Origin: Synechococcus sp. RS9909
GTDB taxonomy: Bacteria > Cyanobacteriota > Cyanobacteriia > PCC-6307 > Cyanobiaceae
Length of the DNA stretch: 64,000 nt
Reading direction: 5' to 3'
Assembly (NCBI RefSeq): GCF_014279595.1
Contig: NZ_CP047943.1
Location: forward strand, 992,001-1,056,000
Made by a program: the position numbers and the translations under genes. This document shows, in pieces, positions 1 to 64,000 of the stretch; within the stretch, counting starts at the first letter, position 1; each line of letters begins with the position of its first letter. The notes under the pieces were generated by a model. The model searched no databases. It saw only the letters and a list, made by a program, of their open reading frames with translations, and had not been told where the DNA came from.

Positions 1-10
1 GTAATGACGC

Positions 11-976
11 ATGGCTCCCCTGTCCGTTCTCTCTGACGTCGATCTGGTGCGCTCCTACCTGCGGGACATCGGTCGTGTGCCGTTGCTGAGCCATCAGCAG
101 GAGATCACGTTGGGTCGCCAGGTGCAGGAGCTGATGGAGCTGGAGGCACTGGAGGCTGAGCTGCGCGATCAGCGCGGTGGTGAGGCGGTGCCGGCAGCGG
201 AGCTGGCGACAGCGGCGGGGTTGAGTGCGCTGCAACTGAAGCGGAAGCTGCAGGCGGGCCGCCGCGCCAAGGAGCGGATGGTGGCGGCGAATCTGCGCTT
301 GGTGGTGAGTGTGGCCAAGAAATACACCAAGCGGAATATGGAACTGCTGGACCTGATCCAGGAGGGAACGATCGGCCTGGTGCGGGGAGTGGAGAAATTC
401 GATCCAACGCGGGGCTACAAGTTCAGCACGTATGCGTATTGGTGGATCCGGCAGGGGATCACGAGGGCGATAGCGGAGAAGAGCCGCACGATTCGGCTGC
501 CGATCCATATCACCGAGATGCTCAACAAACTGAAGAAAGGGCAGCGAGAACTGAGCCAGGAGCTGGGGCGCACACCAACGGTGACGGAACTGGCGGGGTT
601 TGTGGAACTGCCGGAGGAGGAGGTGAAAGACCTGATGTGCCGGGCACGTCAACCGGTGAGCCTGGAGATGAAGGTGGGGGATGGGGATGACACTGAATTG
701 CTGGAGCTCCTGGCGGGTGATGGTGAATTGCCGGAGGAGCAGGTGGAGGTGGAGTGCCTGAAGGGCGACCTGCGGGATCTGTTGGAACAACTGCCAGACC
801 TGCAACGGCGTGTGTTGCGGATGCGGTATGGGATGGACGGCGAAGAGCCGATGAGCCTCACCGGGATCGCCAAGTCGTTGCGGATGAGCCGTGATCGCAC
901 CCGCCGGCTCGAGCGCGAAGGGCTGGAGATGCTGCGCCGCTTCGATGGCCAACTGGAGGCCTACGTGGCGGCTTGA
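11..976 (+). CDS. Group 2 RNA polymerase sigma factor (sigma-70 family, RpoD-like)
   Basis: This 321-aa protein is a sigma-70 factor that directs RNA polymerase to promoters. Region 1.2 (DLVRSYLRDIGRVPLL) starts near residue 10. Region 2 is intact around residues 90-155, with RLVVSVAKKY, the DLIQEGTIGL core-binding helix and the -10 recognition segment FSTYAYWWIRQGITRA. Region 3 follows, and region 4.2 near the end carries a helix-turn-helix ending in SRDRTRRLEREGLEMLR. It lacks the long N-terminal region 1.1 of primary sigma factors, which fits a cyanobacterial group 2 (stress or circadian-type) sigma factor. In-frame stops just upstream (positions 2-7) fix the start at ATG 11. Which paralogue it is cannot be told from sequence alone. 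Confidence 0.93.
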   Translation: MAPLSVLSDVDLVRSYLRDIGRVPLLSHQQEITLGRQVQELMELEALEAELRDQRGGEAVPAAELATAAGLSALQLKRKLQAGRRAKERMVAANLRLVVSVAKKYTKRNMELLDLIQEGTIGLVRGVEKFDPTRGYKFSTYAYWWIRQGITRAIAEKSRTIRLPIHITEMLNKLKKGQRELSQELGRTPTVTELAGFVELPEEEVKDLMCRARQPVSLEMKVGDGDDTELLELLAGDGELPEEQVEVECLKGDLRDLLEQLPDLQRRVLRMRYGMDGEEPMSLTGIAKSLRMSRDRTRRLEREGLEMLRRFDGQLEAYVAA

Positions 977-991
977 GTTGGATTCAGAAAA

Positions 992-1471
992 TCAGAAAAA
1001 CTCGTCGAAGTTGTCGAAGTCGACCGCCTTGAAGTTGCCGCTCTCCACCTGGCGCATCAGCCGCTCCAGCTGCACCCACAGCGCCCCACCGGTGAGGAGC
1101 GACAGCAGCAGGGCAACGAGATAGGCAGCACCGGATGCAAAGCCGAACACCTGGAGCGAACCGCCGATGAACAGGGTGACGCCGAGCAGGGTGCCCGTGT
1201 AGCTCATCGTCGTTTCTGCCGTTCCCAGGGGCAGCAGCGCCAGCCGATCCTGCTTCCAGCCGTTCAGGCGATCCTGCACCAGCTGGGCAAAGGTGAGGCC
1301 GCAGAGCACGCCGATCGCCAAGCCGAGGCCGGCCACCAGATAGGGCGGCTGACTCAGCGGCGCGTACTCGAGCAGGATGTCGTTGGCGCTCAGGTCGCCG
1401 AAGGCACCGGAGAGCACATCGAGCTCGGCCTGTTGGGCATCGATCGGAGCGAAGTCGGGGACTGGTGCCAT
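992..1471 (-). CDS. Conserved integral membrane protein of unknown function
   Basis: I do not recognise a named family. The 159-aa reading from ATG 1471 has three hydrophobic segments (about residues 44-66, 88-113 and 116-133) and an acidic, phenylalanine-rich tail (DFDNFDEFF). A longer reading from a TTG at 1528 would overlap the end of the upstream ABC1 kinase gene by 4 bases, but the ATG is more plausible. It follows the ABC1 kinase gene at 1525-3228 on the same strand and may be cotranscribed. It converges with the sigma factor gene across a 15-base gap. It is probably a cyanobacteria-specific membrane protein. Confidence 0.65.
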   Translation of the reverse strand: MAPVPDFAPIDAQQAELDVLSGAFGDLSANDILLEYAPLSQPPYLVAGLGLAIGVLCGLTFAQLVQDRLNGWKQDRLALLPLGTAETTMSYTGTLLGVTLFIGGSLQVFGFASGAAYLVALLLSLLTGGALWVQLERLMRQVESGNFKAVDFDNFDEFF

Positions 1472-1524
1472 GGAGGGCCGAACTCCCTGTAGCAGGGCGG
1501 ATGCAAGCGCTGACCCTATCGGAC

Positions 1525-3228
1525 TCAAGCCACCGCGAGGGGGTTGAGCCGTTGCAACATGCCGCCGGCCACCCGTCTGGGGCTGAAGGTGCGCCTGAGC
1601 AGGCCCATCAGGGCGCCGATGTCGTCGGTGCTGAGCCGGTCATCCTTGATCAGCGTCAGCAGCAGCCGCTTGCGCAGATCGGAGCCATCCCGGCCGAACA
1701 GCAGCCTCAGGCCCGCTCCGGCCACGGGCAGCAGATCGAGGCCAGGGCTGGTCGCCTCCTCGCCCACCACGTTGAGCAGGTTCTCCAGGCGTTCAATCCG
1801 CAGATGGCCGTCGCCATCAAAGATCACCTCCAGGAGTTTCTCGCGCATCTCGCGGGTGTCGCCCGCCAGCAGCCGCCGCGCCACGTAGGGATAGGCCACG
1901 GCGATGATCCTGAAGTCGGGGTCGAGCCGCAGCGCCAGGCCCTCCTGGCTCACCACCGCCCGGATGATCAGGGCGAAACGGGCCGGCACCCGGAAGGGGT
2001 AATCGAACATCAGCTCCGAGAACCGATCGGTGATCGCCTTGAAGTTGAAGGAGCCCACCGCATCACCGAGGCTGCCGCCGAGCACCTCCTCCAGCGCCGG
2101 GATGATCGGGCTCAGATCGGCATCGGGGGCCAGAAAGCCCAGGGTCTGGAAATCCTTGGCCAGGGCCGCAAAGTCGCGATTGATCAGATGCACCACCGCA
2201 CCGGTGAGGGTGAGGCGATCGGCATCGCTGATCGAATCCATCATCCCGAAATCGACGTAGGCCACGTGGCCCAGATCGCCGCTGCGGCCACTCAGCGCAA
2301 ACAGATTGCCGGGGTGGGGATCGGCATGGAAATAGCCGAACTCGAGCAATTGCTGCAGGCCGCTGATCACGCCGGTGCGAATCAGGGCACTGGGATCGAG
2401 GTGCTGCGCCCTCAGTTCCTGCCTGTCGCGCAGTTTGGTGCCGTGGATCCAGCTGGTGGTGAGCACGCGACGGCTGGAGAGCAATCGCTCCACCTTGGGG
2501 ATCGTGACCGCTGGGTTATCGGCGAACAGGGCGGCAAATCGTTCGGCGTTGTCGGCCTCACAGCCGTAATCGATTTCTTCGAAGAGGCTGCGGCCGAATT
2601 CATCAATGATCTGCCCCAGCCCAAAGCCCAGGTTCAGGGGCAGAAACGGTGCTGTGAGCACGCCGAGACTGCGGATCAGCACCATGTCGCGCCGGAGAAT
2701 GAAGGGCAGATTCGGGCGTTGCACCTTCACCGCCACCCAGTGCTGGCCGTGCAGCCGGGCGCGATACACCTGGCCGAGACTGGCGGCGGCTACGGGCGCA
2801 TCGGGGAAGTCGGCGAACAGCTGCTCCACCGGAGCACCGAGGTCCTCCTCCACCGTCTGCAGGGCGATCGCATGGTGGAAGGGGGGGAGATCATCCTGGA
2901 GGCGGGTCAGTTCATCGAGCCAGTCGCGCCGGATCAGGTCGGGCCGGGTGGAGAGCGCCTGCCCCACCTTGATGAAACAGGGCCCCAGATCGGTGAGCGT
3001 GCGCAGCAGGCGGCGGGCCAGGTTGCGCTGCACCTGGGCATCGCTGCTGCCGCCGCGGATCAGGAGGCTGAGCAGCAGTCCGATCAGGGCCCAGAGAATC
3101 TGAACGGCCCGCGGAATCGCGATCCAGGGGCGGAGCAGCAACCAGCGGGCATCGCGGCCTGGGGCGTAGCGGATCTCCGGTTCGCAGAAGCGCGATCGCC
3201 CAGCCTTGGTTCCGTTGCTGCCTGTCAT
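1525..3228 (-). CDS. ABC1/UbiB (AarF) family atypical protein kinase
   Basis: This 567-aa protein has the hallmark motifs of the ABC1/ADCK/UbiB family. The KxGQ motif (FIKVGQALS) is at residues 85-93, the alanine-rich ATP loop (VAAASLGQVY) at about 146-155, the nucleotide-binding lysine in VAVKVQ at 165-170, the catalytic-like HADPHPGNLF at 301-310, and the metal-binding DFG at 326-328. Hydrophobic stretches occur near residues 40-60 and at the C terminus. Family members support ubiquinone biosynthesis in bacteria and plastoquinone/tocopherol metabolism in plastids. Cyanobacteria carry several copies, so a prenylquinone-related role here is an inference. It precedes the small membrane protein gene at 992-1471. 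Confidence 0.9.
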   Translation of the reverse strand: MTGSNGTKAGRSRFCEPEIRYAPGRDARWLLLRPWIAIPRAVQILWALIGLLLSLLIRGGSSDAQVQRNLARRLLRTLTDLGPCFIKVGQALSTRPDLIRRDWLDELTRLQDDLPPFHHAIALQTVEEDLGAPVEQLFADFPDAPVAAASLGQVYRARLHGQHWVAVKVQRPNLPFILRRDMVLIRSLGVLTAPFLPLNLGFGLGQIIDEFGRSLFEEIDYGCEADNAERFAALFADNPAVTIPKVERLLSSRRVLTTSWIHGTKLRDRQELRAQHLDPSALIRTGVISGLQQLLEFGYFHADPHPGNLFALSGRSGDLGHVAYVDFGMMDSISDADRLTLTGAVVHLINRDFAALAKDFQTLGFLAPDADLSPIIPALEEVLGGSLGDAVGSFNFKAITDRFSELMFDYPFRVPARFALIIRAVVSQEGLALRLDPDFRIIAVAYPYVARRLLAGDTREMREKLLEVIFDGDGHLRIERLENLLNVVGEEATSPGLDLLPVAGAGLRLLFGRDGSDLRKRLLLTLIKDDRLSTDDIGALMGLLRRTFSPRRVAGGMLQRLNPLAVA

Positions 3229-3310
3229 GCCCGCACACCCCTCAGGCTGAATCTAGTGAGAGGGCCTTGGTTGATGATGCACTCCGGCTAGGGGTCCCCT
3301 GGGGAGACGG

Positions 3311-4723
3311 ATGGCTGCATTGCTGTCGCACCTGCGATCCGGTCGTTTCGCGGCCCCGATCGATGCCCTGCATCTTCCTGCCCATGGCCGGGGCGCTGGT
3401 CTGCCTGCGGTGATGCGGCGCCTGCTGCGCCGCCGGCCCGGCAGCTGGGATCTGCCGGAGCTGCCCCTGATCGGTGGTCCACTCCAAAACGAAGGAGCGG
3501 TGGCCGCCAGTCAACGGGCTGCCGCCGCCGTGGTCGGGGTCTCCGCCTGCTGGTACGGCGTCAATGGCGCAACGGGGCTGCTCCAGGCGGCCCTGTTGGC
3601 ATTGGCGTCACCGGGGCAGACGGTGCTGATGCCCCGCAACGCCCATCGCAGCCTGATCCAGGCCTGCGCCCTGGGAGGCCTGACGCCGCTGCTGTTCGAT
3701 CTGCCCTTTCTGAGCGATCGCGGCCATGTGGGCGCCCTGGAGGCGGCCTGGCTGGAGCGCGTTCTGGCGGAGCTCGACCGCCAGGGTCAGACGCCTGCGG
3801 CGGCCGTGCTCGTGCATCCCACTTATCACGGCTATGCCAGCGATCCGCTGCCGCTGGTGGCCCTGCTTCACCAGCGCGGCCTGTCCGTGCTGGTGGATGA
3901 GGCCCATGGTGCCCATCTCCAGCCCGGCGTTGACCCTGCCCTGCCCAGCTCATCGCTGGCGGCTGGGGCTGATCTGGTGGTGCATTCGCTGCACAAATCC
4001 GCCGCCGGCCTCGGCCAGACCGCCGTGCTCTGGTGCCAGGGCACCCGGGTGGACCCGGAGCTGGTCCAGCGCTGCCTGGGCTGGCTGCAGACCACCAGCC
4101 CCAGTGCCCTGCTGCTCGCTTCCTGTGAGACCGCCCTGCGGGCGTGGCAGGAGCCCCGGGGTCGCCGGTTGCTGCGGCGGCGTCTGGATCAGGGGCGGGC
4201 CCTGGCGGATCGGCTCAGCGCTGCCGGTGTGCCCCTGCTTCGCACCCCAGACCCCCTGCGCCTGATCTGGCACACGGCCGCTGCCGGCATCAACGGTCTT
4301 GAGGCCGATGCCTGGCTCCTGCAGCGGCGGCTGATCGCTGAGTTACCCGAACCGGGATGCCTCACCTTCTGCCTCGGTTTCGCTCGGCACCGGGGCCTGG
4401 CGGGGCGGATGCTGCGCCGCTGGCAGCAGCTCCGGCTCGCGCTGGGCAACGCCACCCCCCTGCCTCCGTTCACGCCGCCGCCATTGCCGCTGCTGGGAAC
4501 CCCGGAGCGTCACCTGGTGGAGGCCTGGCGGGGGCCGCAGCGCGCCGTGCCGCTCGACGACGCCTGTGGTGCGATCGCCGCTGAGCTGATCTGCCCCTAC
4601 CCACCTGGGATTCCTCTGGTGATTCCGGGGGAGCGGCTGGATCGGTCCAGGCTGCGCTGGCTGCAGGAGCAGCGCCAGCTTTGGCCGGATCAGATCGCAG
4701 CTATGGTGAACATTGTGGCTTGA
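3311..4723 (+). CDS. PLP-dependent Orn/Lys/Arg decarboxylase family protein
   Basis: This 470-aa protein has the fold-type I PLP domain of the Orn/Lys/Arg decarboxylase family. The N-terminal LPAHGRGAG is at residues 22-30, the PLP-stacking segment ACWYGVNGATG at about 79-89, VDEAHGAH at 195-202, and the Schiff-base lysine in HSLHKSAAG at K229. A smaller C-terminal domain follows, containing a conserved-looking PPGIPLVIPGE. Cyanobacterial members of this short class are usually annotated as lysine or arginine decarboxylases, but substrate cannot be assigned from sequence. It ends 9 bases before cdsA on the same strand, so the two are probably cotranscribed. Confidence 0.87.
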   Translation: MAALLSHLRSGRFAAPIDALHLPAHGRGAGLPAVMRRLLRRRPGSWDLPELPLIGGPLQNEGAVAASQRAAAAVVGVSACWYGVNGATGLLQAALLALASPGQTVLMPRNAHRSLIQACALGGLTPLLFDLPFLSDRGHVGALEAAWLERVLAELDRQGQTPAAAVLVHPTYHGYASDPLPLVALLHQRGLSVLVDEAHGAHLQPGVDPALPSSSLAAGADLVVHSLHKSAAGLGQTAVLWCQGTRVDPELVQRCLGWLQTTSPSALLLASCETALRAWQEPRGRRLLRRRLDQGRALADRLSAAGVPLLRTPDPLRLIWHTAAAGINGLEADAWLLQRRLIAELPEPGCLTFCLGFARHRGLAGRMLRRWQQLRLALGNATPLPPFTPPPLPLLGTPERHLVEAWRGPQRAVPLDDACGAIAAELICPYPPGIPLVIPGERLDRSRLRWLQEQRQLWPDQIAAMVNIVA

Positions 4724-4732
4724 GGGTCGCCG

Positions 4733-5599
4733 ATGCAGCGACTCAGCAGTGGCCTCCTTGCTGGAGCGTTCGGACTGCTGGTGGTTGGCTTGGGCGGATG
4801 GTGGTTCACCCTCGCCGTTGGTGTGATCGTGCATCTCGGCCTGCTGGAATTTTTCCGCATGGCCCAGTTCACCGGGATCCGGCCGGCCACGAAAACCACC
4901 CTGGTGGCCTGTCAGCTGCTGTTGATCAGCACCCAGTGGGGGGTGGCGGGTGGGTTGCCCTCCCATCTGGCCGCCGCCGTGCTTCCCCTCTCCGGGGCCG
5001 CGATCTGCGGTTGGTTGCTGCTGCAACCGGTCACCGGTTCGATCGCCGACATCGCCGCCTCGATCTTCGGCTTGTTCTATCTGGGGTTTCTTCCCAGCCA
5101 CTGGCTGCGCTTGCGCAATCTCAGCGCCATCGATCTCGCTCCGTCTCTTGTCCGTTTGCCCCCCTGGTGCAGCGGCTGGATCACCGCCGGCATGGTGATC
5201 ACCCTGATGGCCTGCCTGATGATCGTCGCCAGCGACATCGGCTCCTACGCGATCGGCCGCCGCTTCGGACGCCTGCCGCTCTCGCCGATCTCCCCGGGCA
5301 AGACCGTGGAGGGCGCCTTCGGTGGCTTGATTGCCGCCGTGCTCGTGGGCATCGGCTTCGCCGTGCTGCTGCAGTGGCCGATGGCCCCCTGGCTCGGTGG
5401 CGTGCTCGGGGCGCTGGTGGCGCTGTTCGCTCTCGTGGGCGATCTCACCGAATCGATGATGAAGCGGGATGCGGGACTCAAGGATTCCGGTGATGCCTTG
5501 CCGGGGCATGGCGGCATCCTCGATCGAATCGACAGCTACCTGTTCACACCGGCGGTGGTGTTTTACGCCGTCACCCTGGTGCTGCCCCTGATGCCCTGA
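4733..5599 (+). CDS. cdsA: Phosphatidate cytidylyltransferase (CDP-diacylglycerol synthase)
   Basis: CdsA makes CDP-diacylglycerol from CTP and phosphatidic acid in the membrane, the branch point to phosphatidylglycerol, which is essential for photosystem function. The 288-aa protein is highly hydrophobic with roughly seven or eight membrane segments. It carries the family signature near the C terminus: SMMKRDAGLKDSGD, then PGHGGILDRIDS, with the expected Asp, Lys and Arg residues. It follows the PLP decarboxylase gene by 9 bases. An inverted repeat (CCCTGAG/CTCAGGG, 5594-5600 and 5614-5620) overlaps the stop codons of this gene and the convergent DUF2993 gene. It may contribute to termination but has no T-run. 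Confidence 0.93.
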   Translation: MQRLSSGLLAGAFGLLVVGLGGWWFTLAVGVIVHLGLLEFFRMAQFTGIRPATKTTLVACQLLLISTQWGVAGGLPSHLAAAVLPLSGAAICGWLLLQPVTGSIADIAASIFGLFYLGFLPSHWLRLRNLSAIDLAPSLVRLPPWCSGWITAGMVITLMACLMIVASDIGSYAIGRRFGRLPLSPISPGKTVEGAFGGLIAAVLVGIGFAVLLQWPMAPWLGGVLGALVALFALVGDLTESMMKRDAGLKDSGDALPGHGGILDRIDSYLFTPAVVFYAVTLVLPLMP

Positions 5600-5614
5600 G
5601 CCGGACCGACCGCC

Positions 5615-6238
5615 TCAGGGGGTCACGCTCGCTTCGCCGCGCAGATGCAGCTGGCCCCCCTGCAGCCGCGCCTCCTGGATCTGAATGCCGGGGTCCATCG
5701 GCAGCTGTACCGCCTCTTCGGCCTCGAGATGGCGAATTTCCAGCGTGCCCGCCGCCGCCTGCAGGCGGAAGCGCCGTCGAATCGCATCGCCCGCATTGAT
5801 CACCGGCGCCTCCAGCAGAAGCACGTCGTTGTCGACCGACAGGCTGCCCAGGGTGGGCAAACCCATCAACTGGGCGGCCAGCCAGTCACCCAGCCAACGC
5901 CAGCGCTCACTGAGCAGGGCCCGGTTCAGATCCGTACCCAGCATCGTCACCTCTCCGTTCAATTGGAAGGCATCCTGCAGCTGGGGCAGGCCGGGGCGCA
6001 GATTCACATGCAGGGGCCCGCTGCGCAGTTGCGCATGCTGGATCGGCAACCCCTGGAAGGTCACCCGCCGCGCCTTCAGCTCCACCGATACGAGCCGACC
6101 GCGCAGCAACTGCAGGGCTGAACCATTGAGGCGCAGGTTCAATTCCCCCACCTCATCGCATTGGCTGCGGATCCAGAGGCCCAGGCCGTTGGCGAGCAGC
6201 TGCAGAAGCGGGCCGGAACGGTCGCTGGTGTCGGTCAT
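5615..6238 (-). CDS. DUF2993 (LmeA-like) family protein
   Basis: The 207-aa reading from ATG 6238 resembles the cyanobacterial DUF2993/LmeA-type lipid-binding fold. It has alternating beta-strand character throughout (GELNLRLNGSALQLLRGRL, VELKARRVTFQGLPI) and no catalytic motif. The open frame extends back to 6568, but that part is the shadow of the hydrolase gene. The ATG at 6238 gives a 4-base ATGA overlap with the upstream hydrolase stop, which supports the shorter start. It is the last gene of a run with the alpha/beta hydrolase and the iron-type dehydrogenase. Function is unknown; a role in binding or transporting lipids is inferred only from the family. Confidence 0.72.
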   Translation of the reverse strand: MTDTSDRSGPLLQLLANGLGLWIRSQCDEVGELNLRLNGSALQLLRGRLVSVELKARRVTFQGLPIQHAQLRSGPLHVNLRPGLPQLQDAFQLNGEVTMLGTDLNRALLSERWRWLGDWLAAQLMGLPTLGSLSVDNDVLLLEAPVINAGDAIRRRFRLQAAAGTLEIRHLEAEEAVQLPMDPGIQIQEARLQGGQLHLRGEASVTP

Positions 6239-7128
6239 GACGGCATCTCCGGTTGCCGCCAGCGGCGGGCCACCAGCTGGGGCTGGTCCAGATGGGGCAG
6301 GTGACCGCAGTCTGTCACCTCCTCCAGCCTCTCTCCCAGCAAGGCCATGGCCGCGCGCCATTGGGGCGGACGCAGGATGCGGTCGTTCTTGCCCCAGAGC
6401 ACATGCAGAGGCTGGGGAGGCAGCGGGCTGCCGCAGCCGGCGAAGCCACCGCTGCGGGCGAAGGCCGCCAGGGAGGGGCCCCAACCCGGCACCTGGAGCT
6501 GAAGCGAGGCGATCTGCAGTTCGGCGTCGCCGACGCTGCGCTCCGGATCGGCGAAGGCCTGCCGGCACAGCCCCCGGCGCACGCCGGGGCGGGAGAGAAA
6601 CCAGACGCCAAGCCGATCCAGTCCGGGGGGAATCGGCATCGGCCGGCCATCGAGTCCGGCCGGTGCGAGCAGCAGCAGTCGCGCGATGCGCTTCGGCTGA
6701 CGGCGCGCCAGTTCCATCGCCACCGCTCCCCCCATGGAGGCACCGATCAGGCCCAGGGGCTGGTCTTGAGGCAGATGATCCAGCAGTGCCTCCAGGTGCT
6801 GGAGCACCGCCTCGGGGCCGTAGCGACCCTGTTCCGGCTTCGGTCTGGGCGAGAAGCCAAAGCCGTGTAGATCGGGAATCAGCAGGGTGTGATCGCTGGC
6901 GAGCAGGGGGGCGAGACGTCGGAATTCGAGCCCGCAGCTGTCGAAGCCATGCAGGAGCAGCACCGGTGGGCCCGTGCCGATCCGGATCAGGGGATAGGGC
7001 TCTGTGGCCAGGTCAGGGGTGTGGTCGCCATCGGCCAAGCTCCACCACTCCACGTGTTGAAGCAGCGCCCGGCCCTGGGGATCGAGCAGGTTGCGGGCGG
7101 CTGCCTCGAGCAGCTCCCGGTTGGTCAA
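6235..7128 (-). CDS. Alpha/beta fold hydrolase
   Basis: The 297-aa protein has the alpha/beta hydrolase order: an oxyanion HGFDS motif after a hydrophobic strand (PVLLLHGFDS, about residues 54-63), the nucleophile elbow GASMGGAVA (catalytic Ser near residue 130), a strand-ending acid region, and the C-terminal histidine in DCGHLPHLDQP. The chain resembles cyanobacterial hydrolases annotated from this superfamily; the substrate is unknown. It overlaps the dehydrogenase gene upstream (7125-7128) and the DUF2993 gene downstream (6235-6238) by 4 bases each, so the three genes form a translationally coupled operon. Confidence 0.87.
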   Translation of the reverse strand: MTNRELLEAAARNLLDPQGRALLQHVEWWSLADGDHTPDLATEPYPLIRIGTGPPVLLLHGFDSCGLEFRRLAPLLASDHTLLIPDLHGFGFSPRPKPEQGRYGPEAVLQHLEALLDHLPQDQPLGLIGASMGGAVAMELARRQPKRIARLLLLAPAGLDGRPMPIPPGLDRLGVWFLSRPGVRRGLCRQAFADPERSVGDAELQIASLQLQVPGWGPSLAAFARSGGFAGCGSPLPPQPLHVLWGKNDRILRPPQWRAAMALLGERLEEVTDCGHLPHLDQPQLVARRWRQPEMPS

Positions 7129-8270
7129 GCGCCGCGCCTCCGGCTGGTCTCGGAGGGTTCCGGCAAGGCCTCGGCGCTGATCAGCGCTTCGAGCAGATCG
7201 GTGTCGCTCACCGGGAAGGGCAGATGGTGCAGATCGGAGTTGGGGCGACAGGCGAAGCGGCAGGCCTGGCGCAACTCATGCAGCCCCACCTGGCCGAGGC
7301 CGAGATCAGCGAGGCTGACGGGAAGGCCGAGATCCCTGAGCAGCGGCAGGAGCTGGCGGCGGGCCTGGTGTGCCAGCCGGTTGCCGCCGAGCTTCTCCTC
7401 CAGCCGCAGTTGCACCAGAATTCCGAATCCCACCTTCTCGCCATGCAGGCTGTTGTGGCAGGCCTGCAGCTGGGTGAGGCCGTTGTGCACGGCGTGGGCG
7501 GCGACGGTGCGGCACTGGGCCCCCCCCAGCCCCCCGATCACCCCTGCGGTGAGGGCGCTGGCTTCGGCGACGCGGATCCAGGCATCGCTCTGGGGATCAC
7601 GGCAGGCTTCACGGGCATCGATCAGCAACTGGTCGCGTAGCACGCGGGCCATCTGCACCGCCTGTTGAATCAGTCCGTCCTGACTGGAGCCGCTGCTCAC
7701 GGAGGCCTCGTACCACTTCGCCAGGGCATCGGCGACACCACTCGCGAGGGTGCGGGCTGGCGCCTGCCGCACCAAGTGGTGATCAAACACGAGGAGATCG
7801 GGGCAACGGGTGAGGGCCTGATCGCGCAGGAAGGCCCCCTCCGGGGTATAGATGTTTGCCAGAGCTGTCCAGCCGGCGCAGGTGGCGGCACTGAGGGGCA
7901 CGGTGATGCAGGGAAGCTGCAATCGATCGGCCAACCACTTGCCCGCATCCAGCACCTTGCCGCCGCCGGCGGCGATCAAGCCATCCACGGCTTCGGCCCT
8001 GAGGCGCGCCTCCAGGCGTTCCAGGTCGGGATCGCAGCAGTCGTGCTCCAGCGTCTCCAGGGTCACCTGAAGCCCGGCGGCCGTGAGGTCACTGGCCAGG
8101 CGTTGACGGGTTGCAGCGGTGGCACCACTGCGCCCGAGCAGAACGGGGCGCTGGCTGAGGACCTGGATGCGTGGCAGCGCATCCGACCAGGCCCCTGGAC
8201 CACGGAGGACCGTGGCCGGGGCAATCGCATGGCTGGCCAGGGGCAGCGATGCAGCGGATTGGCTTGCCAT
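7125..8270 (-). CDS. Iron-containing alcohol dehydrogenase, glycerol dehydrogenase-like
   Basis: The 381-aa protein belongs to the iron-containing ADH / glycerol dehydrogenase / dehydroquinate synthase-like superfamily. The dinucleotide-binding segment DGLIAAGGGKVLDAGKW lies near residues 96-112. Candidate metal ligands are an Asp in SGVADALAKWYE and two histidines in AAHAVHNGL and NSLHGEKVGFG. It likely reduces or oxidises a small polyol or aldehyde with NAD(P), but the natural substrate is not evident. It is the first gene of a three-gene minus-strand run with the hydrolase and the DUF2993 protein, and it lies 8 bases downstream of clpC. Confidence 0.85.
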   Translation of the reverse strand: MASQSAASLPLASHAIAPATVLRGPGAWSDALPRIQVLSQRPVLLGRSGATAATRQRLASDLTAAGLQVTLETLEHDCCDPDLERLEARLRAEAVDGLIAAGGGKVLDAGKWLADRLQLPCITVPLSAATCAGWTALANIYTPEGAFLRDQALTRCPDLLVFDHHLVRQAPARTLASGVADALAKWYEASVSSGSSQDGLIQQAVQMARVLRDQLLIDAREACRDPQSDAWIRVAEASALTAGVIGGLGGAQCRTVAAHAVHNGLTQLQACHNSLHGEKVGFGILVQLRLEEKLGGNRLAHQARRQLLPLLRDLGLPVSLADLGLGQVGLHELRQACRFACRPNSDLHHLPFPVSDTDLLEALISAEALPEPSETSRRRGA

Positions 8271-8278
8271 GGCTGGGG

Positions 8279-10861
8279 TCAGAGTCCGGCGCTCGCCAGT
8301 TCCGGCGTGGCCGGTGCAGGACTGTTGGTGCCGTGACGCACCACCACCTGCTTGTTCTCATCCACGTCCACTTCCACCGCATCACCGTCCTTGATCCGGC
8401 CGGAGAGCACCTCTTCGGCGAGGCTGTCTTCAAGCAGTCGCATCACGGCACGACGCAGGGGGCGGGCGCCATAGGCGGGGTTGTACCCCTCCTCCACGAG
8501 CCGCTCCTTGAAGGCATCCGACACCGTGAGCGTGATCCCCTTCTCGCCGATACGGGAGAAGACCTCGCGCAACATGATTTCGGCGATTTCCTTCACCTCC
8601 TCACGGTTGAGCTGACGGAACACAATGATTTCGTCGAGACGGTTGAGGAATTCCGGGCGGAAGTATTGCTTGAGTTCCTCATTCACCAGGGAACGAATCC
8701 GATTGTATTGATTCTCTTCGGCGTTCTCGCCGGAGAATTCGAATCCGAGGCCGCCGCCACCCTTTTCGATCACCTTGGAACCGATGTTCGAGGTCATGAT
8801 CACCAGGGTGTTCTTGAAGTCGACGGTGCGACCTTTGGAATCGGTCAGTCGACCATCTTCCAGCAGTTGCAGCAACAGGTTGAAGACGTCGGGGTGGGCT
8901 TTTTCGATCTCATCGAAGAGCACCACGGTGTAGGGCCGCCGGCGCACCGCTTCAGTGAGCTGGCCGCCTTCGTTGAAGCCCACATAGCCCGGAGGGGAGC
9001 CGATCAGCTTGCTGACCGTGTGGCGCTCCATGAACTCCGACATGTCGAGGCGGATCATCGCCTCTTCGCTGCCGAAGAAGTAGGTGGCCAGCGCTTTGGT
9101 GAGCTCGGTTTTGCCCACACCGGTGGGCCCGGAGAAGATGAAGCTGGCGATCGGCCGATTCGGGTTCTTGAGGCCGACCCGGGCCCTGCGAATCGCTTTC
9201 GACACCGCCTTCACCGCTTCGTCCTGACCGATCAGGCGCTGGTGGAGCGTTTCCTCCATGTTCAGCAACTTCACCGATTCGCTTTCGGTGAGCTTCTGCA
9301 CGGGCACGCCGGTCCAGGAGGCCACGATCTGGGCGATGTCTTCTTCGCCCACCACCGGTGTGGTCAGTTCAGACTCCACAGCCTGGCTGGTGGTGGCATC
9401 GGTTGCGGCTGGCGTGAAACCGGAATCGTCGTTGCTGGCAGGGCTGTCGTCGCTGGCAGGACTGTCGCTGCGGTTGCTTTGCAGCAGGGTGCGGATCTGC
9501 TCGCGCAGCTCCACCTCCTTGTCGCGCAGTTCACCGGCGCGAGTGAAGTCCTGCTCCCGCACGGCGTTCTCTTTCTCTTTCTGCACCTGGCGCAGTTCCT
9601 TGTCGACTTCCTTCGCGGCGGGAGGCAGCTTGGAATTGAGCAGGCGCACCCGGCTGCCGGCCTCGTCGATCAGGTCGATGGCCTTGTCGGGCAGGAAGCG
9701 ATCGGAGATGTAGCGATCGCCCAGGGTGGCGGCGGCTTCCAGCGCCTCGTCGGTGATTTTGAGGCGGTGGTGTTGCTCGTAGCGCTCGCGCAGGCCCCGC
9801 AGAATTTCGATCGTGTCGGTGATCGTCGGTTCACCCACCATTACCGGCTGGAAGCGGCGCTCGAGGGCGGCATCGCGCTCGATGTGTTTGCGGTATTCAT
9901 CGAGGGTGGTGGCACCGATGCACTGCAGTTCGCCGCGGGCCAGGGCCGGCTTGAGGATGTTGGCGGCATCGATGGCGCCTTCGGCGGCCCCGGCACCGAT
10001 CAGGGTGTGCACTTCGTCGATCACGAGGATCACATTGCCTGCGGCCTTGATCTCCTCCATGATTTTCTTGAGCCGCTCTTCGAACTCACCGCGGTATTTG
10101 GTGCCAGCCACCAGCAGGCCGATGTCGAGCGTGAGAACGCGCTTGTCTTCGAGGATGTCGGGAATGTCGCCCTGTTGAATCCGTTGGGCCAGCCCTTCGG
10201 CGATGGCGGTTTTGCCCACGCCCGGTTCGCCGATCAACACAGGATTGTTCTTGGTGCGGCGGCCGAGGATCTGGATCACCCGATCGATCTCGTTCTGACG
10301 GCCCACCACCGGATCGAGCTTGGCTTCGCTGGCCAGCTGGGTGAGGTTGCTGCCGAATTCGTCGAGGGTGGGAGTTTTGGTGGAGCCCTTGCTGCCACCG
10401 CCGCCGCCACCGGCGCCCACCTCGGCCGTTTCGCCCAGCATGCGGATCACCTGGGTGCGCACCTTGGCCAGGTCCACCCCGAGGTTCTCGAGCACCCGGG
10501 CGGCCACCCCTTCCCCTTCCCGGATCAGGCCGAGCAGCAGGTGTTCGGTGCCGATGTAATTGTGACCGAGCTGGCGCGCTTCTTCAAGCGATAGCTCCAG
10601 CACCCGTTTCGCCCTGGGGGTGAAAGGAATCTCCACCGCCACGAAGCCGGAACCGCGGCCGATGATCTTCTCCACCTCAACGCGGGCGTCCTTGAGGTTC
10701 ACGCCCATCGACTTGAGCACCTTGGCGGCCACACCGGTGCCCTCACCGATCAGGCCCAGCAGGATCTGCTCAGTGCCCACGAAGTTGTGGCCGAGGCGAC
10801 GGGCCTCTTCCTGGGCCAGCATGATCACCTTGATGGCCTTCTCGGTAAACCGCTCAAACAT
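8279..10861 (-). CDS. clpC: ATP-dependent Clp protease ATP-binding subunit ClpC
   Basis: ClpC is the AAA+ unfoldase that feeds ClpP-type proteases; in cyanobacteria and chloroplasts it is the main soluble Hsp100 of protein quality control. The reading from ATG 10861 ([12 protein letters not shown]) is 860 aa. It has two N-terminal Clp repeats ([13 protein letters not shown] and [13 protein letters not shown]) and Walker A GEPGVGKT in the first AAA module. The UVR-containing middle domain follows, then Walker A GPTGVGKT in the second module, with the [12 protein letters not shown] segment just after. A serine/aspartate-rich insert containing an imperfect repeat ([16 protein letters not shown]) follows the UVR region and looks longer than usual. 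The upstream 192 bases (10862-11053) probably hold its promoter. Confidence 0.96.
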
Positions 10862-11053
10862 CGTCCAGGCCGGATGCAGATAACACCAACCTATCAGGGG
10901 TGAAGCGCACCTGTGAGCGGATAGCCGTACCGGCAACTTCCCAGGTAGCCAGGGGGAAGACGGGGCACCAAAGTAATCAAAACCCGACGCATTATTTCGT
11001 CGAATTCTTGTGATGAAATCGGGCCCGATCCAAGCGATCCGCCAAACCCTGGC

Positions 11054-11515
11054 TCAACCCCTGCCGCCCAATCGGCACCATTGGATCAGGGCATCGCCGC
11101 CATCGCTGTAGTAGTTGCGACGGCAGCCGGCTGTCTGGAAGCCGCAAGCCTGATAGAGGCTGACGGCGGCCCGGTTGTGGCTGGCCACTTCCAGGGTGGC
11201 GTGGCGTGCTCCAGAGGCCCGGCCCTGCTTCATCAGGGCGACCAGGAGCTGGCGGCCGTAGCCCCGGCGGCGCCGCCCCGGTGCCACGGCGACGGCGGTG
11301 ATGTGCAGTTCATCCACCACCAGCCAGCCGCAGGCCAGGGCGATCAGGCCGTGGTGCTCGAGGTGGCCGAGGCCAATCCGCCCCGGTTCGGAGAGTTCGC
11401 GTTGCCACTGCGCCAGGCTCCAGAGCCCCCCCAGGGCCGCCTGGTCGAGTTGATGACAGGCCGCTGCATCCGTGGCCCTGAGCGCCCTCACGCAGCTGTT
11501 GGCCGCCTCGCCCAT
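11054..11515 (-). CDS. rimI: GNAT N-acetyltransferase, RimI-like
   Basis: The reading from ATG 11515 gives 153 aa with the GNAT fold. It contains the acetyl-CoA pyrophosphate loop VAPGRRRRGYGRQLL (R/QxxGxG/A type), then HATLEVASHNRAAVSLYQACGFQTAG, which is the typical RimI C-terminal half. RimI acetylates the N-terminal alanine of ribosomal protein S18, although close paralogues act on other substrates. The open frame continues to 11629 but would then run into the lysA start region. With ATG 11515 and lysA at 11580, the two genes are divergent with 64 bases between the start codons, which must hold both promoters. Confidence 0.8.
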   Translation of the reverse strand: MGEAANSCVRALRATDAAACHQLDQAALGGLWSLAQWQRELSEPGRIGLGHLEHHGLIALACGWLVVDELHITAVAVAPGRRRRGYGRQLLVALMKQGRASGARHATLEVASHNRAAVSLYQACGFQTAGCRRNYYSDGGDALIQWCRLGGRG

Positions 11516-11579
11516 CGTTCCTTCTGGCCCTGTCACGCCGGTTCCTACATTGCCGGCCGAAAGAGCCATCCACCGCGTC

Positions 11580-12941
11580 ATGCCGACCCCCTTTGAGCCG
11601 GGCTCTGATCCCCAGAGCCCCAACCGCAACCTCGCACCGGTGACCGCGGCCCTGGATGACGAGGCCCGTTTGATGGTGGGCGGCTGCCGCCTCAGTGCCC
11701 TGGCTGAGCGCTACGGCACACCGCTGTATGTGCTGGATGAGGCCTCGATCCGCGCCGCCTGCCGCGCCTATCGGGAGGCACTGCAGCGTCACTACCCCGG
11801 CCCATCGCTGGCGGTGTATGCCTCCAAGGCCAACAGCTCCCTGGCGATGACGGCCCTGGTGGCGTCCGAAGGACTCGGCCTCGATGCGGTGTCTGCCGGT
11901 GAGCTGCTCACGGCCTTGGAGGGAGGCATGCCCCCCGAGCGCATCGTCTTGCATGGCAACAACAAGTCGGATGAGGAGTTGCTGCTGGCATATCGCAGTG
12001 GCGTCACGGTGGTGGCCGACAACCACCATGACATCGAACGGCTGGCCCAACTGGTTCCTGACGGGGGTGCGCCAGTGCGGCTGATGCTGCGTTTCACGCC
12101 GGGCATCGAGTGCCACACGCACGAGTACATCCGCACGGGCCATCTCGACAGCAAATTCGGCTTTGATCCCGATCAGCTCGAATCGGTGCTCCGTTCCCTC
12201 AAGGGTGCGGCCTGGGCCGAGGTGAGCGGACTCCATGCCCATATCGGCTCCCAGATCTTTGAGCTCGATCCCCATCGCGATCTGGCTGCGGTGATGGCGG
12301 ATGCCTTGCGGCTGGCCCGGGGCCTCGGTCATCCCGTGGAGGATCTGAACCTGGGTGGTGGTCTCGGGATTCGTTATGTCGAATCCGATGATCCGCCGAG
12401 CATCGACACCTGGGTGCAGGTGGTGGCCAGCGCCGTGGCGAAAGCTTGTGAAGAACGGCAGTTGAGCCTGCCGCGCCTGCTCTGTGAACCGGGCCGATCC
12501 CTGGTGGCCGCCGCCGGCGTGACGCTGTATCGCCTCGGTTCGCGCAAGGAGGTCCCCGGGCTGCGCACCTATCTCTCGGTGGATGGGGGCATGAGTGATA
12601 ACCCACGCCCGATCACCTATCAGTCGCTCTACACAGCCTGTCTGGCCGACAGACCCCAGGCTGCGGCGACGGAGACCGTCACCCTTGCCGGCAAACACTG
12701 CGAATCCGGCGATGTGCTGCTCAAGGATGTGGCGCTGCCCGCCAGTGCCAGCGGTGATGTGCTCGTGGTGTTGGCCACAGGGGCCTACAACGCCTCGATG
12801 AGTTCTAACTACAACCGCATCCCGCGCCCGGCGGCGGTGTTGGTGCACGACGGCGAAGCCGACCTGATTCAACGGCGTGAGCGGCCAGAGGATCTGCTGC
12901 GCTACGACGAGATCCCGTCTCGCCTCAGCCCGGTAGGCTGA
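11580..12941 (+). CDS. lysA: Diaminopimelate decarboxylase
   Basis: LysA performs the last step of lysine synthesis, decarboxylating meso-diaminopimelate with PLP. The 453-aa chain has the alanine-racemase-like barrel with the PLP lysine in VYASKANSS, an HGNNKSDEE segment, HAHIGSQI, the phosphate-binding NLGGGLGI, and the C-terminal domain residues CEPGRSL, CESGDVL and GAYNASMSSNYN, the last contributing to the active site in the family. ATG 11580 is chosen because homologous sequence begins after it. A start at 11472 would overlap the divergent rimI gene. It begins a plus-strand series followed 22 bases later by cdaA. Confidence 0.95.
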   Translation: MPTPFEPGSDPQSPNRNLAPVTAALDDEARLMVGGCRLSALAERYGTPLYVLDEASIRAACRAYREALQRHYPGPSLAVYASKANSSLAMTALVASEGLGLDAVSAGELLTALEGGMPPERIVLHGNNKSDEELLLAYRSGVTVVADNHHDIERLAQLVPDGGAPVRLMLRFTPGIECHTHEYIRTGHLDSKFGFDPDQLESVLRSLKGAAWAEVSGLHAHIGSQIFELDPHRDLAAVMADALRLARGLGHPVEDLNLGGGLGIRYVESDDPPSIDTWVQVVASAVAKACEERQLSLPRLLCEPGRSLVAAAGVTLYRLGSRKEVPGLRTYLSVDGGMSDNPRPITYQSLYTACLADRPQAAATETVTLAGKHCESGDVLLKDVALPASASGDVLVVLATGAYNASMSSNYNRIPRPAAVLVHDGEADLIQRRERPEDLLRYDEIPSRLSPVG

Positions 12942-12963
12942 GGCTGGGATCTGGAGGACTGGC

Positions 12964-13815
12964 GTGAACGTGACAGGGGTGTTTCATCCGCGCCTGCTGC
13001 TTGACGTTCTGTTCGCTTCCGGTCTGGGTTTCCTGCTCTTTTCGAGGGTCAACGAGCAACGGACCCTGTGGTTGCTGCGGGGCTACCTGCTGTTGGTGGC
13101 GCTGGCCTGGTTTGTGCAGCGTTTTGCCAACCTGCCGCTCACCTCGAAGCTGATCGATGCCCTGGTGCTCGCCTGCTCCCTGTCGCTGGCGGTGCTCTGG
13201 CAGGGGGAATTGCGCCGGTTGATGGAGCTGCTCGGCACCGGTCGTCTCGCCGTTCTGCTCGGCAATCCTCAGGGCAAGCAGCGGGCCACCGCCAGCACGG
13301 TGGCCCAGCTCACCGATGCCGCCGGTCGTCTGTCCAAAGGGCGCCGCGGTGCCCTGATCGTGGTGGATCTCGGCAGTGATCTGCGGCCGGAGGATTTTCT
13401 CAATCCCGGCGTGGCGATTGATGCCCTCCTGAGCAGCGAGCTGCTGCTCAACCTGTTCGCCTCCGACACGCCTCTCCACGACGGTGCCGTTCTGGTGAAA
13501 GGCAGCCGGATCATGTCGGCCGGGGTGATTCTTCCTCTGTCACGTCAGGGCATCAGCCGTTATGGCACCCGCCACCTGGCAGCCCTGGGCATCACCGAGC
13601 GGTTCGATCGTTGCATTTGCGTGGTGGTATCCGAAGAGACCGGCACCCTCTCGCTGGCCAATCAGGGCCGTTTGGAGCGCCCGATTACAAGCAGCCGCTT
13701 GCAGGATCTGCTCACCGAGTTGATGGGTGTCTCCCCCCAGGCCGCCGCGACCAAAACGGCTGCCATGCCTGTTGGGCGTAGCGTGAGCGTCGGCAACCAG
13801 GACCCGCTGACGTGA
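12964..13815 (+). CDS. cdaA: Diadenylate cyclase, CdaA type
   Basis: The 283-aa protein fits CdaA, which makes the second messenger c-di-AMP from two ATP molecules at the membrane. N-terminal hydrophobic helices (about residues 10-27, 38-55 and 64-78) precede the DAC (DisA_N) domain. The DGA motif is in [10 protein letters not shown] (residues 171-180). The second signature reads GTRHLAALG (201-209), with Leu where the textbook motif is RHR. GTG 12964 has an AGGA-type element (ggaggac) just upstream. It overlaps uppS by 4 bases (GTGA), the coupling expected of genes acting in envelope homeostasis. In cyanobacteria c-di-AMP is linked to osmotic and day-night control; that role is not shown by this sequence. 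Confidence 0.9.
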
Positions 13816-14612
13816 GCCAACGCTTGGCCGCCCACTCCAATGATCCAAAGCTGAGGACGCTGCCGGCTGACCTCGACGCCAGTCGGTTGCCGGCCCATAT
13901 CGCTGTGATCATGGACGGCAACGGCCGCTGGGCCCAGGCGCGCGGATTGCCCAGGGTGATGGGGCATCGCGCCGGTGTTGAGGCGCTCAAGACGACGTTG
14001 CGTCTCTGCAGCGACTGGGGTGTGTCGGCCCTCACCGCCTATGCCTTCTCCACCGAGAACTGGTCCAGGCCGGGGGATGAGGTCAATTTCCTGATGACCC
14101 TGTTCGAGCGGGTGCTGCAGCGGGAGCTGGAGGCGCTGGAGGCGGAGCAGGTGCGGATTCGTTTTCTTGGCGATCTCCAGGCCCTACCGCCACGGTTGCA
14201 GGATCTGATCGCCGAGGCGACGGCCCGCACCGATGAGAACGCGGGGATTCATTTCAACGTCTGCACCAACTACGGCGGACGCCGGGAGCTGGTGCGAGCC
14301 GCCCGCCATCTGGCGGAGCAGGCGGCCAGGGGGGAGCTCGATCCTGCCCAGATCGATGAAAACCGCCTGGCGGCCGAACTGTTCACCGCCGGTGAGCAGG
14401 ATCCTGACCTGCTGATCCGCACCAGTGGCGAACGGCGGATCAGCAACTTTCTGCTCTGGCAGCTGGCCTATGCCGAGATCCACGTCACCGAGGTGTTCTG
14501 GCCCGATTTCGATCACGCCGCCCTCCTTGCCGCCCTGCGCGATTACCAGAGCCGCAGCCGCCGTTTCGGTGGTCTGCAGGGATGGAGTGAGTCAGACGCT
14601 CTGGGATCCTGA
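13812..14612 (+). CDS. uppS: Isoprenyl transferase (undecaprenyl diphosphate synthase)
   Basis: This cis-prenyltransferase extends farnesyl diphosphate with isopentenyl diphosphate to make the polyprenyl carrier for peptidoglycan and surface glycans. The 266-aa protein shows the UppS signatures: [23 protein letters not shown] near residues 34-56 (catalytic Asp and P-loop), [10 protein letters not shown], and the C-terminal [22 protein letters not shown] followed by FWPDF. GTG 13812 overlaps the cdaA stop codon. The chain length of the product cannot be deduced. Confidence 0.95.
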
Positions 14613-14652
14613 AACAACAACCTGAACGCAGCAGTGGAGGGATTCGGCGCCG

Positions 14653-15642
14653 ATGAGCGATGAGCTGACCATGGCCCCGGTGGAGCGGCGCCATGACTGG
14701 AGCGTGGCCGAGATCCAGGCTCTGCTGGAACAGCCCCTGATCGAATTGCTGTGGCGGGCCCAGCAGGTGCATCGCCTCGCCAACCCCGGTTACCGGGTGC
14801 AGCTCGCCTCCTTGCTCAGCGTCAAGACCGGGGGCTGCGAGGAAGACTGCGCCTATTGCCCCCAGTCGATGCATCACAGCAGTGATGTGACCGGTCAGCC
14901 GGAGCTGGATGTGGAGCCTGTGCTGGAGCGGGCTCGGGCGGCCAAGGCCGCCGGTGCCGATCGGTTCTGCATGGGCTGGGCCTGGCGTGAGATCCGCGAG
15001 GGGGCGCCGTTCGAGTCGATGCTGGCGATGGTGCGCGGCGTGCGTGAGCTGGGGCTGGAGGCGTGCGTGACGGCCGGGATGCTCACAGACGAGCAGGCGG
15101 AGCGTCTGGCGGCGGCGGGATTGACGGCCTACAACCACAACCTCGACACCAGCCCGGAGCACTACGACCAGATCATCACCACACGCACCTATCAGGAGCG
15201 CCTGGAGACCCTGCAGCGGGTGCGGCGCGCCGGCGTGACCCTCTGCAGTGGCGGCATCATCGGTATGGGGGAGACGGTTCAGGACCGGGCTTCGATGCTG
15301 CAGGTGCTCGCCGCCATGGATCCCCACCCGGAGAGCGTGCCGATCAATGCCCTCGTTGCCGTGGAAGGCACGCCTCTGGAGGAGCAGGCGCCGGTGGATC
15401 CGCTTGAGCTGGTGCGCATGGTGGCGACGGCACGGATCCTGATGCCCACCAGCCGCGTGCGACTCAGCGCAGGGCGAGAACAGCTGAGCCGCGAAGCCCA
15501 GATCCTCTGCCTGCAGGCCGGCGCCGATTCGATTTTTTATGGCGACACCCTGCTCACCACCGGCAATCCGGCGGTGGAGGCCGATCGGGCCCTGCTCGCC
15601 GCTGCCGGTGTGCAGGCCAGCTGGGAAGGGTCGGCCCGTTGA
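14653..15642 (+). CDS. bioB: Biotin synthase
   Basis: BioB inserts sulfur into dethiobiotin using radical SAM chemistry. The 329-aa sequence contains the radical SAM cluster motif CEEDCAYC (CxxxCxxC), preceded by SVKTGGC. Further BioB segments are [36 protein letters not shown], and RLSAGRE, the last carrying the arginine expected as a [2Fe-2S] ligand in the family. Length is normal. The gene starts 40 bases after uppS and overlaps trhO by 4 bases. The other biotin genes are not in this window. Confidence 0.96.
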
Positions 15643-16580
15643 TGAGCGAGCGACCGCCGATCCTGGTGGCGGCGTTCTATGCCTTCACCCCCGTGCCTGA
15701 GGCGACGCGGCAGTCGCTGCTCACGGCTTTGCCGTCGCTGGCAGCCGGCGCGGGGGTGCTCGGATCGGTGTTGATCGCCGCTGAGGGGGTCAACGGCACG
15801 ATCAGTGGTGCGGAGGCGGGTGTGGAAGCGGTGCTGAGCCAGTTGCGCAACGCCCTGTGGCTGGGGGAGGCGCCCTTTGCTCGGCTGGATGTGAAACGCA
15901 GCTGGTGTGCGCACCAGGCCTTTCGTCGCTTCCGGGCCCGCCGCAAGACGGAGATCGTCAGCCTGGGCTGCCCGGAGGTGGATCCGCATCGCAGCGTGGG
16001 CACCTATGTGGAGCCCGCCGAGTGGAATGCCCTGATCGATGACCCAGACACCCTGGTGATCGACACACGCAACCACTACGAGGTGGCGATCGGCAGCTTT
16101 GAAGACGCCGTCGATCCGGGAACCGCCAGCTTTCGCCAGTTCCCGGCCTGGGTGGAGCAGCACTTGAAGCCGCGGCTGGCGCAGCAGCGACCGCAGCGGA
16201 TCGCCATGTTCTGCACCGGCGGGATCCGCTGCGAAAAGGCCAGCGGTTATCTGCAGCAGCAGGGATTCGGTGAGGTGCATCACCTGCGCGGCGGCATCCT
16301 CAACTACCTTGAGCAGGTGCCCGAAGCGCAGAGCCGCTGGCGGGGGGAATGTTTTGTGTTTGATCAGCGGGTCGCCCTCAACCATCGCCTCGAGCCCGGT
16401 GTGCACCAGCTCTGTCATGCCTGTGGTCTGCCGCTGACGCCGGAGCAGCTGGCGATGGACTCCTACATTGCCGGGGTGCAGTGTCTGCACTGCGTCGATC
16501 GGTTCAGCGCTGCCGATCGGGCCCGTTTCGCGGAGCGGCAACGCCAGCTTCAGCAACGCCTCAACAGCAACAGGCGCTGA
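15639..16580 (+). CDS. trhO: Rhodanese-type tRNA uridine(34) hydroxylase
   Basis: The 313-aa protein matches the TrhO/YceA family, which hydroxylates uridine at the wobble position of certain tRNAs. It has an N-terminal acylphosphatase-like domain ([12 protein letters not shown]), a linker [22 protein letters not shown], and a rhodanese domain with the active-site loop [16 protein letters not shown] (catalytic Cys). A C-terminal cysteine-rich tail has two CxxC pairs (CHAC and CLHC), probably a zinc site. ATG 15639 overlaps the bioB stop codon. Confidence 0.92.
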
Positions 16581-16590
16581 GGTGGATCGG

Positions 16591-17589
16591 ATGCCCGCGC
16601 GCCCGATCCTCTACAGCTTCCGCCGCTGCCCCTACGCGATCCGGGCCCGGCTGGCCCTGGTGGCGGCGGGCTTGAAGCCAGGACCTGATCTGGAGCTGCG
16701 CGAGGTGGCCCTCAAGGCCAAGCCGCCGGAGCTGGTGGAGGCCTCCGCCAAAGCCACCGTGCCCGTGCTGGTGTTGTCGCAGGGCGAGGTGATCGAGGAG
16801 AGCCTGGCGATCATGCACTGGTCGCTGGCCCTGGCCGACCCTGGCGGCTGGCTCGCAGGATGGGGTACGTCCGATCGCGCCACGATCGAGGCCTTGATCC
16901 ACGAGAACGACGGCCCGTTCAAGCACCATCTCGATCGCTTCAAATATCCGGATCGCTATCCAGGCGCAGGTTGCAATCCCGATCGCCAGGAGGCCCATCG
17001 CCAGGAGGCCCTGGCAATTCTGCGGCGCTGGAATGAGCGTTTGGCGGCTGCGGGTTGGCTGCTCGGGCCGCGGCCTTCCCTGGCCGATTGGGCCCTGATG
17101 CCGTTTGTGCGCCAGTTTCGTCTCGCCGATCCGGAGCGCTTTGATGCTGCGCAGGAGCTGGAGCCGCTTCAGAACTGGTTGGCGCGTTGGTTGCAGGGCC
17201 CCGAGCTTGCGGCGGTGATGGCGGCGCCCTGGGCTGAGCGCAGCCCCTGGCGTTCGCCCAGCTGGCTGTATCACCTGGCGCTGCGGCCGGAGTGGAACGC
17301 CGCCCGCCCGGAGGGCCGCTATCGCCGCTCCACCCGCGGCCAGAGCCTGGAGGAGGTGGGCTTCATCCACCTCAGCGCTGCGCATCAGCTGGAGGCCACC
17401 GCCCGGCGGTTTTACGCCGATCTGCCGGCCGGTGAGGTGCTGGCGCTGTGCATCGACCGCCAGCGCCTGATCAGCGCCGGCCTGGAGGTGCGCTGGGAGC
17501 CGGTGCCGGGGAGCGGCGAGCTGTTTCCGCACCTGTATGGGCCCCTGCCGCTGGAGGCGGTGCTGCTGGCCCAACCTTTTCTGCGTTAA
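16591..17589 (+). CDS. Glutathione S-transferase-like protein fused to a DUF952 domain
   Basis: The 332-aa reading starts at ATG 16591, 10 bases after trhO; GTG 16582 is possible. Residues 1-80 form a thioredoxin-like GST N-terminal domain (YSFRRCPYAIRARLAL), and about 90-215 a helical GST C-terminal domain (HENDGPFKHHLDRFKYPDRY, LADWALMPFVRQFR). From about residue 240 a separate module with GFIHLSAAHQLEATARRFY matches DUF952, a small domain of unknown function. The first half resembles the GST/YibF-type family. The fusion suggests DUF952 acts on the same substrate or modulates it, but this is inference. Confidence 0.82.
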   Translation: MPARPILYSFRRCPYAIRARLALVAAGLKPGPDLELREVALKAKPPELVEASAKATVPVLVLSQGEVIEESLAIMHWSLALADPGGWLAGWGTSDRATIEALIHENDGPFKHHLDRFKYPDRYPGAGCNPDRQEAHRQEALAILRRWNERLAAAGWLLGPRPSLADWALMPFVRQFRLADPERFDAAQELEPLQNWLARWLQGPELAAVMAAPWAERSPWRSPSWLYHLALRPEWNAARPEGRYRRSTRGQSLEEVGFIHLSAAHQLEATARRFYADLPAGEVLALCIDRQRLISAGLEVRWEPVPGSGELFPHLYGPLPLEAVLLAQPFLR

Positions 17590-17590
17590 A

Positions 17591-17633
17591 TGGCCGATAA
17601 AACCTGCATTGGATGTCCGGCAAATCCTGCATT
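17591..17633. repeat. Pair of imperfect direct repeats before the DUF4143 ATPase gene
   Basis: Two 20-base copies, 17591-17610 and 17614-17633, share the pattern tgNccgNNaaaNcctgcatt and are offset by 23 bases. The spacing of about two helical turns puts them on one face of the DNA. They lie between the GST-DUF952 stop and the probable coding start of the ATPase. The second copy overlaps the ATG at 17613. They could be an operator. Confidence 0.5.
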
Positions 17634-18926
17634 AGTCTTAGCCTCGTCCAGGCGGAACATGGCTTTGCCTTGATTGGCAACTACCGAGCGAGAATCGCTG
17701 ACGCTGAGCTCCAGGCCTGCCTGGGCTCTGCGGGAGCCGTGGTGATCGAAGGACCGAAAGCCTGCGGCAAAACGCGGATGGCTCAACAGGTGTCGGCATC
17801 CAGCGTGCTCCTCGATGTGGACGCGGCCGCTCGCCAGGCATTGGCGGTGGATCCTGAGCTCGTCCTGGCCGGCCCCAGACCGCGCCTGCTGGATGAGTGG
17901 CAGGTAGAGCCATCGCTGTGGAATCTGGTGCGGCGGTCCGTGGACCAGGCTGGCGATCCAGGACAATTCATCCTCACCGGCTCGGCGGTCCCTGCCGACG
18001 ACACGGCTCGTCACACGGGGGCTGGGCGTTTCGCCTTTGTGCGCCTGCGCCCGATGACCCTGATGGAAAGCGGAGTGTCTGAGCAGAGAGTGTCGCTTGC
18101 GGACCTGTTCTCAGGGGCTCCACCGCGCTGCGCCGATCCAGGTCTGACCATTGCCGATCTGGCGGAGTTGGTATGCCGCGGTGGTTGGCCTGCTCAGTTG
18201 GAGAGTTCACTGCAGGCGTCGTGTCGCGCGGCGCGGGACTATCTCGAACAGATCCGCCAGGTGGATGTGAATCGGGTGGATGGGCGTCGGCGCGACCCTC
18301 AGCGGTTGGCATCCCTGCTCAGAGCACTGGCCCGCAATGTGGCCACAGAGGTCGCCGTGTCCACCCTGGCCGCTGATGCTGGAGGAGCTGAGGGCCCCCT
18401 CGATCCGCGCACAATCAGCGATTACCTGCAGGTGCTCGAGCGTTTGATGGTGGTGGAGCACCAACTCGCTTGGAAGCCCCATCTGCGTTCAAAGGCGGCA
18501 CTCCGCCAGGCACCAAGGCGGCATTTCTGTGATCCTTCTCTCGCGGTGGCGGCTCTTGGCGCTGGTCCTGATCGCTTGCTGCGGGATCTGGAGTTGTTGG
18601 GCTTGTTGTTCGAGTCGCTGGTGATTCGTGACTTGCGCGTGTTTGCGCAGGCTCTGGATGGTGAGGTGTTTCACTATCGCGACAATTACGGAGTGGAAGT
18701 GGATGCCATCGTGCAGCTGCGTGATGGGCGCTGGGGTGCAATCGAGATCAAGCTCGGCGACCGGCAGGTGGATGCCGCGGCGGAGCGATTGCTGCGCTTT
18801 CGCAATCAGATTGATCAGCGCCGCAGCGGTGAACCGGCATTCCTGGCTGTGATCTGCGGTAAGGGATACGGCTATCTGCGCCCGGATGGGGTTGCGTTGA
18901 TTCCCATCGGAGCGCTGGCGCCATGA
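17613..18926 (+). CDS. AAA ATPase with C-terminal DUF4143 domain
   Basis: This 437-aa protein belongs to the widespread AAA + DUF4143 family. Walker A is IEGPKACGKT (about residues 45-54) and Walker B-like is RLLDEWQVEP, followed by the sensor FILTGSAVP. The C-terminal DUF4143 half contains the nuclease-like stretch FHYRDNYGVEVDAIVQLRDGRWGAIEIKLG, with D-E-K spacing reminiscent of PD-(D/E)XK enzymes. Family function is unresolved; some members sit near toxin-antitoxin or defence loci. Family homology seems to begin at NYRARIADAEL, so a TTG start at 17670 is possible and would leave the upstream repeats entirely non-coding. The next gene overlaps by 4 bases. Confidence 0.85.
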   Translation: MSGKSCISLSLVQAEHGFALIGNYRARIADAELQACLGSAGAVVIEGPKACGKTRMAQQVSASSVLLDVDAAARQALAVDPELVLAGPRPRLLDEWQVEPSLWNLVRRSVDQAGDPGQFILTGSAVPADDTARHTGAGRFAFVRLRPMTLMESGVSEQRVSLADLFSGAPPRCADPGLTIADLAELVCRGGWPAQLESSLQASCRAARDYLEQIRQVDVNRVDGRRRDPQRLASLLRALARNVATEVAVSTLAADAGGAEGPLDPRTISDYLQVLERLMVVEHQLAWKPHLRSKAALRQAPRRHFCDPSLAVAALGAGPDRLLRDLELLGLLFESLVIRDLRVFAQALDGEVFHYRDNYGVEVDAIVQLRDGRWGAIEIKLGDRQVDAAAERLLRFRNQIDQRRSGEPAFLAVICGKGYGYLRPDGVALIPIGALAP

Positions 18927-19441
18927 CCCTGCCCACCCTGGCGGACATCGAGCAGCGGGCGGCATCGCGGGGGCTGTTGCTGCGCCTCCAGGTGGGGCGT
19001 CCTCTGGGCCTCTGGAGTCTGCGCCTGGTGGTAGCCCAGCCGCCGCAGACCCCGGGGCAACCCTTGCTGTTGCTGGGTGAACTGAAGGCCTGGGCCTATG
19101 GCGCCCCCGCGGGCCTCCAACTCGACACGATGCGGGTGCTGCCGGCCGCTCCTGCCGGTGTGGGGGCGTTGATCTGGGCCGCCACGTTCGCCTGGGCGTT
19201 GGACTCCACGCCCTGCCGCAGCGCCCGGCTGCTGGCGATCCGGGATGACGACCGTCAACACCGCCGCCTGCTGCGCTACTTCCGCCGGCTGGGGTTTGTG
19301 CCCCTGCGTGAAGTCGGCGCGTCGGCTGTTGATCTGCCCCTGCGCCTGGTGTGGGGCGGTGCGGGCTTGCTGATGCGCGGCGATTGCAGGGATGGGTTGG
19401 CCCGGGCCTGGCGGCTGGCTCAGCCGGCCTCGGCTGCGTGA
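18923..19441 (+). CDS. Conserved hypothetical protein, possible GNAT-like fold
   Basis: I do not recognise this 172-aa protein with confidence. It is alanine/leucine-rich without a signal peptide. The segment [20 protein letters not shown] resembles the last helix and strand of GNAT acetyltransferases, and [11 protein letters not shown] the preceding strand. There is no clear acetyl-CoA loop, so an inactive or divergent GNAT is possible. The ATGA overlap with the DUF4143 ATPase gene suggests coupled translation. Its last 22 bases overlap the 3' end of convergent lipA. Confidence 0.6.
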
Positions 19442-20334
19442 TAGCTGCTGCGCACCAGCGGCCCGGAGCGAACATCGGCGAACCCCAGCTCCCGGGCGAT
19501 GCTGCCCAGCTGGTCAAACTCCTCCGGCGTCCAGTAACGCGCCACCGGCAGGTGGGCCAGCGATGGACGCAGATACTGCCCCAGGGTGAGCCGCTGGCAA
19601 TCGACGGCGCGCAGATCCCGCAACGTGGCGATCACCTCATCGCGCGTCTCCCCCAAGCCCAGCATCAGGCCGCTTTTGGTGGGGATCTGGGGGGCCAGCT
19701 CCCGGGCGGCGGCCAGGAGCCCGAGGGAGCGGCTGTAGGTCGCGCCCCGGCGCACCTCCCCCTGCAGGCGCTGCACCGTTTCCAGGTTGTGGTTGAAACA
19801 CACCGGTTGGGCGGCGAGCACGGTCTGGAGTCGCTGTCGCTGGGCCTGTTCGCCCTCCCTGCACTCCCGGTGGCCTCCCCAGAAATCGGGGGTGAGCAGC
19901 TCGATCGCGATCAGGGGGTTGCGGGCCCGGATCGCCGCCATGGTGGTGGTGAACAGGCTGGCACCGTGATCGGCGAGGTCATCGCGGGCGACCGCGGTGA
20001 GCACCACATAGCGCAGGCCCATGCGTTGCACCGCATCGGCCACCCGTTCCGCTTCGCCTGCATCGAGGGCCATGGGTGCCCGGCCCTTCTCCACCTGACA
20101 GAAGGCGCAGCTGCGGGTGCAGATCGATCCCCCCAGCAGGAAGGTGGCGGTTCCGGCGGCGTAGCACTCGGCCCGGTTCGGGCAGCGCCCCTCTTCGCAG
20201 ATCGTGTGCAGGGCGCCCTGCTTCACCACCGCCTGCACCGCCTCCAGGGCGCTGGCATTGCCCACGGGTCGGCGCAGCCAGTGGGGCAGGCGCTCTTTGG
20301 GGCGCAGGCTGCTGTAGCGACTAACTGGACTCAT
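19420..20334 (-). CDS. lipA: Lipoyl synthase
   Basis: LipA is a radical SAM enzyme that inserts two sulfurs into octanoyl groups on lipoate-dependent complexes. The 304-aa protein shows both expected cluster motifs: the auxiliary cluster [12 protein letters not shown] (CX4CX5C) and the radical [11 protein letters not shown]. The C-terminal RSSYHAAE carries the family's final serine ligand. Cyanobacteria often have two LipA homologues, and the window does not show whether this is the only one. ATG 20334 overlaps the recR stop by 4 bases. Confidence 0.95.
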
Positions 20335-20903
20335 ACGACCTCCCGGCGACCTTCAAGCGCTCGGCTCAGGGTGACATCGTCGGCGTATTCCAGCTCGCTG
20401 CCCACCGGCAGGCCGTAGGCAATTCGGCTCACCCGGGTGAAGGGCCGCAGCAGCCGGGCCAGGTAGAGGCTGGTGGTGTCGCCCTCCACACTCGGGGTGA
20501 GCGCCAGGATCACCTCTGCGGTCGACTCCCGTTCCACCCGCTGCACCAGGCTGCTCACCTGCAGCATCTCCGGGCCGATGCCATCCATGGGCGAGATCAA
20601 GCCGCCGAGCACGTGATAGCGACCGGCGTACTCCCTGGTGCGCTCCAGGGCGAGCAGATCACGGGAATCGGCAACGACGCAGAGCAGTCCGCTGGTGCCG
20701 CGCTCGGGATTGCGACAGATCTCACAGGTGGGCTCGGCGCTGAGATGAAAACAGGTCTGGCACTGCCCCACCTGGCGACGGGCCGCCAGCAGCGCCTCCG
20801 CGAAGCTCTGGATCTGCTCCTCCGGTTGGCGCAACAGATGCAGCGCCAGCCGCTGCGCGGTTCGGGGGCCGATCCCTGGCAATCGTTCAAATTGCTCGAT
20901 CAA
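20331..20903 (-). CDS. recR: Recombination protein RecR
   Basis: RecR works with RecF and RecO to load RecA at single-strand gaps. The 190-aa sequence has the helix-hairpin-helix [20 protein letters not shown], a four-cysteine zinc module ([16 protein letters not shown]), and a Toprim domain ([15 protein letters not shown] then [16 protein letters not shown]). The TTG at 20903 gives this length, but family-like sequence ([11 protein letters not shown]) continues about 10 codons upstream. The true start may therefore be a non-ATG codon slightly farther out; no ATG is available before an in-frame TGA. It is coupled to lipA by a 4-base overlap. Confidence 0.93.
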
Positions 20904-21013
20904 CCGGGCCAGCGGTCGGGTGAAGCCGCTCAGGGATCTGCCGCGAATTCAACGAATTTAGGCAGGCTGCACAGGGGCAGAATGGCCTTCAGTTCTGTTT
21001 CGGTGTTGGCGTC

Positions 21014-21568
21014 ATGCGCTCGATCCTGCAATCGCCCTGGCGCCTGCTGCTCGCCCTGCTCTGTGTGCTGTCGCTTTCGGCCTGTGCCGGATCCACCGCC
21101 GGCCTGAACTCCTTTCAGAGCCCCGATGGCCGCTATGCCTTTCTGTATCCCACCGGCTGGACCCGGGTGGCCGTGAGCAACGGCCCCCAGGTGGTGTTTC
21201 ACGACCTGATTCACAGCGATGAAACGGTGAGCCTGGTGGTGTCGGATGTGGACGCCAACGATGACCTCACCCAGCTGGGCAGCGCCGTGGCGGTGGGTGA
21301 GCGGCTTCGCCGGGATGTGATCGCTCCCCAGGGCAGTGGCCGCGCCGCCGATCTGGTGGAGGCGACGGAGCGGGAGAGCGCCGGTCATACGTTCTACGAC
21401 CTCGAATATGCCGTGCACCTCCAGGACCGTGACCGTCACGAACTCGCCACCGTGGTGGTGGATCGCGGCCGCCTCTACACCCTGGCCACCAGCACCAATG
21501 AGGAGCGCTGGCCGAAGGTGAAGGGTCTGTTCGAAAGGGTGATCAGCTCCTTCACGCTGCTGATCTGA
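21014..21568 (+). CDS. PsbP-like photosystem II lipoprotein (CyanoP family)
   Basis: The 184-aa protein starts with a hydrophobic leader ending in the lipobox LSACAG (lipidated Cys near residue 24), so it should be a lipoprotein on the lumenal face of the thylakoid or the periplasm. The remainder fits the PsbP fold: FQSPDGRYAFLYPTGW, VVFHDLIHSDETVSLVVSDV, and a C-terminal VVDRGRLYTLATSTNEERW. CyanoP assists early photosystem II assembly. It diverges from recR across a 110-base region that holds the promoters. Confidence 0.9.
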   Translation: MRSILQSPWRLLLALLCVLSLSACAGSTAGLNSFQSPDGRYAFLYPTGWTRVAVSNGPQVVFHDLIHSDETVSLVVSDVDANDDLTQLGSAVAVGERLRRDVIAPQGSGRAADLVEATERESAGHTFYDLEYAVHLQDRDRHELATVVVDRGRLYTLATSTNEERWPKVKGLFERVISSFTLLI

Positions 21569-21632
21569 TTCGGGGCTGGGCCGTTTCAAGCAACTGTCCT
21601 CAGCAGCGCAGCCATCCCCCACCCCAGGGGCC

Positions 21633-22967
21633 ATGCTTTGGCCCATGACGACGTCCTCCCGGGTCGAACGCCTGAAAGGTCGCTGGAACGGCCTTTCCGA
21701 CCACCAGCAGGTGGGCGCTTCCCTGTTGGGTGTGGGCGGCATCTTTCTGTTCTGGCTGGTGTTCTGGCCCGTGCCCACCCAGGTGAAGGGGCAGGGCGTG
21801 TTGATCTACCCCAACAACGCCGGCGTGCTCAACGCCCGCGCCACAGGCCAGGTGCTCGATGTGAACGTGTCGGTGGGCGACAAGGTGCGCAAGGGGCAGG
21901 TGTTGATGACCCTCTATCTGCCGGTGCTCGAACGGCAGCTGGAGCAGCAGAAGGGCAACCTGGCCCAGTTGGTGCGGCAGAACAACGAACTCAACCAGCG
22001 CGACGCCCTGCGGATCAACACGGCCCAGATCGCGCTCGACACGACCCTGGCCAAGCTGGCGGATGACCAGGCCCGGCTGGCCCAGTTGCAGGCCACCTAC
22101 GGCAGCAAGGTGGAGAACCTCAACTGGCTGGCCAAGCGCGCCGTGGTGGCGCCGCTTTCCTCGGAGGTGGTGACGGCTGAGCAGGGGCTCACCAGCACCA
22201 GCGTGCAACTGGATGACATCAAGATTCAGCGCAAGGAAGCAGTCACCAACTTCCAGCAGATCAAGCTGAACGTCGAAACCGAACAACTCAATCGCAACTA
22301 TCAGATCGATGACCTGAAGCGTCAGATCAAGGTCACCGAAGCCCAGATTGCTTACGACGGCACGATCACGGCGGAACGCAGCGGCATCGTGCTCGATCTG
22401 CAGGTGATCCCCGGGCAAACGATCAAAGCGAAGGATCGTCTGGGCACGATCGGTCGCGCCGAAGCCCCGCCGGCCGGTGAGAAAAAAGCCGGTGGCGACC
22501 TGATCGCCGTCGCCTACTTCCCCCCCGCCGATGCCCGCCGCCTGCCGCTTGGGCTCCCTGTGGAGGTGGTGCCCCTCTGGAATCAGCGCGGTCGCTTCGG
22601 GGGGATTGAAGGCACGGTGCGCAGCGTGCTCACCCTGCCGGCCACCCCGGAAGACATCTCCACCACCGTGGGAAACACCCAGCTGGCCGATGCGCTCGTC
22701 AAGGAAGGGCCGGTGATGCGCGCCGAGATCAGTCTCGATCGTGATCCCCGCTCCGACGACGGTTACCGCTGGACCCTCTCCGGCGGCAGCGGAGTCTTCC
22801 CGATCCGTGATGGCTTGACCGTCGACACCTTCGCCTACGTGGAGTGGCGTTCGCCGATCACCTACATCCTGCCTGGGCTGCGTTCGCTCACCGGCGGCTA
22901 CCGCTCCCTGCGGATCGATCGGCTCTGGAACCTGCCCTTCCTGCGCCAGCCCGGCACCCCCCGCTGA
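21633..22967 (+). CDS. HlyD-family membrane fusion protein (periplasmic adaptor)
   Basis: The 444-aa protein has one N-terminal membrane helix (GVGGIFLFWLVFWPV). A lipoyl/barrel half-motif follows (GVLNARATGQVLDVNVSVGDKVRKGQVL), then a long coiled-coil hairpin of about 150 residues and the returning barrel strand ITAERSGIVLDLQVIPGQTIKAKDRLG. This is the adaptor architecture of tripartite efflux or secretion systems. ATG 21645 (MTTSSRVERL) is an equally good start. A small membrane protein gene follows at 22981 and a TolC-type gene converges on it, so the set probably works as one transport system. Confidence 0.87.
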   Translation: MLWPMTTSSRVERLKGRWNGLSDHQQVGASLLGVGGIFLFWLVFWPVPTQVKGQGVLIYPNNAGVLNARATGQVLDVNVSVGDKVRKGQVLMTLYLPVLERQLEQQKGNLAQLVRQNNELNQRDALRINTAQIALDTTLAKLADDQARLAQLQATYGSKVENLNWLAKRAVVAPLSSEVVTAEQGLTSTSVQLDDIKIQRKEAVTNFQQIKLNVETEQLNRNYQIDDLKRQIKVTEAQIAYDGTITAERSGIVLDLQVIPGQTIKAKDRLGTIGRAEAPPAGEKKAGGDLIAVAYFPPADARRLPLGLPVEVVPLWNQRGRFGGIEGTVRSVLTLPATPEDISTTVGNTQLADALVKEGPVMRAEISLDRDPRSDDGYRWTLSGGSGVFPIRDGLTVDTFAYVEWRSPITYILPGLRSLTGGYRSLRIDRLWNLPFLRQPGTPR

Positions 22968-22980
22968 TCCTCCGTTTCCA

Positions 22981-23151
22981 ATGTCTCTTCGTCCGTTGCT
23001 GCGTCAGGAACTGCCCTGGTTGGTCGCCGAGGTGGTGCTGTTGATCGTGCTCATGAATGCCAATCCGCCTGAGCTGTGGTTCTGGCTGGTGGTGTTTCTC
23101 GTGGTGTTCGGCTACCGGATCGAGCGCTGGTGGTCCTCACGGACCCTCTGA
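22981..23151 (+). CDS. Small two-helix membrane protein
   Basis: This 56-aa frame starts at ATG 22981, 13 bases after the HlyD stop codon. It has two hydrophobic segments (about residues 13-25 and 32-46) and a basic-aromatic end (YRIERWWSSRTL). Its place beside an adaptor gene recalls the small DUF1656 proteins of AaeXAB-type pumps, but I see no convincing sequence match to that family. Its last 15 bases overlap the 3' end of the convergent TolC-type gene. Confidence 0.6.
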   Translation: MSLRPLLRQELPWLVAEVVLLIVLMNANPPELWFWLVVFLVVFGYRIERWWSSRTL

Positions 23152-24981
23152 ACGGCTCAGGGTCAGCCGGGCGGGAACGGTCATGGAAGGATCGCTGGGC
23201 ATCGGTAGCAGTTCGCGCAGCAGTCGGGCGTAGGTGGTGTTCACATCCACGGTGGCGAACAGGCGGCGCACCAGGGAATTGACTAATTGCTCCTGGGTCA
23301 CCGAGAGATCGATGTCATCGGCCAGGCCGGTCTGATAGCGCAGTTTGGTGTCGCGGAAGGCCTCCTTGCTCGCCCCCACGGCCCGTCGGGCCGACACGAG
23401 CTTGGCGAGGCTGGCTTCATGGTTGAGGAACGCCTGCTCCAGGCGCAGCCGGATGTCATTGCGGGTGCTGGCGTAGCGCTGTGCTTCCGCCCGTTCCTTC
23501 AGCGCCAGGGCCTTGACGCTGTTGGCGGTGGTGCCGGCATCGAAGATCAGCCAGTTGAAGGCCAGACCCACCGACCATTCGTAGCCGCTCACCTGCTCAA
23601 GCGGCAGGAAGGTGGCACCGCAGCAGCCACCGCCGATGATCGAGAAATTGAACAGCCGCTCCACCGAGCCCAGACCACCGGCGGCGGCGAACAGGCTCAG
23701 CTTGGGCAACAGCTGGGCGGCGGTGGCGTCCTGACGCAGGGCGAGGGCGCGTCGGGTGGCGAGGATCGCCTCCAGCTCGGGGTTGTTGTCGTAAGCCGCC
23801 AGTAGGGTCTGATCCAGATTGAGGGGCCAGGCCGGTTGCAGGCTGATCGGATCGGCGGCGCTGGGGGTGACCGAGGCCGGCAGGTTCAGCACGGTCCAGA
23901 GGCGGCGGCGGGCGACGGCACGGTCGGCCAGGGCCTGAATCAGATCCTCCTGGTCAGCCGATAGCACGGCGCTGCGACGCAGCAGGTCGACCCGGGGCAC
24001 AAGACCGGCCCGTTTGAGGTCGAGCACGTCTTCCAGCACCACCAGATCGGTGCGCACGACTGCATCGCGGATGCGCACCAGCTGCTCACTGCGCTGCAGC
24101 TCGTAGTAGGCCTCACTCACCGCGAGCTGCAGGGCGCGCAGGTCGTTGGCGTAGGTCTTCTCCTGTTGTTCGAGCACGGCCTGGGCGGCCCGCACCCGCG
24201 GCGTCCGGGCGAAGTCGATCAGCGCGTAGTTCAGTTGCAGGCCCGCATCGGCCGACACACCGTTGGCGACGGCTCCCAGGCCGCCTCCGGCTGGCACGTA
24301 GAACGGGCCGGCGGAATCGCCGCTGACCGATGTGCCGTTTTTGGTGAGCGCGAAATTCGGCATCTGTCCCTGGGCTGCGAAGGCGGGTCCGAAGCCGTAG
24401 GTGTTGTTGCCGTAGGGCGAGTAGGTGGTGGTGCCGCTCTGGAAACCCTCGACGTTGCCGAAGACGCTGATCGTGGGCCAGTAGCTGCCGGCCGCGGCGG
24501 CCACGGTGGCGGCCTGGGCGGCGATCTGATCCCGCTGCAGCTGCAGATTCGGGTTGTTTTGGAAGGCGATCGCAATCGCGTCCTTCAGGCTCACCGCCTT
24601 GATCGGGTTGGCGGGGGTGCCTGCTGCCGGCAGGCTCAGGGGCCCATCCGGACGGGCCTCCTCGGGGCTGAGGGGACCGGACGCTGGTCGGTTGGCATCG
24701 AGCAGGTTGGCGGGCACCTCGGGGGCGGCCAGATCGTCGCTGCTGTCGAGGCTTGGCGCCGGCCCCAGCATCGAATCGAGCGCCTCCATCTGTCGGTTGA
24801 GCTGATCCCAGCTTTGTTCCAGCTGGCGGGTGGTGCCGCCGGTGTTGAGGGGAGGCACCTCGGTGGCGCGGGGTTGCACCGGCTGTGCCCCAGCGGGAGC
24901 GAGCGCCGTCAACAGGGTGAGCAGCGGCGTGAGTCTGGAGCAGCGGCGGAAAATCTGGGGCACAAGTCCGGCGCTGGTCAT
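23137..24981 (-). CDS. TolC-family outer membrane efflux protein
   Basis: The 614-aa protein has a signal peptide (LLTLLTALAPAGAQP, cleavage near residue 32). A proline/serine-rich linker of roughly 100 residues precedes the TolC core. The core shows two repeats of long coiled coils typical of outer membrane factors: KDAIAIAFQNNPNLQLQRDQIAAQ, LQLAVSEAYYELQRSEQLVRI, LLAAYDNNPELEAILATRRA and RLRLEQAFLNHEASLAKLVSA. It should form the trimeric outer-membrane channel for the nearby HlyD and FUSC proteins. ATG 24981 overlaps the stop of the upstream FUSC gene by 4 bases, and its 3' end overlaps the convergent small membrane gene. Confidence 0.9.
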   Translation of the reverse strand: MTSAGLVPQIFRRCSRLTPLLTLLTALAPAGAQPVQPRATEVPPLNTGGTTRQLEQSWDQLNRQMEALDSMLGPAPSLDSSDDLAAPEVPANLLDANRPASGPLSPEEARPDGPLSLPAAGTPANPIKAVSLKDAIAIAFQNNPNLQLQRDQIAAQAATVAAAAGSYWPTISVFGNVEGFQSGTTTYSPYGNNTYGFGPAFAAQGQMPNFALTKNGTSVSGDSAGPFYVPAGGGLGAVANGVSADAGLQLNYALIDFARTPRVRAAQAVLEQQEKTYANDLRALQLAVSEAYYELQRSEQLVRIRDAVVRTDLVVLEDVLDLKRAGLVPRVDLLRRSAVLSADQEDLIQALADRAVARRRLWTVLNLPASVTPSAADPISLQPAWPLNLDQTLLAAYDNNPELEAILATRRALALRQDATAAQLLPKLSLFAAAGGLGSVERLFNFSIIGGGCCGATFLPLEQVSGYEWSVGLAFNWLIFDAGTTANSVKALALKERAEAQRYASTRNDIRLRLEQAFLNHEASLAKLVSARRAVGASKEAFRDTKLRYQTGLADDIDLSVTQEQLVNSLVRRLFATVDVNTTYARLLRELLPMPSDPSMTVPARLTLSRSEGP

Positions 24982-26144
24982 CGCAATCCGCTCGATCCTG
25001 CCGAGCCCTCGCTCGCCAGCGCCTGGTCAAGGACAGGTGTTGATCCGGCCAGGCCTGGGGTGTTGTCGCGGGAGATCATCACCATGTGTCCCAACAGCGA
25101 CGCCCGCAGCACGATCTGGCGTAACCGTTGGTCGCTCACCTGCTCCCGGGCCTCCTGCGTCGCTTCCAGCAGGGTCTGGCGCAGGACCTCCATCTGGGAG
25201 TGCAGAGCGGTGATCTCCTCCTGCATGGAGCTGTTGGGCAAGGCCTGGCGCTCGAGCAGGGAGGGGCGTCGCAGCTCCACGGCCAGGCTCCGGAGCAGGG
25301 CGACCTCCCCGTCCAAGACCTTCACTTCCTGGGCATGAAGCCTGCCTACGGCCTCAGGCGCGTGAATGGCAGCGGGAAGTCCTCTTAACCCATCGATCAC
25401 GCTCATCAGCTGGGAGCTGAGGAGATCCAATTGGCTCCAGAGGCGATGCAGGGGGTGGTTCTCGGGGCTGGCTCCCAGCTCCACTTGGGCTACTTGGCGC
25501 TGTTGCCGGACGCCGTTGATCTGACCGAGCAGGCGGTTGCGGCGGCTGCGGCGCTCCGCAATCGGCAGCCGGCGGGGATGCTCCTGGCGAAGGTCGTCGG
25601 CGTAGCTGGTCAGCTCAACGCCAAGGGCTTCAAACAACGCGGCGAATTGCTGATGCAGCTGGGGGATGGTGCGACTGGGCCAGATCCAACGGGCAGCCCA
25701 CAGGGAGATGACGATGCCCAGGGAGGTCCAGAACAGGCGTAGCGGTCCCCAGATGGTTTCTTCGCTGTTGTGGACCAACCAGCCCATGATGATGATGTTG
25801 CCCGCCACCTTGTAACCCACCTGCAGACCCAGGGCTCCGCCGAACAGGCGGGTGGCCCCCAGGGCCAGACCCAGGGAGAGGGCCAGTGGGAGCTGCAGGC
25901 TGCGTGAGAAAATCACCAGCAGGATCACCCCCATGAGCGATCCCAGCAGTCGCTGGATGCCCAGCTTCAGCGAGCTGCCGTAGGAACTGGAGAGCACAGC
26001 CGCCGTGGTCATCGGCAGGTAGTAGCCGAAGGGGATGTCGCTGAGCAGACCGAAGCCGGCGCTCAGGCCGGTCACCACGGCCAGGCGCAGATCACTGCGA
26101 ACAAACCAGGGTTGCGGCTTCGTGGAGGGCCCGGGTGTGCTCAT
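24978..26144 (-). CDS. FUSC family (aromatic-acid exporter-like) half-size membrane protein
   Basis: The 388-aa protein has an N-terminal membrane domain with about six hydrophobic segments, including the FUSC signature YGSSLKLGIQRLLGSLMGVILLVI. A cytoplasmic coiled-coil-rich region follows (HAQEVKVLDGEVALLRSLAVELRR). Canonical FUSC exporters (AaeB, YccS) carry two such halves in one chain of 650-700 aa; here each half is a separate gene. It overlaps the preceding FUSC gene and the following TolC gene by 4 bases each, forming one translationally coupled unit. Confidence 0.85.
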   Translation of the reverse strand: MSTPGPSTKPQPWFVRSDLRLAVVTGLSAGFGLLSDIPFGYYLPMTTAAVLSSSYGSSLKLGIQRLLGSLMGVILLVIFSRSLQLPLALSLGLALGATRLFGGALGLQVGYKVAGNIIIMGWLVHNSEETIWGPLRLFWTSLGIVISLWAARWIWPSRTIPQLHQQFAALFEALGVELTSYADDLRQEHPRRLPIAERRSRRNRLLGQINGVRQQRQVAQVELGASPENHPLHRLWSQLDLLSSQLMSVIDGLRGLPAAIHAPEAVGRLHAQEVKVLDGEVALLRSLAVELRRPSLLERQALPNSSMQEEITALHSQMEVLRQTLLEATQEAREQVSDQRLRQIVLRASLLGHMVMISRDNTPGLAGSTPVLDQALASEGSAGSSGLR

Positions 26145-27136
26145 GAGGCGCCAGCTGTTGCCACCGTTGCGGCCATGGCCACCGAGGTGTCCAGTCGCTG
26201 TTGGCTGCGCACCAGCAGCCTCAGCCGCGTGATCTCCTCCTCCAGCGCGATGCGCTGGGGCAGGGGCAAGTTCGTGAGGTGATCGGCAAGAACCAGGGCC
26301 TGCCAGGCCATCGGCTCATTCAGATCCAGATAGCGCCCCAGTTCGGGCAGCACGAGTCTTCCCTCTTTCGGTTGCAGGCGCTCCAGCAGGCGCTCCACAA
26401 GCAACCAGCGCACCTGCAGGCAGCGCAGCAGGCTCATCCGTTGCGGCCAACGGCGTTGGCGCAAGCGCTGGATCTGGCGAGGTCCGAGGCTTTCTTCCAC
26501 ATTGATCAGGCGTTGCAGTTCCAGCAGGCTGCGCGTGATCGCTTCTGAATCAATCGGTTCCGGTGCGGGGCCCCGGCCCTGGAAGGCGGCGCTGTGGGCG
26601 TTCAGGCGGCGATGCAGGATCGCCACCAGGCCATCGCTGAGCTCCTGCATGCGGGCCAGGCGATTCTTCGGCCAGAACAGGCGACCCATCAGCAGGGCCA
26701 CCACAATGCCCACCACCGTGTCGACACTGCGGTTGAAGACGTAGCTCCAGTTGAGCAGGGCGTAGCCCGGGATTCCCAGGAACATGATCGTGATCACCGC
26801 GGCGGTGGAGAGGCCGCTGCTCCAGCCGAGACGCCGCAGCAGCGGAATCGAGATCAACAGGCTCACCAGAATGCCGATCCAACCGGAGAGGATCGTGTGA
26901 ACCACAAAGGTCACCAGCCCGCCGGTGACCGTGCCCAGGATGCGTCCCCGGGCTGCCCGCAGGGAGTTGTCGTCCTGGTCGTCGACCACGAAGGTGACGG
27001 CGAGCAGGGGGTACCAGAGATAGGTGATGCGTTGAAAATGTTGGGAGATGGCGCAGGTGATCAGCACGCTCAGCCCAAGACGCAGGCTCTGTCGCAGCAG
27101 ATTGCCGTTCACGCCGATGCTCTCGATCGCTGCCAT
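26141..27136 (-). CDS. FUSC family half-size membrane protein
   Basis: From ATG 27136 (MAAIESIGVNGNLL) the protein is 331 aa, with six hydrophobic segments in the first 170 residues. The FUSC-type signature is DNSLRAARGRILGTVTGGLVTF. A soluble helical C-terminal half ends with EEEITRLRLLVRSQQRL. The open frame continues upstream to 27484 but there it is the antisense of the mgtC-like gene. It is the first gene of a FUSC-FUSC-TolC run and probably pairs with the 388-aa FUSC protein as a hetero-oligomer. It diverges from the MgtC gene across only about 27 bases. Confidence 0.84.
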   Translation of the reverse strand: MAAIESIGVNGNLLRQSLRLGLSVLITCAISQHFQRITYLWYPLLAVTFVVDDQDDNSLRAARGRILGTVTGGLVTFVVHTILSGWIGILVSLLISIPLLRRLGWSSGLSTAAVITIMFLGIPGYALLNWSYVFNRSVDTVVGIVVALLMGRLFWPKNRLARMQELSDGLVAILHRRLNAHSAAFQGRGPAPEPIDSEAITRSLLELQRLINVEESLGPRQIQRLRQRRWPQRMSLLRCLQVRWLLVERLLERLQPKEGRLVLPELGRYLDLNEPMAWQALVLADHLTNLPLPQRIALEEEITRLRLLVRSQQRLDTSVAMAATVATAGAS

Positions 27137-27163
27137 TGTGCGGGCACGGCCCTCGTCTCGCTC

Positions 27164-27631
27164 GTGTTGTCGCCTGATGTCCTCTCCACCGCGTTGTGGC
27201 GCACCACCGATCTCGATCTCGACGCGCTCTGGCGCATGGGTGCCGCGGTGGCGTGCGGCGTCGCTGTGGGGTTCAACCGCTTCCGCACCAGCCGCCATCA
27301 CCCGCACCGCTTGCGCGTGCATGTGCTGGTGGGGCTGAGTGCCTGTCTCCTGGTGCTTGCGGCCGGCGATGGGCTGGACAGCCGCAGTCGGGCGATTCAG
27401 GGGGTCGCTACGGGAGTGGGGTTTCTCGGTGCCGGTGAGATCCTGCAGGAACCGCGATCGCGTAAACGCGGTGAGCCGGCCCATGTGCGCGGCCTCACCA
27501 GCGCCGCGTCGATCTGGTTCACCGCCGCCCTTGGGGTCACCGTGGCCACGTCCACGCCCTCGATTGTGCTGATCGCTCTGGTGTTGGCCCTGATCGTGCT
27601 CAGCTTCGGGGATCAGAACAACACCCGGTAG
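27164..27631 (+). CDS. MgtC/SapB family membrane protein
   Basis: From GTG 27164 this gives a 155-aa membrane protein; ATG 27236 is a later alternative. It matches the MgtC N-terminal domain: VGFNRFRTSRHHPHRLRVHVLVGLSACLLVL, then SRAIQGVATGVGFLGAGEIL and VRGLTSAASIWFTAALGV. The family occurs near magnesium transport and envelope-stress genes; the transported substrate, if any, is unknown. Its last 19 bases overlap the 3' end of the convergent LCP gene. Confidence 0.83.
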   Translation: MLSPDVLSTALWRTTDLDLDALWRMGAAVACGVAVGFNRFRTSRHHPHRLRVHVLVGLSACLLVLAAGDGLDSRSRAIQGVATGVGFLGAGEILQEPRSRKRGEPAHVRGLTSAASIWFTAALGVTVATSTPSIVLIALVLALIVLSFGDQNNTR

Positions 27632-28539
27632 CGCCAGCTGCTGGTTTCACTGGCATCGGCACCGGTGCTATTGCCACTAGGCCATTCGGTGTCGAGGTAG
27701 CTGATGCCGTTGCGGAAGAACGGCGTTGCTTTGAGCCGCTGGGTTTCCAGATCGGTGGTGCCCATGGCGGTGATCAAGCCCCCCAGCTCCATCGCCCCCA
27801 GATCGGTGTTGAGATTGCTGCCTGCGGCTGTGATCAGGGCGGGCAGTCGCACCAGATTTTCCGGACGCTTCAGCGAATTGAACAGGCTTTTGAGCACCAG
27901 TTGCTGGCGCGCGAGCCGGCCTAAATCGCCTTCGCCGTCGTGGCGCCAGCGCAGAAAACCCTCCAGATCCCGACCTTTGAGGGTCTGCGGTCCTGGTTGC
28001 AGATCGATCGTCAGCCCCTGCGATCGGTCGATGTAATACAGCCGCTTGGGTACATCCACCCGCACACCGCCCACCAGATCACCCATGGTGCGGATGCCTT
28101 CCAGATTCACCAGAATGTGGTGTTGGATCGGCCGCCCCATCAGCCGCGAGAGCTCCTGCTTCACTGCCTCCGCGCCACCCCTGGCGTAGAGAGCGTTGAC
28201 CTTCATCGGACCGAAATTGCGCGAATCGACGTAGCTGTCTCTGGGGATCTGGGTGATGCGGGTTTCGCCGTTCTCCACCCGGATGGTGAAGATTGCATCG
28301 GTGTTGCTACCACCGTCTTCCATGCCGAGCACCACCACCTCCCGGTCACCGAAGCCCGACCAGGCGGCGAAGGGATTGCTAATCGGCAGCAAGGAATCAC
28401 CGGCTCCTGCGGCACCCCCCGGTGCCAGGGAACGGCGCAGGGGGATCGAGAGCAGCAAGCCCGCACCCAGACCGATGCCCACGGCAATGAGCAGGGAGCG
28501 GCCGGCTGCCGGTCTTGGGTACTGCGCTTTCATTGGCAA
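27613..28539 (-). CDS. LytR-CpsA-Psr (LCP) family cell-wall polymer ligase
   Basis: The 308-aa protein (ATG 28533 is an alternative start) has one N-terminal membrane anchor (SLLIAVGIGLGAGLLLSIPL) and an extracytoplasmic LCP domain. Diagnostic parts are VVVLGMEDGGSNTDAIFTIRV, ITQIPRDSYVD, MKVNALYARGG, and the C-terminal LEGFLRWRHDGEGDLGRLARQQ, which holds the arginines that bind polyprenyl pyrophosphate. LCP enzymes transfer glycopolymers from undecaprenyl carriers to peptidoglycan, so it works downstream of UppS-type chemistry. The acceptor polymer in this organism is not known. Confidence 0.88.
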   Translation of the reverse strand: MPMKAQYPRPAAGRSLLIAVGIGLGAGLLLSIPLRRSLAPGGAAGAGDSLLPISNPFAAWSGFGDREVVVLGMEDGGSNTDAIFTIRVENGETRITQIPRDSYVDSRNFGPMKVNALYARGGAEAVKQELSRLMGRPIQHHILVNLEGIRTMGDLVGGVRVDVPKRLYYIDRSQGLTIDLQPGPQTLKGRDLEGFLRWRHDGEGDLGRLARQQLVLKSLFNSLKRPENLVRLPALITAAGSNLNTDLGAMELGGLITAMGTTDLETQRLKATPFFRNGISYLDTEWPSGNSTGADASETSSWRYRVLF

Positions 28540-28608
28540 ACTTTAGCCATGCCTTTTTCTTTTCTTAAGCTTGGTTCCTTGCAGCGCTGCTGCCCGGCTG
28601 TTGCGGGT

Positions 28609-30735
28609 TCAGAGCAGTGGCTCGCTGATGACCATGGTGGGGCAAGCGAGCTGCCGGATCAAGCCGCTGGTGCGATCGCTCGCCGGGATGGGCAAGCCGG
28701 CCACCCGGCGGCGTTGCGAGCGGAGGATCACCAAATCATGGTGGCGACTGGAGCGTTCGATCGTCTGATCGATGCCTGGGCCTGGCACCAGCTCAATGCG
28801 AATGCGGTCGTGCGAGTCGCCAGGGGGATGCCAGCGCCGCAGTTCCCGTTCAATCCACTGGCGATCGTGGCGGTTGAAACGGGGATCAACGATATGCAGC
28901 AGGGTGATCACCCCTGAGGCTCCGTCCCCGCCATGGTTCAGCAGCCGCTGCGCCAGTTCAAACTGCTCGCGCGCACTGGCGGACAGGTCCTTGATCGGGA
29001 CGAGGATCCGCTGCAGCTCTTCCGGATCCCGTCCGGCCAGATTCACCACCACCACAGGACAGTGGGCGCTGCGGCAGACCCCATCCACCAGATCACCGAA
29101 CAGCCATTGGCGCAGTTTGTCGGGCTGCCCTGTTCCGATCAGCAGCAGATCGGCCCCCTGCTCCAGGGCGCTGCGACTCATGCCACCGGCGATGTCTTCA
29201 TCCAGCCGCAGCAGGCAGTGCGTGGGCACCCCGAGGGTGGCTCCGATGGCCGTGGCCTGCGCCAGTCGCTCTCTGGCGGTGGCGACTGCCCGGGTGAGAC
29301 TGCCACGGGCCTCCTCCAGACTTGGGCAGACCAGAGCCATCGGCAGCAGCTGGCCGGAGTGGTCTGATCCCCCGGTCAAGAGACGCGAGGCCATGCTCAG
29401 GAGGCCATACTCCGTCGCGGGATTCGCCACTGGCACCACGATCTTCAAGGGACGTCGATCCACCGCTCTGGGTGGATCAGTGAGGTCATCACCGGATGCA
29501 TTCCCGGATGCACTCGCAACAACCGATCGTTTGGAGGGGACGAAGTAGGAGTTGGTATCGTCGTCAGGCTCGACAAGTTGTGTGACGGAGCGAGCCGTGA
29601 GCGCTGGTCCAAGGGACGCTGTCACCACCATCATCGCGAGCACTCCGTTGAGAACAGAGGCACTCAAGAGGCCCGCTTCATACCCCACAAAGGCTGCAGC
29701 CAGAGTGGCGGCAACCTGAGGCATGGCCAAAGACCACATCATCACCACTTGATTGCCGTTGTAGCCAAAGAGTTTGCCGGTGATGAAGCTGACAATCCCT
29801 TTGCAGGCAATCACTCCGAACACCATCAAGGCAGTGAGTTCAAACTCGCTGATGCTCTGACGAAGGCTGTTGAGATCGATCAGTAGTCCAAGGTGGATAA
29901 AAAAGATCGGGATAAAAAGAGCTCCCCCAACAAAGATTATTTGTTGTTTTGCCTTGCCTTCGGGTAGAACGGAATTGATGGCCAGGCCGGCCAGAAAGGC
30001 GCCCACGATTTTTTCAACTCCAGCCAGTTCGGCCCCGAGTGAAGCGATGAAGAGGGTCAGGAGAACGGCGAGAAAAATCCTGTTTTCATCGTTGAGGCTG
30101 CTTTTGAAAATCTTTTCTCCGATCGTACGAATGCTGGCAACAACAAGGACAGCAAAGAGGCAGACGCTGGCTATCAGACTGATGACGCTGGGAGCTGAGA
30201 GCGACCCCTTGCCGAGTCCCATGGCGATTGCGAGGACAAGCAGTGATGCAATATCGGTGAGAATTGTGCTGCCAACGCTCACCACAACTGATTCATCGCG
30301 TTGGGCTCCGTAGCTGCGAACAATCGGGTAGCCCAGGGGTGTGTGGGTGGCAATCAGCGTGCCCATCAGAATGGATGGAATAAGGGGGAATCCGAACACA
30401 ATTCCGATGCCTGTTCCTGTTGCCATGCCAAACAGAAAGTGGAGAATTCCGAGTGTCAAAGAGCGGTTTTTGACACGATTGAATTCGTCAAGATCGATCT
30501 CTAGCCCTACGATGAAGAGCAGGTAAATGGCACCAATGTCCGAGAAAAGATTGACGGTTTCTCCGCCGGGTTGTAGCCAGTTGAGGAGATTGGGGCCAAC
30601 GAGGATTCCTGCGATCAGCAGACCCACCAGGTCGGGTAATCCAGTTTTTCTGACGATGGGTGGCACCAGCATCGAGATCCCCACCAGCAAGGCGAAAACC
30701 CCCAGCGGGTGGTGAATAAGCTGCGACGCATTCAT
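28609..30735 (-). CDS. CPA2-family cation:proton antiporter with tandem Usp domains
   Basis: The 708-aa protein begins with a Na+/H+ exchanger membrane domain of about 12 segments (about residues 8-380). It contains LVGLLIAGILVGPNLLNWL, the acidic motif VGLEIDLDEF and AFLAGLAINSVLPEG. Two universal-stress-protein-like modules follow after residue 430. The first has the ATP-loop pattern LIGTGQPDKLRQWLFGDL...CPVVVVNL; the second ends at the C terminus with CPTMVISEP. This suggests nucleotide-regulated ion homeostasis. Its first ATG shares one base with the ABC exporter stop (TGATG). The membrane-domain DNA (about 29880-30540) looks more AT-rich than the Usp part. Confidence 0.87.
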   Translation of the reverse strand: MNASQLIHHPLGVFALLVGISMLVPPIVRKTGLPDLVGLLIAGILVGPNLLNWLQPGGETVNLFSDIGAIYLLFIVGLEIDLDEFNRVKNRSLTLGILHFLFGMATGTGIGIVFGFPLIPSILMGTLIATHTPLGYPIVRSYGAQRDESVVVSVGSTILTDIASLLVLAIAMGLGKGSLSAPSVISLIASVCLFAVLVVASIRTIGEKIFKSSLNDENRIFLAVLLTLFIASLGAELAGVEKIVGAFLAGLAINSVLPEGKAKQQIIFVGGALFIPIFFIHLGLLIDLNSLRQSISEFELTALMVFGVIACKGIVSFITGKLFGYNGNQVVMMWSLAMPQVAATLAAAFVGYEAGLLSASVLNGVLAMMVVTASLGPALTARSVTQLVEPDDDTNSYFVPSKRSVVASASGNASGDDLTDPPRAVDRRPLKIVVPVANPATEYGLLSMASRLLTGGSDHSGQLLPMALVCPSLEEARGSLTRAVATARERLAQATAIGATLGVPTHCLLRLDEDIAGGMSRSALEQGADLLLIGTGQPDKLRQWLFGDLVDGVCRSAHCPVVVVNLAGRDPEELQRILVPIKDLSASAREQFELAQRLLNHGGDGASGVITLLHIVDPRFNRHDRQWIERELRRWHPPGDSHDRIRIELVPGPGIDQTIERSSRHHDLVILRSQRRRVAGLPIPASDRTSGLIRQLACPTMVISEPLL

Positions 30736-32525
30736 CAGAGGGCGAGGGCTTCGTCGGGGCGCAGGCCTGCCTGCACGCGCCAGAGGTCGGCGTAGGAGCC
30801 ACCGCAGGCGATCAGGGCGTCGTGCGTGCCTTCCTGGGCGATGCGTCCTTGATCCATCACCACAATCCGGTCGGCGTGCCTCACGGTGCTGAGGCGGTGA
30901 GCAATCACCAGTGTGGTGCGGTTGGCCGTGATCTGCAGGAGCGAGCGTTGAATCGCCGCTTCCGTTTCGTTGTCCACAGCTGCGGTGGCTTCATCGAGCA
31001 CCAGGATCGGCGCATCTTTGAGAATCGCCCGTGCCAGGGCGATGCGCTGGCGTTGTCCGCCTGAGAGCCGCTGGCCACGCTCGCCCACCACGGTGTCATA
31101 TCCCTCGGGTAGGGCGGCAATGAAGCCATGGGCTTCCGCCAGTTCGGCGGCGTGGCGCACCGCCGCGGCACTGGCCTGCTCCTGGCCGTAGCGAATGTTG
31201 TCGGCGACGCTGCCGTGAAACAGATACACGTCCTGGCTGACGAGGGCGATGCAGCGCCGCAGATCGGTGAGATCGAGCTGGTCGATCGCCAGGCCATCCA
31301 GGCAGATGCGACCGGCCTGGAGTGGATAGAGACGCAGCAGCAGTTTCACCAGGGTGCTCTTGCCCGATCCGGTGGCGCCGACGATGCCCACCGTTTCACC
31401 GGCGTTGATCCGAAGGCTGAAGTTCTGGAGTAATGGGGCGCGCTCGCGGTAATGGAAATCGACCTGCTCATAGCTGATGGCGCCTCGGAGCGTGTCCGGC
31501 TGGAGCCGCCGTTGGCCTCCGCTGATTCGGATCGGCGTGTCGATCAGATCCAGCACCCGCCGGGTTGATGCCATGGAGCGCTGGTAATCGTCGAGGGTGC
31601 GGCCCAGGGTGGTGAGGGGCCAAAGCAACCGCTGGGTGATGAACACCAGGAAGCTGTAGGTGCCCACGGCGATGGTCCCTTGCCACGCCTGGAGTCCGCC
31701 GATCAGCAGGATCGCCAGGAAGGCGAACAGGATGGCGAAACGGATCAGGGGGATGAAGGCGGCGGAGAGACGGATCGCCCGGCTGTTGCTGTGCCTGTAG
31801 GCGTCACTGGCCTGGCGGAGTTGCTCCAGTTCCCAGGCTTCGCTAGTGAAACTTTTGATCGTGAGCATGCCGCCCAGATTGTTCGCGAGCCTGGATGCCA
31901 TCGCGCCGGCCCGATCGCGCACGTCGCGGTAGCGGGGAGCGAGACGCTTCTGGAAATGGAGTGACCCCCAGAGGATCACCGGGATGGGCAGGTAGGCGAA
32001 CAGGGCGACGCCGGGTGCCATCACCGCCATTGCTCCCCCCACCAGCACCACGGTGGTGATCAGTTGCAGGATCTCGTTGGCGCCGTGATCGAGAAACCGT
32101 TCCAGCTGGTTGATGTCATCGCCGAGCACGGTGAGCAAGCGGCCGCTGCTGTCGTTTTCGAAGAAGGCCATCTCCAGCTTCTGAAGATGGTCGTAGGCCT
32201 GGAGGCGCAGGCTGTGCTGGGTGGTCTGGGCGAGGTTGCGCCAGAGCACGCCATAGAGATATTCGAACAGGGATTCCGCACTCCACACCAGGAAGGAGAG
32301 GCCAGCCAGCACACCGAGCTGACTGGGCACGGTCACGGCGCCCAGTCGGGCCAGCCAGGAGGTCTGCTGTTGCACCACCACATCCACAGCGAGACCGATC
32401 AGCACCGGTGGCGCCAGGTCGAAGAACTTGTTCAACAGGGAGCAGGCGCTGGCGGCCAGCACCAGGCGGCGATGGGGGGCCAGGTGGGCGAGCAGCCGCT
32501 GCAGGGTGGAGGGGGGATGTGCCAT
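30735..32525 (-). CDS. ABC-type exporter, fused membrane and ATPase domains
   Basis: The 596-aa protein (start at ATG 32525; the frame continues to a TTG at 32537) is a half-size ABC exporter. A six-helix transmembrane domain covers about residues 15-310. The nucleotide-binding domain carries Walker [10 protein letters not shown], the signature [14 protein letters not shown], Walker [13 protein letters not shown] and the switch-region histidine (VIAHRLSTV). It resembles the MsbA/multidrug and lipid exporter class; the substrate cannot be told. It is followed with a 1-base overlap by the antiporter gene. Confidence 0.9.
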
Positions 32526-32648
32526 CGCTGCATTCAAGGCCAGGCGCTCCGGATGCGGTGCGAGCGCTTCTTGTGAAGCTGTTGCTGGTGAACAGTGGAG
32601 GGGTTGCGCCCGGCGTTAGACCAGTGGTGTCACCACCAGGAGGTGTTC

Positions 32649-32849
32649 ATGACACGGACCCGAGACTTCCATCGCTTCCATCGTTGGACGGCGAAGCTGC
32701 GTCGCCGCAGCCTGCGCCAGGCGCTGCCGGTGCCCCGCGAAGGCGAACTGCAGCCCACCCATCCCATGGCCGAGCTGCGTTGCCGCGAGTGGCAGCGGGA
32801 TCAGCTGCATGACCTGATCGAGCTCGACGACGCTGAAGCGATGGCCTGA
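32649..32849 (+). CDS. Small conserved-looking basic protein
   Basis: The 66-aa reading from ATG 32649 (MTRTRDFHRFHRWTAKLRRRSLR) has an upstream GGAGG (32639-32643) at good spacing. The N-terminal half is strongly basic and the C-terminal half acidic (DQLHDLIELDDAEA). I do not recognise a family. The start is supported by the ribosome-binding site rather than by homology. It ends before a bidirectional hairpin terminator. Confidence 0.5.
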   Translation: MTRTRDFHRFHRWTAKLRRRSLRQALPVPREGELQPTHPMAELRCREWQRDQLHDLIELDDAEAMA

Positions 32850-32894
32850 TGGTTTGGTGAAGCCTTGATGGCGTGACCATTGAGGCTCAGCACA

Positions 32895-32934
32895 AAAGCC
32901 CTGGGCCGGCCAGCTGACCGGAACCCAGGGCTTT
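32895..32934. terminator. Bidirectional hairpin terminator
   Basis: An 11-base perfect inverted repeat, aaagccctggg (32895-32905) and cccagggcttt (32924-32934), has an 18-base loop. A short T-rich tail follows on the plus side and an A-run lies on the left. It separates the small plus-strand gene from the convergent RRM gene and could end both transcripts. Confidence 0.8.
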
Positions 32935-32964
32935 CTGTTTGAGCACACGCTCAGAGGGGCTGGA

Positions 32965-33303
<339 letters not shown>

Positions 33304-33569
33304 TCCTTTTGGGACCGATGGAGAAATGTGATCAGTGAAGCCGTGGTCCGAAAAGGAAAGTCCTTGATGCTGAAGCCGTGTGAAGCTGAAGCCTGGGGGA
33401 GCGAGCCGATCAGAGCCGAATGCTGAAGCTGATGCAGTTTCAGGCTACAGGGGCGTGCGCTCGCTGAGTCGCCATCGCGGGCTGTTCACAGGATCGTGAA
33501 GGGAAGTGGAAGAAGCCGGGTTTTGCCGCCGTCATGCTTCATTGTCAGAAGATCCTGACAGGAGGGGCG

Positions 33570-33761
33570 ATGGGACTGGCTTCGATCCGGGCGCTGCACT
33601 GGACAGCGGAAGGTGAACTCAGCCCCTCCGATCGTCTGGATCTGCTGCGGTCGCTGGTGGTGCATTGCAGCGTGCCAGAGGTGCAATACGAACTGGTGCG
33701 CACTGTGGAGCTGCTCAGCGTCACCCAGCTGGATGTGTCCAGGCAGGTCACGCTGTCCTGA
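33570..33761 (+). CDS. Small hypothetical protein
   Basis: The 63-aa reading from ATG 33570 (MGLASIRALHWTAEGELSPS) is preceded by a strong AGGAGG at 33560-33565. It contains SDRLDLLRSLVVHCS and ends with DVSRQVTLS. I do not recognise the family. No signal peptide or membrane segment is visible. Confidence rests on the ribosome-binding site and neat frame. Confidence 0.45.
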   Translation: MGLASIRALHWTAEGELSPSDRLDLLRSLVVHCSVPEVQYELVRTVELLSVTQLDVSRQVTLS

Positions 33762-33800
33762 CGGGAAGCTTTGGGTACGGTGCCTTTAGAGCTGGCGCCT

Positions 33801-34079
33801 TCAGACCTTGTAACGGGCGGCGGCCTTCTGCTTGCAGCTGTCCTGGGCGGACTGAATGGAAGCGCCGCTGTTCACTTCATCCAGAAAGCAGTTGCACGTG
33901 TAAGAGCCCATGCCTGCCGGCGGCGTTTTGCCGGCATGGCTCATGGCGGCATTGAAGCCGGCGAGACAGAGACGTTGGATCATGCCGTCGTCTCCGGCGG
34001 CCCAGCCACTGGCCGGGAGGGCCGCGGAGAGTCCCAGGCCGGCCGTGGTGGCAAGCAACAACGTGGAGAGGGTGCGCAT
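33801..34079 (-). CDS. Small secreted protein with four cysteines
   Basis: The 92-aa protein has a clear signal peptide (MRTLSTLLLATTAGLGLSA, with cleavage likely after GWA near residue 27). The mature part is about 65 residues with four cysteines (LCLAGF, TCNCF and DSCKQK). This suggests disulfide bonding in the periplasm. It lies 2 bases downstream of the DEAD-box helicase gene on the same strand. No function can be named. Confidence 0.7.
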   Translation of the reverse strand: MRTLSTLLLATTAGLGLSAALPASGWAAGDDGMIQRLCLAGFNAAMSHAGKTPPAGMGSYTCNCFLDEVNSGASIQSAQDSCKQKAAARYKV

Positions 34080-34081
34080 GA

Positions 34082-35926
34082 TCAGGTGAAGGGACGGATC
34101 TGCAGTTCCCTGTTCATCACCTTCAGGTGTTTCAGGGACTGAAACACATCCTGGGGCATCCCTTTGGGCAGGTCCACCAGGGTGTGGGATTCGAAGATCT
34201 GGATGCGGCCGATCATCCGCCCCTGCAGACCGGATTCATTGGCGATCGCCCCCACCAGGTTGCCCGGTTTGACCCGGTCGCGATGGCCCACCTCGACACG
34301 GAATCGCTCCATGTTGTCTTCGGGTGGTCGGGAGGGGCGCTCCTGGCGACGTCGGTCGCCGCGGTCGCCGCGGTCGCCGCCACGGCTGCCGAGGCGATCC
34401 TCGCGTGTGCGACCGCGGTTGGCGTTTTGCAGCCAGCTTTCATCGCCCTGCACGAGCAGCGGCTGATCGCCCACCGCCAGGGTGAGGGCGGCCAGGGCGA
34501 GTTGCTCCATGCTCAGGCTGTGCTCCTGGGCGACGCGCTGCAGCAGTTCCTGCAGGAGGGGGCCTTCATCCGCCTGGCGCTCAGCGCCATCTCCGGTGGC
34601 CACAGCCGTCAGTTTCTGGCGCAGGTTGTCGAGCCGGGCCTGATTGATCTCGGCATTGCTCGGGATCTGCATCGGCTCGATCGGTTGCCCGGTCGCCCGC
34701 TCCAGGTTGTTAACGAACCGGCGCTCCCTGGGGGTGACAAACAGAATCGCTTCGCCGCTGCGACCGGCCCGGCCGGTGCGACCGATCCGGTGCACATAGG
34801 CCTCACTGTCGAAGGGCATGTCGTAATTGATCACGAGGCCGATGCGCTCCACATCCAGGCCCCGCGCTGCCACATCCGTGGCCACCAGGATGTTCACTGT
34901 GCCTTTGCGAAGGCGCTCCACCGTGCGCTCCCGTTGGTTCTGGGGCACATCACCGTTGAGGACGGCCACGTCATGACCGGTCGCCTCCAGGTTTTCCGAC
35001 ACCGTGAGGGTGATCGCTTTGGTGCGGGCAAAAATGATCACCCCCTCGCCGGTGACCGCCTCCAGCACGCGGTTGAGCGCTTCCAGCTTATGGCTGTTCT
35101 GCAGCGTGATGCAGCGTTGGCGGATGCGCCGAGCTTCCTTTTCCTGCGTTTTGATCGTGATTTCTGCCGGTTCGCGCAGGTAGCGTTTGGATAGGCGACG
35201 AATTTCGGCCGGCATCGTGGCCGAAAAGAGCACCACCTGGCGTTCTTCCGGCAGCTGATCGAGGATCCATTCAACGTCGTCGATGAATCCCATGCGCAAC
35301 ATTTCATCGGCTTCATCGAGCACGAGGCTGCGCAGATGGCTGGTGTTGAGCGTGCCCTGGCGCATGTGATCCATCACCCGGCCCGGGGTGCCCACCACCA
35401 CATCCACACCGCGCTTGAGGCTGTGGATCTGGGAGCGGAAATCGGAGCCGCCGTAGATCGCCAGCACATTCAGGTGGGGATGGCCGGCCGCATAGGCCTT
35501 GAACGACTCGGCCACCTGCATGGCCAGTTCCCGCGTGGGAGCGAGCACCAGCACCTGGGGGCCCGGTCCCTCCGGCTGCAGCCTCTCCAGCAGGGGCAGG
35601 GCGAAGGCGGCGGTCTTGCCGGTGCCGGTCTGGGCCTGGCCCACCAGGTCCCGGCCCAGCATCAGCTCGGGAAAGGCGGCCCGCTGGATCGGTGAAGGGG
35701 CCTGATAGCCCTTGCTGGCCAGGGTGCGCAGCAGCGCCTCACTGAAGCCGAAGCCGTCAAAGCCCGACCTGGCGTCCGTCGCCGCATCCGGGGGTGTGTG
35801 GGTCTCGCTGGCCTGAGAGGTCTCGTCGATCGTGGCGGCGCTGAGATCCACCGAACACGACAGCTCGCTGCCGTGCGTTGCACTCTGGGTCATGTCGAAA
35901 AGGCACTGGCCTGATTGATCCTTCAA
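34082..35926 (-). CDS. DEAD-box ATP-dependent RNA helicase, CsdA/DeaD type
   Basis: The 614-aa protein (ATG 35893 is a possible start) has the full helicase core: Q motif GFSEALLRTLASKGYQAPSP, motif I AQTGTGKTA, PTRELA, DEAD in VLDEADEML, SAT in LFSATMP, and motif VI HRIGRTGRAG. A C-terminal arginine/glycine/aspartate-rich stretch follows, then a DbpA-type RNA-binding domain (HRDRVKPGNLVGAIANESGL). This architecture matches CsdA/DeaD helicases used in ribosome assembly and mRNA turnover at low temperature. CrhR, the cold and redox helicase of Synechocystis, is a related cyanobacterial protein; equivalence is not proven. Confidence 0.93.
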   Translation of the reverse strand: MKDQSGQCLFDMTQSATHGSELSCSVDLSAATIDETSQASETHTPPDAATDARSGFDGFGFSEALLRTLASKGYQAPSPIQRAAFPELMLGRDLVGQAQTGTGKTAAFALPLLERLQPEGPGPQVLVLAPTRELAMQVAESFKAYAAGHPHLNVLAIYGGSDFRSQIHSLKRGVDVVVGTPGRVMDHMRQGTLNTSHLRSLVLDEADEMLRMGFIDDVEWILDQLPEERQVVLFSATMPAEIRRLSKRYLREPAEITIKTQEKEARRIRQRCITLQNSHKLEALNRVLEAVTGEGVIIFARTKAITLTVSENLEATGHDVAVLNGDVPQNQRERTVERLRKGTVNILVATDVAARGLDVERIGLVINYDMPFDSEAYVHRIGRTGRAGRSGEAILFVTPRERRFVNNLERATGQPIEPMQIPSNAEINQARLDNLRQKLTAVATGDGAERQADEGPLLQELLQRVAQEHSLSMEQLALAALTLAVGDQPLLVQGDESWLQNANRGRTREDRLGSRGGDRGDRGDRRRQERPSRPPEDNMERFRVEVGHRDRVKPGNLVGAIANESGLQGRMIGRIQIFESHTLVDLPKGMPQDVFQSLKHLKVMNRELQIRPFT

Positions 35927-35995
35927 ATCAGGCCTGCAACGTCCAATCGGTCGAAACCGTGATGTATTGCTTGCCCTTCCTTCAAAGGCTTTGAT

Positions 35996-36355
35996 TCAAC
36001 CTATCACCCGACCAAAGTCATCTTCCAGGCGTTCGATATCGCTTTCACGCAGATCTGTGCCGTGTTGCACTTCGATGATCAGGAGATCGCCCTGGCCGGC
36101 GCGGGCACGATGGATGGCGCCGCAGGGGATGTGCAGGGTCGCGCCCGGGGTTGCTGGATGCCAGTGGCCCTCGCAGAAGAGCTCGCCCCGGCCGGCCGCC
36201 ACCGTCCAGTTCTCACTGCGGTGCTGATGCCGTTGCAGGCTCAGGCGTTGCCCATCGCGGATCCAGAGCCGCTTGAGCTTGTAGCCGGGGCCTTCGAGTA
36301 AATCCTCATACCAGCCCCAGGGCCGCTCGACCCGTGGGCCAGGCTGCAGGTTCAC
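35996..36355 (-). CDS. Cupin protein, mannose-6-phosphate isomerase type II C-terminal family
   Basis: The 119-aa protein is a single cupin similar to the C-terminal domain of type II phosphomannose isomerase/GDP-mannose pyrophosphorylase. It opens with RPWGWYEDLLEGPGYKLKRLWI and contains the metal-binding RHQHRSENWTVAAGRGE, with LHIPCGAIHRARA further on. Free-standing copies are common in picocyanobacteria and may isomerise sugar phosphates or bind sugars. It overlaps the recD stop by 4 bases, which looks like transcription linkage rather than functional linkage. Confidence 0.85.
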   Translation of the reverse strand: MNLQPGPRVERPWGWYEDLLEGPGYKLKRLWIRDGQRLSLQRHQHRSENWTVAAGRGELFCEGHWHPATPGATLHIPCGAIHRARAGQGDLLIIEVQHGTDLRESDIERLEDDFGRVIG

Positions 36356-38049
36356 GATGTCGCTGTGATCGGTGGTCCCAGCTTGGCGGGATCCGTCGCG
36401 CGGAGCAGCAGCAGTCGTTGGCGGGCCCGGGTGATCGCGGTGTAGAGCAGCGCCGTGGTGGTGTCATGTGGCATTTCAGACATCGTGTCGGGCCAGAGCA
36501 CCAACACCCGATCGGCTTCGCTGCCCTGGGCCTTGTGCACGGTGAGTGCCAGGGCGGGTTCGAGGCGCTTCAGGCGTGCCGGGTGGAACAGACGAAGCTG
36601 CGCTTCACCCCTGGCATCGACGGAGCGGAATAGCAGGCGGCGCTGCTCGCCCAGCCCCACCGTCAGGCCCCGGTCGCCATTGGCCAGCCCCAGCTCATCC
36701 TGGTTCTCGGCGCAGAGCACGGGTACGCCGATGGGCCATTCCTGAACGCCCCCGGCGGGCAGCAGCGCGCGATGCACCGCCTCCACCCCCCAGGGCCCGC
36801 GCCGCCGGGGGCAGAGCACCTGCAGGCTGTCCAGGCTCTGCAACACTGCCTCTGCGGCTTCGGCTTCAGCATCGAAGGCACCGCTGTCTCCCGGTTCCGG
36901 TTGGACGCTCTGCAAGGCAGCGCGCAGCTGTTGCCGTTGCTCCTGCAACGCCTCGATCACCACCGATGGGATGGTGCGCCGATCAGCCCGCTGCAGCTCA
37001 ACGTTGGTTTCGGCAAGGGCCGCGCCGAGTCGATCAGGCGCTGCCGCTTCCCAGAACGCCTCCATGCCCTCCTGAAGCAGCACGGCGCTGAGGTGGGCCA
37101 GGGCGCCGCGGTTGCGATACACCCGATGCAGCTCCACCGCGGCGCTGCCGAAGCGTTGCCGCTGAGCCGGCTGTTGCAGGTGGCTCCAGACCGCGCCCAC
37201 GCCGATCGGGGGCAGCTGGGCGGCATCACCCACCAGGATCAGCTGGGCGTTCGCGGCTAAGGCCTCCAGCAGGGCTGTGGCCATGGCCAGGTCCACCATG
37301 GAGAGCTCATCCACCACCAGCAGATCGAGAGGCAGGGGCCGGTGGCGATGGCGGCCGTAGCCGCCAGGCCTGGCTTGCAACCAGCGATGCAGGGTGGCGC
37401 AGGGCAGTTGCCCGAGGCGCTCCTGCAGGGGCAGCGGCAGCTGGGGCAGGCCGGAGCGGATCGCCTCCTGCAACCGCGCCGCCGCTTTTCCGGTGGGGGC
37501 CGCGAGGCCGATCCGCAGGTCCGCCTGGTGCTGCAGAGCCTGGGCGAGCATGCGCACCACCGTGCTCGTTTTTCCGGTGCCCGGCCCCCCGCTGAGCAAC
37601 ACGACCCGATGGCGCCCGATCGCCGCGACCGCCTCGCGCTGCTCCTGATTCAGCCCGTTCAGGAGGTCGAGATCCACAGCGGCGGGTGGGGGCAACCGAT
37701 CTGGGGCGCAGCGCTGCAGCAGGACCTCCACCAATTGCGCCATGCCCTGCTGCCAACGGCGGAAGCCGAGCCTGGTGCCCTCCCGCACCAGGGGGGCGTC
37801 GGGCCCATCCAGCCAGCCGCTCGCCTCCACCGCTTCGAGCTGCTCGGCGGCAACAACGCCATGGCTGGCACCGCTCGCCAGGGCCTCAACCAGGGCGAGC
37901 ACCACGGCATCGAGGTGGGGCGAATCCCGGCGCGGTGGCACGAGGCGGCGCAGGGTGGACAGCATGCCCTGCGCCAGGGCCAGGGAGGCCTCGCTGGCGA
38001 CTGGGTTGGAGCGGCTGCGTTCAGCCATGGCGGGAATGGGATGGGTCAT
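36352..38049 (-). CDS. recD: Exodeoxyribonuclease V alpha subunit (RecD)
   Basis: RecD is the fast 5'-3' helicase of RecBCD. The 565-aa protein has Walker A in VVLLSGGPGTGKTSTVVRML (about residues 146-165), the Walker B-like VVDELSMVDLAMA, the motif QLILVGDAAQLPPIGVGAVW, and a C-terminal ALTVHKAQGSEADRVLVL then TALLYTAITRARQ. It is somewhat shorter than E. coli RecD (608 aa). It overlaps recB by 4 bases and is followed by the cupin gene. Confidence 0.93.
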   Translation of the reverse strand: MTHPIPAMAERSRSNPVASEASLALAQGMLSTLRRLVPPRRDSPHLDAVVLALVEALASGASHGVVAAEQLEAVEASGWLDGPDAPLVREGTRLGFRRWQQGMAQLVEVLLQRCAPDRLPPPAAVDLDLLNGLNQEQREAVAAIGRHRVVLLSGGPGTGKTSTVVRMLAQALQHQADLRIGLAAPTGKAAARLQEAIRSGLPQLPLPLQERLGQLPCATLHRWLQARPGGYGRHRHRPLPLDLLVVDELSMVDLAMATALLEALAANAQLILVGDAAQLPPIGVGAVWSHLQQPAQRQRFGSAAVELHRVYRNRGALAHLSAVLLQEGMEAFWEAAAPDRLGAALAETNVELQRADRRTIPSVVIEALQEQRQQLRAALQSVQPEPGDSGAFDAEAEAAEAVLQSLDSLQVLCPRRRGPWGVEAVHRALLPAGGVQEWPIGVPVLCAENQDELGLANGDRGLTVGLGEQRRLLFRSVDARGEAQLRLFHPARLKRLEPALALTVHKAQGSEADRVLVLWPDTMSEMPHDTTTALLYTAITRARQRLLLLRATDPAKLGPPITATS

Positions 38050-41000
38050 GGCTGCCCCCCGTTGAGCACGCGATCCAGGGCCAGAATTCGCTGCACCGGC
38101 GCCGTCTCCACCAGCACCCCCGGGGTGGCGTTGCCGTCCAGGACGTTGGTGTCGTGGAGGTCTGTGCCTTGGACCTCGGGAAGGCCACGCAGAAAGACGT
38201 AGACATAACCGCCGAGATGGCGTTCGGGGGCGTAGTCAGGCAGGCGCCAGCGCAGAAAGCGATGCAGCGCCACCAGGTAGAGGTGGGCCTGCAGGGGGTA
38301 GTGGTGGTGCACCATCTCCCGCTCCAGAGCTTTGGGGTGGTAGTGGCTGGGTCCACAGGCCAAGGCCTGACTCGCTGGATCACGCTGCCCCAGCCAGTTG
38401 CTTTTCCAGTCCGCCACCCACCAACGGCCTGACTGGGGATCGGGGTCATCGCAGAACACCAGATCGATGGAGCCGGTGAGATAGCCGCGGCTGTGGATGG
38501 TCAGCTGGGCGATCCGGGCGGCGTAATCGCCCCCGAAGCGCGCCTCGGCTTGTACGCAGAAGGCTACAGCGAGGTTACGGGCCAACACCGCCTCGCCGTC
38601 GTGGGCTACGGGTAAATCGAAGTTCAGTTCATGGCGGCGGCGGTCGGCGTTGAGCTGCTGGAGACGGAGCCGGCCCAGGGCGCCCCCCAGCGGTGCCATG
38701 AGCAGCCGCTGCAGCCCTTGCTGCACTGCTCCAACCCAATCCGGCGCCAATCCGGCCCGGCGCAGTTCTTGCTCGATCGCGTCGCGACTGGTTGCATCCT
38801 CCGCAAGCGTGTCAAAGCCAACCCGCTCGAGAATGCGGTGGAGGCAGTCGCCGGCAGCCGGCCCGCGCGGGAACTCGCAGAGGGGCCCGTTAGCGCTCTC
38901 CTCCGCCGGCAGGGACTCTGCTGCAGCATCGAGTTCAGCCTCCGGGTCCCGGTCTCGGCCCTCCTCCTGGCGATGGGGATCCGACGCGTTGGCGCTCCAG
39001 GCGGAATAGCTGCTCCGCCCCCAGAGGCGGTCCAAGGGGCGCCGCGGCACAGCTCCCAGCTGCAGCTCCTGGCTCTGGACCGTGCGCTGCCAGCGGCGCC
39101 GCGGCGTCTCCGGTGGGAGCAGCAGCGGATGGAGACCTTCAGGCCTGGCTTGCAGCCACCCCTGAAGGGGGCCTGCTTCCTGGCCGCTCGCCTGGGCGTT
39201 GATCAGGATCAGCTGGCGCACGGCCCGGGTCATCGCCACATAGGCGAGTCGTTCCGCTTCGGCGCGGGTCTCGCCGTCTTCATGGGCTGCCATCGCCGCT
39301 CCCGCACCCCAGTCGCGGTTGAGGGCCACCAGCCAGCGGCCGTGATGGCGCCAGAGCGGTCCCTGGGCCGGCGCCGGTTCCTGCCAGAGATAGGGGCAGA
39401 TCACCACCGGATATTCCAGGCCTTTGCTGCGGTGCACGGTGACCACGGCAATGGCGCTTTGGGCCGTGTCGCTGTGGGGTTGGCGTTCCTCCGGTAACGC
39501 CTCCAGCGGTTGCAGGCGTTGGCGCCGCAACCAGTCGGCGGCGCTGGCGAGATCCAGTCCCAGGCGATGCACGGCGTCCTGCACCAGGCGGGCGCTCTGT
39601 TGCAGATCACCCCCAAAGCGCCCCCGCTCCGAGAGGCTGGCGACGGTGTTGCTTTCCATCACCTGGGCGAGACAGCCGAGCAGGCCGAGATGGTCCCACT
39701 GGGCCGCCAGGGCGTCGATGCGTTGGGCCAGGCGATCCAGCTGGCCGTTGTCTTCCGCTGCCTTCAGCTCCGCCGCTGACCACTGCATCAGGGCGGAGCA
39801 GGCAAGCAGCCGCAGGCGGGCGCCATCGGCAGGGTTGGCCAGGCTGTCGAGCAAGCGTTGCAGCGCCTCCGCTGCCGCTGTGGCCAGCACATCACCCTGG
39901 CTCACCAGACGGCTGGGTAGGCCGCTGGCCGCAAGCTGGCGGCGCATCGCTTCGGCCTGGCGGTGTTTGCTCACCAGGATGCAGAGATCACCGGGCTGGA
40001 GCGACGGCTGCCTGTGCAGGAGGTCAACGGCGATCTGCGCCACGATCCTGGGCAGTTGCTCGTCCAGGGCGGTTTTGCTGCAGGCGTTCCCGTCCGCCGT
40101 CAGGTCGAGCAGCTGCAGGGGGCCTTCTGAGCCGTTCTCGCTGAGGGGTTCGGCGCTGCTTCTGGCCTCCAGCGCCGGCACCTCCAGCTGAGAGTGACGC
40201 AGCCCTGGGGCCATGAAGCGGTTCAGGGCCTGCATCAGCGGGGCGGTGGTCCGGAAGTTGACGAGCAGGGCGTCGATGCGATCGGCCCGCTCGCGCGCCC
40301 GGCGATAGGTGTTCAGGTCGCCGCCGCGGAAGCGGTAGATCGCCTGTTTCGGATCGCCCACCATCAACAGCAGGTGCGCCTCGCTGCCCACGAACACGCT
40401 GCGCAGCAACCGCCATTGCAGCGGATCGGTGTCCTGGAATTCATCGATCAGGGCGACCCGGTAACGCCGGCGCAGCGCTTCGACCACCGCCTGCTGCTGG
40501 TCCGGCGGCTGGGTGGCTGGATCGAGGGCATCGAGCAGCCCGGAGAAACCGATCACGCCGCGCCGTTCGCGCCGTTGGCGGAGGGCCGCCAATCCCCACG
40601 GCAGGGCATGACGCCAGACCTGCTCGGCCGGTCCATCCCACAGATCGGCAATCGCCGTCATCAGCGCAGGGCTGGGCAGGCTGGCGGTGGTGTCTCCGGC
40701 CTGGCGCGCCACGCGGCTGAAATGGCCCGGGTGGAAGTAACCACCGAGCAGCTCCTGGGCGCGCACGGTGCCGTAGTGGGGGGCGGCGGGGCAGACCTCC
40801 TGCTGCTGCACCCAGGCATGGAGCAGTTGCTGGCGTTGCTTGCGCGGTTTCGGGCTGTAATCGCCGGTTTTTTTGAGGCCGGCACGGCTGCGCCAGTCGG
40901 CGGCGGCAACGCGGAAGGCGTTCTCGAGCGCTTCCCCTTCCTGCCGCCAGGCCTCGACGAAGTGTTGCCAGCGTTTCGGTCGCCAGTGCTCGAACTGTTC

Positions 41001-41690
41001 GCGAAGGTTCTGCTCCGGGTCGGGGGCGTCGGGGCCGGGATCGAGGGCAACGCCGCTGTCGCCATCCAGGCGCACCAGGGCTTGGCTGAGGGCCTCGGCG
41101 GAGAGTCCGGCTGCCTGCAGGCCGCGCAGGTCTCCAGGTTCAAGCTGCAGCACCTGCTGCTGCCAGTAATCATGAGCCACCTCCCGGCACAGCCGGTCGC
41201 TGTCGCTCTCTAGGGCCGGGTCCATTGCCTGGCCGCTCTGCAGGGCCTGACGCTGCAGGGTGCGACGGCAGAAGCCATGGATGGTGGTGATGTCGGCCCG
41301 CTCGAGGCTTTCCAGGGCGCTGAGCAGACGACTGGCGAGCTCGCGGCAACGGCCGGCCTCCTGGCCCTGGCGTGCCAACCAGTCGCGCAGCACCGGATCA
41401 GCTTCTTGCTGCGCAGCGCCGCACTGCGCAGCTGCTGAATCCTCAGGGGTCTGGATCGCGAGCAGGCCCTGGAGGGCCTGCTCCAGGCGCCGGCCGATGC
41501 GGTCGCGCAATTCCGCTGCCGCCGCATCGGTGAAGGTGACCACCAGCAGTTGGTTGAGATCCAGGTCGCGTTCGGTGATCAGGCGCAGCACCAGGTGGGC
41601 GAGGGCGAAGGTTTTTCCGGTGCCAGCACTCGCTTCAAGCAGGCGCACACCGGGATCGAGCGGATAGGCGTTGTGCTCGAACCGTCTCAT
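38046..41690 (-). CDS. recB: Exodeoxyribonuclease V beta subunit (RecB)
   Basis: From ATG 41690 (MRRFEHNAYPL) the protein is 1214 aa. It has UvrD-type helicase motifs (Walker A LEASAGTGKTFALAHL, IHGFCRRTLQRQAL, LIDEFQDTDPLQWRLL, VTVHRSKGLEYPVVICPYLW) and a C-terminal nuclease domain. The nuclease shows GDCLHRILERV and DLVFCDDPDPQSGRWWVADWKSNWLG, with the catalytic Asp and DWKS lysine. The enzyme resects double-strand breaks and loads RecA at Chi. The frame runs on to 41960, but that part is the shadow of recC. The recC stop and recB start overlap by 4 bases. Confidence 0.95.
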   Translation of the reverse strand: MRRFEHNAYPLDPGVRLLEASAGTGKTFALAHLVLRLITERDLDLNQLLVVTFTDAAAAELRDRIGRRLEQALQGLLAIQTPEDSAAAQCGAAQQEADPVLRDWLARQGQEAGRCRELASRLLSALESLERADITTIHGFCRRTLQRQALQSGQAMDPALESDSDRLCREVAHDYWQQQVLQLEPGDLRGLQAAGLSAEALSQALVRLDGDSGVALDPGPDAPDPEQNLREQFEHWRPKRWQHFVEAWRQEGEALENAFRVAAADWRSRAGLKKTGDYSPKPRKQRQQLLHAWVQQQEVCPAAPHYGTVRAQELLGGYFHPGHFSRVARQAGDTTASLPSPALMTAIADLWDGPAEQVWRHALPWGLAALRQRRERRGVIGFSGLLDALDPATQPPDQQQAVVEALRRRYRVALIDEFQDTDPLQWRLLRSVFVGSEAHLLLMVGDPKQAIYRFRGGDLNTYRRARERADRIDALLVNFRTTAPLMQALNRFMAPGLRHSQLEVPALEARSSAEPLSENGSEGPLQLLDLTADGNACSKTALDEQLPRIVAQIAVDLLHRQPSLQPGDLCILVSKHRQAEAMRRQLAASGLPSRLVSQGDVLATAAAEALQRLLDSLANPADGARLRLLACSALMQWSAAELKAAEDNGQLDRLAQRIDALAAQWDHLGLLGCLAQVMESNTVASLSERGRFGGDLQQSARLVQDAVHRLGLDLASAADWLRRQRLQPLEALPEERQPHSDTAQSAIAVVTVHRSKGLEYPVVICPYLWQEPAPAQGPLWRHHGRWLVALNRDWGAGAAMAAHEDGETRAEAERLAYVAMTRAVRQLILINAQASGQEAGPLQGWLQARPEGLHPLLLPPETPRRRWQRTVQSQELQLGAVPRRPLDRLWGRSSYSAWSANASDPHRQEEGRDRDPEAELDAAAESLPAEESANGPLCEFPRGPAAGDCLHRILERVGFDTLAEDATSRDAIEQELRRAGLAPDWVGAVQQGLQRLLMAPLGGALGRLRLQQLNADRRRHELNFDLPVAHDGEAVLARNLAVAFCVQAEARFGGDYAARIAQLTIHSRGYLTGSIDLVFCDDPDPQSGRWWVADWKSNWLGQRDPASQALACGPSHYHPKALEREMVHHHYPLQAHLYLVALHRFLRWRLPDYAPERHLGGYVYVFLRGLPEVQGTDLHDTNVLDGNATPGVLVETAPVQRILALDRVLNGGQP

Positions 41691-44600
41691 CGCTCCAGGT
41701 GCTCCACCAGGGGCTGGTACAAGCCTTGGAAGGCCGCCTCGAAACCCGGCGCCTCCAGCAGCTGCTCGCTGTCGCAGCCCTCGCCGAAGCAGAGGCGCAT
41801 CTCCGGCCGCTCCCGCTCGGGGAAGGCCTGGAAGTCGCCTTGCCACTGGCTGCGGAAGGCCCGGTTGGCGGTGTCTTCGCCTTTGTGCAGCTGCAGAGCC
41901 CGCGCCAGGCCACTCTCGGGAGGCACCGGCCAGCAGTGGCGCCAACCTTCCATCACGCAAGCCTGAAGAGTGTGGAGGTAGGCCGCGGCCCGATCCGGGT
42001 CGAACCCTCGCCAGCGCAGGGCCACAGCAAATCCGTCGCTGCTGCTCTTGCCCGTGTCGCGGGTGATCATCACCGTGTCGCGGCCCTCAGCCGCCGCCTG
42101 TGCCTGGAGGTGCTGCCACCAGCCGCGGAGCACCCCTCGCGCCCGCAAGCGCCCTGGCTGGGCGACCACCAGGGTGTCGCCGGCGACCAGGCGCCCACCT
42201 TGCCGCCGCACGGATCCGACCTGCAGCAGGGCGCTCTGCAGGCTTTGCCAGCGCTGCTCCAGGCGATCGGTCTCCACCGCGGCAGCAGCAGCCGGGGGAA
42301 GCCAGCCTCGGCCCCGGCTGCGTTCCAGCCAGTCGCCTGGTTCCGGCTCGCTCCAGCCGCGACCGTTCTCAGCCTCGGGCAGCTGATCAATCAGGTGCTG
42401 CAGGCGCTCCTGCAGCAGCGCCTGCCTGTCCCGTTCCGCCAGGTCGAGGGCCTCGAAGTCTTCGATCGGCTCCAGCCATTCCTGGGGCCTGAGGCCTTGC
42501 TCCTCCAGCCAGACCCGTTGGGGGGCCGCCAGCCAGCGTTCGATCCGCTCCGCATCCAGCAAACTGTGATCCAGCAAACCGTGATCCAGCGAACCGTTGG
42601 CCTCCTCTGCCGTGGCGTCGCTGAGGGTCCAATGCAGCGGTTGGGCCAGGCCCACCAGGTCATCGCTGGCGCTGGCTGTCACGCCAGAACCTCTCTCACC
42701 CCTGAGGGCCTGATCGAGGCAGCGGCGCGCCAGCAGCAAGCGTTGATCACAGCTCGCCAGAACACCCGGTGCCTGCGGTTGGAAGTTGGTCGGATCGAGC
42801 GGATTGGCGGCGGGTTGAAGCCGCAATGCCGTCATGGCGGCGGGGCCCAGCTGCTCTTCAAGCAGCGACAACCACTGCTGCACCGGCGCCGCGGGCGGCA
42901 ACGTCTCCCCCCGTCGCTCGTCGCGGGCGTTCCAGCTGATCAGCAGATGTTGGCGCGCTGAGAGCAGGGCCTCCAGGAGGGCGTAGCGGTCCTGATCGCT
43001 GGGGGAGGGATCCCCCAGCCGGCGTTGCTGTTCGAGCAGATGGAAACCGGGGCGCTCGCTCTGCCGGGGAAAACTGCTGGCATCCAGCCCCATCAGGATG
43101 ATCACCCGGTGCGGGATGGCGCGCATCGGTTCCAGGGCGCTGATCGTCACGGCGCCGCTGCGATGACCGAAGCGACCGCTGTCGCGTGAGAGCGCTTCCC
43201 GCAACACCGCCACCACCACGCTCGGTTCCAGCAGCAGAGCACAGGTGTCCGCCCGTTCCCGCCAGCCCTCCAGAGCCGCCAACACGGCTTGCTTCTCCTC
43301 GCTCCAGGCGCCGCCATCGCCGAAGAGCTCCTCCAGCAGGGTGAGCAGCAGGGGGATCCAGTCGCTGCAGCGACGCGGCTGGCCGAGGCGGTCGAGCCAG
43401 CGGGCGAGTCGATCGAGCAGGGGCCACCAGCGGCCCAGCTGCTCCGGTGTCAGCCCATCACTGAACGGGGCGGTGTCACCGTTGCCCACCGTGGTGGCGT
43501 CATCAAACACCAGGCCGAGCAACCAGCGATCCAGGCACCAGCGCAGGCTGTGGGTGGGATCGCCGCGCCGGTCGCGCCCATCGAGGCCCCAGCGGAAGCC
43601 GCTGCGCTGCAGGCAGCGATGGATCGCCTCCACCTCGCTGCGCTCCAGTTGTTGCGCCGCCTGCAGGGCCGGGTTGGCGAGCAGTTGCTCGAGCCCTGTG
43701 GCCGTCAGGCGTTCACCGGCCATCTCCAGAAGTTGGAGCACGCTCTGGCAGAGGCCGGGACTGTCCTGCTGGCTGCGGTCGGTGAGGCGCCAGGGCAGGG
43801 CGACGCCGGTGGCCGCGGCGTCGTTGAAGACCGAGCTCAGCAGCGGCGCGAAGTGATCGATCTGCGGGGTCATCACCAGCACATCCCGGGGTTGGAGCGT
43901 TGGGTCCGCCGCCAGCCACTGCAGGATCTGATCGCGCACCAGTTGCACCTCGCGCCAGCGGCCTGGGCTGGCCAGAAAGCGGAGTGACTCGTCTCCGACC
44001 TGATGGTGCAGGTCGGTGTCCTGTGTCACCACCAGCTGCTCCTGCAGTTGTTCCAGCAGGGAGGGACGTCGGTTCGCCTCGAGGGCGCTGGTCATCGGCG
44101 CGGCAAACAGATCCCCGTTGGTGCGTTCACCCAATTGACAGTCGCCGCTGCCTTCGAGCAGCAGCTGAAATTCCGCCCCCATGCGACCTGCCATCGCCTC
44201 CAGCCGAGGTGCCTCCAGCAACCAGGACCCATCCAGGGGGGCCTGCCAGTGGTCGCCCAGCCGGCGTCGCCGTTGCCCGGAGCGTTGCCAGAGATCCGGG
44301 CAGGGGGTGAGCAGAAACAACTGCACGTCGATCACGCCCGAGAGGGCCTGCAACAGCTCTACCTGCACCGGCGCCATGCTGCTGATGCCGAACAGGCGCA
44401 GCTGCCTGGGCAGGCACTCGGTTGGTGCTGCACCGGCGCGCAGCCGTTGCACTGCACGCCGCACCTGGAGGCCAAAGGGGGGGACGGGGCAGTGTCGGGC
44501 CAGCTGTTGCACCAGCAGGGGTTGCCACTGCAGGGCGGTCGGCAGGTCCGGGTCCGGGCCGCTGCGGTGCAGCCAACGCTCCAGCGCATCGGGCCGATAC

Positions 44601-45040
44601 AGGGCGTAATCGTCGATCGCATCGGCGAGGCTGCGGGCGAGCAGCCAGCGGTCCCGGTTCAGTTGACCGGGGCCGCTGGGGTGCAGGGCCATCCATTGGC
44701 GCAGCGGTTCGGCCTCCGCTTCTGCCAACAGGTCTGGAAGAACGTCGAGCACGCGCCACACCAGCCCCTCCGCCCGCCAGGGATCGTCGGCGTCGGCTTG
44801 GGAAGCGTCGCCATCAAGGCTGCGAACCAGCTGACGCAGGCGGGAGCCTGGGAAGGGGAATCGCACCAGGGCGCTGATGCCGTTGACGGCCGCGAGTTGC
44901 TCCCCCAGCCAGCGACTGGTGGGCCAGGTGTTGACCATCACCTCCACCTCGTCGAACGGTGCCGGTGGCGCCAGCCTCAGCTGTTCCGCCAGGATCCGGG
45001 CCAGCCATTCCGCCCGGTTGCTCCGGTAGACCGTCAGCAA
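41687..45040 (-). CDS. recC: Exodeoxyribonuclease V gamma subunit (RecC)
   Basis: RecC is the Chi-scanning, catalytically inactive helicase-like subunit. The 1117-aa protein begins MLTVYRSNRAEWLARIL from a TTG codon at 45040, with NTWPTSRWLGEQLA just after, the typical RecC N terminus. Other supported segments are ALHPSGPGQLNRDRWLLA, FGISSMAPVQVELLQAL, DVLVMTPQIDHFAPLLSSVF, and the C-terminal RHCWPVPPESGLA. The TTG start overlaps the stop of the upstream phosphatase gene by 7 bases; no in-frame ATG lies near. RecC, RecB and RecD are encoded in that order with 4-base overlaps, which favours stoichiometric production. Confidence 0.93.
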   Translation of the reverse strand: MLTVYRSNRAEWLARILAEQLRLAPPAPFDEVEVMVNTWPTSRWLGEQLAAVNGISALVRFPFPGSRLRQLVRSLDGDASQADADDPWRAEGLVWRVLDVLPDLLAEAEAEPLRQWMALHPSGPGQLNRDRWLLARSLADAIDDYALYRPDALERWLHRSGPDPDLPTALQWQPLLVQQLARHCPVPPFGLQVRRAVQRLRAGAAPTECLPRQLRLFGISSMAPVQVELLQALSGVIDVQLFLLTPCPDLWQRSGQRRRRLGDHWQAPLDGSWLLEAPRLEAMAGRMGAEFQLLLEGSGDCQLGERTNGDLFAAPMTSALEANRRPSLLEQLQEQLVVTQDTDLHHQVGDESLRFLASPGRWREVQLVRDQILQWLAADPTLQPRDVLVMTPQIDHFAPLLSSVFNDAAATGVALPWRLTDRSQQDSPGLCQSVLQLLEMAGERLTATGLEQLLANPALQAAQQLERSEVEAIHRCLQRSGFRWGLDGRDRRGDPTHSLRWCLDRWLLGLVFDDATTVGNGDTAPFSDGLTPEQLGRWWPLLDRLARWLDRLGQPRRCSDWIPLLLTLLEELFGDGGAWSEEKQAVLAALEGWRERADTCALLLEPSVVVAVLREALSRDSGRFGHRSGAVTISALEPMRAIPHRVIILMGLDASSFPRQSERPGFHLLEQQRRLGDPSPSDQDRYALLEALLSARQHLLISWNARDERRGETLPPAAPVQQWLSLLEEQLGPAAMTALRLQPAANPLDPTNFQPQAPGVLASCDQRLLLARRCLDQALRGERGSGVTASASDDLVGLAQPLHWTLSDATAEEANGSLDHGLLDHSLLDAERIERWLAAPQRVWLEEQGLRPQEWLEPIEDFEALDLAERDRQALLQERLQHLIDQLPEAENGRGWSEPEPGDWLERSRGRGWLPPAAAAAVETDRLEQRWQSLQSALLQVGSVRRQGGRLVAGDTLVVAQPGRLRARGVLRGWWQHLQAQAAAEGRDTVMITRDTGKSSSDGFAVALRWRGFDPDRAAAYLHTLQACVMEGWRHCWPVPPESGLARALQLHKGEDTANRAFRSQWQGDFQAFPERERPEMRLCFGEGCDSEQLLEAPGFEAAFQGLYQPLVEHLER

Positions 45041-45690
45041 GGCACGCGCTCGACCTGATCGGCGCGCTGCTGCAGGGCGGGGCTCGGCAGGGCAGTGTGT
45101 CCGATTACCTGCACAACGGCATCGCTTTCCGGGCAGTAAGCGGTGAGCAGTCCTCCATACACCGCGCCGGTGTCGATCATCACGATCTCCCCTTTGCGCT
45201 CCACCGAGGGCCTGGGCGTGTGGCCCACCACCACTCGGCCATAGCGACCGTCATAGCTGTCCCAGAAGGGTTCGCGGATGCGCAGGTCCGGTCGGCCTTC
45301 AGGATCGAAACCGGCGTGGGTGGCGACCCAGCCATCACCGCGATAAAGATCCGGCAGGCGGCGGAGACGTTGCAGCCACTGCCGCGTGAGGCCATCGCCG
45401 AGCTGCCGATAGGTGTCGATGCTGAGCAGCTGGCTGTCGCTCCGCCCGGGACTCCCTTCGAGGCCCTCGATCAACGCCTGTTCGTGGTTCCCTCGCAGCC
45501 AGGTGGCGCGACCGGTGCAGACCAGTTCCCACACCAGGTTGATGGTTTCGCTGATCCCCGGGCCGCGGTTGATCACATCACCACAGAACACCAGGTGATC
45601 GCCCGCGGGCAGCACAATGAGAAGCCGCCGCAGCGGCTGATGGCAACCGTGCACATCGCCGATCACCCAGTGACGAGGCGCCACAGCCAC
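45034..45690 (-). CDS. PPP-family metallophosphoesterase (Ser/Thr phosphatase-like)
   Basis: The protein has the PPP metal motifs GDVHGC, GDVINRGPG and GNHEQAL, and further on THAGFDPEG and VVVGHTPRPSVE. It is therefore a metal-dependent phosphatase of the bacterial PrpA/ApaH-like class; substrates could be phosphoproteins or dinucleotides. The start is uncertain. GTG 45690 places the first strand (HWVIGDVHG) near the N terminus, and the frame is open to 45753. It precedes recC with a 7-base overlap, so it shares the recBCD transcript. Confidence 0.83.
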   Translation of the reverse strand: MAVAPRHWVIGDVHGCHQPLRRLLIVLPAGDHLVFCGDVINRGPGISETINLVWELVCTGRATWLRGNHEQALIEGLEGSPGRSDSQLLSIDTYRQLGDGLTRQWLQRLRRLPDLYRGDGWVATHAGFDPEGRPDLRIREPFWDSYDGRYGRVVVGHTPRPSVERKGEIVMIDTGAVYGGLLTAYCPESDAVVQVIGHTALPSPALQQRADQVERVPC

Positions 45691-45780
45691 GGGATGACCT
45701 CTCTCAGCATCATTCCTTCGGATTCTGACGAACGGCCGGGATCGTGTCAGCAACCCTGCCTACGGTGTTGCCTCGCTGAG

Positions 45781-46035
45781 ATGAGAGTTGTGGATCCGCG
45801 CTCATTGCCGGTGGCCCGCCGGGTCGCCCTGTTGGTCAAGGCGATCGATGGGGCGCCGCGCACGAATGAGGCCCTGGCCAAGGCCGCCGATGGCGAAGCG
45901 ATGTTGGATGTGCTGGTGTCGGCGTCCGAAAAACTGGGCCTGGGCCTGACCCGCGAGGACTTGAGCCGAACGCCACCGATCCGCGACTGGATCTGGTGGC
46001 ACGGCAAACAGGCGCCGATCACGATCGGCAATTGA
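45781..46035 (+). CDS. Small conserved protein, weakly Nif11-like
   Basis: The 84-aa reading from ATG 45781 (MRVVDPRSLPVARRVALLVK) has a helical composition. Residues 28-62 (TNEALAKAADGEAMLDVLVSASEKLGL) recall a Nif11-type helical domain, followed by LTREDLSRTPPIRDWIWWHG. The similarity is weak, and I do not assign a natural-product precursor role. It diverges from the phosphatase gene across about 90 bases. Confidence 0.5.
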   Translation: MRVVDPRSLPVARRVALLVKAIDGAPRTNEALAKAADGEAMLDVLVSASEKLGLGLTREDLSRTPPIRDWIWWHGKQAPITIGN

Positions 46036-46065
46036 GTGATTTGCGATCGAGCCTCCGCTCCGGTT

Positions 46066-46296
46066 TCACCAGGGGTAATCCTCTGCTTTGGCATCCGGCG
46101 GGCAGGGATCGGACGCCCGACCTCCCGGTAGATCCTCATCGCTGATGATGTCGTTGAGGTAGGCAGCGCAGAGTTGTTCGGGGGTGAGTGAATTCACCCA
46201 GCTCTGCCAGCCACCGCCGGAATCCGCCCACGCCGCCCCGGCACTTGTCAGCACCAGGCTGAGGGCCAGGGGGTACAGACTGGACCGGTGGGGCAT
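46066..46296 (-). CDS. Small secreted protein of unknown function
   Basis: From ATG 46296 the protein is 76 aa with a signal peptide (SLYPLALSLVLTSAGAAWA, cleavage near residue 24). The acidic mature part has WQSWVNSLTPEQLCAAYLNDI and a second cysteine near the end (DPCPPDAKAEDYPW). The pair of cysteines could form a disulfide. No family recognised. The upstream extension to 46404 overlaps ycf54 and is rejected. Confidence 0.55.
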   Translation of the reverse strand: MPHRSSLYPLALSLVLTSAGAAWADSGGGWQSWVNSLTPEQLCAAYLNDIISDEDLPGGRASDPCPPDAKAEDYPW

Positions 46297-46321
46297 GGCT
46301 GAGCAGGGCGTCGGGGTCAAC

Positions 46322-46651
46322 TCAATGGGGCGCCACAAGGGAGGCGAGGGCCTCAGGGATCGTGGCGCTCGGGGCTTCGAACTGCCCCTCCAGAACAAAT
46401 TCAAGCCGCAATTTCATGAAGGTGATGAAGCTGGCGTCGGTGGACACCACCGCTGCGGCCGGCTGGGGCACCTGGGCAGCCAGATCCTTCAGCTCCGGGG
46501 CGCTGAGGAAGGCCGGTTGGCGCACCAGCCAGAAATCAATCTCCCGACCCTGCTCGCTGTAGTGACGCTGGCGCTCCCGCAGCACCTCATCGAGCGGCTC
46601 CTCCTCGGTGAGGAAGCGTTCGCTGGCGGCGACGAAGTGATACGTGGTCAT
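46322..46651 (-). CDS. ycf54: Ycf54 (DUF2488), subunit of Mg-protoporphyrin IX monomethyl ester cyclase
   Basis: The 109-aa protein matches the Ycf54/DUF2488 family at both ends: [20 protein letters not shown], then [40 protein letters not shown], and the closing [12 protein letters not shown]. Ycf54 is required for the aerobic (AcsF/CycI) cyclase step that forms the fifth ring of chlorophyll. It overlaps pdxJ by 4 bases, so chlorophyll and PLP synthesis share a transcript here. Confidence 0.93.
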
Positions 46652-47397
46652 GACGGGGTGCTTCCAAAGAGCGGCTCACGGCGGGGATTCTGAACCAGAC
46701 GCTTCATTTCGCTGACGGCGCTCTGCAGGCCGACCGCCAGGGCGCGGGCCACGATCGTGTGGCCGATGTTCAGCTCCTCCATGCCTTCGATCGCCGCCAC
46801 CGCTTCCACGTTCTGGTAGGTGAGGCCATGGCCGGCGTTGACGCGCAGGTCGAGATTGCGGGCGATCGCACTGCCCTCGATCAACCGCGCCAGCTCCAAA
46901 GGCTGGTCGGGCCACGCCGCTTCGGCATAGCGGCCGGTGTGCAATTCCACCCAGCGAGCTCCCGTGGTGCGGCAAGCCTGCAGCTGGCGTGCGTCGGCAT
47001 CCACAAACAGGCTCACGCCGATCCCGGCGTCCTGCAATCGGCCGACCAGTCGCTGGAGCGGTTCCACCTGGCCGGCCACATCGAGGCCCCCTTCGGTGGT
47101 CACCTCTTCGCGCTTCTCCGGCACCAGGGTGACCATGTCGGGCCGGATCCGCAGGGCGATCGCTTCCATCTCGGTGGTGGCCGCCATCTCCAGATTGAGA
47201 CGGCTGCGCACCGTCTGGCGCAGCAAGTCCACGTCACGGTCCTGGATGTGGCGACGGTCTTCGCGCAGGTGCACGGTGATGCCGTCGGCGCCGCCCAGTT
47301 CGGCCAGCAGGGCGTAGCTCACCGGATCGGGCTCAACGGTGCGGCGGGCCTGACGCACGTTGGCGATGTGGTCGATGTTCACACCGAGGCTGGCCAC
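46648..47397 (-). CDS. pdxJ: Pyridoxine 5'-phosphate synthase
   Basis: PdxJ condenses 1-deoxyxylulose 5-phosphate with 3-amino-2-oxopropyl phosphate to make pyridoxine 5'-phosphate. The 249-aa protein carries the family motifs [80 protein letters not shown] and [11 protein letters not shown]. Length is normal. It overlaps ycf54 by 4 bases. Confidence 0.96.
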
Positions 47398-47533
47398 GCT
47401 GGATTCACAAACGGTCGATTGAATCTATGCAGCGACACCCGGCGAGCGGCCGAAGGATCAACTGCCCAGCAGAGCCTGGAACGGCGGGCTTCGGCCCCTA
47501 AGTTTCCAGCCGATCGATGACCACGCCGACGCG

Positions 47534-48232
47534 GTGACCTCCAGCCTGGCGACACGTGAAAGCGCCCTGGGTTCGGGGATAGACCCCTTCTGGGCTCCCC
47601 TGGCGATGGTGCTCACCCAGGACCTGGCCTTGAGGGCCTACTTCCGGGAGCGCATCGTGCTCGGAGCGGAACGGTTGCCGCTGGAGGGCCCCCTGCTGTT
47701 GGCCCCCACCCACCGGGCTCGCTGGGATGCCCTGATGCTGCCGATGGCGGCGGGACGCCGCATCACCGGGCGTGATTGCCGTTTCATGGTCACCCGCACG
47801 GAGATGGACGGGGCCCAGGGGTGGTTCCTGCATCGGCTCGGCTGCTTCGCTGTTGATCAGGGTCGACCGTCCCTGACCACCCTGCGCTACGCGATCGATC
47901 TCCTCGCCGTTGGGCAGCAGGTGGTGGTGTTCCCGGAGGGCCGGATCAATCGCACGGATGACCCCATCCGTCTGCAGCAGGGATTGGCGCGCCTGGCTCA
48001 GCTCGCCCATCGCCAGGGGGTACCGGTCAGGGTCCTGCCTGTCGGGTTGGCTTACAGCGAGGCTCTGCCACGTTTCTGCGCCCGGGCGGCGATCTGTTTC
48101 GGCGAGGTCATGGACGTTGAGGGCCATGGCCGGGAGGCGGTGCGGGCCTTCAACGCCAAACTGGCCCAGCGCATGCAATCAGCTGAACAAGCGGCCCGGG
48201 AGGCGGTGGGCCGTCCCCTCAATGCCCCTTAA
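47534..48232 (+). CDS. 1-acyl-sn-glycerol-3-phosphate acyltransferase (PlsC family)
   Basis: The 232-aa protein starts at GTG 47534. It has the acyltransferase blocks of the PlsC superfamily. Block I is APTHRARWDALMLP (the HxxxxD histidine and aspartate), followed by the block III-type VVVFPEGRINR. It has no long membrane anchor beyond one hydrophobic stretch. Members make phosphatidic acid or acylate other lipids. A second PlsC-type protein is encoded at 59314, so the two probably act on different acceptors. Confidence 0.85.
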   Translation: MTSSLATRESALGSGIDPFWAPLAMVLTQDLALRAYFRERIVLGAERLPLEGPLLLAPTHRARWDALMLPMAAGRRITGRDCRFMVTRTEMDGAQGWFLHRLGCFAVDQGRPSLTTLRYAIDLLAVGQQVVVFPEGRINRTDDPIRLQQGLARLAQLAHRQGVPVRVLPVGLAYSEALPRFCARAAICFGEVMDVEGHGREAVRAFNAKLAQRMQSAEQAAREAVGRPLNAP

Positions 48233-48258
48233 AGTCCGCCCACTGTTCTGGTCTGTTC

Positions 48259-48804
48259 ATGCGTTCCCGCCTCTCGCTGACCGCCCTGGCTCTGGCGGCT
48301 GGCCTGTCGCTGACTCCCGCTGTTGCCATGGCTCAGGCCGATGGTGCTGCCGACAGCGGTGTCGCCAAGGTGCTCGCCAGTGGTGGTGCCGGTTTCAACG
48401 TGGCTGCGGTGCAGGATCTGATCAACCGGGGTGATGCCGCGGTGGCGGCCGGCAATCTCCCGGAAGCGCGCAAGGACTATGACAACGCCCGCTCTGCAGC
48501 CAAGCAGCTCCTGGCGTTTTATCGCGATCTGAGCGGCGCCTTCCGCGGTCTTGATGCCCGCATCCCCAGGGAAATGGATGCGAAAGGCCGGGCCGCTCTG
48601 GGGCTGCTGGCGGAAGCGAATCTCCGCCTCGCCGCCCTGTTCCGGCGTCAGAACCAGCCGGAGGTGGCGGTGCCCGTGCTGGTGGAGGTGGTGCGTCTGA
48701 TGACCCCGTCGCAACCGCAGGGCCAGAAGGCTTACCAGAGCCTGGTGGAGCTCGGCTTTGTCGAGACGCCGTTCGCGGCGGCGAAAACCGCGCCTGCGAA
48801 CTGA
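48259..48804 (+). CDS. Conserved secreted protein of unknown function
   Basis: The 181-aa protein has a signal peptide (LTALALAAGLSLTPAVAMAQA, cleavage near residue 26). The mature part is helical (DAAVAAGNLPEARKDYDNARSAAKQLLAFYRDL, AKGRAALGLLAEANLRLAALFRRQNQPE). This is a tetratricopeptide-like helical arrangement, but no TPR consensus is certain. Cyanobacteria-specific families of this sort exist; I do not assign a function. It precedes bolA on the same strand. Confidence 0.7.
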   Translation: MRSRLSLTALALAAGLSLTPAVAMAQADGAADSGVAKVLASGGAGFNVAAVQDLINRGDAAVAAGNLPEARKDYDNARSAAKQLLAFYRDLSGAFRGLDARIPREMDAKGRAALGLLAEANLRLAALFRRQNQPEVAVPVLVEVVRLMTPSQPQGQKAYQSLVELGFVETPFAAAKTAPAN

Positions 48805-48876
48805 GACGCTTTCCTGATGCCACGTCGGTGGCTGCCGCCATCTGTCAGCATCAGCACGCATCTGAGACAGGCGCTC

Positions 48877-49110
48877 ATGGTTCAACCCGATGCAGTGGTG
48901 GCGGCGATCCGTCATGCCCTCCCGGATGCCCAGGTGGAGGTTGAGGATCTCACTGGTGGTGGCGATCACCTCCAGGTGACGGTGGTGTCGAGCGGCTTCA
49001 GCGGGCTCAACCGGGTTCGCCAGCATCAGCTCGTCTACAAGGCCCTGCGCGATGAGCTCGCCAGTGAGGCGATTCATGCCCTGGCCCTCAACACCTCAAC
49101 GCCCACCTGA
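48877..49110 (+). CDS. BolA family protein
   Basis: From ATG 48877 the protein is 77 aa with the BolA fold: [31 protein letters not shown], then the conserved [22 protein letters not shown]. The histidines fit cluster-bridging positions. BolA proteins pair with monothiol glutaredoxins to handle iron-sulfur clusters. The next gene (49147) is such a glutaredoxin, so the pair probably works as one complex. The frame is open from 48817 but ATG 48877 matches the family start. Confidence 0.9.
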
Positions 49111-49146
49111 GCGCCGCTTGACTTTTTATCCCATTGCTCTTCCGTC

Positions 49147-49470
49147 ATGGATGACCAGACCAAGGCCCGCATTGAGAGCCTGATTCAATCCAGCCCGATT
49201 GTCGTGTTCATGAAGGGCACCAAGCTGATGCCCCAGTGCGGCTTCTCCAACAACGTGGTGCAGATCCTGAACTCCCTTGGTCTGCCCTTTGAAACCTTCG
49301 ACGTGCTCTCCGATATGGAGATCCGTCAGGGCATCAAGGAGTTCTCCGACTGGCCCACGATCCCCCAGGTGTATGTGAAGGGGGAATTCATCGGTGGCTC
49401 CGACATCCTCATCGAGATGTACAACTCCGGTGAGCTCAAGGAAAAGCTTGAGGTGGCGCTCGCGTCTTAA
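49147..49470 (+). CDS. grxD: Monothiol glutaredoxin, CGFS type
   Basis: The 107-aa protein has the CGFS active site in [14 protein letters not shown] and the glutathione-binding segments [23 protein letters not shown] glutaredoxins carry [2Fe-2S] clusters with glutathione and partner BolA, which is encoded 36 bases upstream. In cyanobacteria the family (Grx3) also takes part in redox and metal responses. Its 3' end overlaps the convergent DUF6761-type gene by 4 bases. Confidence 0.95.
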
Positions 49471-49733
49471 TGCTGCGGTTGCCTGAACAGGGTGCTCAGG
49501 TCGCCGTCGGGTCCGATGAAGCTGGAAGGGTCAAGGATCCAGCGATCCACCAACCCTTCCAGTCGGGCCTGCTCCCGCGGGTCCAGGCTGCCGGTTTTGC
49601 GCAGGGCATGGAGGTAACCGTCGGCGTAGAGACGGAGCTCCGCGGGGCTGTGATAGCGGTGCGTCAGCTCCTGGCAGGCGTCACACAGCGACTGGAAGTG
49701 TCGAATCGCCTCCGGGTGCTGCAGAGATGTCAT
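49467..49733 (-). CDS. DUF6761-type conserved cyanobacterial protein
   Basis: The 88-aa protein resembles the cyanobacterial DUF6761 family ([55 protein letters not shown]). It is soluble and helical with no catalytic motif, and its function is not known. It is convergent with grxD, and its start faces a response-regulator gene 78 bases away. Confidence 0.72.
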
Positions 49734-49810
49734 GGCCAGTGAGGACGGCAGCCTCTGTTACCAGCGTGCCTTGAAATTGGCCTTAGCGTAAGCATGCACT
49801 CCATCGGCTT

Positions 49811-50578
49811 GTGACCTCCTCCTCCCGTGATCTGCTGCAGAGCGGAGCCCCGCCGGCTCCTGCAGCCACCTCCATGCGATCCAGCGGGAGTCCAAAGGAG
49901 CCATCGCGGGTGCTGGTGGTGGAGCCGCACCCCACCCTGCGCACCGTTCTGGTGCAGCGTCTGCGTCAGGACGGTCACCTCACGGCGGCGGTGGCCACCG
50001 CTGCCGAGGCCTTGGAGGTGTGCCAGGAGCAATCGCCCGATCTGTTGGTGAGCGCTGAGATCCTTGAGCAGAGTTCCGCCCTGCGGCTGGCTCAGCAGCT
50101 GCGCTGTCCGGTGATTGTGCTCACGGCCCGTTCCGGTGCTGAGCCCGTGGTGGGCCTCCTCGACGATGGTGCCGATGATGTGCTCCGTAAACCGTTCGGG
50201 TTGGAGGAGCTGGCGGCCCGTTGTCGCACCCTGCTGCGCCGTGGCGGCACCGGACTGCAGGAGCAGGTCACGGTGGGGCCGCTGCAGGTGCATCTGCTCC
50301 TTCGCCAGGTGACGCTGCGCGAGAAGCCTGTGGAGCTGAGCCCGCGGGAATTTGCTCTTCTTTGTGCCTTGCTGATGCCACCGGGAATGGTGCGCAGTCG
50401 CCAGGACCTGTTGCGCATGGCCTGGCCCCCCTTCAGCGGTGGGCCGCGATCGGTGGACACCCAGGTGCTCACCCTGCGGCGCAAGCTGGAGCAGGCCGGT
50501 CTTGGTGAAGGTGGCGGCATCACCACCGTGCGCCAGCAGGGCTATCGCTTCAGCCTGGAGGGCCTTCCGGCAGCGTGA
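49811..50578 (+). CDS. OmpR-type response regulator with degenerate receiver domain
   Basis: The 255-aa protein starts at GTG 49811 with a serine/proline-rich extension of about 32 residues. The receiver runs from about 33 to 143 and an OmpR winged helix from about 150 (VELSPREFALLCALLMPPG, ending in TTVRQQGYRF). The phosphorylation pocket is unusual. The acidic pair is Glu38-Pro39 instead of Asp-Asp, and the strand expected to end in the phosphoacceptor reads DLLVSAEIL, with Ala82 in the Asp position. Thr105 and Lys127 (VLRKPFG) are retained. This suggests control by something other than canonical phosphorylation. Confidence 0.85.
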   Translation: MTSSSRDLLQSGAPPAPAATSMRSSGSPKEPSRVLVVEPHPTLRTVLVQRLRQDGHLTAAVATAAEALEVCQEQSPDLLVSAEILEQSSALRLAQQLRCPVIVLTARSGAEPVVGLLDDGADDVLRKPFGLEELAARCRTLLRRGGTGLQEQVTVGPLQVHLLLRQVTLREKPVELSPREFALLCALLMPPGMVRSRQDLLRMAWPPFSGGPRSVDTQVLTLRRKLEQAGLGEGGGITTVRQQGYRFSLEGLPAA

Positions 50579-51107
50579 TCCAGCCAGCGTTCATTGCTGC
50601 GAACGCGACCAGTTCCGAGGTGAGCATCAGGGCGGCGAGCAGGGCAAGGAGCTGATAGGTCCAGGGCGGCGTGAGCCGTTGCACCTTGGAGGTGTCCACG
50701 CCGCTTGCGGTCTGGAATCGCTTGAGAAAAGCGTCGAAGCGATCAAGCCGCTGAGGCAACAGATAGTGCTCCTGACGGGCACTGCTCACGTAATACACCG
50801 TGCCGCCCTGACTGGTGCCCATGGGAATGAGGCGGCTGATCTCCTGCCAGGGCAGCTGCCAGCCGCGCCGCAGCAACCAGGCGCACCAGCGTGGATATCC
50901 CACCTGGATCCTCTGGTCATTGAGTCGCACCTCTTCACTGAGCAGCGCCCACACCAAGGCCAGGCCGATCGGCGCGGCGAGAAGCAGCAGGGGTCGCAGT
51001 CCGGGTGGTGCCATCAGGGGGAGAGGCAGCACCAACGCCAGGTAGACGCCAATCAGGGTGCCCCGGATCAAGGGTGAGATCTGGAAGCGTTCGTCCATCG
51101 CCTCCAT
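50550..51107 (-). CDS. Conserved membrane protein of unknown function
   Basis: The 185-aa protein (ATG 51098 is an alternative start) has two N-terminal hydrophobic helices (GTLIGVYLALVLPLPLMAPP, LLLLAAPIGLALVWALL). A soluble domain follows with WQLPWQEISRLIPMGTSQGGTVYYV, resembling a PH-like (bPH2/DUF) module, and then a third helix near the C terminus. No function can be assigned. Its last 29 bases overlap the 3' end of the response-regulator gene. Confidence 0.7.
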   Translation of the reverse strand: MEAMDERFQISPLIRGTLIGVYLALVLPLPLMAPPGLRPLLLLAAPIGLALVWALLSEEVRLNDQRIQVGYPRWCAWLLRRGWQLPWQEISRLIPMGTSQGGTVYYVSSARQEHYLLPQRLDRFDAFLKRFQTASGVDTSKVQRLTPPWTYQLLALLAALMLTSELVAFAAMNAGWITLPEGPPG

Positions 51108-51108
51108 C

Positions 51109-51399
51109 TCAGCGGTCGTCGGCGGAACCGGGAAGCGGCTCGATCACATCACTGGGGCTGTAGCGGCCCTCGAACAGCTCGGCTTCGCGCCCTTTCCAGA
51201 ATTCCCCCAGCCGCATCAGATCGGCATGGGCCTCCTGAATGCTGCGCAAATAGGCCTCCGGGCTCATCTCCTCCCGGGCTTCCTTGAGTTTCGCCAGCCG
51301 GAGCATCTGCAGCATCCAGGGTTTGCCAAGCTCACCCCGCTGCTCGATGTAGCGGGCCAGATCCGCTGCGCTCGGGGTGCTGTCGCTGGAGGCGGCCAT
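51109..51399 (-). CDS. Conserved hypothetical protein
   Basis: From ATG 51399 this is a 96-aa soluble protein with helical composition (MLQMLRLAKLKEAREEMSPEAYLRSIQEAHADLMRLG). A C-terminal phrase follows, EGRYSPSDVIEPLPGS. The frame is open back to 51429. It sits 1 base before the membrane protein gene on the same strand. I see no named family. Confidence 0.6.
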   Translation of the reverse strand: MAASSDSTPSAADLARYIEQRGELGKPWMLQMLRLAKLKEAREEMSPEAYLRSIQEAHADLMRLGEFWKGREAELFEGRYSPSDVIEPLPGSADDR

Positions 51400-51495
51400 G
51401 AAGCTACGCAAGACGCTTTGGAGTGACACCCTATGGAGAGGGGGATAGGCGCTGTGAGTGGGGAGTGTGGCCTCCGGCGTCTTGCCCTGGCCTGA

Positions 51496-53022
51496 TCAGG
51501 CCGGCAACGCCCAGGGGTTCAGGCCCAGGTCGGCGCCGATGCGGTGGGCGCAGGCAAAGCCGCTGAAGGCCACCGCATTGAGCCCCTGGCCCGGGAAGCA
51601 GGAATCGCCCACGCAGTAGAGGTGGTTCACGCCGGTGCGGTTGAAGGGCATCGGCAGCAGGCCGGGGAGGCGCAGCGCCGGGATCGGGCCGTAGCTGCCG
51701 CCCATGCGGCCAAGGAAGCGGCGGTGGGTGCGGGGGGTGCCGATCTCCTGGTGGCGGATCGCGGCGCCGAGGCCGGGGAGGATCGCTTCGAGCCGCTGCA
51801 CCAGTCGTGCGGCGTCGGCGCTTTTCTTGGCTTTGTAGTCCACAGGGCTGAGCTTGGTCCAGGTCTGGATGTCGCTGGGGGTGAAGGTGTGCACGATGTG
51901 CCGCCCTTCCGGCGCCAGGGAGGGATCGAGCAGCGTGGGGATCGACACGAAAATCACCCCCTGCTCGCTCTCCATCTCGGCCCAGTTGTCGAGCAGCAGG
52001 TGGTGGCAGTGGAAGCCCTCGGGGATCACGGAGGCCTCCACGCCCAAATGCAGCGAGAGGAAGGAGGGGGAGGGCTTGTAGCGGCGGCGCCAGGTGGTTT
52101 CGGCTTTGGGGGTGTGGGCGGCATCCACCAGCCCACCAAAGGTGTCCCAGCGGGTGGCGTTGCTCACGACGCGGCGGCCACGGATTTCCTCGCCATCGGC
52201 CAATCGCACGCCCACGGCCTGGCCGTTCTCAATCAGCACCTTGGTGACGCGTGCCTTGTAGCGGATTGTGCCGCCATGGCTCTCGAGGCCCGCCACCAGC
52301 TTCTCGGCGATCACGCCAACGCCTCCTTTGGGGTAGTTGATGCCGCCGGCATGGCGATCGGAGAACACCATCCCCGCATTGATCATCGGCGTCAGGTCTG
52401 CGGGCATCACGCTCCAGCAGAAGCACTCCATATCGATCAGCTTGAGCAGCTGTTCGTCGTGGATGTGCTTGCGCGCCACATCGCCCACGTTGAAGGGCAG
52501 CCAGCGGGCCAGCCCCAGACACGCCAATGGCGCTTTGAAAAACACCTTCGTGAGATAGGCCGGGTCTTCGAGCGAGAGCAGCGGCATCGCATCGAGGCAG
52601 TTGAACACCTGCCAACAGGTGTCGTAGAAGACGCGGATACCCTTCGCTTCGTGGGGGAAGAGGGCTGAGAGCTGCGCGATGAAGGCCTCGTAGTCGCGGT
52701 CCACCGCCACGTTGAGCCCGCCGGGCAGGTGGTATTCGAGCTGGGCCGGATCGGGCACCGTGTCGCAGTGCTGGCCCACATCGGCCAGGGCGCGGGTGAG
52801 CAGGTTGGTGTGGCCCTTGTCTCCGAACCCGAAGATCATCGAGGCGCCCACATCAAAGGTGTAGCCCTCGCGCCGGAAGCTGCCGCCCGAGCCCCCGGGG
52901 ATCAGGTAGCGCTCCAGCACCAGCGTTTTGGCGCCCTTGGCGGCCAGCTGCGAGGCGGTCACCAGGCCGCCGATGCCCGAGCCGATCACGATCACGTCCC
53001 AGTCAGGCTTTGGCACGGACAC
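51496..53022 (-). CDS. crtH: Carotenoid (prolycopene) isomerase
   Basis: CrtH/CRTISO converts tetra-cis-lycopene to all-trans-lycopene with reduced FAD. The 508-aa protein opens with an FAD-binding Rossmann motif (VIVIGSGIGGLVTASQLAAKG) and LIPGGSGGSFRREGYTFDVG. It retains GINYPKGGVGVIAEKLVAG and the C-terminal CVGDSCFPGQGLNAVAFSG characteristic of the CrtI/CrtH group. The match to cyanobacterial CrtH is strong along the chain. In this window it pairs thematically with the OCP gene at the right end. Confidence 0.93.
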   Translation of the reverse strand: MSVPKPDWDVIVIGSGIGGLVTASQLAAKGAKTLVLERYLIPGGSGGSFRREGYTFDVGASMIFGFGDKGHTNLLTRALADVGQHCDTVPDPAQLEYHLPGGLNVAVDRDYEAFIAQLSALFPHEAKGIRVFYDTCWQVFNCLDAMPLLSLEDPAYLTKVFFKAPLACLGLARWLPFNVGDVARKHIHDEQLLKLIDMECFCWSVMPADLTPMINAGMVFSDRHAGGINYPKGGVGVIAEKLVAGLESHGGTIRYKARVTKVLIENGQAVGVRLADGEEIRGRRVVSNATRWDTFGGLVDAAHTPKAETTWRRRYKPSPSFLSLHLGVEASVIPEGFHCHHLLLDNWAEMESEQGVIFVSIPTLLDPSLAPEGRHIVHTFTPSDIQTWTKLSPVDYKAKKSADAARLVQRLEAILPGLGAAIRHQEIGTPRTHRRFLGRMGGSYGPIPALRLPGLLPMPFNRTGVNHLYCVGDSCFPGQGLNAVAFSGFACAHRIGADLGLNPWALPA

Positions 53023-53042
53023 CCGTCAATCAGGCCTGAACC

Positions 53043-53999
53043 CTACGAGGTGCCGGAGGCTCCGAAGGGTGGTGTGGCCGTGAGGATCACTTCCGATCGC
53101 ACAGGCATGCGCAGGAGCTCGCGGCAGCGTTCTTCGATCCGATCGCGGATCAGATCGATGGCGGCGCCATCCATGGGTTGGTTTGGATTCAGATACACCA
53201 CAACGAAGGCGGTCCGCCCCACCTGCATCACGGTGAGGTCGAGCAGCCAGCAGGAGAGTCCGGCCAGAAGATCCGTCAGGGCCAGGCGGGTGCTGTGAAT
53301 CATTTCCCCTTCCGCAGACGCACCGGCGGCCTGGCCCAGAGCGGTGAGGAAGGCTTGCAACGGTTCGCGCAAGACCACCAGGCTCACTATCAGCACCAGC
53401 AAGGCGTCGGTGATCGGTCCGAGCCCAGCCAGAGCGGTGCCGCTGAGCAGGGGTGAGGCGAGCAGGGCGAGCCCGGTCAGACCGCTGATCAGGCCATCGA
53501 CGCGGGCCGCTTTCGCTTCGGTGAGCAGCAGCTGGGATTGGCTGCCGGTGCGTTGCCAGTCGTGGTGGTGACGCCAGGCGAGCCCCCAGCAGATCGCCAC
53601 CATCGCGCCGGAATACAGCGCCACAGGGCAGAGGCTCACCGGTGCGATCGCCTTGCCATTGGCGTAGTCGATGATCGTGCTCAGGGCGGTGATCGCCGCA
53701 AAGCTGAGCACACCCACGAGAACCAGGGAGCGGAACAGCACATAAAGAGCTTCCTGGCCGTCGTAGCCGTAGGGGTAGGCGCGATCGGGGGGACGCACCA
53801 CATTGCAGCTGATCTTTGCCGCCACCAGCCCAGAGCCCACCATGACGGCCGAATAAAGGCCATCGAGCAGCAGGGCTGTGGAACCGGAGAGTAGATGCAC
53901 CCAGATGCCGGCCAGGGCCATCAGGGCACTGGCGAGCACGCCGATCTGCAGGGATTGCCTTTCGATCCGTCGGGCGTGGCTAGCCCGTGCAGGCGACAT
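53043..53999 (-). CDS. Cation diffusion facilitator family transporter with altered metal site
   Basis: The 318-aa protein has about six hydrophobic segments and the CDF-like start [30 protein letters not shown]. In the TM2 metal site the canonical D/H...D pattern is D46, Tyr49 and Met53. In TM5 the pattern HxxxD reads A164...D168. Two of the usual four ligands therefore appear lost. A C-terminal cytoplasmic part follows. It is probably a CDF relative, but its zinc or iron transport ability is doubtful without experiment. Its 5' end overlaps the trmFO 3' end by 20 bases. Confidence 0.75.
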
Positions 54000-55359
54000 G
54001 GGATGGCGACCTTTTCTCTGTTGCTAGCAACAGATCCGCCAGGGCCCGATCCCGATAGGCGCCATAACGGCGTCGCTTATCGCGAATGCGCTCGGGCAGC
54101 TCCGGCAGCAGGCCGAAGTTGGGGGGCATCGGCTGGAACTTCTCGCTCGGGGCTTCGGCGATGAAGTGGGTGAGGGCGCCGATCATCGAGGTGGCCGGTA
54201 GCTGCAGCGGCTCCTGGCCAAGAGCCAGCCGAGCGGCGTTGGTGCCGGCCAGCCAGCCGCCAGCCACCGCCGCCGCGTAGCCCTCGGTGCCAGTGATCTG
54301 CCCCGCCGCGAGCAGCGTGGGCCGCTGGCGAAACTGCAGCGTGGCATCGAGCAGCTGCGGCGCCTCGAGGAAGGTGTTGCGGTGCATCACCCCGAAGCGC
54401 ACGAATTCGGCGTTCTCCAGGCCCGGGATCAGCCGCAGCACGCGCTTCTGCTCGCCCCATTTGAGGTTGGTCTGGAAGCCCACCAGGTTCCAGAGGCGGC
54501 CGTCTTTGTCTTCCTGGCGCAGTTGCACCACCGCATAGGCCCGCTTGGCGCGGCGCACATCGCGGTCGTTCACATCGCCCCAGCGGGGATCCCAGAGGCC
54601 GATCGGCTTGAGCGGCCCGTAGCGCATTGTGTCTTCGCCGCGGCGGGCGAGCTCTTCGATTGGCAGGCAGCCCTCGAAGAAGGTGGCGTTCTCCTTTTCG
54701 AAATCCTTGAGTTCGGCCTGTTCGGCCGTCAGCAGCGCTTCGCGGAAGGCGAGGAACTGCTCTTTGTTCATCGGGCAGTTGATGTAGTCGGCGTCGCCCT
54801 TGTCGTAGCGGGAGGCGCGGAAGGCCACGGATAGATCAATGCTCTCGCCTTCCACGATCGGGCTGGCGGCATCGAAGAAGTGGCAGTCGGCCCGGCCGGT
54901 GAAGGCGCGCAGCTGCTCGGCGAGCGGTTCGCTGGTGAGCGGGCCGGTGGCGAGCACGGCGATGTCGCCGGCGCCAGGTAGTTCGGTCTGCTCGCGGCGC
55001 TCCACCGTCACCAGCGGGTGCTGCTCGAGGGCTGCGGTGAGGGCGGCGCTGTAGCGGCCGCGATCCACCGCCAGGGCACCGCCGGCGGGCACGGCGTGCG
55101 CATCGGCGGTGCGGATCACCAGTGAGCCCAGGCGGCGCAGTTCCTCTTGCAGCAAGCCAGCGGCGCGGTCGCTGCTCAGCGCCCCGAAACTGTTACTGCA
55201 CACCAGCTCGGCGAATTCGCTGCTGTGGTGGGCCGGTGAACGGCGCACGGGACGCATCTCCACCAGGCGCACCGGTACCCCCGCGCTGGCGATCTGCCAG
55301 GCGGCTTCGGTGCCGGCCAGGCCGGCGCCGATCACGACGACAGGGGCGTCCTGGTTCAA
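53980..55359 (-). CDS. trmFO: Methylenetetrahydrofolate-tRNA-(uracil-54-C5) methyltransferase
   Basis: TrmFO makes ribothymidine 54 in the tRNA T-loop using methylenetetrahydrofolate and FAD. The 459-aa protein shows [22 protein letters not shown], the family motif [29 protein letters not shown], and the C-terminal FAD segment [22 protein letters not shown]. Length is normal. Its 3' end overlaps the start of the downstream CDF-like gene. Confidence 0.95.
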
Positions 55360-55407
55360 AGACCTGAATCAGTGGTGATTCTTCACCCTATCGATCAGGC
55401 CAGGAGT

Positions 55408-55530
55408 TCAGGCGCGGCTGCGCTTGAGCATCAGTTGAAGTTGCCCCAAGGCGGCGCGACCAATGTTGAAGCCTGCCCAGCCCAGTGCCAGAAGAATGGG
55501 TGATGCCACGAGGACAAGCCGGAGATCCAT
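55408..55530 (-). CDS. psbY: Photosystem II protein PsbY
   Basis: This 40-aa frame gives a single membrane helix flanked by basic residues: it begins MDLRLVLVASPILLALGW and ends LQLMLKRSRA. It matches the short cyanobacterial PsbY, a peripheral single-helix subunit of photosystem II next to cytochrome b559. ATG 55530 and the stop at 55408 fit the expected size. Confidence 0.88.
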   Translation of the reverse strand: MDLRLVLVASPILLALGWAGFNIGRAALGQLQLMLKRSRA

Positions 55531-55557
55531 GGGTCCGATCAGATGATGCAGCTGATC

Positions 55558-56133
55558 TTAAGGACAGCTTGGTGAGTGAGTGGGAAGGCTGGTGCTGACC
55601 GTTTGGTTTTGCAGCATTGCAGTGTTTTGGTCGCGCCACTGCGCGGCCAGGGCGGCGTAGTGGTGGGCGTGCTGCCGTTGCTCTTCGACGGCTGTCTCAG
55701 GGAGTTCCCGTTTCACCTGGGCCGGCACGCCTGCCACCAGGCTGCGGGGCGGAACGTCTTTGGTGACCACGGCTCCGGCGGCCACCAGGGCCCCCTCGCC
55801 AACGGTGACGCCATTGAGCACGATGGCGCCGATGCCGATCAAGCAACCGTTCTCGAGGGTGGCTCCGTGCACGACGGCGCGATGGCCGATCGTCACGTCC
55901 TCGCCGATCTGCACCGGTGCGCCTGGATCGCCATGAAGCACGGCCCCGTCCTGAACGTTGCTGCGGGCGCCGATGCGGATAGCGGCCATGTCACCGCGGG
56001 CGACTGCCATGGGCCAAAGACTGGCGCCAGCGGCGATCTCCACATCGCCCATCACCACAGCCGAGGCGGCAACCCAGGCCTGGGGATCAACGCGTGGTTG
56101 CCCCCAGTGCGAAGAGATGGCTGTGTCCGGCAT
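55558..56133 (-). CDS. Gamma carbonic anhydrase-like hexapeptide-repeat protein
   Basis: From ATG 56133 the protein is 191 aa. It has a left-handed beta-helix built from hexapeptide repeats ([84 protein letters not shown]). The histidines in LHGD, IGHRA and VHGA match the metal ligands of YrdA/CcmM-type gamma carbonic anhydrases. Activity is unproven. The frame is open to 56301 across the tRNA gene, so the ATG at 56133 is preferred. Confidence 0.85.
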
Positions 56134-56216
56134 GAATTCAACGCGTCGACCAGCCCAGTCTCCCGTCAGCCCCGGTGATAATCTCCATGGGTGCCAAACG
56201 GCATGCCCCAGCGGGC

Positions 56217-56288
56217 GGGTCGCTAGCTCAGCGGTAGAGCACTCGGCTTTTAACCGATTGGTCCTGAGTTCGAATCTCAGGCGACCCA
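56217..56288 (+). tRNA. tRNA-Lys (anticodon UUU)
   Basis: The gene has a 7-bp acceptor stem (GGGTCGC/GCGACCC), a D-arm with GCTC/GAGC and the AGCGGTA loop, the anticodon loop CTTTTAA carrying TTT, and a T-arm CTGAG/CTCAG around TTCGAAT. The CCA end is not encoded. One base pair at the outer end of the anticodon stem looks mismatched. It borders the accessory region on its right, as tRNA genes used as integration sites often do. Confidence 0.95.
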
Positions 56289-56315
56289 TTTCAGTTAACA
56301 CCCGGATTCTGGGCT

Positions 56316-56340
56316 AAAATCCTTGCCTTTCAAGGGTTTT
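56316..56340 (+). terminator. Hairpin terminator after tRNA-Lys
   Basis: The sequence aaaatccttg (56316-56325), a 5-base spacer, and caagggtttt (56331-56340) form a 10-bp stem with one G-U pair and a TTTT end. It lies 27 bases after the tRNA. The phrase taaaatccttg recurs at 56349-56359. Confidence 0.65.
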
Positions 56341-56381
56341 GGCCCCGTTAAAATCCTTGGGTGTGTGACTGACACCGCAGG

Positions 56382-56693
56382 GTGCGGATTGTCGTGATTG
56401 CCGGGGAGCGCTGCTTGATCCGCGAGGGCTCCGGCGCCGGCCAGGGCATTGATCTGGATCAGGGCTTGGCGCATGAATCAGCCCTCAAGGAGGCCGAAAC
56501 CGATGCGACCAAACGGGCGCTGATGAGCTTTGGCAACGCCTTTGGCCTGGCGCTCTACGACAAGCAGCAACGCCAGGCTCAAGCGACGGATGCCCAGCCC
56601 TCGCTGGCGGGACTGGTCACCACGACCGCGCACCAGCGCTGGATTGAGGGGGTTTTGGCGGAGGCGATCGATCCCAGCAGAATGGCTTCATGA
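56382..56693 (+). pseudogene. Truncated Rad52/22-family recombination protein
   Basis: The 103-aa frame begins inside a recognisable Rad52-type core. It reads VRIVVIAGERCLIREGSGAG, then the family signature GLAHESALKEAETDATKRALMSFGNAFGLALYD. Full family members have roughly 80 or more residues before this point, including the DNA-binding front part. An in-frame TGA lies at 56370, four codons before the GTG. The N terminus is therefore missing. The C terminus runs into a 4-base overlap with the next frame. Confidence 0.75.
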
Positions 56694-56893
56694 CTGCCTT
56701 AAGTGCTCCATCAATTGATCAGCGGCTGCCAGCGATGGCAGATTTGATCCACCAGGCCATCCCTGGCAGTGAGGTGAGGCTGTTCGGTTCCAGGGCCCGC
56801 GGCCAGGCCGGGCCTGATTCCGACATCGATCTGCTGATCACCGCAGGCCGCGTCCCTTTTCGAGGTGTAAATCCCGAGGCCCGATTGCCCTGA
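56690..56893 (+). pseudogene. Truncated minimal nucleotidyltransferase (MNT/MntA-like)
   Basis: The 67-aa frame contains the nucleotidyltransferase signature EVRLFGSRARGQAGPDSDIDLLIT (GSxxxG...DxD). It loses recognisable similarity right after the second catalytic Asp, ending GRVPFRGVNPEARLP. Intact MNT-family proteins, often antitoxins paired with HEPN proteins, are about 100 aa or longer. No HEPN partner is visible. I read this as a decayed fragment. Confidence 0.7.
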
Positions 56894-56982
56894 TTTGAGA
56901 GTGAACAGAGCTCGTCCTGCTACAGCCACACGGCGCCTCCTAACAATGTGATCTGCTGAGCGTTGTGTGCGCGTCTGGAAGC

Positions 56983-57153
56983 TCAGGCGGCGAGCAGCTC
57001 CAGCAACCGACCTGAGTCATCGACCAGGCGGTGACGTTCGCCGCTGGATTCAGCCCGGCGCATGGCGATGCGATAGGCGTCGGCCTGGTTCTGCTTGGTT
57101 TGAAGGTGCTGCCAGCGGCCATGCTGGTCCTGCCATTCGATCTTGATTGTCAC
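56983..57153 (-). CDS. Small conserved-looking basic protein
   Basis: Reading from GTG 57153 gives 56 aa (VTIKIEWQDQHGRWQHLQTK, then NQADAYRIAMRRAESSGERHRLVDDSGRLLELLAA). The composition and layout (WQD..GRWQ, then an RRA..SG.RHRL.DDSGRLL end) look like a real small family rather than noise. I cannot name it. The frame continues to 57213 and overlaps the Nif11-like gene. It lies in the degraded stretch after tRNA-Lys. Confidence 0.55.
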   Translation of the reverse strand: MTIKIEWQDQHGRWQHLQTKQNQADAYRIAMRRAESSGERHRLVDDSGRLLELLAA

Positions 57154-57400
57154 AAGGGTCGGTGCGACGGGGTGGGTTGAAAAACTCTTTGCGCCACGCG
57201 TCACCTCGGCCATGCCAAGGGTAAAAGCAAGCTAGTAAATGCCTGGAGTGCTTGAACAGCTCCTCTGTGGATAGTGTCAAGCCGCACGACTGCGCGATCT
57301 CAGCGATTTGCTCCGGTGATGTGCATGTTCTGATTCTCTCTTGTAACGTCAGGCTGCAAGCGGAGCGGTAGATAAACTCCACGAAATCTTCTGAAACCAT
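57050..57400 (-). CDS. Nif11-like domain protein with run-on C terminus
   Basis: The first 75 residues resemble the Nif11 domain family: MVSEDFVEFIYRSACSLTLQ, SPEQIAEIAQSCGLTLSTEEL, and an aromatic end CFYPWHGRGDAWRKEFF. Some Nif11 proteins are precursors of modified peptides and others are stand-alone. After FF the frame continues for about 40 residues (NPPRRTDPCDNQ onward) that are the antisense-frame shadow of the next small gene. The original stop was therefore probably lost or shifted. The 104-base overlap with the small gene at 56983 supports decay of this locus. Confidence 0.6.
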   Translation of the reverse strand: MVSEDFVEFIYRSACSLTLQERIRTCTSPEQIAEIAQSCGLTLSTEELFKHSRHLLACFYPWHGRGDAWRKEFFNPPRRTDPCDNQDRMAGPAWPLAAPSNQAEPGRRLSHRHAPG

Positions 57401-57841
57401 TCAGTCGAGATCGGCCACCTCTCTGAGGCTAACAACTGCATCGCGGGAGACACAATACTCAGCAATGATTATGCAGGAACTGCAATGAGTCGGGGCTTCT
57501 CCAGTGGCAATCACCCGATACCCTCCGCCTTGACGCCAATATCGGGCACGCCGGATTCCTTGTTAATTTTCTCCGTCCATTTGGTTCTCACCATCCTGTG
57601 ACCCTTGAGAACCTGACGCCTGCAGAGAGCTCCACCACCAGCTCGAGTGCGCGGGGTGGGAGTGGCGCAGGTTCTGATCCACCTGCTCCTGCATCTGATC
57701 AGCTGTGGTCATGCCAGCAGAACGCAAGGTTTCTTCAGCAACCTTGATAAGCAGCGCTGGGGAGCGTGGAGCCGAAAGCTGCTTGGGTATTTTTACCTAA
57801 TACGCATCAACATCGAGACGCAGCTCGCGGTTGACAGCCGG
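57401..57841. other. 441-base interval with no firm gene
   Basis: No recognisable gene is present. One minus-strand frame is open from 57796 to 57563 (77 codons). It reads LLIKVAEETLRSAGMTTADQ, then HPAHSSWWWSSLQASGSQ. Its only internal ATG is at 57712 (49 aa) with a weak ribosome-binding site. The composition is lower in GC than neighbouring core genes. It could be a small gene, a remnant, or regulatory space for doxX. Confidence 0.35.
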
Positions 57842-58381
57842 ATGCCCTTAAGTTTTGTAAAGCAATTCTGGTCTGCGATGCTTCGCGTCGTCCTTTCGAA
57901 ACCATTCCTTCTTGATTTCGGGCTGCTGGTGTTAAGGGTGTTCACAGGAACACTCTTGATTCATCATGGCTACGAAAAACTTGCCAATATCGAGAATTTC
58001 GCCGACGCCTTTGTCCGCCCTTTGCATCTGCCATTCCCGATTGCGCTGTCTTACATCGCTGCATTCTCTGAAATCGTCGGTAGCTGGCTCTTGATTCTTG
58101 GTTTGTTCACACGATTCGGCGCCCTCGCCATTCTGGGCACAATCAGCGTTGCCATCTATCATGCCATCGCTATCAACGGCTTCAACATCTATTTGTTGGA
58201 GCTGCTTGGCCTTTACTTTGGAGCTGCGGCTGTCATACTCACAGCAGGTCCGGGACGCTTCGCTCTCGATGAGCTCATCTTGAGGCGTTTCGCCCCCGAT
58301 CTCGTCGCCCAGCAATCCCGATTGGAAACCTCACTAGCTGCTAGTGCTGGAATTGATTCAGACCTGTCGGGCGTTGCGTGA
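57842..58381 (+). CDS. DoxX family membrane protein
   Basis: From ATG 57842 the protein is 179 aa with four hydrophobic helices of the DoxX/DoxD family: FGLLVLRVFTGTLLIHHGYEKL, LSYIAAFSEIVGSWLLILGLFTRFGALAIL, and LLELLGLYFGAAAVILTAGPGRFALD. Family members are often linked to thiol/disulfide or quinone redox chemistry and to membrane stress. The extended open frame back to 57647 has no homology-like content. It lies in the AT-richer accessory block. Confidence 0.78.
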   Translation: MPLSFVKQFWSAMLRVVLSKPFLLDFGLLVLRVFTGTLLIHHGYEKLANIENFADAFVRPLHLPFPIALSYIAAFSEIVGSWLLILGLFTRFGALAILGTISVAIYHAIAINGFNIYLLELLGLYFGAAAVILTAGPGRFALDELILRRFAPDLVAQQSRLETSLAASAGIDSDLSGVA

Positions 58382-58465
58382 AAAAATCAATACCTCCCAA
58401 TCGCCTTCAAGCTCAGACTTTGTCTTGTTGACTCTTGAAACGACTGCGGCGGGTGATCCGTACGG

Positions 58466-59317
58466 TCAGAGCACCAGGTTCATGGGTTGCACCACAACCG
58501 GCAAGCACGACAAAGAACGATTAGACCCCTCGGCCTGCAACTTGAGGATGTCCAATAAGTTGACTTGACTTTCCAAAAGGCAAGCATGCCCGCTTTGGGG
58601 AAGTACAAAGGTTCTTGCCCCAGGAAGATAACGCGTCAATCGAGACGCTTCGCTCCTTGAAGGGAGAAGACGATCCGCACCAGATACCATGATCAACGTT
58701 GATTGGTGTGCACGATCAACTGCAAAGTCATCGACATCAAACTGCTTCAACAATGACAGCCTCCAGGCGGCAGTCTCAGGACCGACAGATTGCATGGCGG
58801 ACAACAATCGTCGCTTCATGGACTTGCGAACCCGATGGGATGCAATCAAAAGATCGCAGAGGCCAAGTGTTGAAAGATTATAAAGCGGAACTGGCAACAA
58901 TTTTGTTATTGCACTACAAGGATGAATCCAAAGCTGATTCCGTGCAGATGAAGCGGGATTCACCAAGATCAGTTGATCACACAAATCTGGGAATCGAAAA
59001 ATCAAACTCAGAGCAAGACAACCTCCAAATGACTCGCCACAAATGATGGTCATCTGGCCAGGGTTTCGATCCTGTTCCATCTTGATCAGAGTGGCCGTTC
59101 GTTCTGTTAGTTCACCCCATCCTGAGCGATCGCTTGGAGACATGGAGAGACATCGGACATTAAAATTCTGATCCAGTCCGTCACGTTGTGCCTGCAGAGA
59201 AAGGCCTGTGCCATCCATGCCCGGCAAGAAAACAAACAATGGCCGAGGTGATGTCACCTGCGTCAAAGCAATCAGCCGCAAAGAATCATACGGGTTAGCC
59301 ATTAGCGAAAGGCTCAA
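58466..59317 (-). CDS. Alpha/beta hydrolase, esterase/lipase of the phytyl ester synthase-like group
   Basis: The 283-aa protein has LFVFLPGMDGTGLSLQAQ (oxyanion region), the nucleophile elbow IICGESFGGCLALSLI (catalytic Ser in GESFG), NPASSARNQLW, a late acidic residue (MVSGADRLLPS), and the catalytic His in LPQSGHACLL. This order, with PGMDG and GESFGG, resembles the hydrolase half of plant phytyl ester synthases and cyanobacterial relatives. Start is ATG 59317 (or 59302). It overlaps the acyltransferase gene by 4 bases, so the two are coupled. Confidence 0.8.
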   Translation of the reverse strand: MSLSLMANPYDSLRLIALTQVTSPRPLFVFLPGMDGTGLSLQAQRDGLDQNFNVRCLSMSPSDRSGWGELTERTATLIKMEQDRNPGQMTIICGESFGGCLALSLIFRFPDLCDQLILVNPASSARNQLWIHPCSAITKLLPVPLYNLSTLGLCDLLIASHRVRKSMKRRLLSAMQSVGPETAAWRLSLLKQFDVDDFAVDRAHQSTLIMVSGADRLLPSRSEASRLTRYLPGARTFVLPQSGHACLLESQVNLLDILKLQAEGSNRSLSCLPVVVQPMNLVL

Positions 59318-60033
59318 CAGTAATCATGAGATAAAAAATCAGCAATCTGATTCTGACAATTTTCGGTGATCTCCCTCACGACAGCAGCGCTATTGCGTCC
59401 TCTATACTGAGATCTCAACCCCTTGTCAATCAACAGAGGTTTGCCAATGGCAATGTCGACATGACGATAAATAACCGCTGAATGCCAGCCCTCATTTTGA
59501 AATAGAACTTCTGAAGGATCGAAATAGCGAAACCATTGTAACGGTGCAAGTCGCCCCAGTTTTTCATCCCTTGAGGCAATGGCAACTGGAAGAACCGCCA
59601 GGTCGTCAACGGGAGCCTTGAGAGCGAGGTGTGCAAAGCCTCTGTGAAATGGGCTCAGATGATGCGATGGCTTGACATTCACCATCGGAGCAGCGCCTTC
59701 TGGGAACACACCGACCAACTGATTGGATTGCAAAATATTTATTGACTGACGGAAAAATGATGCCTGGCATTGACGTCCTGACTCAAGCGGAAACGCTCCC
59801 ATCAACATGGTGGCTTGATGCAGAACTGGCACTTGGCTCATGTAATAGTGGCAAGCAAATCTCACAGGACGGCCGATTGCACACATTAACAAGGGCGCAT
59901 CGAACAGGCTGCGATGATTGCTGACAACCAAGAGACGATTATCGGGAATACGGTCAAGGTGGTGATAGGACGTCGATATACCAGCGACGCCAAGCAAACT
60001 TTGTGAAATTCTTAGAGGAATACTAGGTCGCAT
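59314..60033 (-). CDS. PlsC-type lysophospholipid acyltransferase family protein
   Basis: The 239-aa protein shows the LPLAT acyltransferase motifs: block I VVSNHRSLFDAPLLM (catalytic His-x4-Asp), a middle FPLESGRQ, and block III GVFPEGAAPMVN. It lacks multiple membrane spans. With its partner hydrolase it could transfer acyl groups onto an alcohol such as a polyketide, prenyl alcohol or glycerolipid; the acceptor is unknown. It is followed, with a 4-base overlap, by the hydrolase gene. The base composition is lower in GC than the core genome. Confidence 0.82.
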   Translation of the reverse strand: MRPSIPLRISQSLLGVAGISTSYHHLDRIPDNRLLVVSNHRSLFDAPLLMCAIGRPVRFACHYYMSQVPVLHQATMLMGAFPLESGRQCQASFFRQSINILQSNQLVGVFPEGAAPMVNVKPSHHLSPFHRGFAHLALKAPVDDLAVLPVAIASRDEKLGRLAPLQWFRYFDPSEVLFQNEGWHSAVIYRHVDIAIGKPLLIDKGLRSQYRGRNSAAVVREITENCQNQIADFLSHDYC

Positions 60034-60518
60034 GGTTACAATCCTTCAGATGTCCTCATGACGGATGAAACGGAAGTTGGACACGTCAAATCTGCAGACC
60101 GGAGAATTTATCCATGACGAAAGATATCTCAACCATGGTTCGAGATGTCATGCGAATTGTCGTTATCGATTCAAATTCGGGGCGACTCGACATCCCAAAT
60201 GAATCTGACCCTCATCCAGCAACCGTCCAAGTCTCTGCATCGCTGCTTGTTCGGATCTTGAGAAAGGACCCTGTTGGAGAATCAGCTAAGTCCGATCTGT
60301 TGCAGAATGCTTTGGCCAGTCAACAACTCCGTAGCCAGAAAGGTGTCTGCAAGAGGAACAAAGCCGAAGCGGGGAGTGGGATCAGCCATTGGGGAAGCGA
60401 AGCTTGGATCTACTGTAACGGTATGTGAAGTGATTGTTGCGAGGGCGGTTTCCCGCACAAGGAAGCCCAAAGTCGTCCGTCCGCCAATCAACCTTGGCAC
60501 AGCCACTCCTGAAACTCC
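60034..60518. other. 485-base interval between the polyketide synthase and acyltransferase genes
   Basis: No recognisable gene. A minus-strand frame from GTG 60506 to 60282 (74 aa; MAVPRLIGGRTTLGFLVRET) begins just after the polyketide synthase stop and has a GAGGAG eight bases before the GTG. It has no known domain. A plus-strand 104-aa frame (60114-60428) is equally unrecognised. The interval probably holds the promoter of the acyltransferase-hydrolase pair. Confidence 0.4.
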
Positions 60519-61655
60519 TCAAGTAGCGCAGCGCTGCTCCAATGGTTGCGTTGTTTCATCGCGCCCGGCAGTGAGATGGAACAGAGCAACTTCAGCGCAG
60601 AGACCTGGACCGAAAGCCAACGCCAGACAGGGGCCAGGACTGGAGGATTGGCGCAGGCGCTCGAGAATGAACAGGATCGTGGCGCTCGACATGTTGCCGT
60701 GGTCATGCAGCACAGCTTGGGAACAATCAAGCTGATAAGGCTTCAGTCCCAACGCTTCGCCACAGGCCGACAGTATGCGAGGCCCACCGGGGTGCATGGC
60801 CCAGCTCGTGATCGAGGCGGGATCGAGGCCCCATGGGCTCAACCAATCATTCAGCCAGGGACGTAGGACATTGGCCACGGTTTGCGGAACCCGTGGCGAC
60901 AGGCCCATGGAGAAACCATGATCCGCGATCTGCCAATGCATCAGATCTGCGGATCCGGGAATCACGGTGGACCCGCTGGCCTCGAGACGCAGAGCGGCAT
61001 TGCAACCAGGTGGTTGAACAGATGCCACCACGGCGGCAGCCCCGTCGGCGAACAGGGCATTGGCCACCACTTGCTCCCTATCAGCACCGTATTGGAGATG
61101 AAGGCTGCAGAGTTCCACGCAACACAGCAACACCACGGCAGAGGCATCTGATTCCGCAAAGGCGCGGGCGACGCGCAGTCCATTGAGAGCTCCATGGCAG
61201 CCCATGAAACCAACATGAGTGCGCTGGACATCAGGCATCAGTCCCAGCTCTGCGATCAAAGCCAGGTCAACGCCGGGAGCGTCAAAGCCAGTGCAGCAGA
61301 CCGTCACCAGATGGGTGATGGCTGAACCCGGAAGACCGGAGTCGGCAAGGGCAGCTCGCGAGGCCTTCAGGGCCAAAGCTGCGGCATGGTCACGAAAGGC
61401 CCGCATGCGCTCAGCAGTGGAAGGGCTTTCGGTCCCATAGAAGGGCACTCGGTCAAGAAATGAGGTTTCTCCCTGATCCTCAGAGATCAGGACACTGCCG
61501 CGGCTGCGCACACCACTGCGCTGGTGGATGCGTTGCAAGAGCGCCGATGGCGGACCCGCCGCTTCGCTGACGTGCTCCGACAGAACGATCGCCTCGTCAA
61601 GACTGACGCGGCCGGGTGGAACAGCCGTGCCCATGCCATGCAGCGTCAGAGACAT
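60519..61655 (-). CDS. Type III polyketide synthase (chalcone synthase superfamily)
   Basis: The 378-aa protein has the whole thiolase-fold catalytic triad of type III polyketide synthases. The Cys is in GFMGCHGALNGL (Cys153), the His in WAMHPGGPRIL (His288), and the Asn in HDHGNMSSATILF (Asn321). Such enzymes extend acyl-CoA starters with malonyl-CoA. The start at MSLTLHGMGTAVPPGR is typical. Its 5' end overlaps the 3' end of the oxidoreductase gene by 10 bases. In bacteria with the same three-gene cassette the product is usually a long-chain resorcinol or pyrone that is then methylated and oxidised. Its own product is unknown. Confidence 0.93.
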   Translation of the reverse strand: MSLTLHGMGTAVPPGRVSLDEAIVLSEHVSEAAGPPSALLQRIHQRSGVRSRGSVLISEDQGETSFLDRVPFYGTESPSTAERMRAFRDHAAALALKASRAALADSGLPGSAITHLVTVCCTGFDAPGVDLALIAELGLMPDVQRTHVGFMGCHGALNGLRVARAFAESDASAVVLLCCVELCSLHLQYGADREQVVANALFADGAAAVVASVQPPGCNAALRLEASGSTVIPGSADLMHWQIADHGFSMGLSPRVPQTVANVLRPWLNDWLSPWGLDPASITSWAMHPGGPRILSACGEALGLKPYQLDCSQAVLHDHGNMSSATILFILERLRQSSSPGPCLALAFGPGLCAEVALFHLTAGRDETTQPLEQRCAT

Positions 61656-62794
61656 GGGATCACCTCGACGGGCAACTGCACCTGATTCAGCCTGGCGACG
61701 ATCCGCTCAGGCAACGCGGGCCATCGCCTGCAGAGACCGAACAGCCCCGCTGTGAGCATCGGACGACGCAGCACAGACGCGAGGGAGCGACAAACCCGCT
61801 GGCGGCGCAGAACCAATCCCTCGAGGTTTCGGTGCCAGCGTTGTTCGAGATCGAGCGACCAGTGGGCCTGGCCCTCGAGCACGAAGGGGGCGGCAGCAGC
61901 TCCGGCTGTGAGCGCCCATGCCATTCCCTCCCCGGTGAAGGGCTCGACATAACCGGCAGCATCGCCGATCAGTAAACAACGGGAGGTCGCAAGCGCGGGT
62001 GGCCGGCGTGTCAGCGCAGGGGTGAGCTGCCAGCGGGATCCGATCAGATCTGTCGGTAGCTCAAATCCAGCTGATTGGATCAAGGATCCGGCGGCGGCGG
62101 CTGCCCCGCCGTGGAGGCGGAGAAACGAGCGATCGAAAGCAGCCGCGAGGTTCAGAGCGCCATCCTCACGCCGAACAAGACCCACATATCCACCCGCACC
62201 CACCGCCATGTGAATCACGTTTTCGGCATAAGCCTTCGCCCGCTCGGTAAGGACACAGCCAGCGCCAATCCGCGATGCACCGGTGTTGGTGTCCCGGCGA
62301 TGGTCGGGGATGCAGTGATTCACCAGACCCGCGGCCACCAGAACCACCCTGGCTTGCACCACCTCTGACGCTCCACCGGGGATGGACAGGAGCCGGACGG
62401 AGCGTGCGCTGGGTCCCGCCTCCTCCAGAAGAGCACGCGTTTGAAAGCGAACCGTCGCACCGGCCTGTGAGGCGGCCTCCATCAGAGCCTGATCGAAACG
62501 CTCACGGGAGAGAACCCAGCCTCCGGGTAGAGACAGAAGCGCGGACTGACCCTTGAGGCCGATGTGCAGTCGCTCCAACGGAACGGCACCAGCCCGTTGC
62601 ATCAGATCACCTTGATCGACAGCATCCAGAACCGCCTGAGCCTGGGCGTTGAAACAACAGCCACACACCTTCCAACGCGGAAAGGCACGCTGCTCCACCA
62701 CAAGAACGCGCAATCCCCTTCGAGCGCAGTCGAGAGCGGCCAACCCACCGGCAACGCCAGCACCGATCACCACCACATCCCAGATCGTCGCCAT
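61646..62794 (-). CDS. FAD-dependent oxidoreductase, geranylgeranyl reductase-like
   Basis: The 382-aa protein has the FAD-binding start VVVIGAGVAGGLAALDCARRGLRVLVVE, the ribityl/phosphate segment CLLIGDAAGYVEPFTGEGMAWAL, and a middle part like the geranylgeranyl reductase/monooxygenase family. Between the methyltransferase and polyketide synthase genes it is likely a hydroxylase or dehydrogenase that oxidises the polyketide ring, as the flavoenzyme of the Streptomyces srs phenolic-lipid pathway does. Its ATG shares a base with the methyltransferase stop (TGATG). Confidence 0.88.
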   Translation of the reverse strand: MATIWDVVVIGAGVAGGLAALDCARRGLRVLVVEQRAFPRWKVCGCCFNAQAQAVLDAVDQGDLMQRAGAVPLERLHIGLKGQSALLSLPGGWVLSRERFDQALMEAASQAGATVRFQTRALLEEAGPSARSVRLLSIPGGASEVVQARVVLVAAGLVNHCIPDHRRDTNTGASRIGAGCVLTERAKAYAENVIHMAVGAGGYVGLVRREDGALNLAAAFDRSFLRLHGGAAAAAGSLIQSAGFELPTDLIGSRWQLTPALTRRPPALATSRCLLIGDAAGYVEPFTGEGMAWALTAGAAAAPFVLEGQAHWSLDLEQRWHRNLEGLVLRRQRVCRSLASVLRRPMLTAGLFGLCRRWPALPERIVARLNQVQLPVEVIPCL

Positions 62795-63528
62795 CAGGAG
62801 AACGGAGACCAGATCAAGCGCTGCCGCTCTGGCCAGAACGGCACAAGTTCAGCTGTTGTGAGGCCCGCTTCTGCCGCCAGACGTCGCAGCTCTGCTGGCG
62901 TGAAAGCGGCCCGAACGGAAAGAGGGCCATCGGTGTGCACCACCCAGGATCGACTCAGTAGACGCGTTCCGCACCAGGCGAGCCCATAACCCAGTCTGCT
63001 GCGAATCAGATCATCCACTACCACAAGTCGCCGCGCCCTGGCCGCCATCACCCGCAACAGCGTCACCACATCAGCGTCGTCGAGATGGTGGGCAAACAAA
63101 GTGCAGAACACCACATCAACGCGCTCTGGTCCTGGATCCTCGAGTGCATCGGCAACAAAGAACTCAACCGCTGATCCCCTCCGGAGAGCGTTACTGCGCG
63201 CGATGCGGATCGCCTCTGGATTCAGGTCGCAGGCACGGATCGAGAGCTGCAAACCTCTCCGACGGGCCATCCAATCCAGGTCGATGGCCGTATCACCACC
63301 ACCACACGCCAGCTCCAGAACACTGAGTGGTGCCTGTGTCTCGCTTGAAGGCAGGCTGAGAAGCGCTGAGAACACGCCAGTAGAACTGCGGCTGAGCGCA
63401 TTGATCAGCCGCAGTCCCTGAAGTGCGCGATGGTGCTCAGCTGGATCCAAACCCGGCTGATCCATCACCTCAGGCTGCCGGTCGCGTCGCATCAAGGCCC
63501 GGCCCCAGCTCATTTCAGCCCCAGGCAT
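62794..63528 (-). CDS. Class I SAM-dependent methyltransferase of the type III PKS cassette
   Basis: From ATG 63528 the protein is 244 aa (63513 and 63492 are other in-frame ATGs; the frame is open to 63621). It opens with RRDRQPEVMDQPGLDPAEHHRALQGLRLIN, a phrase I associate with methyltransferases encoded next to polyketide synthases. It then carries the SAM motif VLELACGGGDTAIDLDWMA and the acidic CDLNPE. It probably methylates a phenolic oxygen or ring carbon of the product made by the downstream genes. It is the first gene of the cassette. Confidence 0.87.
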   Translation of the reverse strand: MPGAEMSWGRALMRRDRQPEVMDQPGLDPAEHHRALQGLRLINALSRSSTGVFSALLSLPSSETQAPLSVLELACGGGDTAIDLDWMARRRGLQLSIRACDLNPEAIRIARSNALRRGSAVEFFVADALEDPGPERVDVVFCTLFAHHLDDADVVTLLRVMAARARRLVVVDDLIRSRLGYGLAWCGTRLLSRSWVVHTDGPLSVRAAFTPAELRRLAAEAGLTTAELVPFWPERQRLIWSPFS

Positions 63529-63712
63529 TGCTTCTAAGCTAACCCCGCCGACCTGACTTGACCTTGGCAAGGCGGGAACCAGCGGACGGAAGAACTCGAG
63601 ACCGCCTGCGGCGCAACGCATAACAAATGCAGCATCGACGCCGTGGCAAAAACGCCCAAAAAGGCCAGAGCAAGAAATAAAGTGTTACAGTCCAGTTCGT
63701 TGGAGTCTTCAT
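63529..63712. promoter_or_regulatory. Divergent promoter region between the PKS cassette and ocp
   Basis: This 184-base interval separates the minus-strand methyltransferase start from the plus-strand ocp start and must hold both promoters. A GGAG at 63702-63705 sits 7 bases before the ocp ATG. I could not confirm specific -35/-10 boxes. A 135-aa minus-strand frame across it (63539-63946) is antisense to ocp and rejected. Confidence 0.6.
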
Positions 63713-64000
63713 ATGTTCACGATCGAGAAAGCTCGGCAAATTTTTCCTGAGACGAGAACGGCTGATGCGGTTCCCGCTATCACAGCCCGTTACAAGCTCC
63801 TCAGCGCAGAAGATCAACTCGCTCTCATCTGGTTTGCCTATCTGGAAATGGGCCGAACCATCACGGTGGCAGCACCTGGAGCCGCACGGATGGCCCTGGC
63901 AAAACCAACCCTCGACGAAATCGAGGCGATGACTTTTGACGAGCAAACAAAAGTGATGTGTGATCTTGCCTCCAAGATCAACAGCCCGATTTCAAAGCGG
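63713..64000 (+). CDS. ocp: Orange carotenoid protein, N-terminal domain (partial, runs off the window)
   Basis: The 96 visible codons from ATG 63713 match the N-terminal helical domain of the orange carotenoid protein: MFTIEKARQIFPETR, then SAEDQLALIWFAYLEMGRTI, AAPGAARMALAKPTL, and MCDLASKINSP. OCP binds a ketocarotenoid and, once activated by strong blue-green light, quenches energy in phycobilisomes. Only this part is visible, so it could also be a stand-alone N-terminal homologue (HCP). The start MFTIEKAR corresponds to the normal OCP N terminus. An adjacent frp or carotenoid ketolase gene cannot be seen. Confidence 0.9.
   Translation, partial: MFTIEKARQIFPETRTADAVPAITARYKLLSAEDQLALIWFAYLEMGRTITVAAPGAARMALAKPTLDEIEAMTFDEQTKVMCDLASKINSPISKR

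Follow-up and report, generated by a model that had tools for sequence, protein, structure and literature searches.

A hidABC-type operon, predicted to make a hierridin-like lipid, lies head to head with ocp in Synechococcus sp. RS9909

Analysis of a 64,000-nucleotide stretch of the Synechococcus sp. RS9909 genome (hereafter the window) led us to conclude that three genes near its end very probably form a hidABC-type operon making a hierridin-like alkyl-methoxyphenol or hydroquinone lipid, and that their position beside ocp is most likely a lineage-specific juxtaposition. Gene content, gene order, active site and phylogenetic placement were observed directly, while the chemistry was transferred from the literature on Cyanobium and planctomycete relatives, and it is on this footing that we infer the product in the window strain, its chain length and its methylation pattern. 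In the proposed pathway, HidC would extend a long-chain fatty acyl thioester with three malonyl units (malonyl-CoA) and close the ring via C2-C7 aldol condensation to a 5-alkylresorcinol. Ring hydroxylation would fall to the FAD enzyme HidB and O-methylation of the phenolic hydroxyls to HidA, giving the hierridin-like lipid. The polyketide-derived phenolic or quinone lipid, which an earlier interpretation of the same DNA (the sequence-only reading) had predicted, is still the likely product, as a phenolic or quinol lipid.

The three ORFs are intact and all lie on the minus strand, in the transcription order methyltransferase, FAD oxidoreductase and type III PKS. The hidC-like gene at 60519-61655 (378 aa) encodes the type III PKS, a predicted alkylresorcinol synthase, the hidB-like gene at 61646-62794 (382 aa) encodes the FAD-dependent oxidoreductase, predicted to be an aromatic hydroxylase, and the hidA-like gene at 62794-63513 encodes the SAM-dependent methyltransferase. 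The overlaps of 10 bases between hidB and hidC and of a single base between hidA and hidB bear out the tight three-gene operon described in the sequence-only reading. The most likely start of hidA is 63513 rather than the possible in-frame ATG at 63528, because the ATG at 63513 is kept in all eight relatives compared (that at 63528 in two of the eight) and the NCBIfam PRK06202 alignment begins at residue 1 of the product if translation starts there. One gene of the window genome scored above the Pfam cut-off for the chalcone synthase C-terminal domain. A foreign origin of hid by composition was rejected, as the G+C content of the genes (62.6%) is inside the range of the 3-kb stretches of the window (mean 65.1, sd 3.9); the low G+C values of 42-49% belong to the genes on either side, namely the acyltransferase and hydrolase genes and ocp-crtW-frp. 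The acyltransferase/hydrolase pair (58466-60033) was also ruled out, by its distribution, as an additional part of hid: acyltransferase relatives were detected at E<=1e-10 in 47 of the 300 sampled genomes and at E<=1e-70 in 28, and in two of these 28 (the window genome and G108) the strong relative was located within 10 kb of hidC.

The neighbour of the cassette is ocp, the start of which occupies 63713-64000 on the plus strand (Carot_N). The full gene (L111, 9714-10685) encodes 323 aa with Carot_N and NTF2 domains and is followed on the plus strand, beyond the window, by a crtW-like gene (NCBIfam CrtW, 209.5 bits, cut-off 350) and frp (Pfam FRP, 4.3e-28). The start codons of hidA (63513) and ocp are head to head, 200 bp apart, which confirmed the divergent arrangement noticed earlier. 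Passages of PMC7393227 describe ocp-crtW-frp as a three-gene operon of marine Synechococcus, and PMC10119275, as excerpted, links the ocp operon to cold-water populations. The most similar OCP (97% identical) was that of genome G181, which we take to be related to the window genome on the strength of this identity, the genus label and the match of the local DNA. G181 retains ocp together with 128 bp of the DNA upstream of it (63585-63712, plus strand), where a blastn alignment of 2.2 kb with 87% identity over its full length begins, and the search for a PKS relative in G181 gave no match. On the ocp side, blastn homology between the two genomes sets in at 63585, at a distance of 128 bp from the start of ocp and 72 bp upstream of where hidA probably begins; towards the other flank it stops at 59940, inside the acyltransferase gene. 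Since G181 carries between the same flanks other genes, about 7 kb with members of the cNMP-binding, GATase, cytochrome b561, EamA, MauE and other families, in place of the hid genes of the window, hid sits in a variable slot beside ocp. The greedy gene calls, unreliable in GC-rich loci, served only as a map in this comparison. The DNA upstream of hidA (63514-63584, minus strand) is not shared with G181 by blastn and may carry the start signals of hidA itself; it weakly resembles the hidA upstream regions of the WH7803 type, and a consensus promoter scan between hidA and ocp detected no promoter-like site. A shared promoter was ruled out as a conserved feature, because G181 keeps the ocp upstream DNA without the PKS.

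Consequently, the link to photoprotection that the sequence-only reading had drawn from a shared promoter region was unsupported as a conserved feature, and the genus pointed in the same direction: hid-ocp adjacency occurred only in the window genome among the genus genomes sampled, and in all 12 of the other sampled genus genomes with both genes the PKS and ocp were at least 40 kb apart or on separate contigs. The same reading had suggested looking for hid with ocp nearby in other genomes. Over all the sampled genera, the window's included, a type III PKS was found within 10 kb of ocp in 16 of the 89 genomes with both genes, corresponding to 6 of 16 genera and 5 arrangements. The close cases comprise that of the window; those of g31 and g35, in which hid lies upstream of ocp in the same orientation and which together count as one arrangement; those of g45 and g48, with divergent PKSs; and that of g47. 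Uniform placement would give 0.11 arrangements versus the five counted (P 1.5e-7, or 5e-6 leaving out the window), with a 10 kb limit set after the data were seen and a grouping into five arrangements that is our own. Two of the close arrangements use divergent PKSs (43% and 35% identity), one of them beside a second, divergent OCP. These counts would suit a hierridin-type quinol lipid with a photoprotective or antioxidant role, the closeness to ocp reflecting co-regulation or co-selection. Nevertheless, we consider such a role unlikely: the excess was not significant against two accessory-gene controls (Fisher p 0.16-0.26, control numbers entered by hand), the genes between PKS and ocp vary by lineage (an epimerase and a PCC domain in L042, a DNA ligase and MscS in L140, a symporter in L144), and the 12 genus genomes mentioned above keep the two genes apart. 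Of the controls, the acyltransferase was near ocp in none of 8 genera, the window arrangement excluded, and P450 in at least 2 genera out of an estimated ~20; a squalene-hopene cyclase control was useless, as 2 of the 300 genomes have the gene. Among the literature matches listed, all terms for a link between hierridin or alkylresorcinol and OCP were found together only in a synthetic biology review and in PMC13388484, of which 12 passages, out of 15 places with the terms, deal with other microbes. The wider proposal that PKS lipid operons recurrently settle by ocp in picocyanobacteria since alkylresorcinol-derived quinol lipids aid OCP, in photoprotection or under cold or oxidative stress, appears rather improbable, even slightly more so than the role just discussed; if the lipids did work with OCP, the window would represent the head-to-head form of a recurrent pairing. 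The PKS-ocp link is accordingly offered as a hypothesis and not as a finding, and the placement of hid beside ocp most likely represents a lineage-specific juxtaposition within a variable region and is not evidence of shared function.

The assignment of HidC itself is based on its domains, active site and position in the tree. The protein matched the Pfam families Chal_sti_synt_N (5.5e-28) and Chal_sti_synt_C (9.1e-24) (PF00195/PF02797) and carries the Cys-His-Asn triad that defines a type III PKS in the chalcone/stilbene synthase family. The residues C153, H288 and N321, already reported as intact, proved to be invariant in 106 aligned rows, of which 80 belong to the cyanobacterial part of the tree and 26 do not. 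M250, which we take to occupy the CHS Phe265 gatekeeper position on the basis of the CHS sequence and of how HidC aligns with a plant-type enzyme, is present in 80 of the 80 rows of the cyanobacterial part. Since this methionine is common to all 26 non-cyanobacterial rows and to two of three divergent picocyanobacterial PKSs (L135, L142), it fits HidC membership without proving it. Methionine at the gatekeeper position is given for the HidC clade (3.2222) in passages of PMC8086630. The best NCBIfam match, DpgA (3,5-dihydroxyphenylacetyl-CoA synthase), reached 154.3 bits, far under the equivalog cut-off of 425. The best sequence match in the PDB was PKS18 (1ted, E 1.1e-45), and plant-type enzymes scored nearly as well. 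According to the PDB-match alignment, the acyl-tunnel Cys205 of PKS18 is conserved in HidC as C183, and the tunnel residues Ser143, Asn208 and Ala209 are replaced (the tunnel, including these four residues, is described in passages of PMC6274091).

A PKS relative was detected at E<=0.001 in 112 of the 300 sampled family genomes, 10 of which gave weak matches only, and within the genus in 20 of 31 genomes, the window genome counted. One hundred loci were examined (80 loci, the best of 326, plus 20 stretches from further genomes). All three hid genes were found in 90 of them, always on the same strand and arranged A>B>C (90/90), so the search for the same trio elsewhere, proposed in the sequence-only reading, was positive; in the other 10 loci, some at contig ends, at least one hid gene was not found. 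The operon is also present in WH 7803 (L032). In the HidC tree (109 rows, constructed by a quick method without bootstrap and with long-branched outgroup rows) the window sequence pairs with that of G064 (82% identity, SH-aLRT 93) within a 7-row clade of WH7803-type marine Synechococcus (SH-aLRT 99), which is nested in an 80-row cyanobacterial part (SH-aLRT 85); the HidC of LEGE 06113 has no row. This part is adjoined by 25 rows from Planctomycetota, Hydrogenedentota, Acidobacteriota, Gemmatimonadota and one other bacterium (SH-aLRT 82), and one planctomycete-labelled row (L094) falls outside both groups. Identical copies and two extracts that were too short (L087 and L105) were left out, and L063 was counted as cyanobacterial although its bin, probably misbinned, is titled Bifidobacterium breve. 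The non-cyanobacterial relatives are 47-54% identical to the window HidC, apart from one partial match of 61%.

The likeness to PKS18, an alkylpyrone synthase, raises the question of whether the PKS yields alkylpyrones, as PKS18 and ArsC do, instead of resorcinols, and PMC8086630, in the part consulted, holds that pyrone formation by the cyanobacterial enzymes should not be excluded. We regard this outcome as very unlikely, since the methyltransferase and the FAD enzyme are constant partners in hid order and the planctomycete enzymes of such operons give resorcinols according to passages of PMC10896814. A resorcinol-forming HidC is therefore preferred.

HidA scored above the cut-off of PRK06202 (291 versus 243 bits) and matched Pfam Methyltransf_25, in agreement with the SAM methyltransferase recognized earlier. 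Because its counterpart in G. maris, in an operon of the same kind, is probably a C-methyltransferase (PMC10896814, as excerpted), the position and number of methylations by HidA should not be assumed. HidB matched FAD-binding families in Pfam and contains the motifs GAGVAG and GDAAG. Its resemblance to geranylgeranyl reductases, claimed in the sequence-only reading, was seen, but at 114 bits it stayed below the cut-off of 158.8 of the NCBIfam superfamily (GG-red-SF), and a match to the QhpG family was also sub-cut-off. Structures similar to the AlphaFold model of HidB (mean pLDDT 91.3) were those of flavin halogenases, monooxygenases and a geranylgeranyl reductase: the Foldseek top match was the flavoprotein/dehydrogenase 3nix (Z 36.4), the top rows included the flavin-dependent halogenases PltA, FasV (8zop), ChlB4, Mpy16, Bmp2 and RadH (Z 35-37), and the geranylgeranyl reductase-like 3oz2 (Z 34.1) and monooxygenases (Z 33-34) were close behind. 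The model thus lies near flavin enzymes acting on aromatic rings, which fits ring oxidation, but its predicted fold alone does not tell hydroxylation from halogenation. That HidB halogenates the ring instead of hydroxylating it would suit the halogenases among these rows but is most improbable, given that 3nix heads the matches with 3oz2 and the monooxygenases close behind and that flavin-dependent halogenases need an invariant catalytic Lys in addition to the FAD-site motifs, while the sole invariant Lys in the alignment of 50 HidB rows (49 of the 81 located HidB proteins and that of the window) is K42, within an FPR-K-CG stretch.

The operon makes a marine Synechococcus related to WH 7803 one more strain from which hierridin-type lipids are to be expected, and the window genome and the hid-less G181 offer a natural with/without pair at one ocp locus.

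The trio on one strand, the order hidA > hidB > hidC and the Met gatekeeper M250 place the operon in the known hierridin-type hidABC kind. The sequence-only reading had spotted it correctly, but its statement that no product was described for a picocyanobacterial cassette was refuted by hidABC of Cyanobium sp. LEGE 06113, in which HidA (methyltransferase), HidB (oxidoreductase) and HidC (type III PKS) are tied to hierridin B/C (Costa 2019, as cited in passages of PMC8086630 and PMC10896814). Both sources, as excerpted, present hierridin B/C as O-methylated alkylresorcinol lipids, and PMC8086630 adds that hierridin C is chlorinated by a mechanism unknown there, that hidA>hidB>hidC is the commoner of two arrangements, and that 47 hierridin-like clusters were counted in cyanobacteria, particularly in Prochlorococcus and Synechococcus. 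By its published description, hidABC of LEGE 06113 shares with the window operon the three genes on one strand, their order and the Met gatekeeper; it differs in that the window operon is back to back with ocp and has a product that is predicted. The Gimesia maris and Rhodopirellula baltica operons have the same methyltransferase-oxidoreductase-PKS order as the window, and their proteins are reported to be 48-55% identical to the cyanobacterial counterparts; expression of planctomycete PKSs, several of them from same-order operons, in Corynebacterium glutamicum yielded pentadecyl- and heptadecylresorcinols (passages of PMC10896814). In contrast to the window enzyme, however, the planctomycete PKS falls outside the 80-row cyanobacterial part, and the G. 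maris methyltransferase probably methylates carbon. PKS18 of Mycobacterium tuberculosis is the nearest sequence match of solved structure and has the triad and Cys205 in common with HidC, but it is an alkylpyrone synthase. We know of no methyltransferase-oxidoreductase-PKS operon that contains PKS18. The srs system of Streptomyces includes methyltransferase and flavin enzyme roles. Its likeness to the window operon is set by described function, as SrsA of Streptomyces griseus is a type III PKS forming alkylresorcinols that are converted to alkylquinones by oxidation (PMC10896814, as excerpted), so the comparison with srs may be taken as a fair functional analogy.

The interval upstream of ocp contains a AGTGTTAC-GT-C stretch (window positions 63681-63692), which lies 21-32 bp before the ocp start and was kept in all four of the ocp upstream regions compared; it may belong to the ocp promoter.

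Downstream of hidC, the window carries a gene pair of low G+C content (58466-60033), which encodes an acyltransferase and an alpha/beta hydrolase. Of the 28 genomes with strong relatives of the acyltransferase (E<=1e-70), only 2 have one close to hidC. In locus L087 of genome G108, hidC is adjoined by the same acyltransferase and alpha/beta hydrolase pair as in the window. A tRNA-Lys gene (56217-56288) precedes the DoxX gene, at which the lower-G+C stretch of the window starts, by some 1.4 kb.

A cytochrome P450 gene was found near the hid genes in several loci from relatives (L032, the WH 7803 operon locus, 9876-11288; L113; L114; L115; L137, 3813-5144). At the WH7803-type loci it is situated approximately 1 kb downstream of hidC, while in genome G082 it adjoins hidA. 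No P450 was detected in the window genome at E<=1e-10.

Divergent type III PKSs also occur close to ocp in other genomes. The G048 locus (L135, 9485-14880) encodes a divergent second OCP (61% identity); downstream of it, in the same orientation, come a type III PKS that is likewise divergent (41-43%) and a flavoenzyme resembling HidB. The PKS of G081 (L136, 8371-14451) is very divergent (32-35%), points towards ocp from a distance of 4 kb, and has Cys instead of Met at the gatekeeper position (CHS-Phe265 equivalent, M250 in the window HidC).
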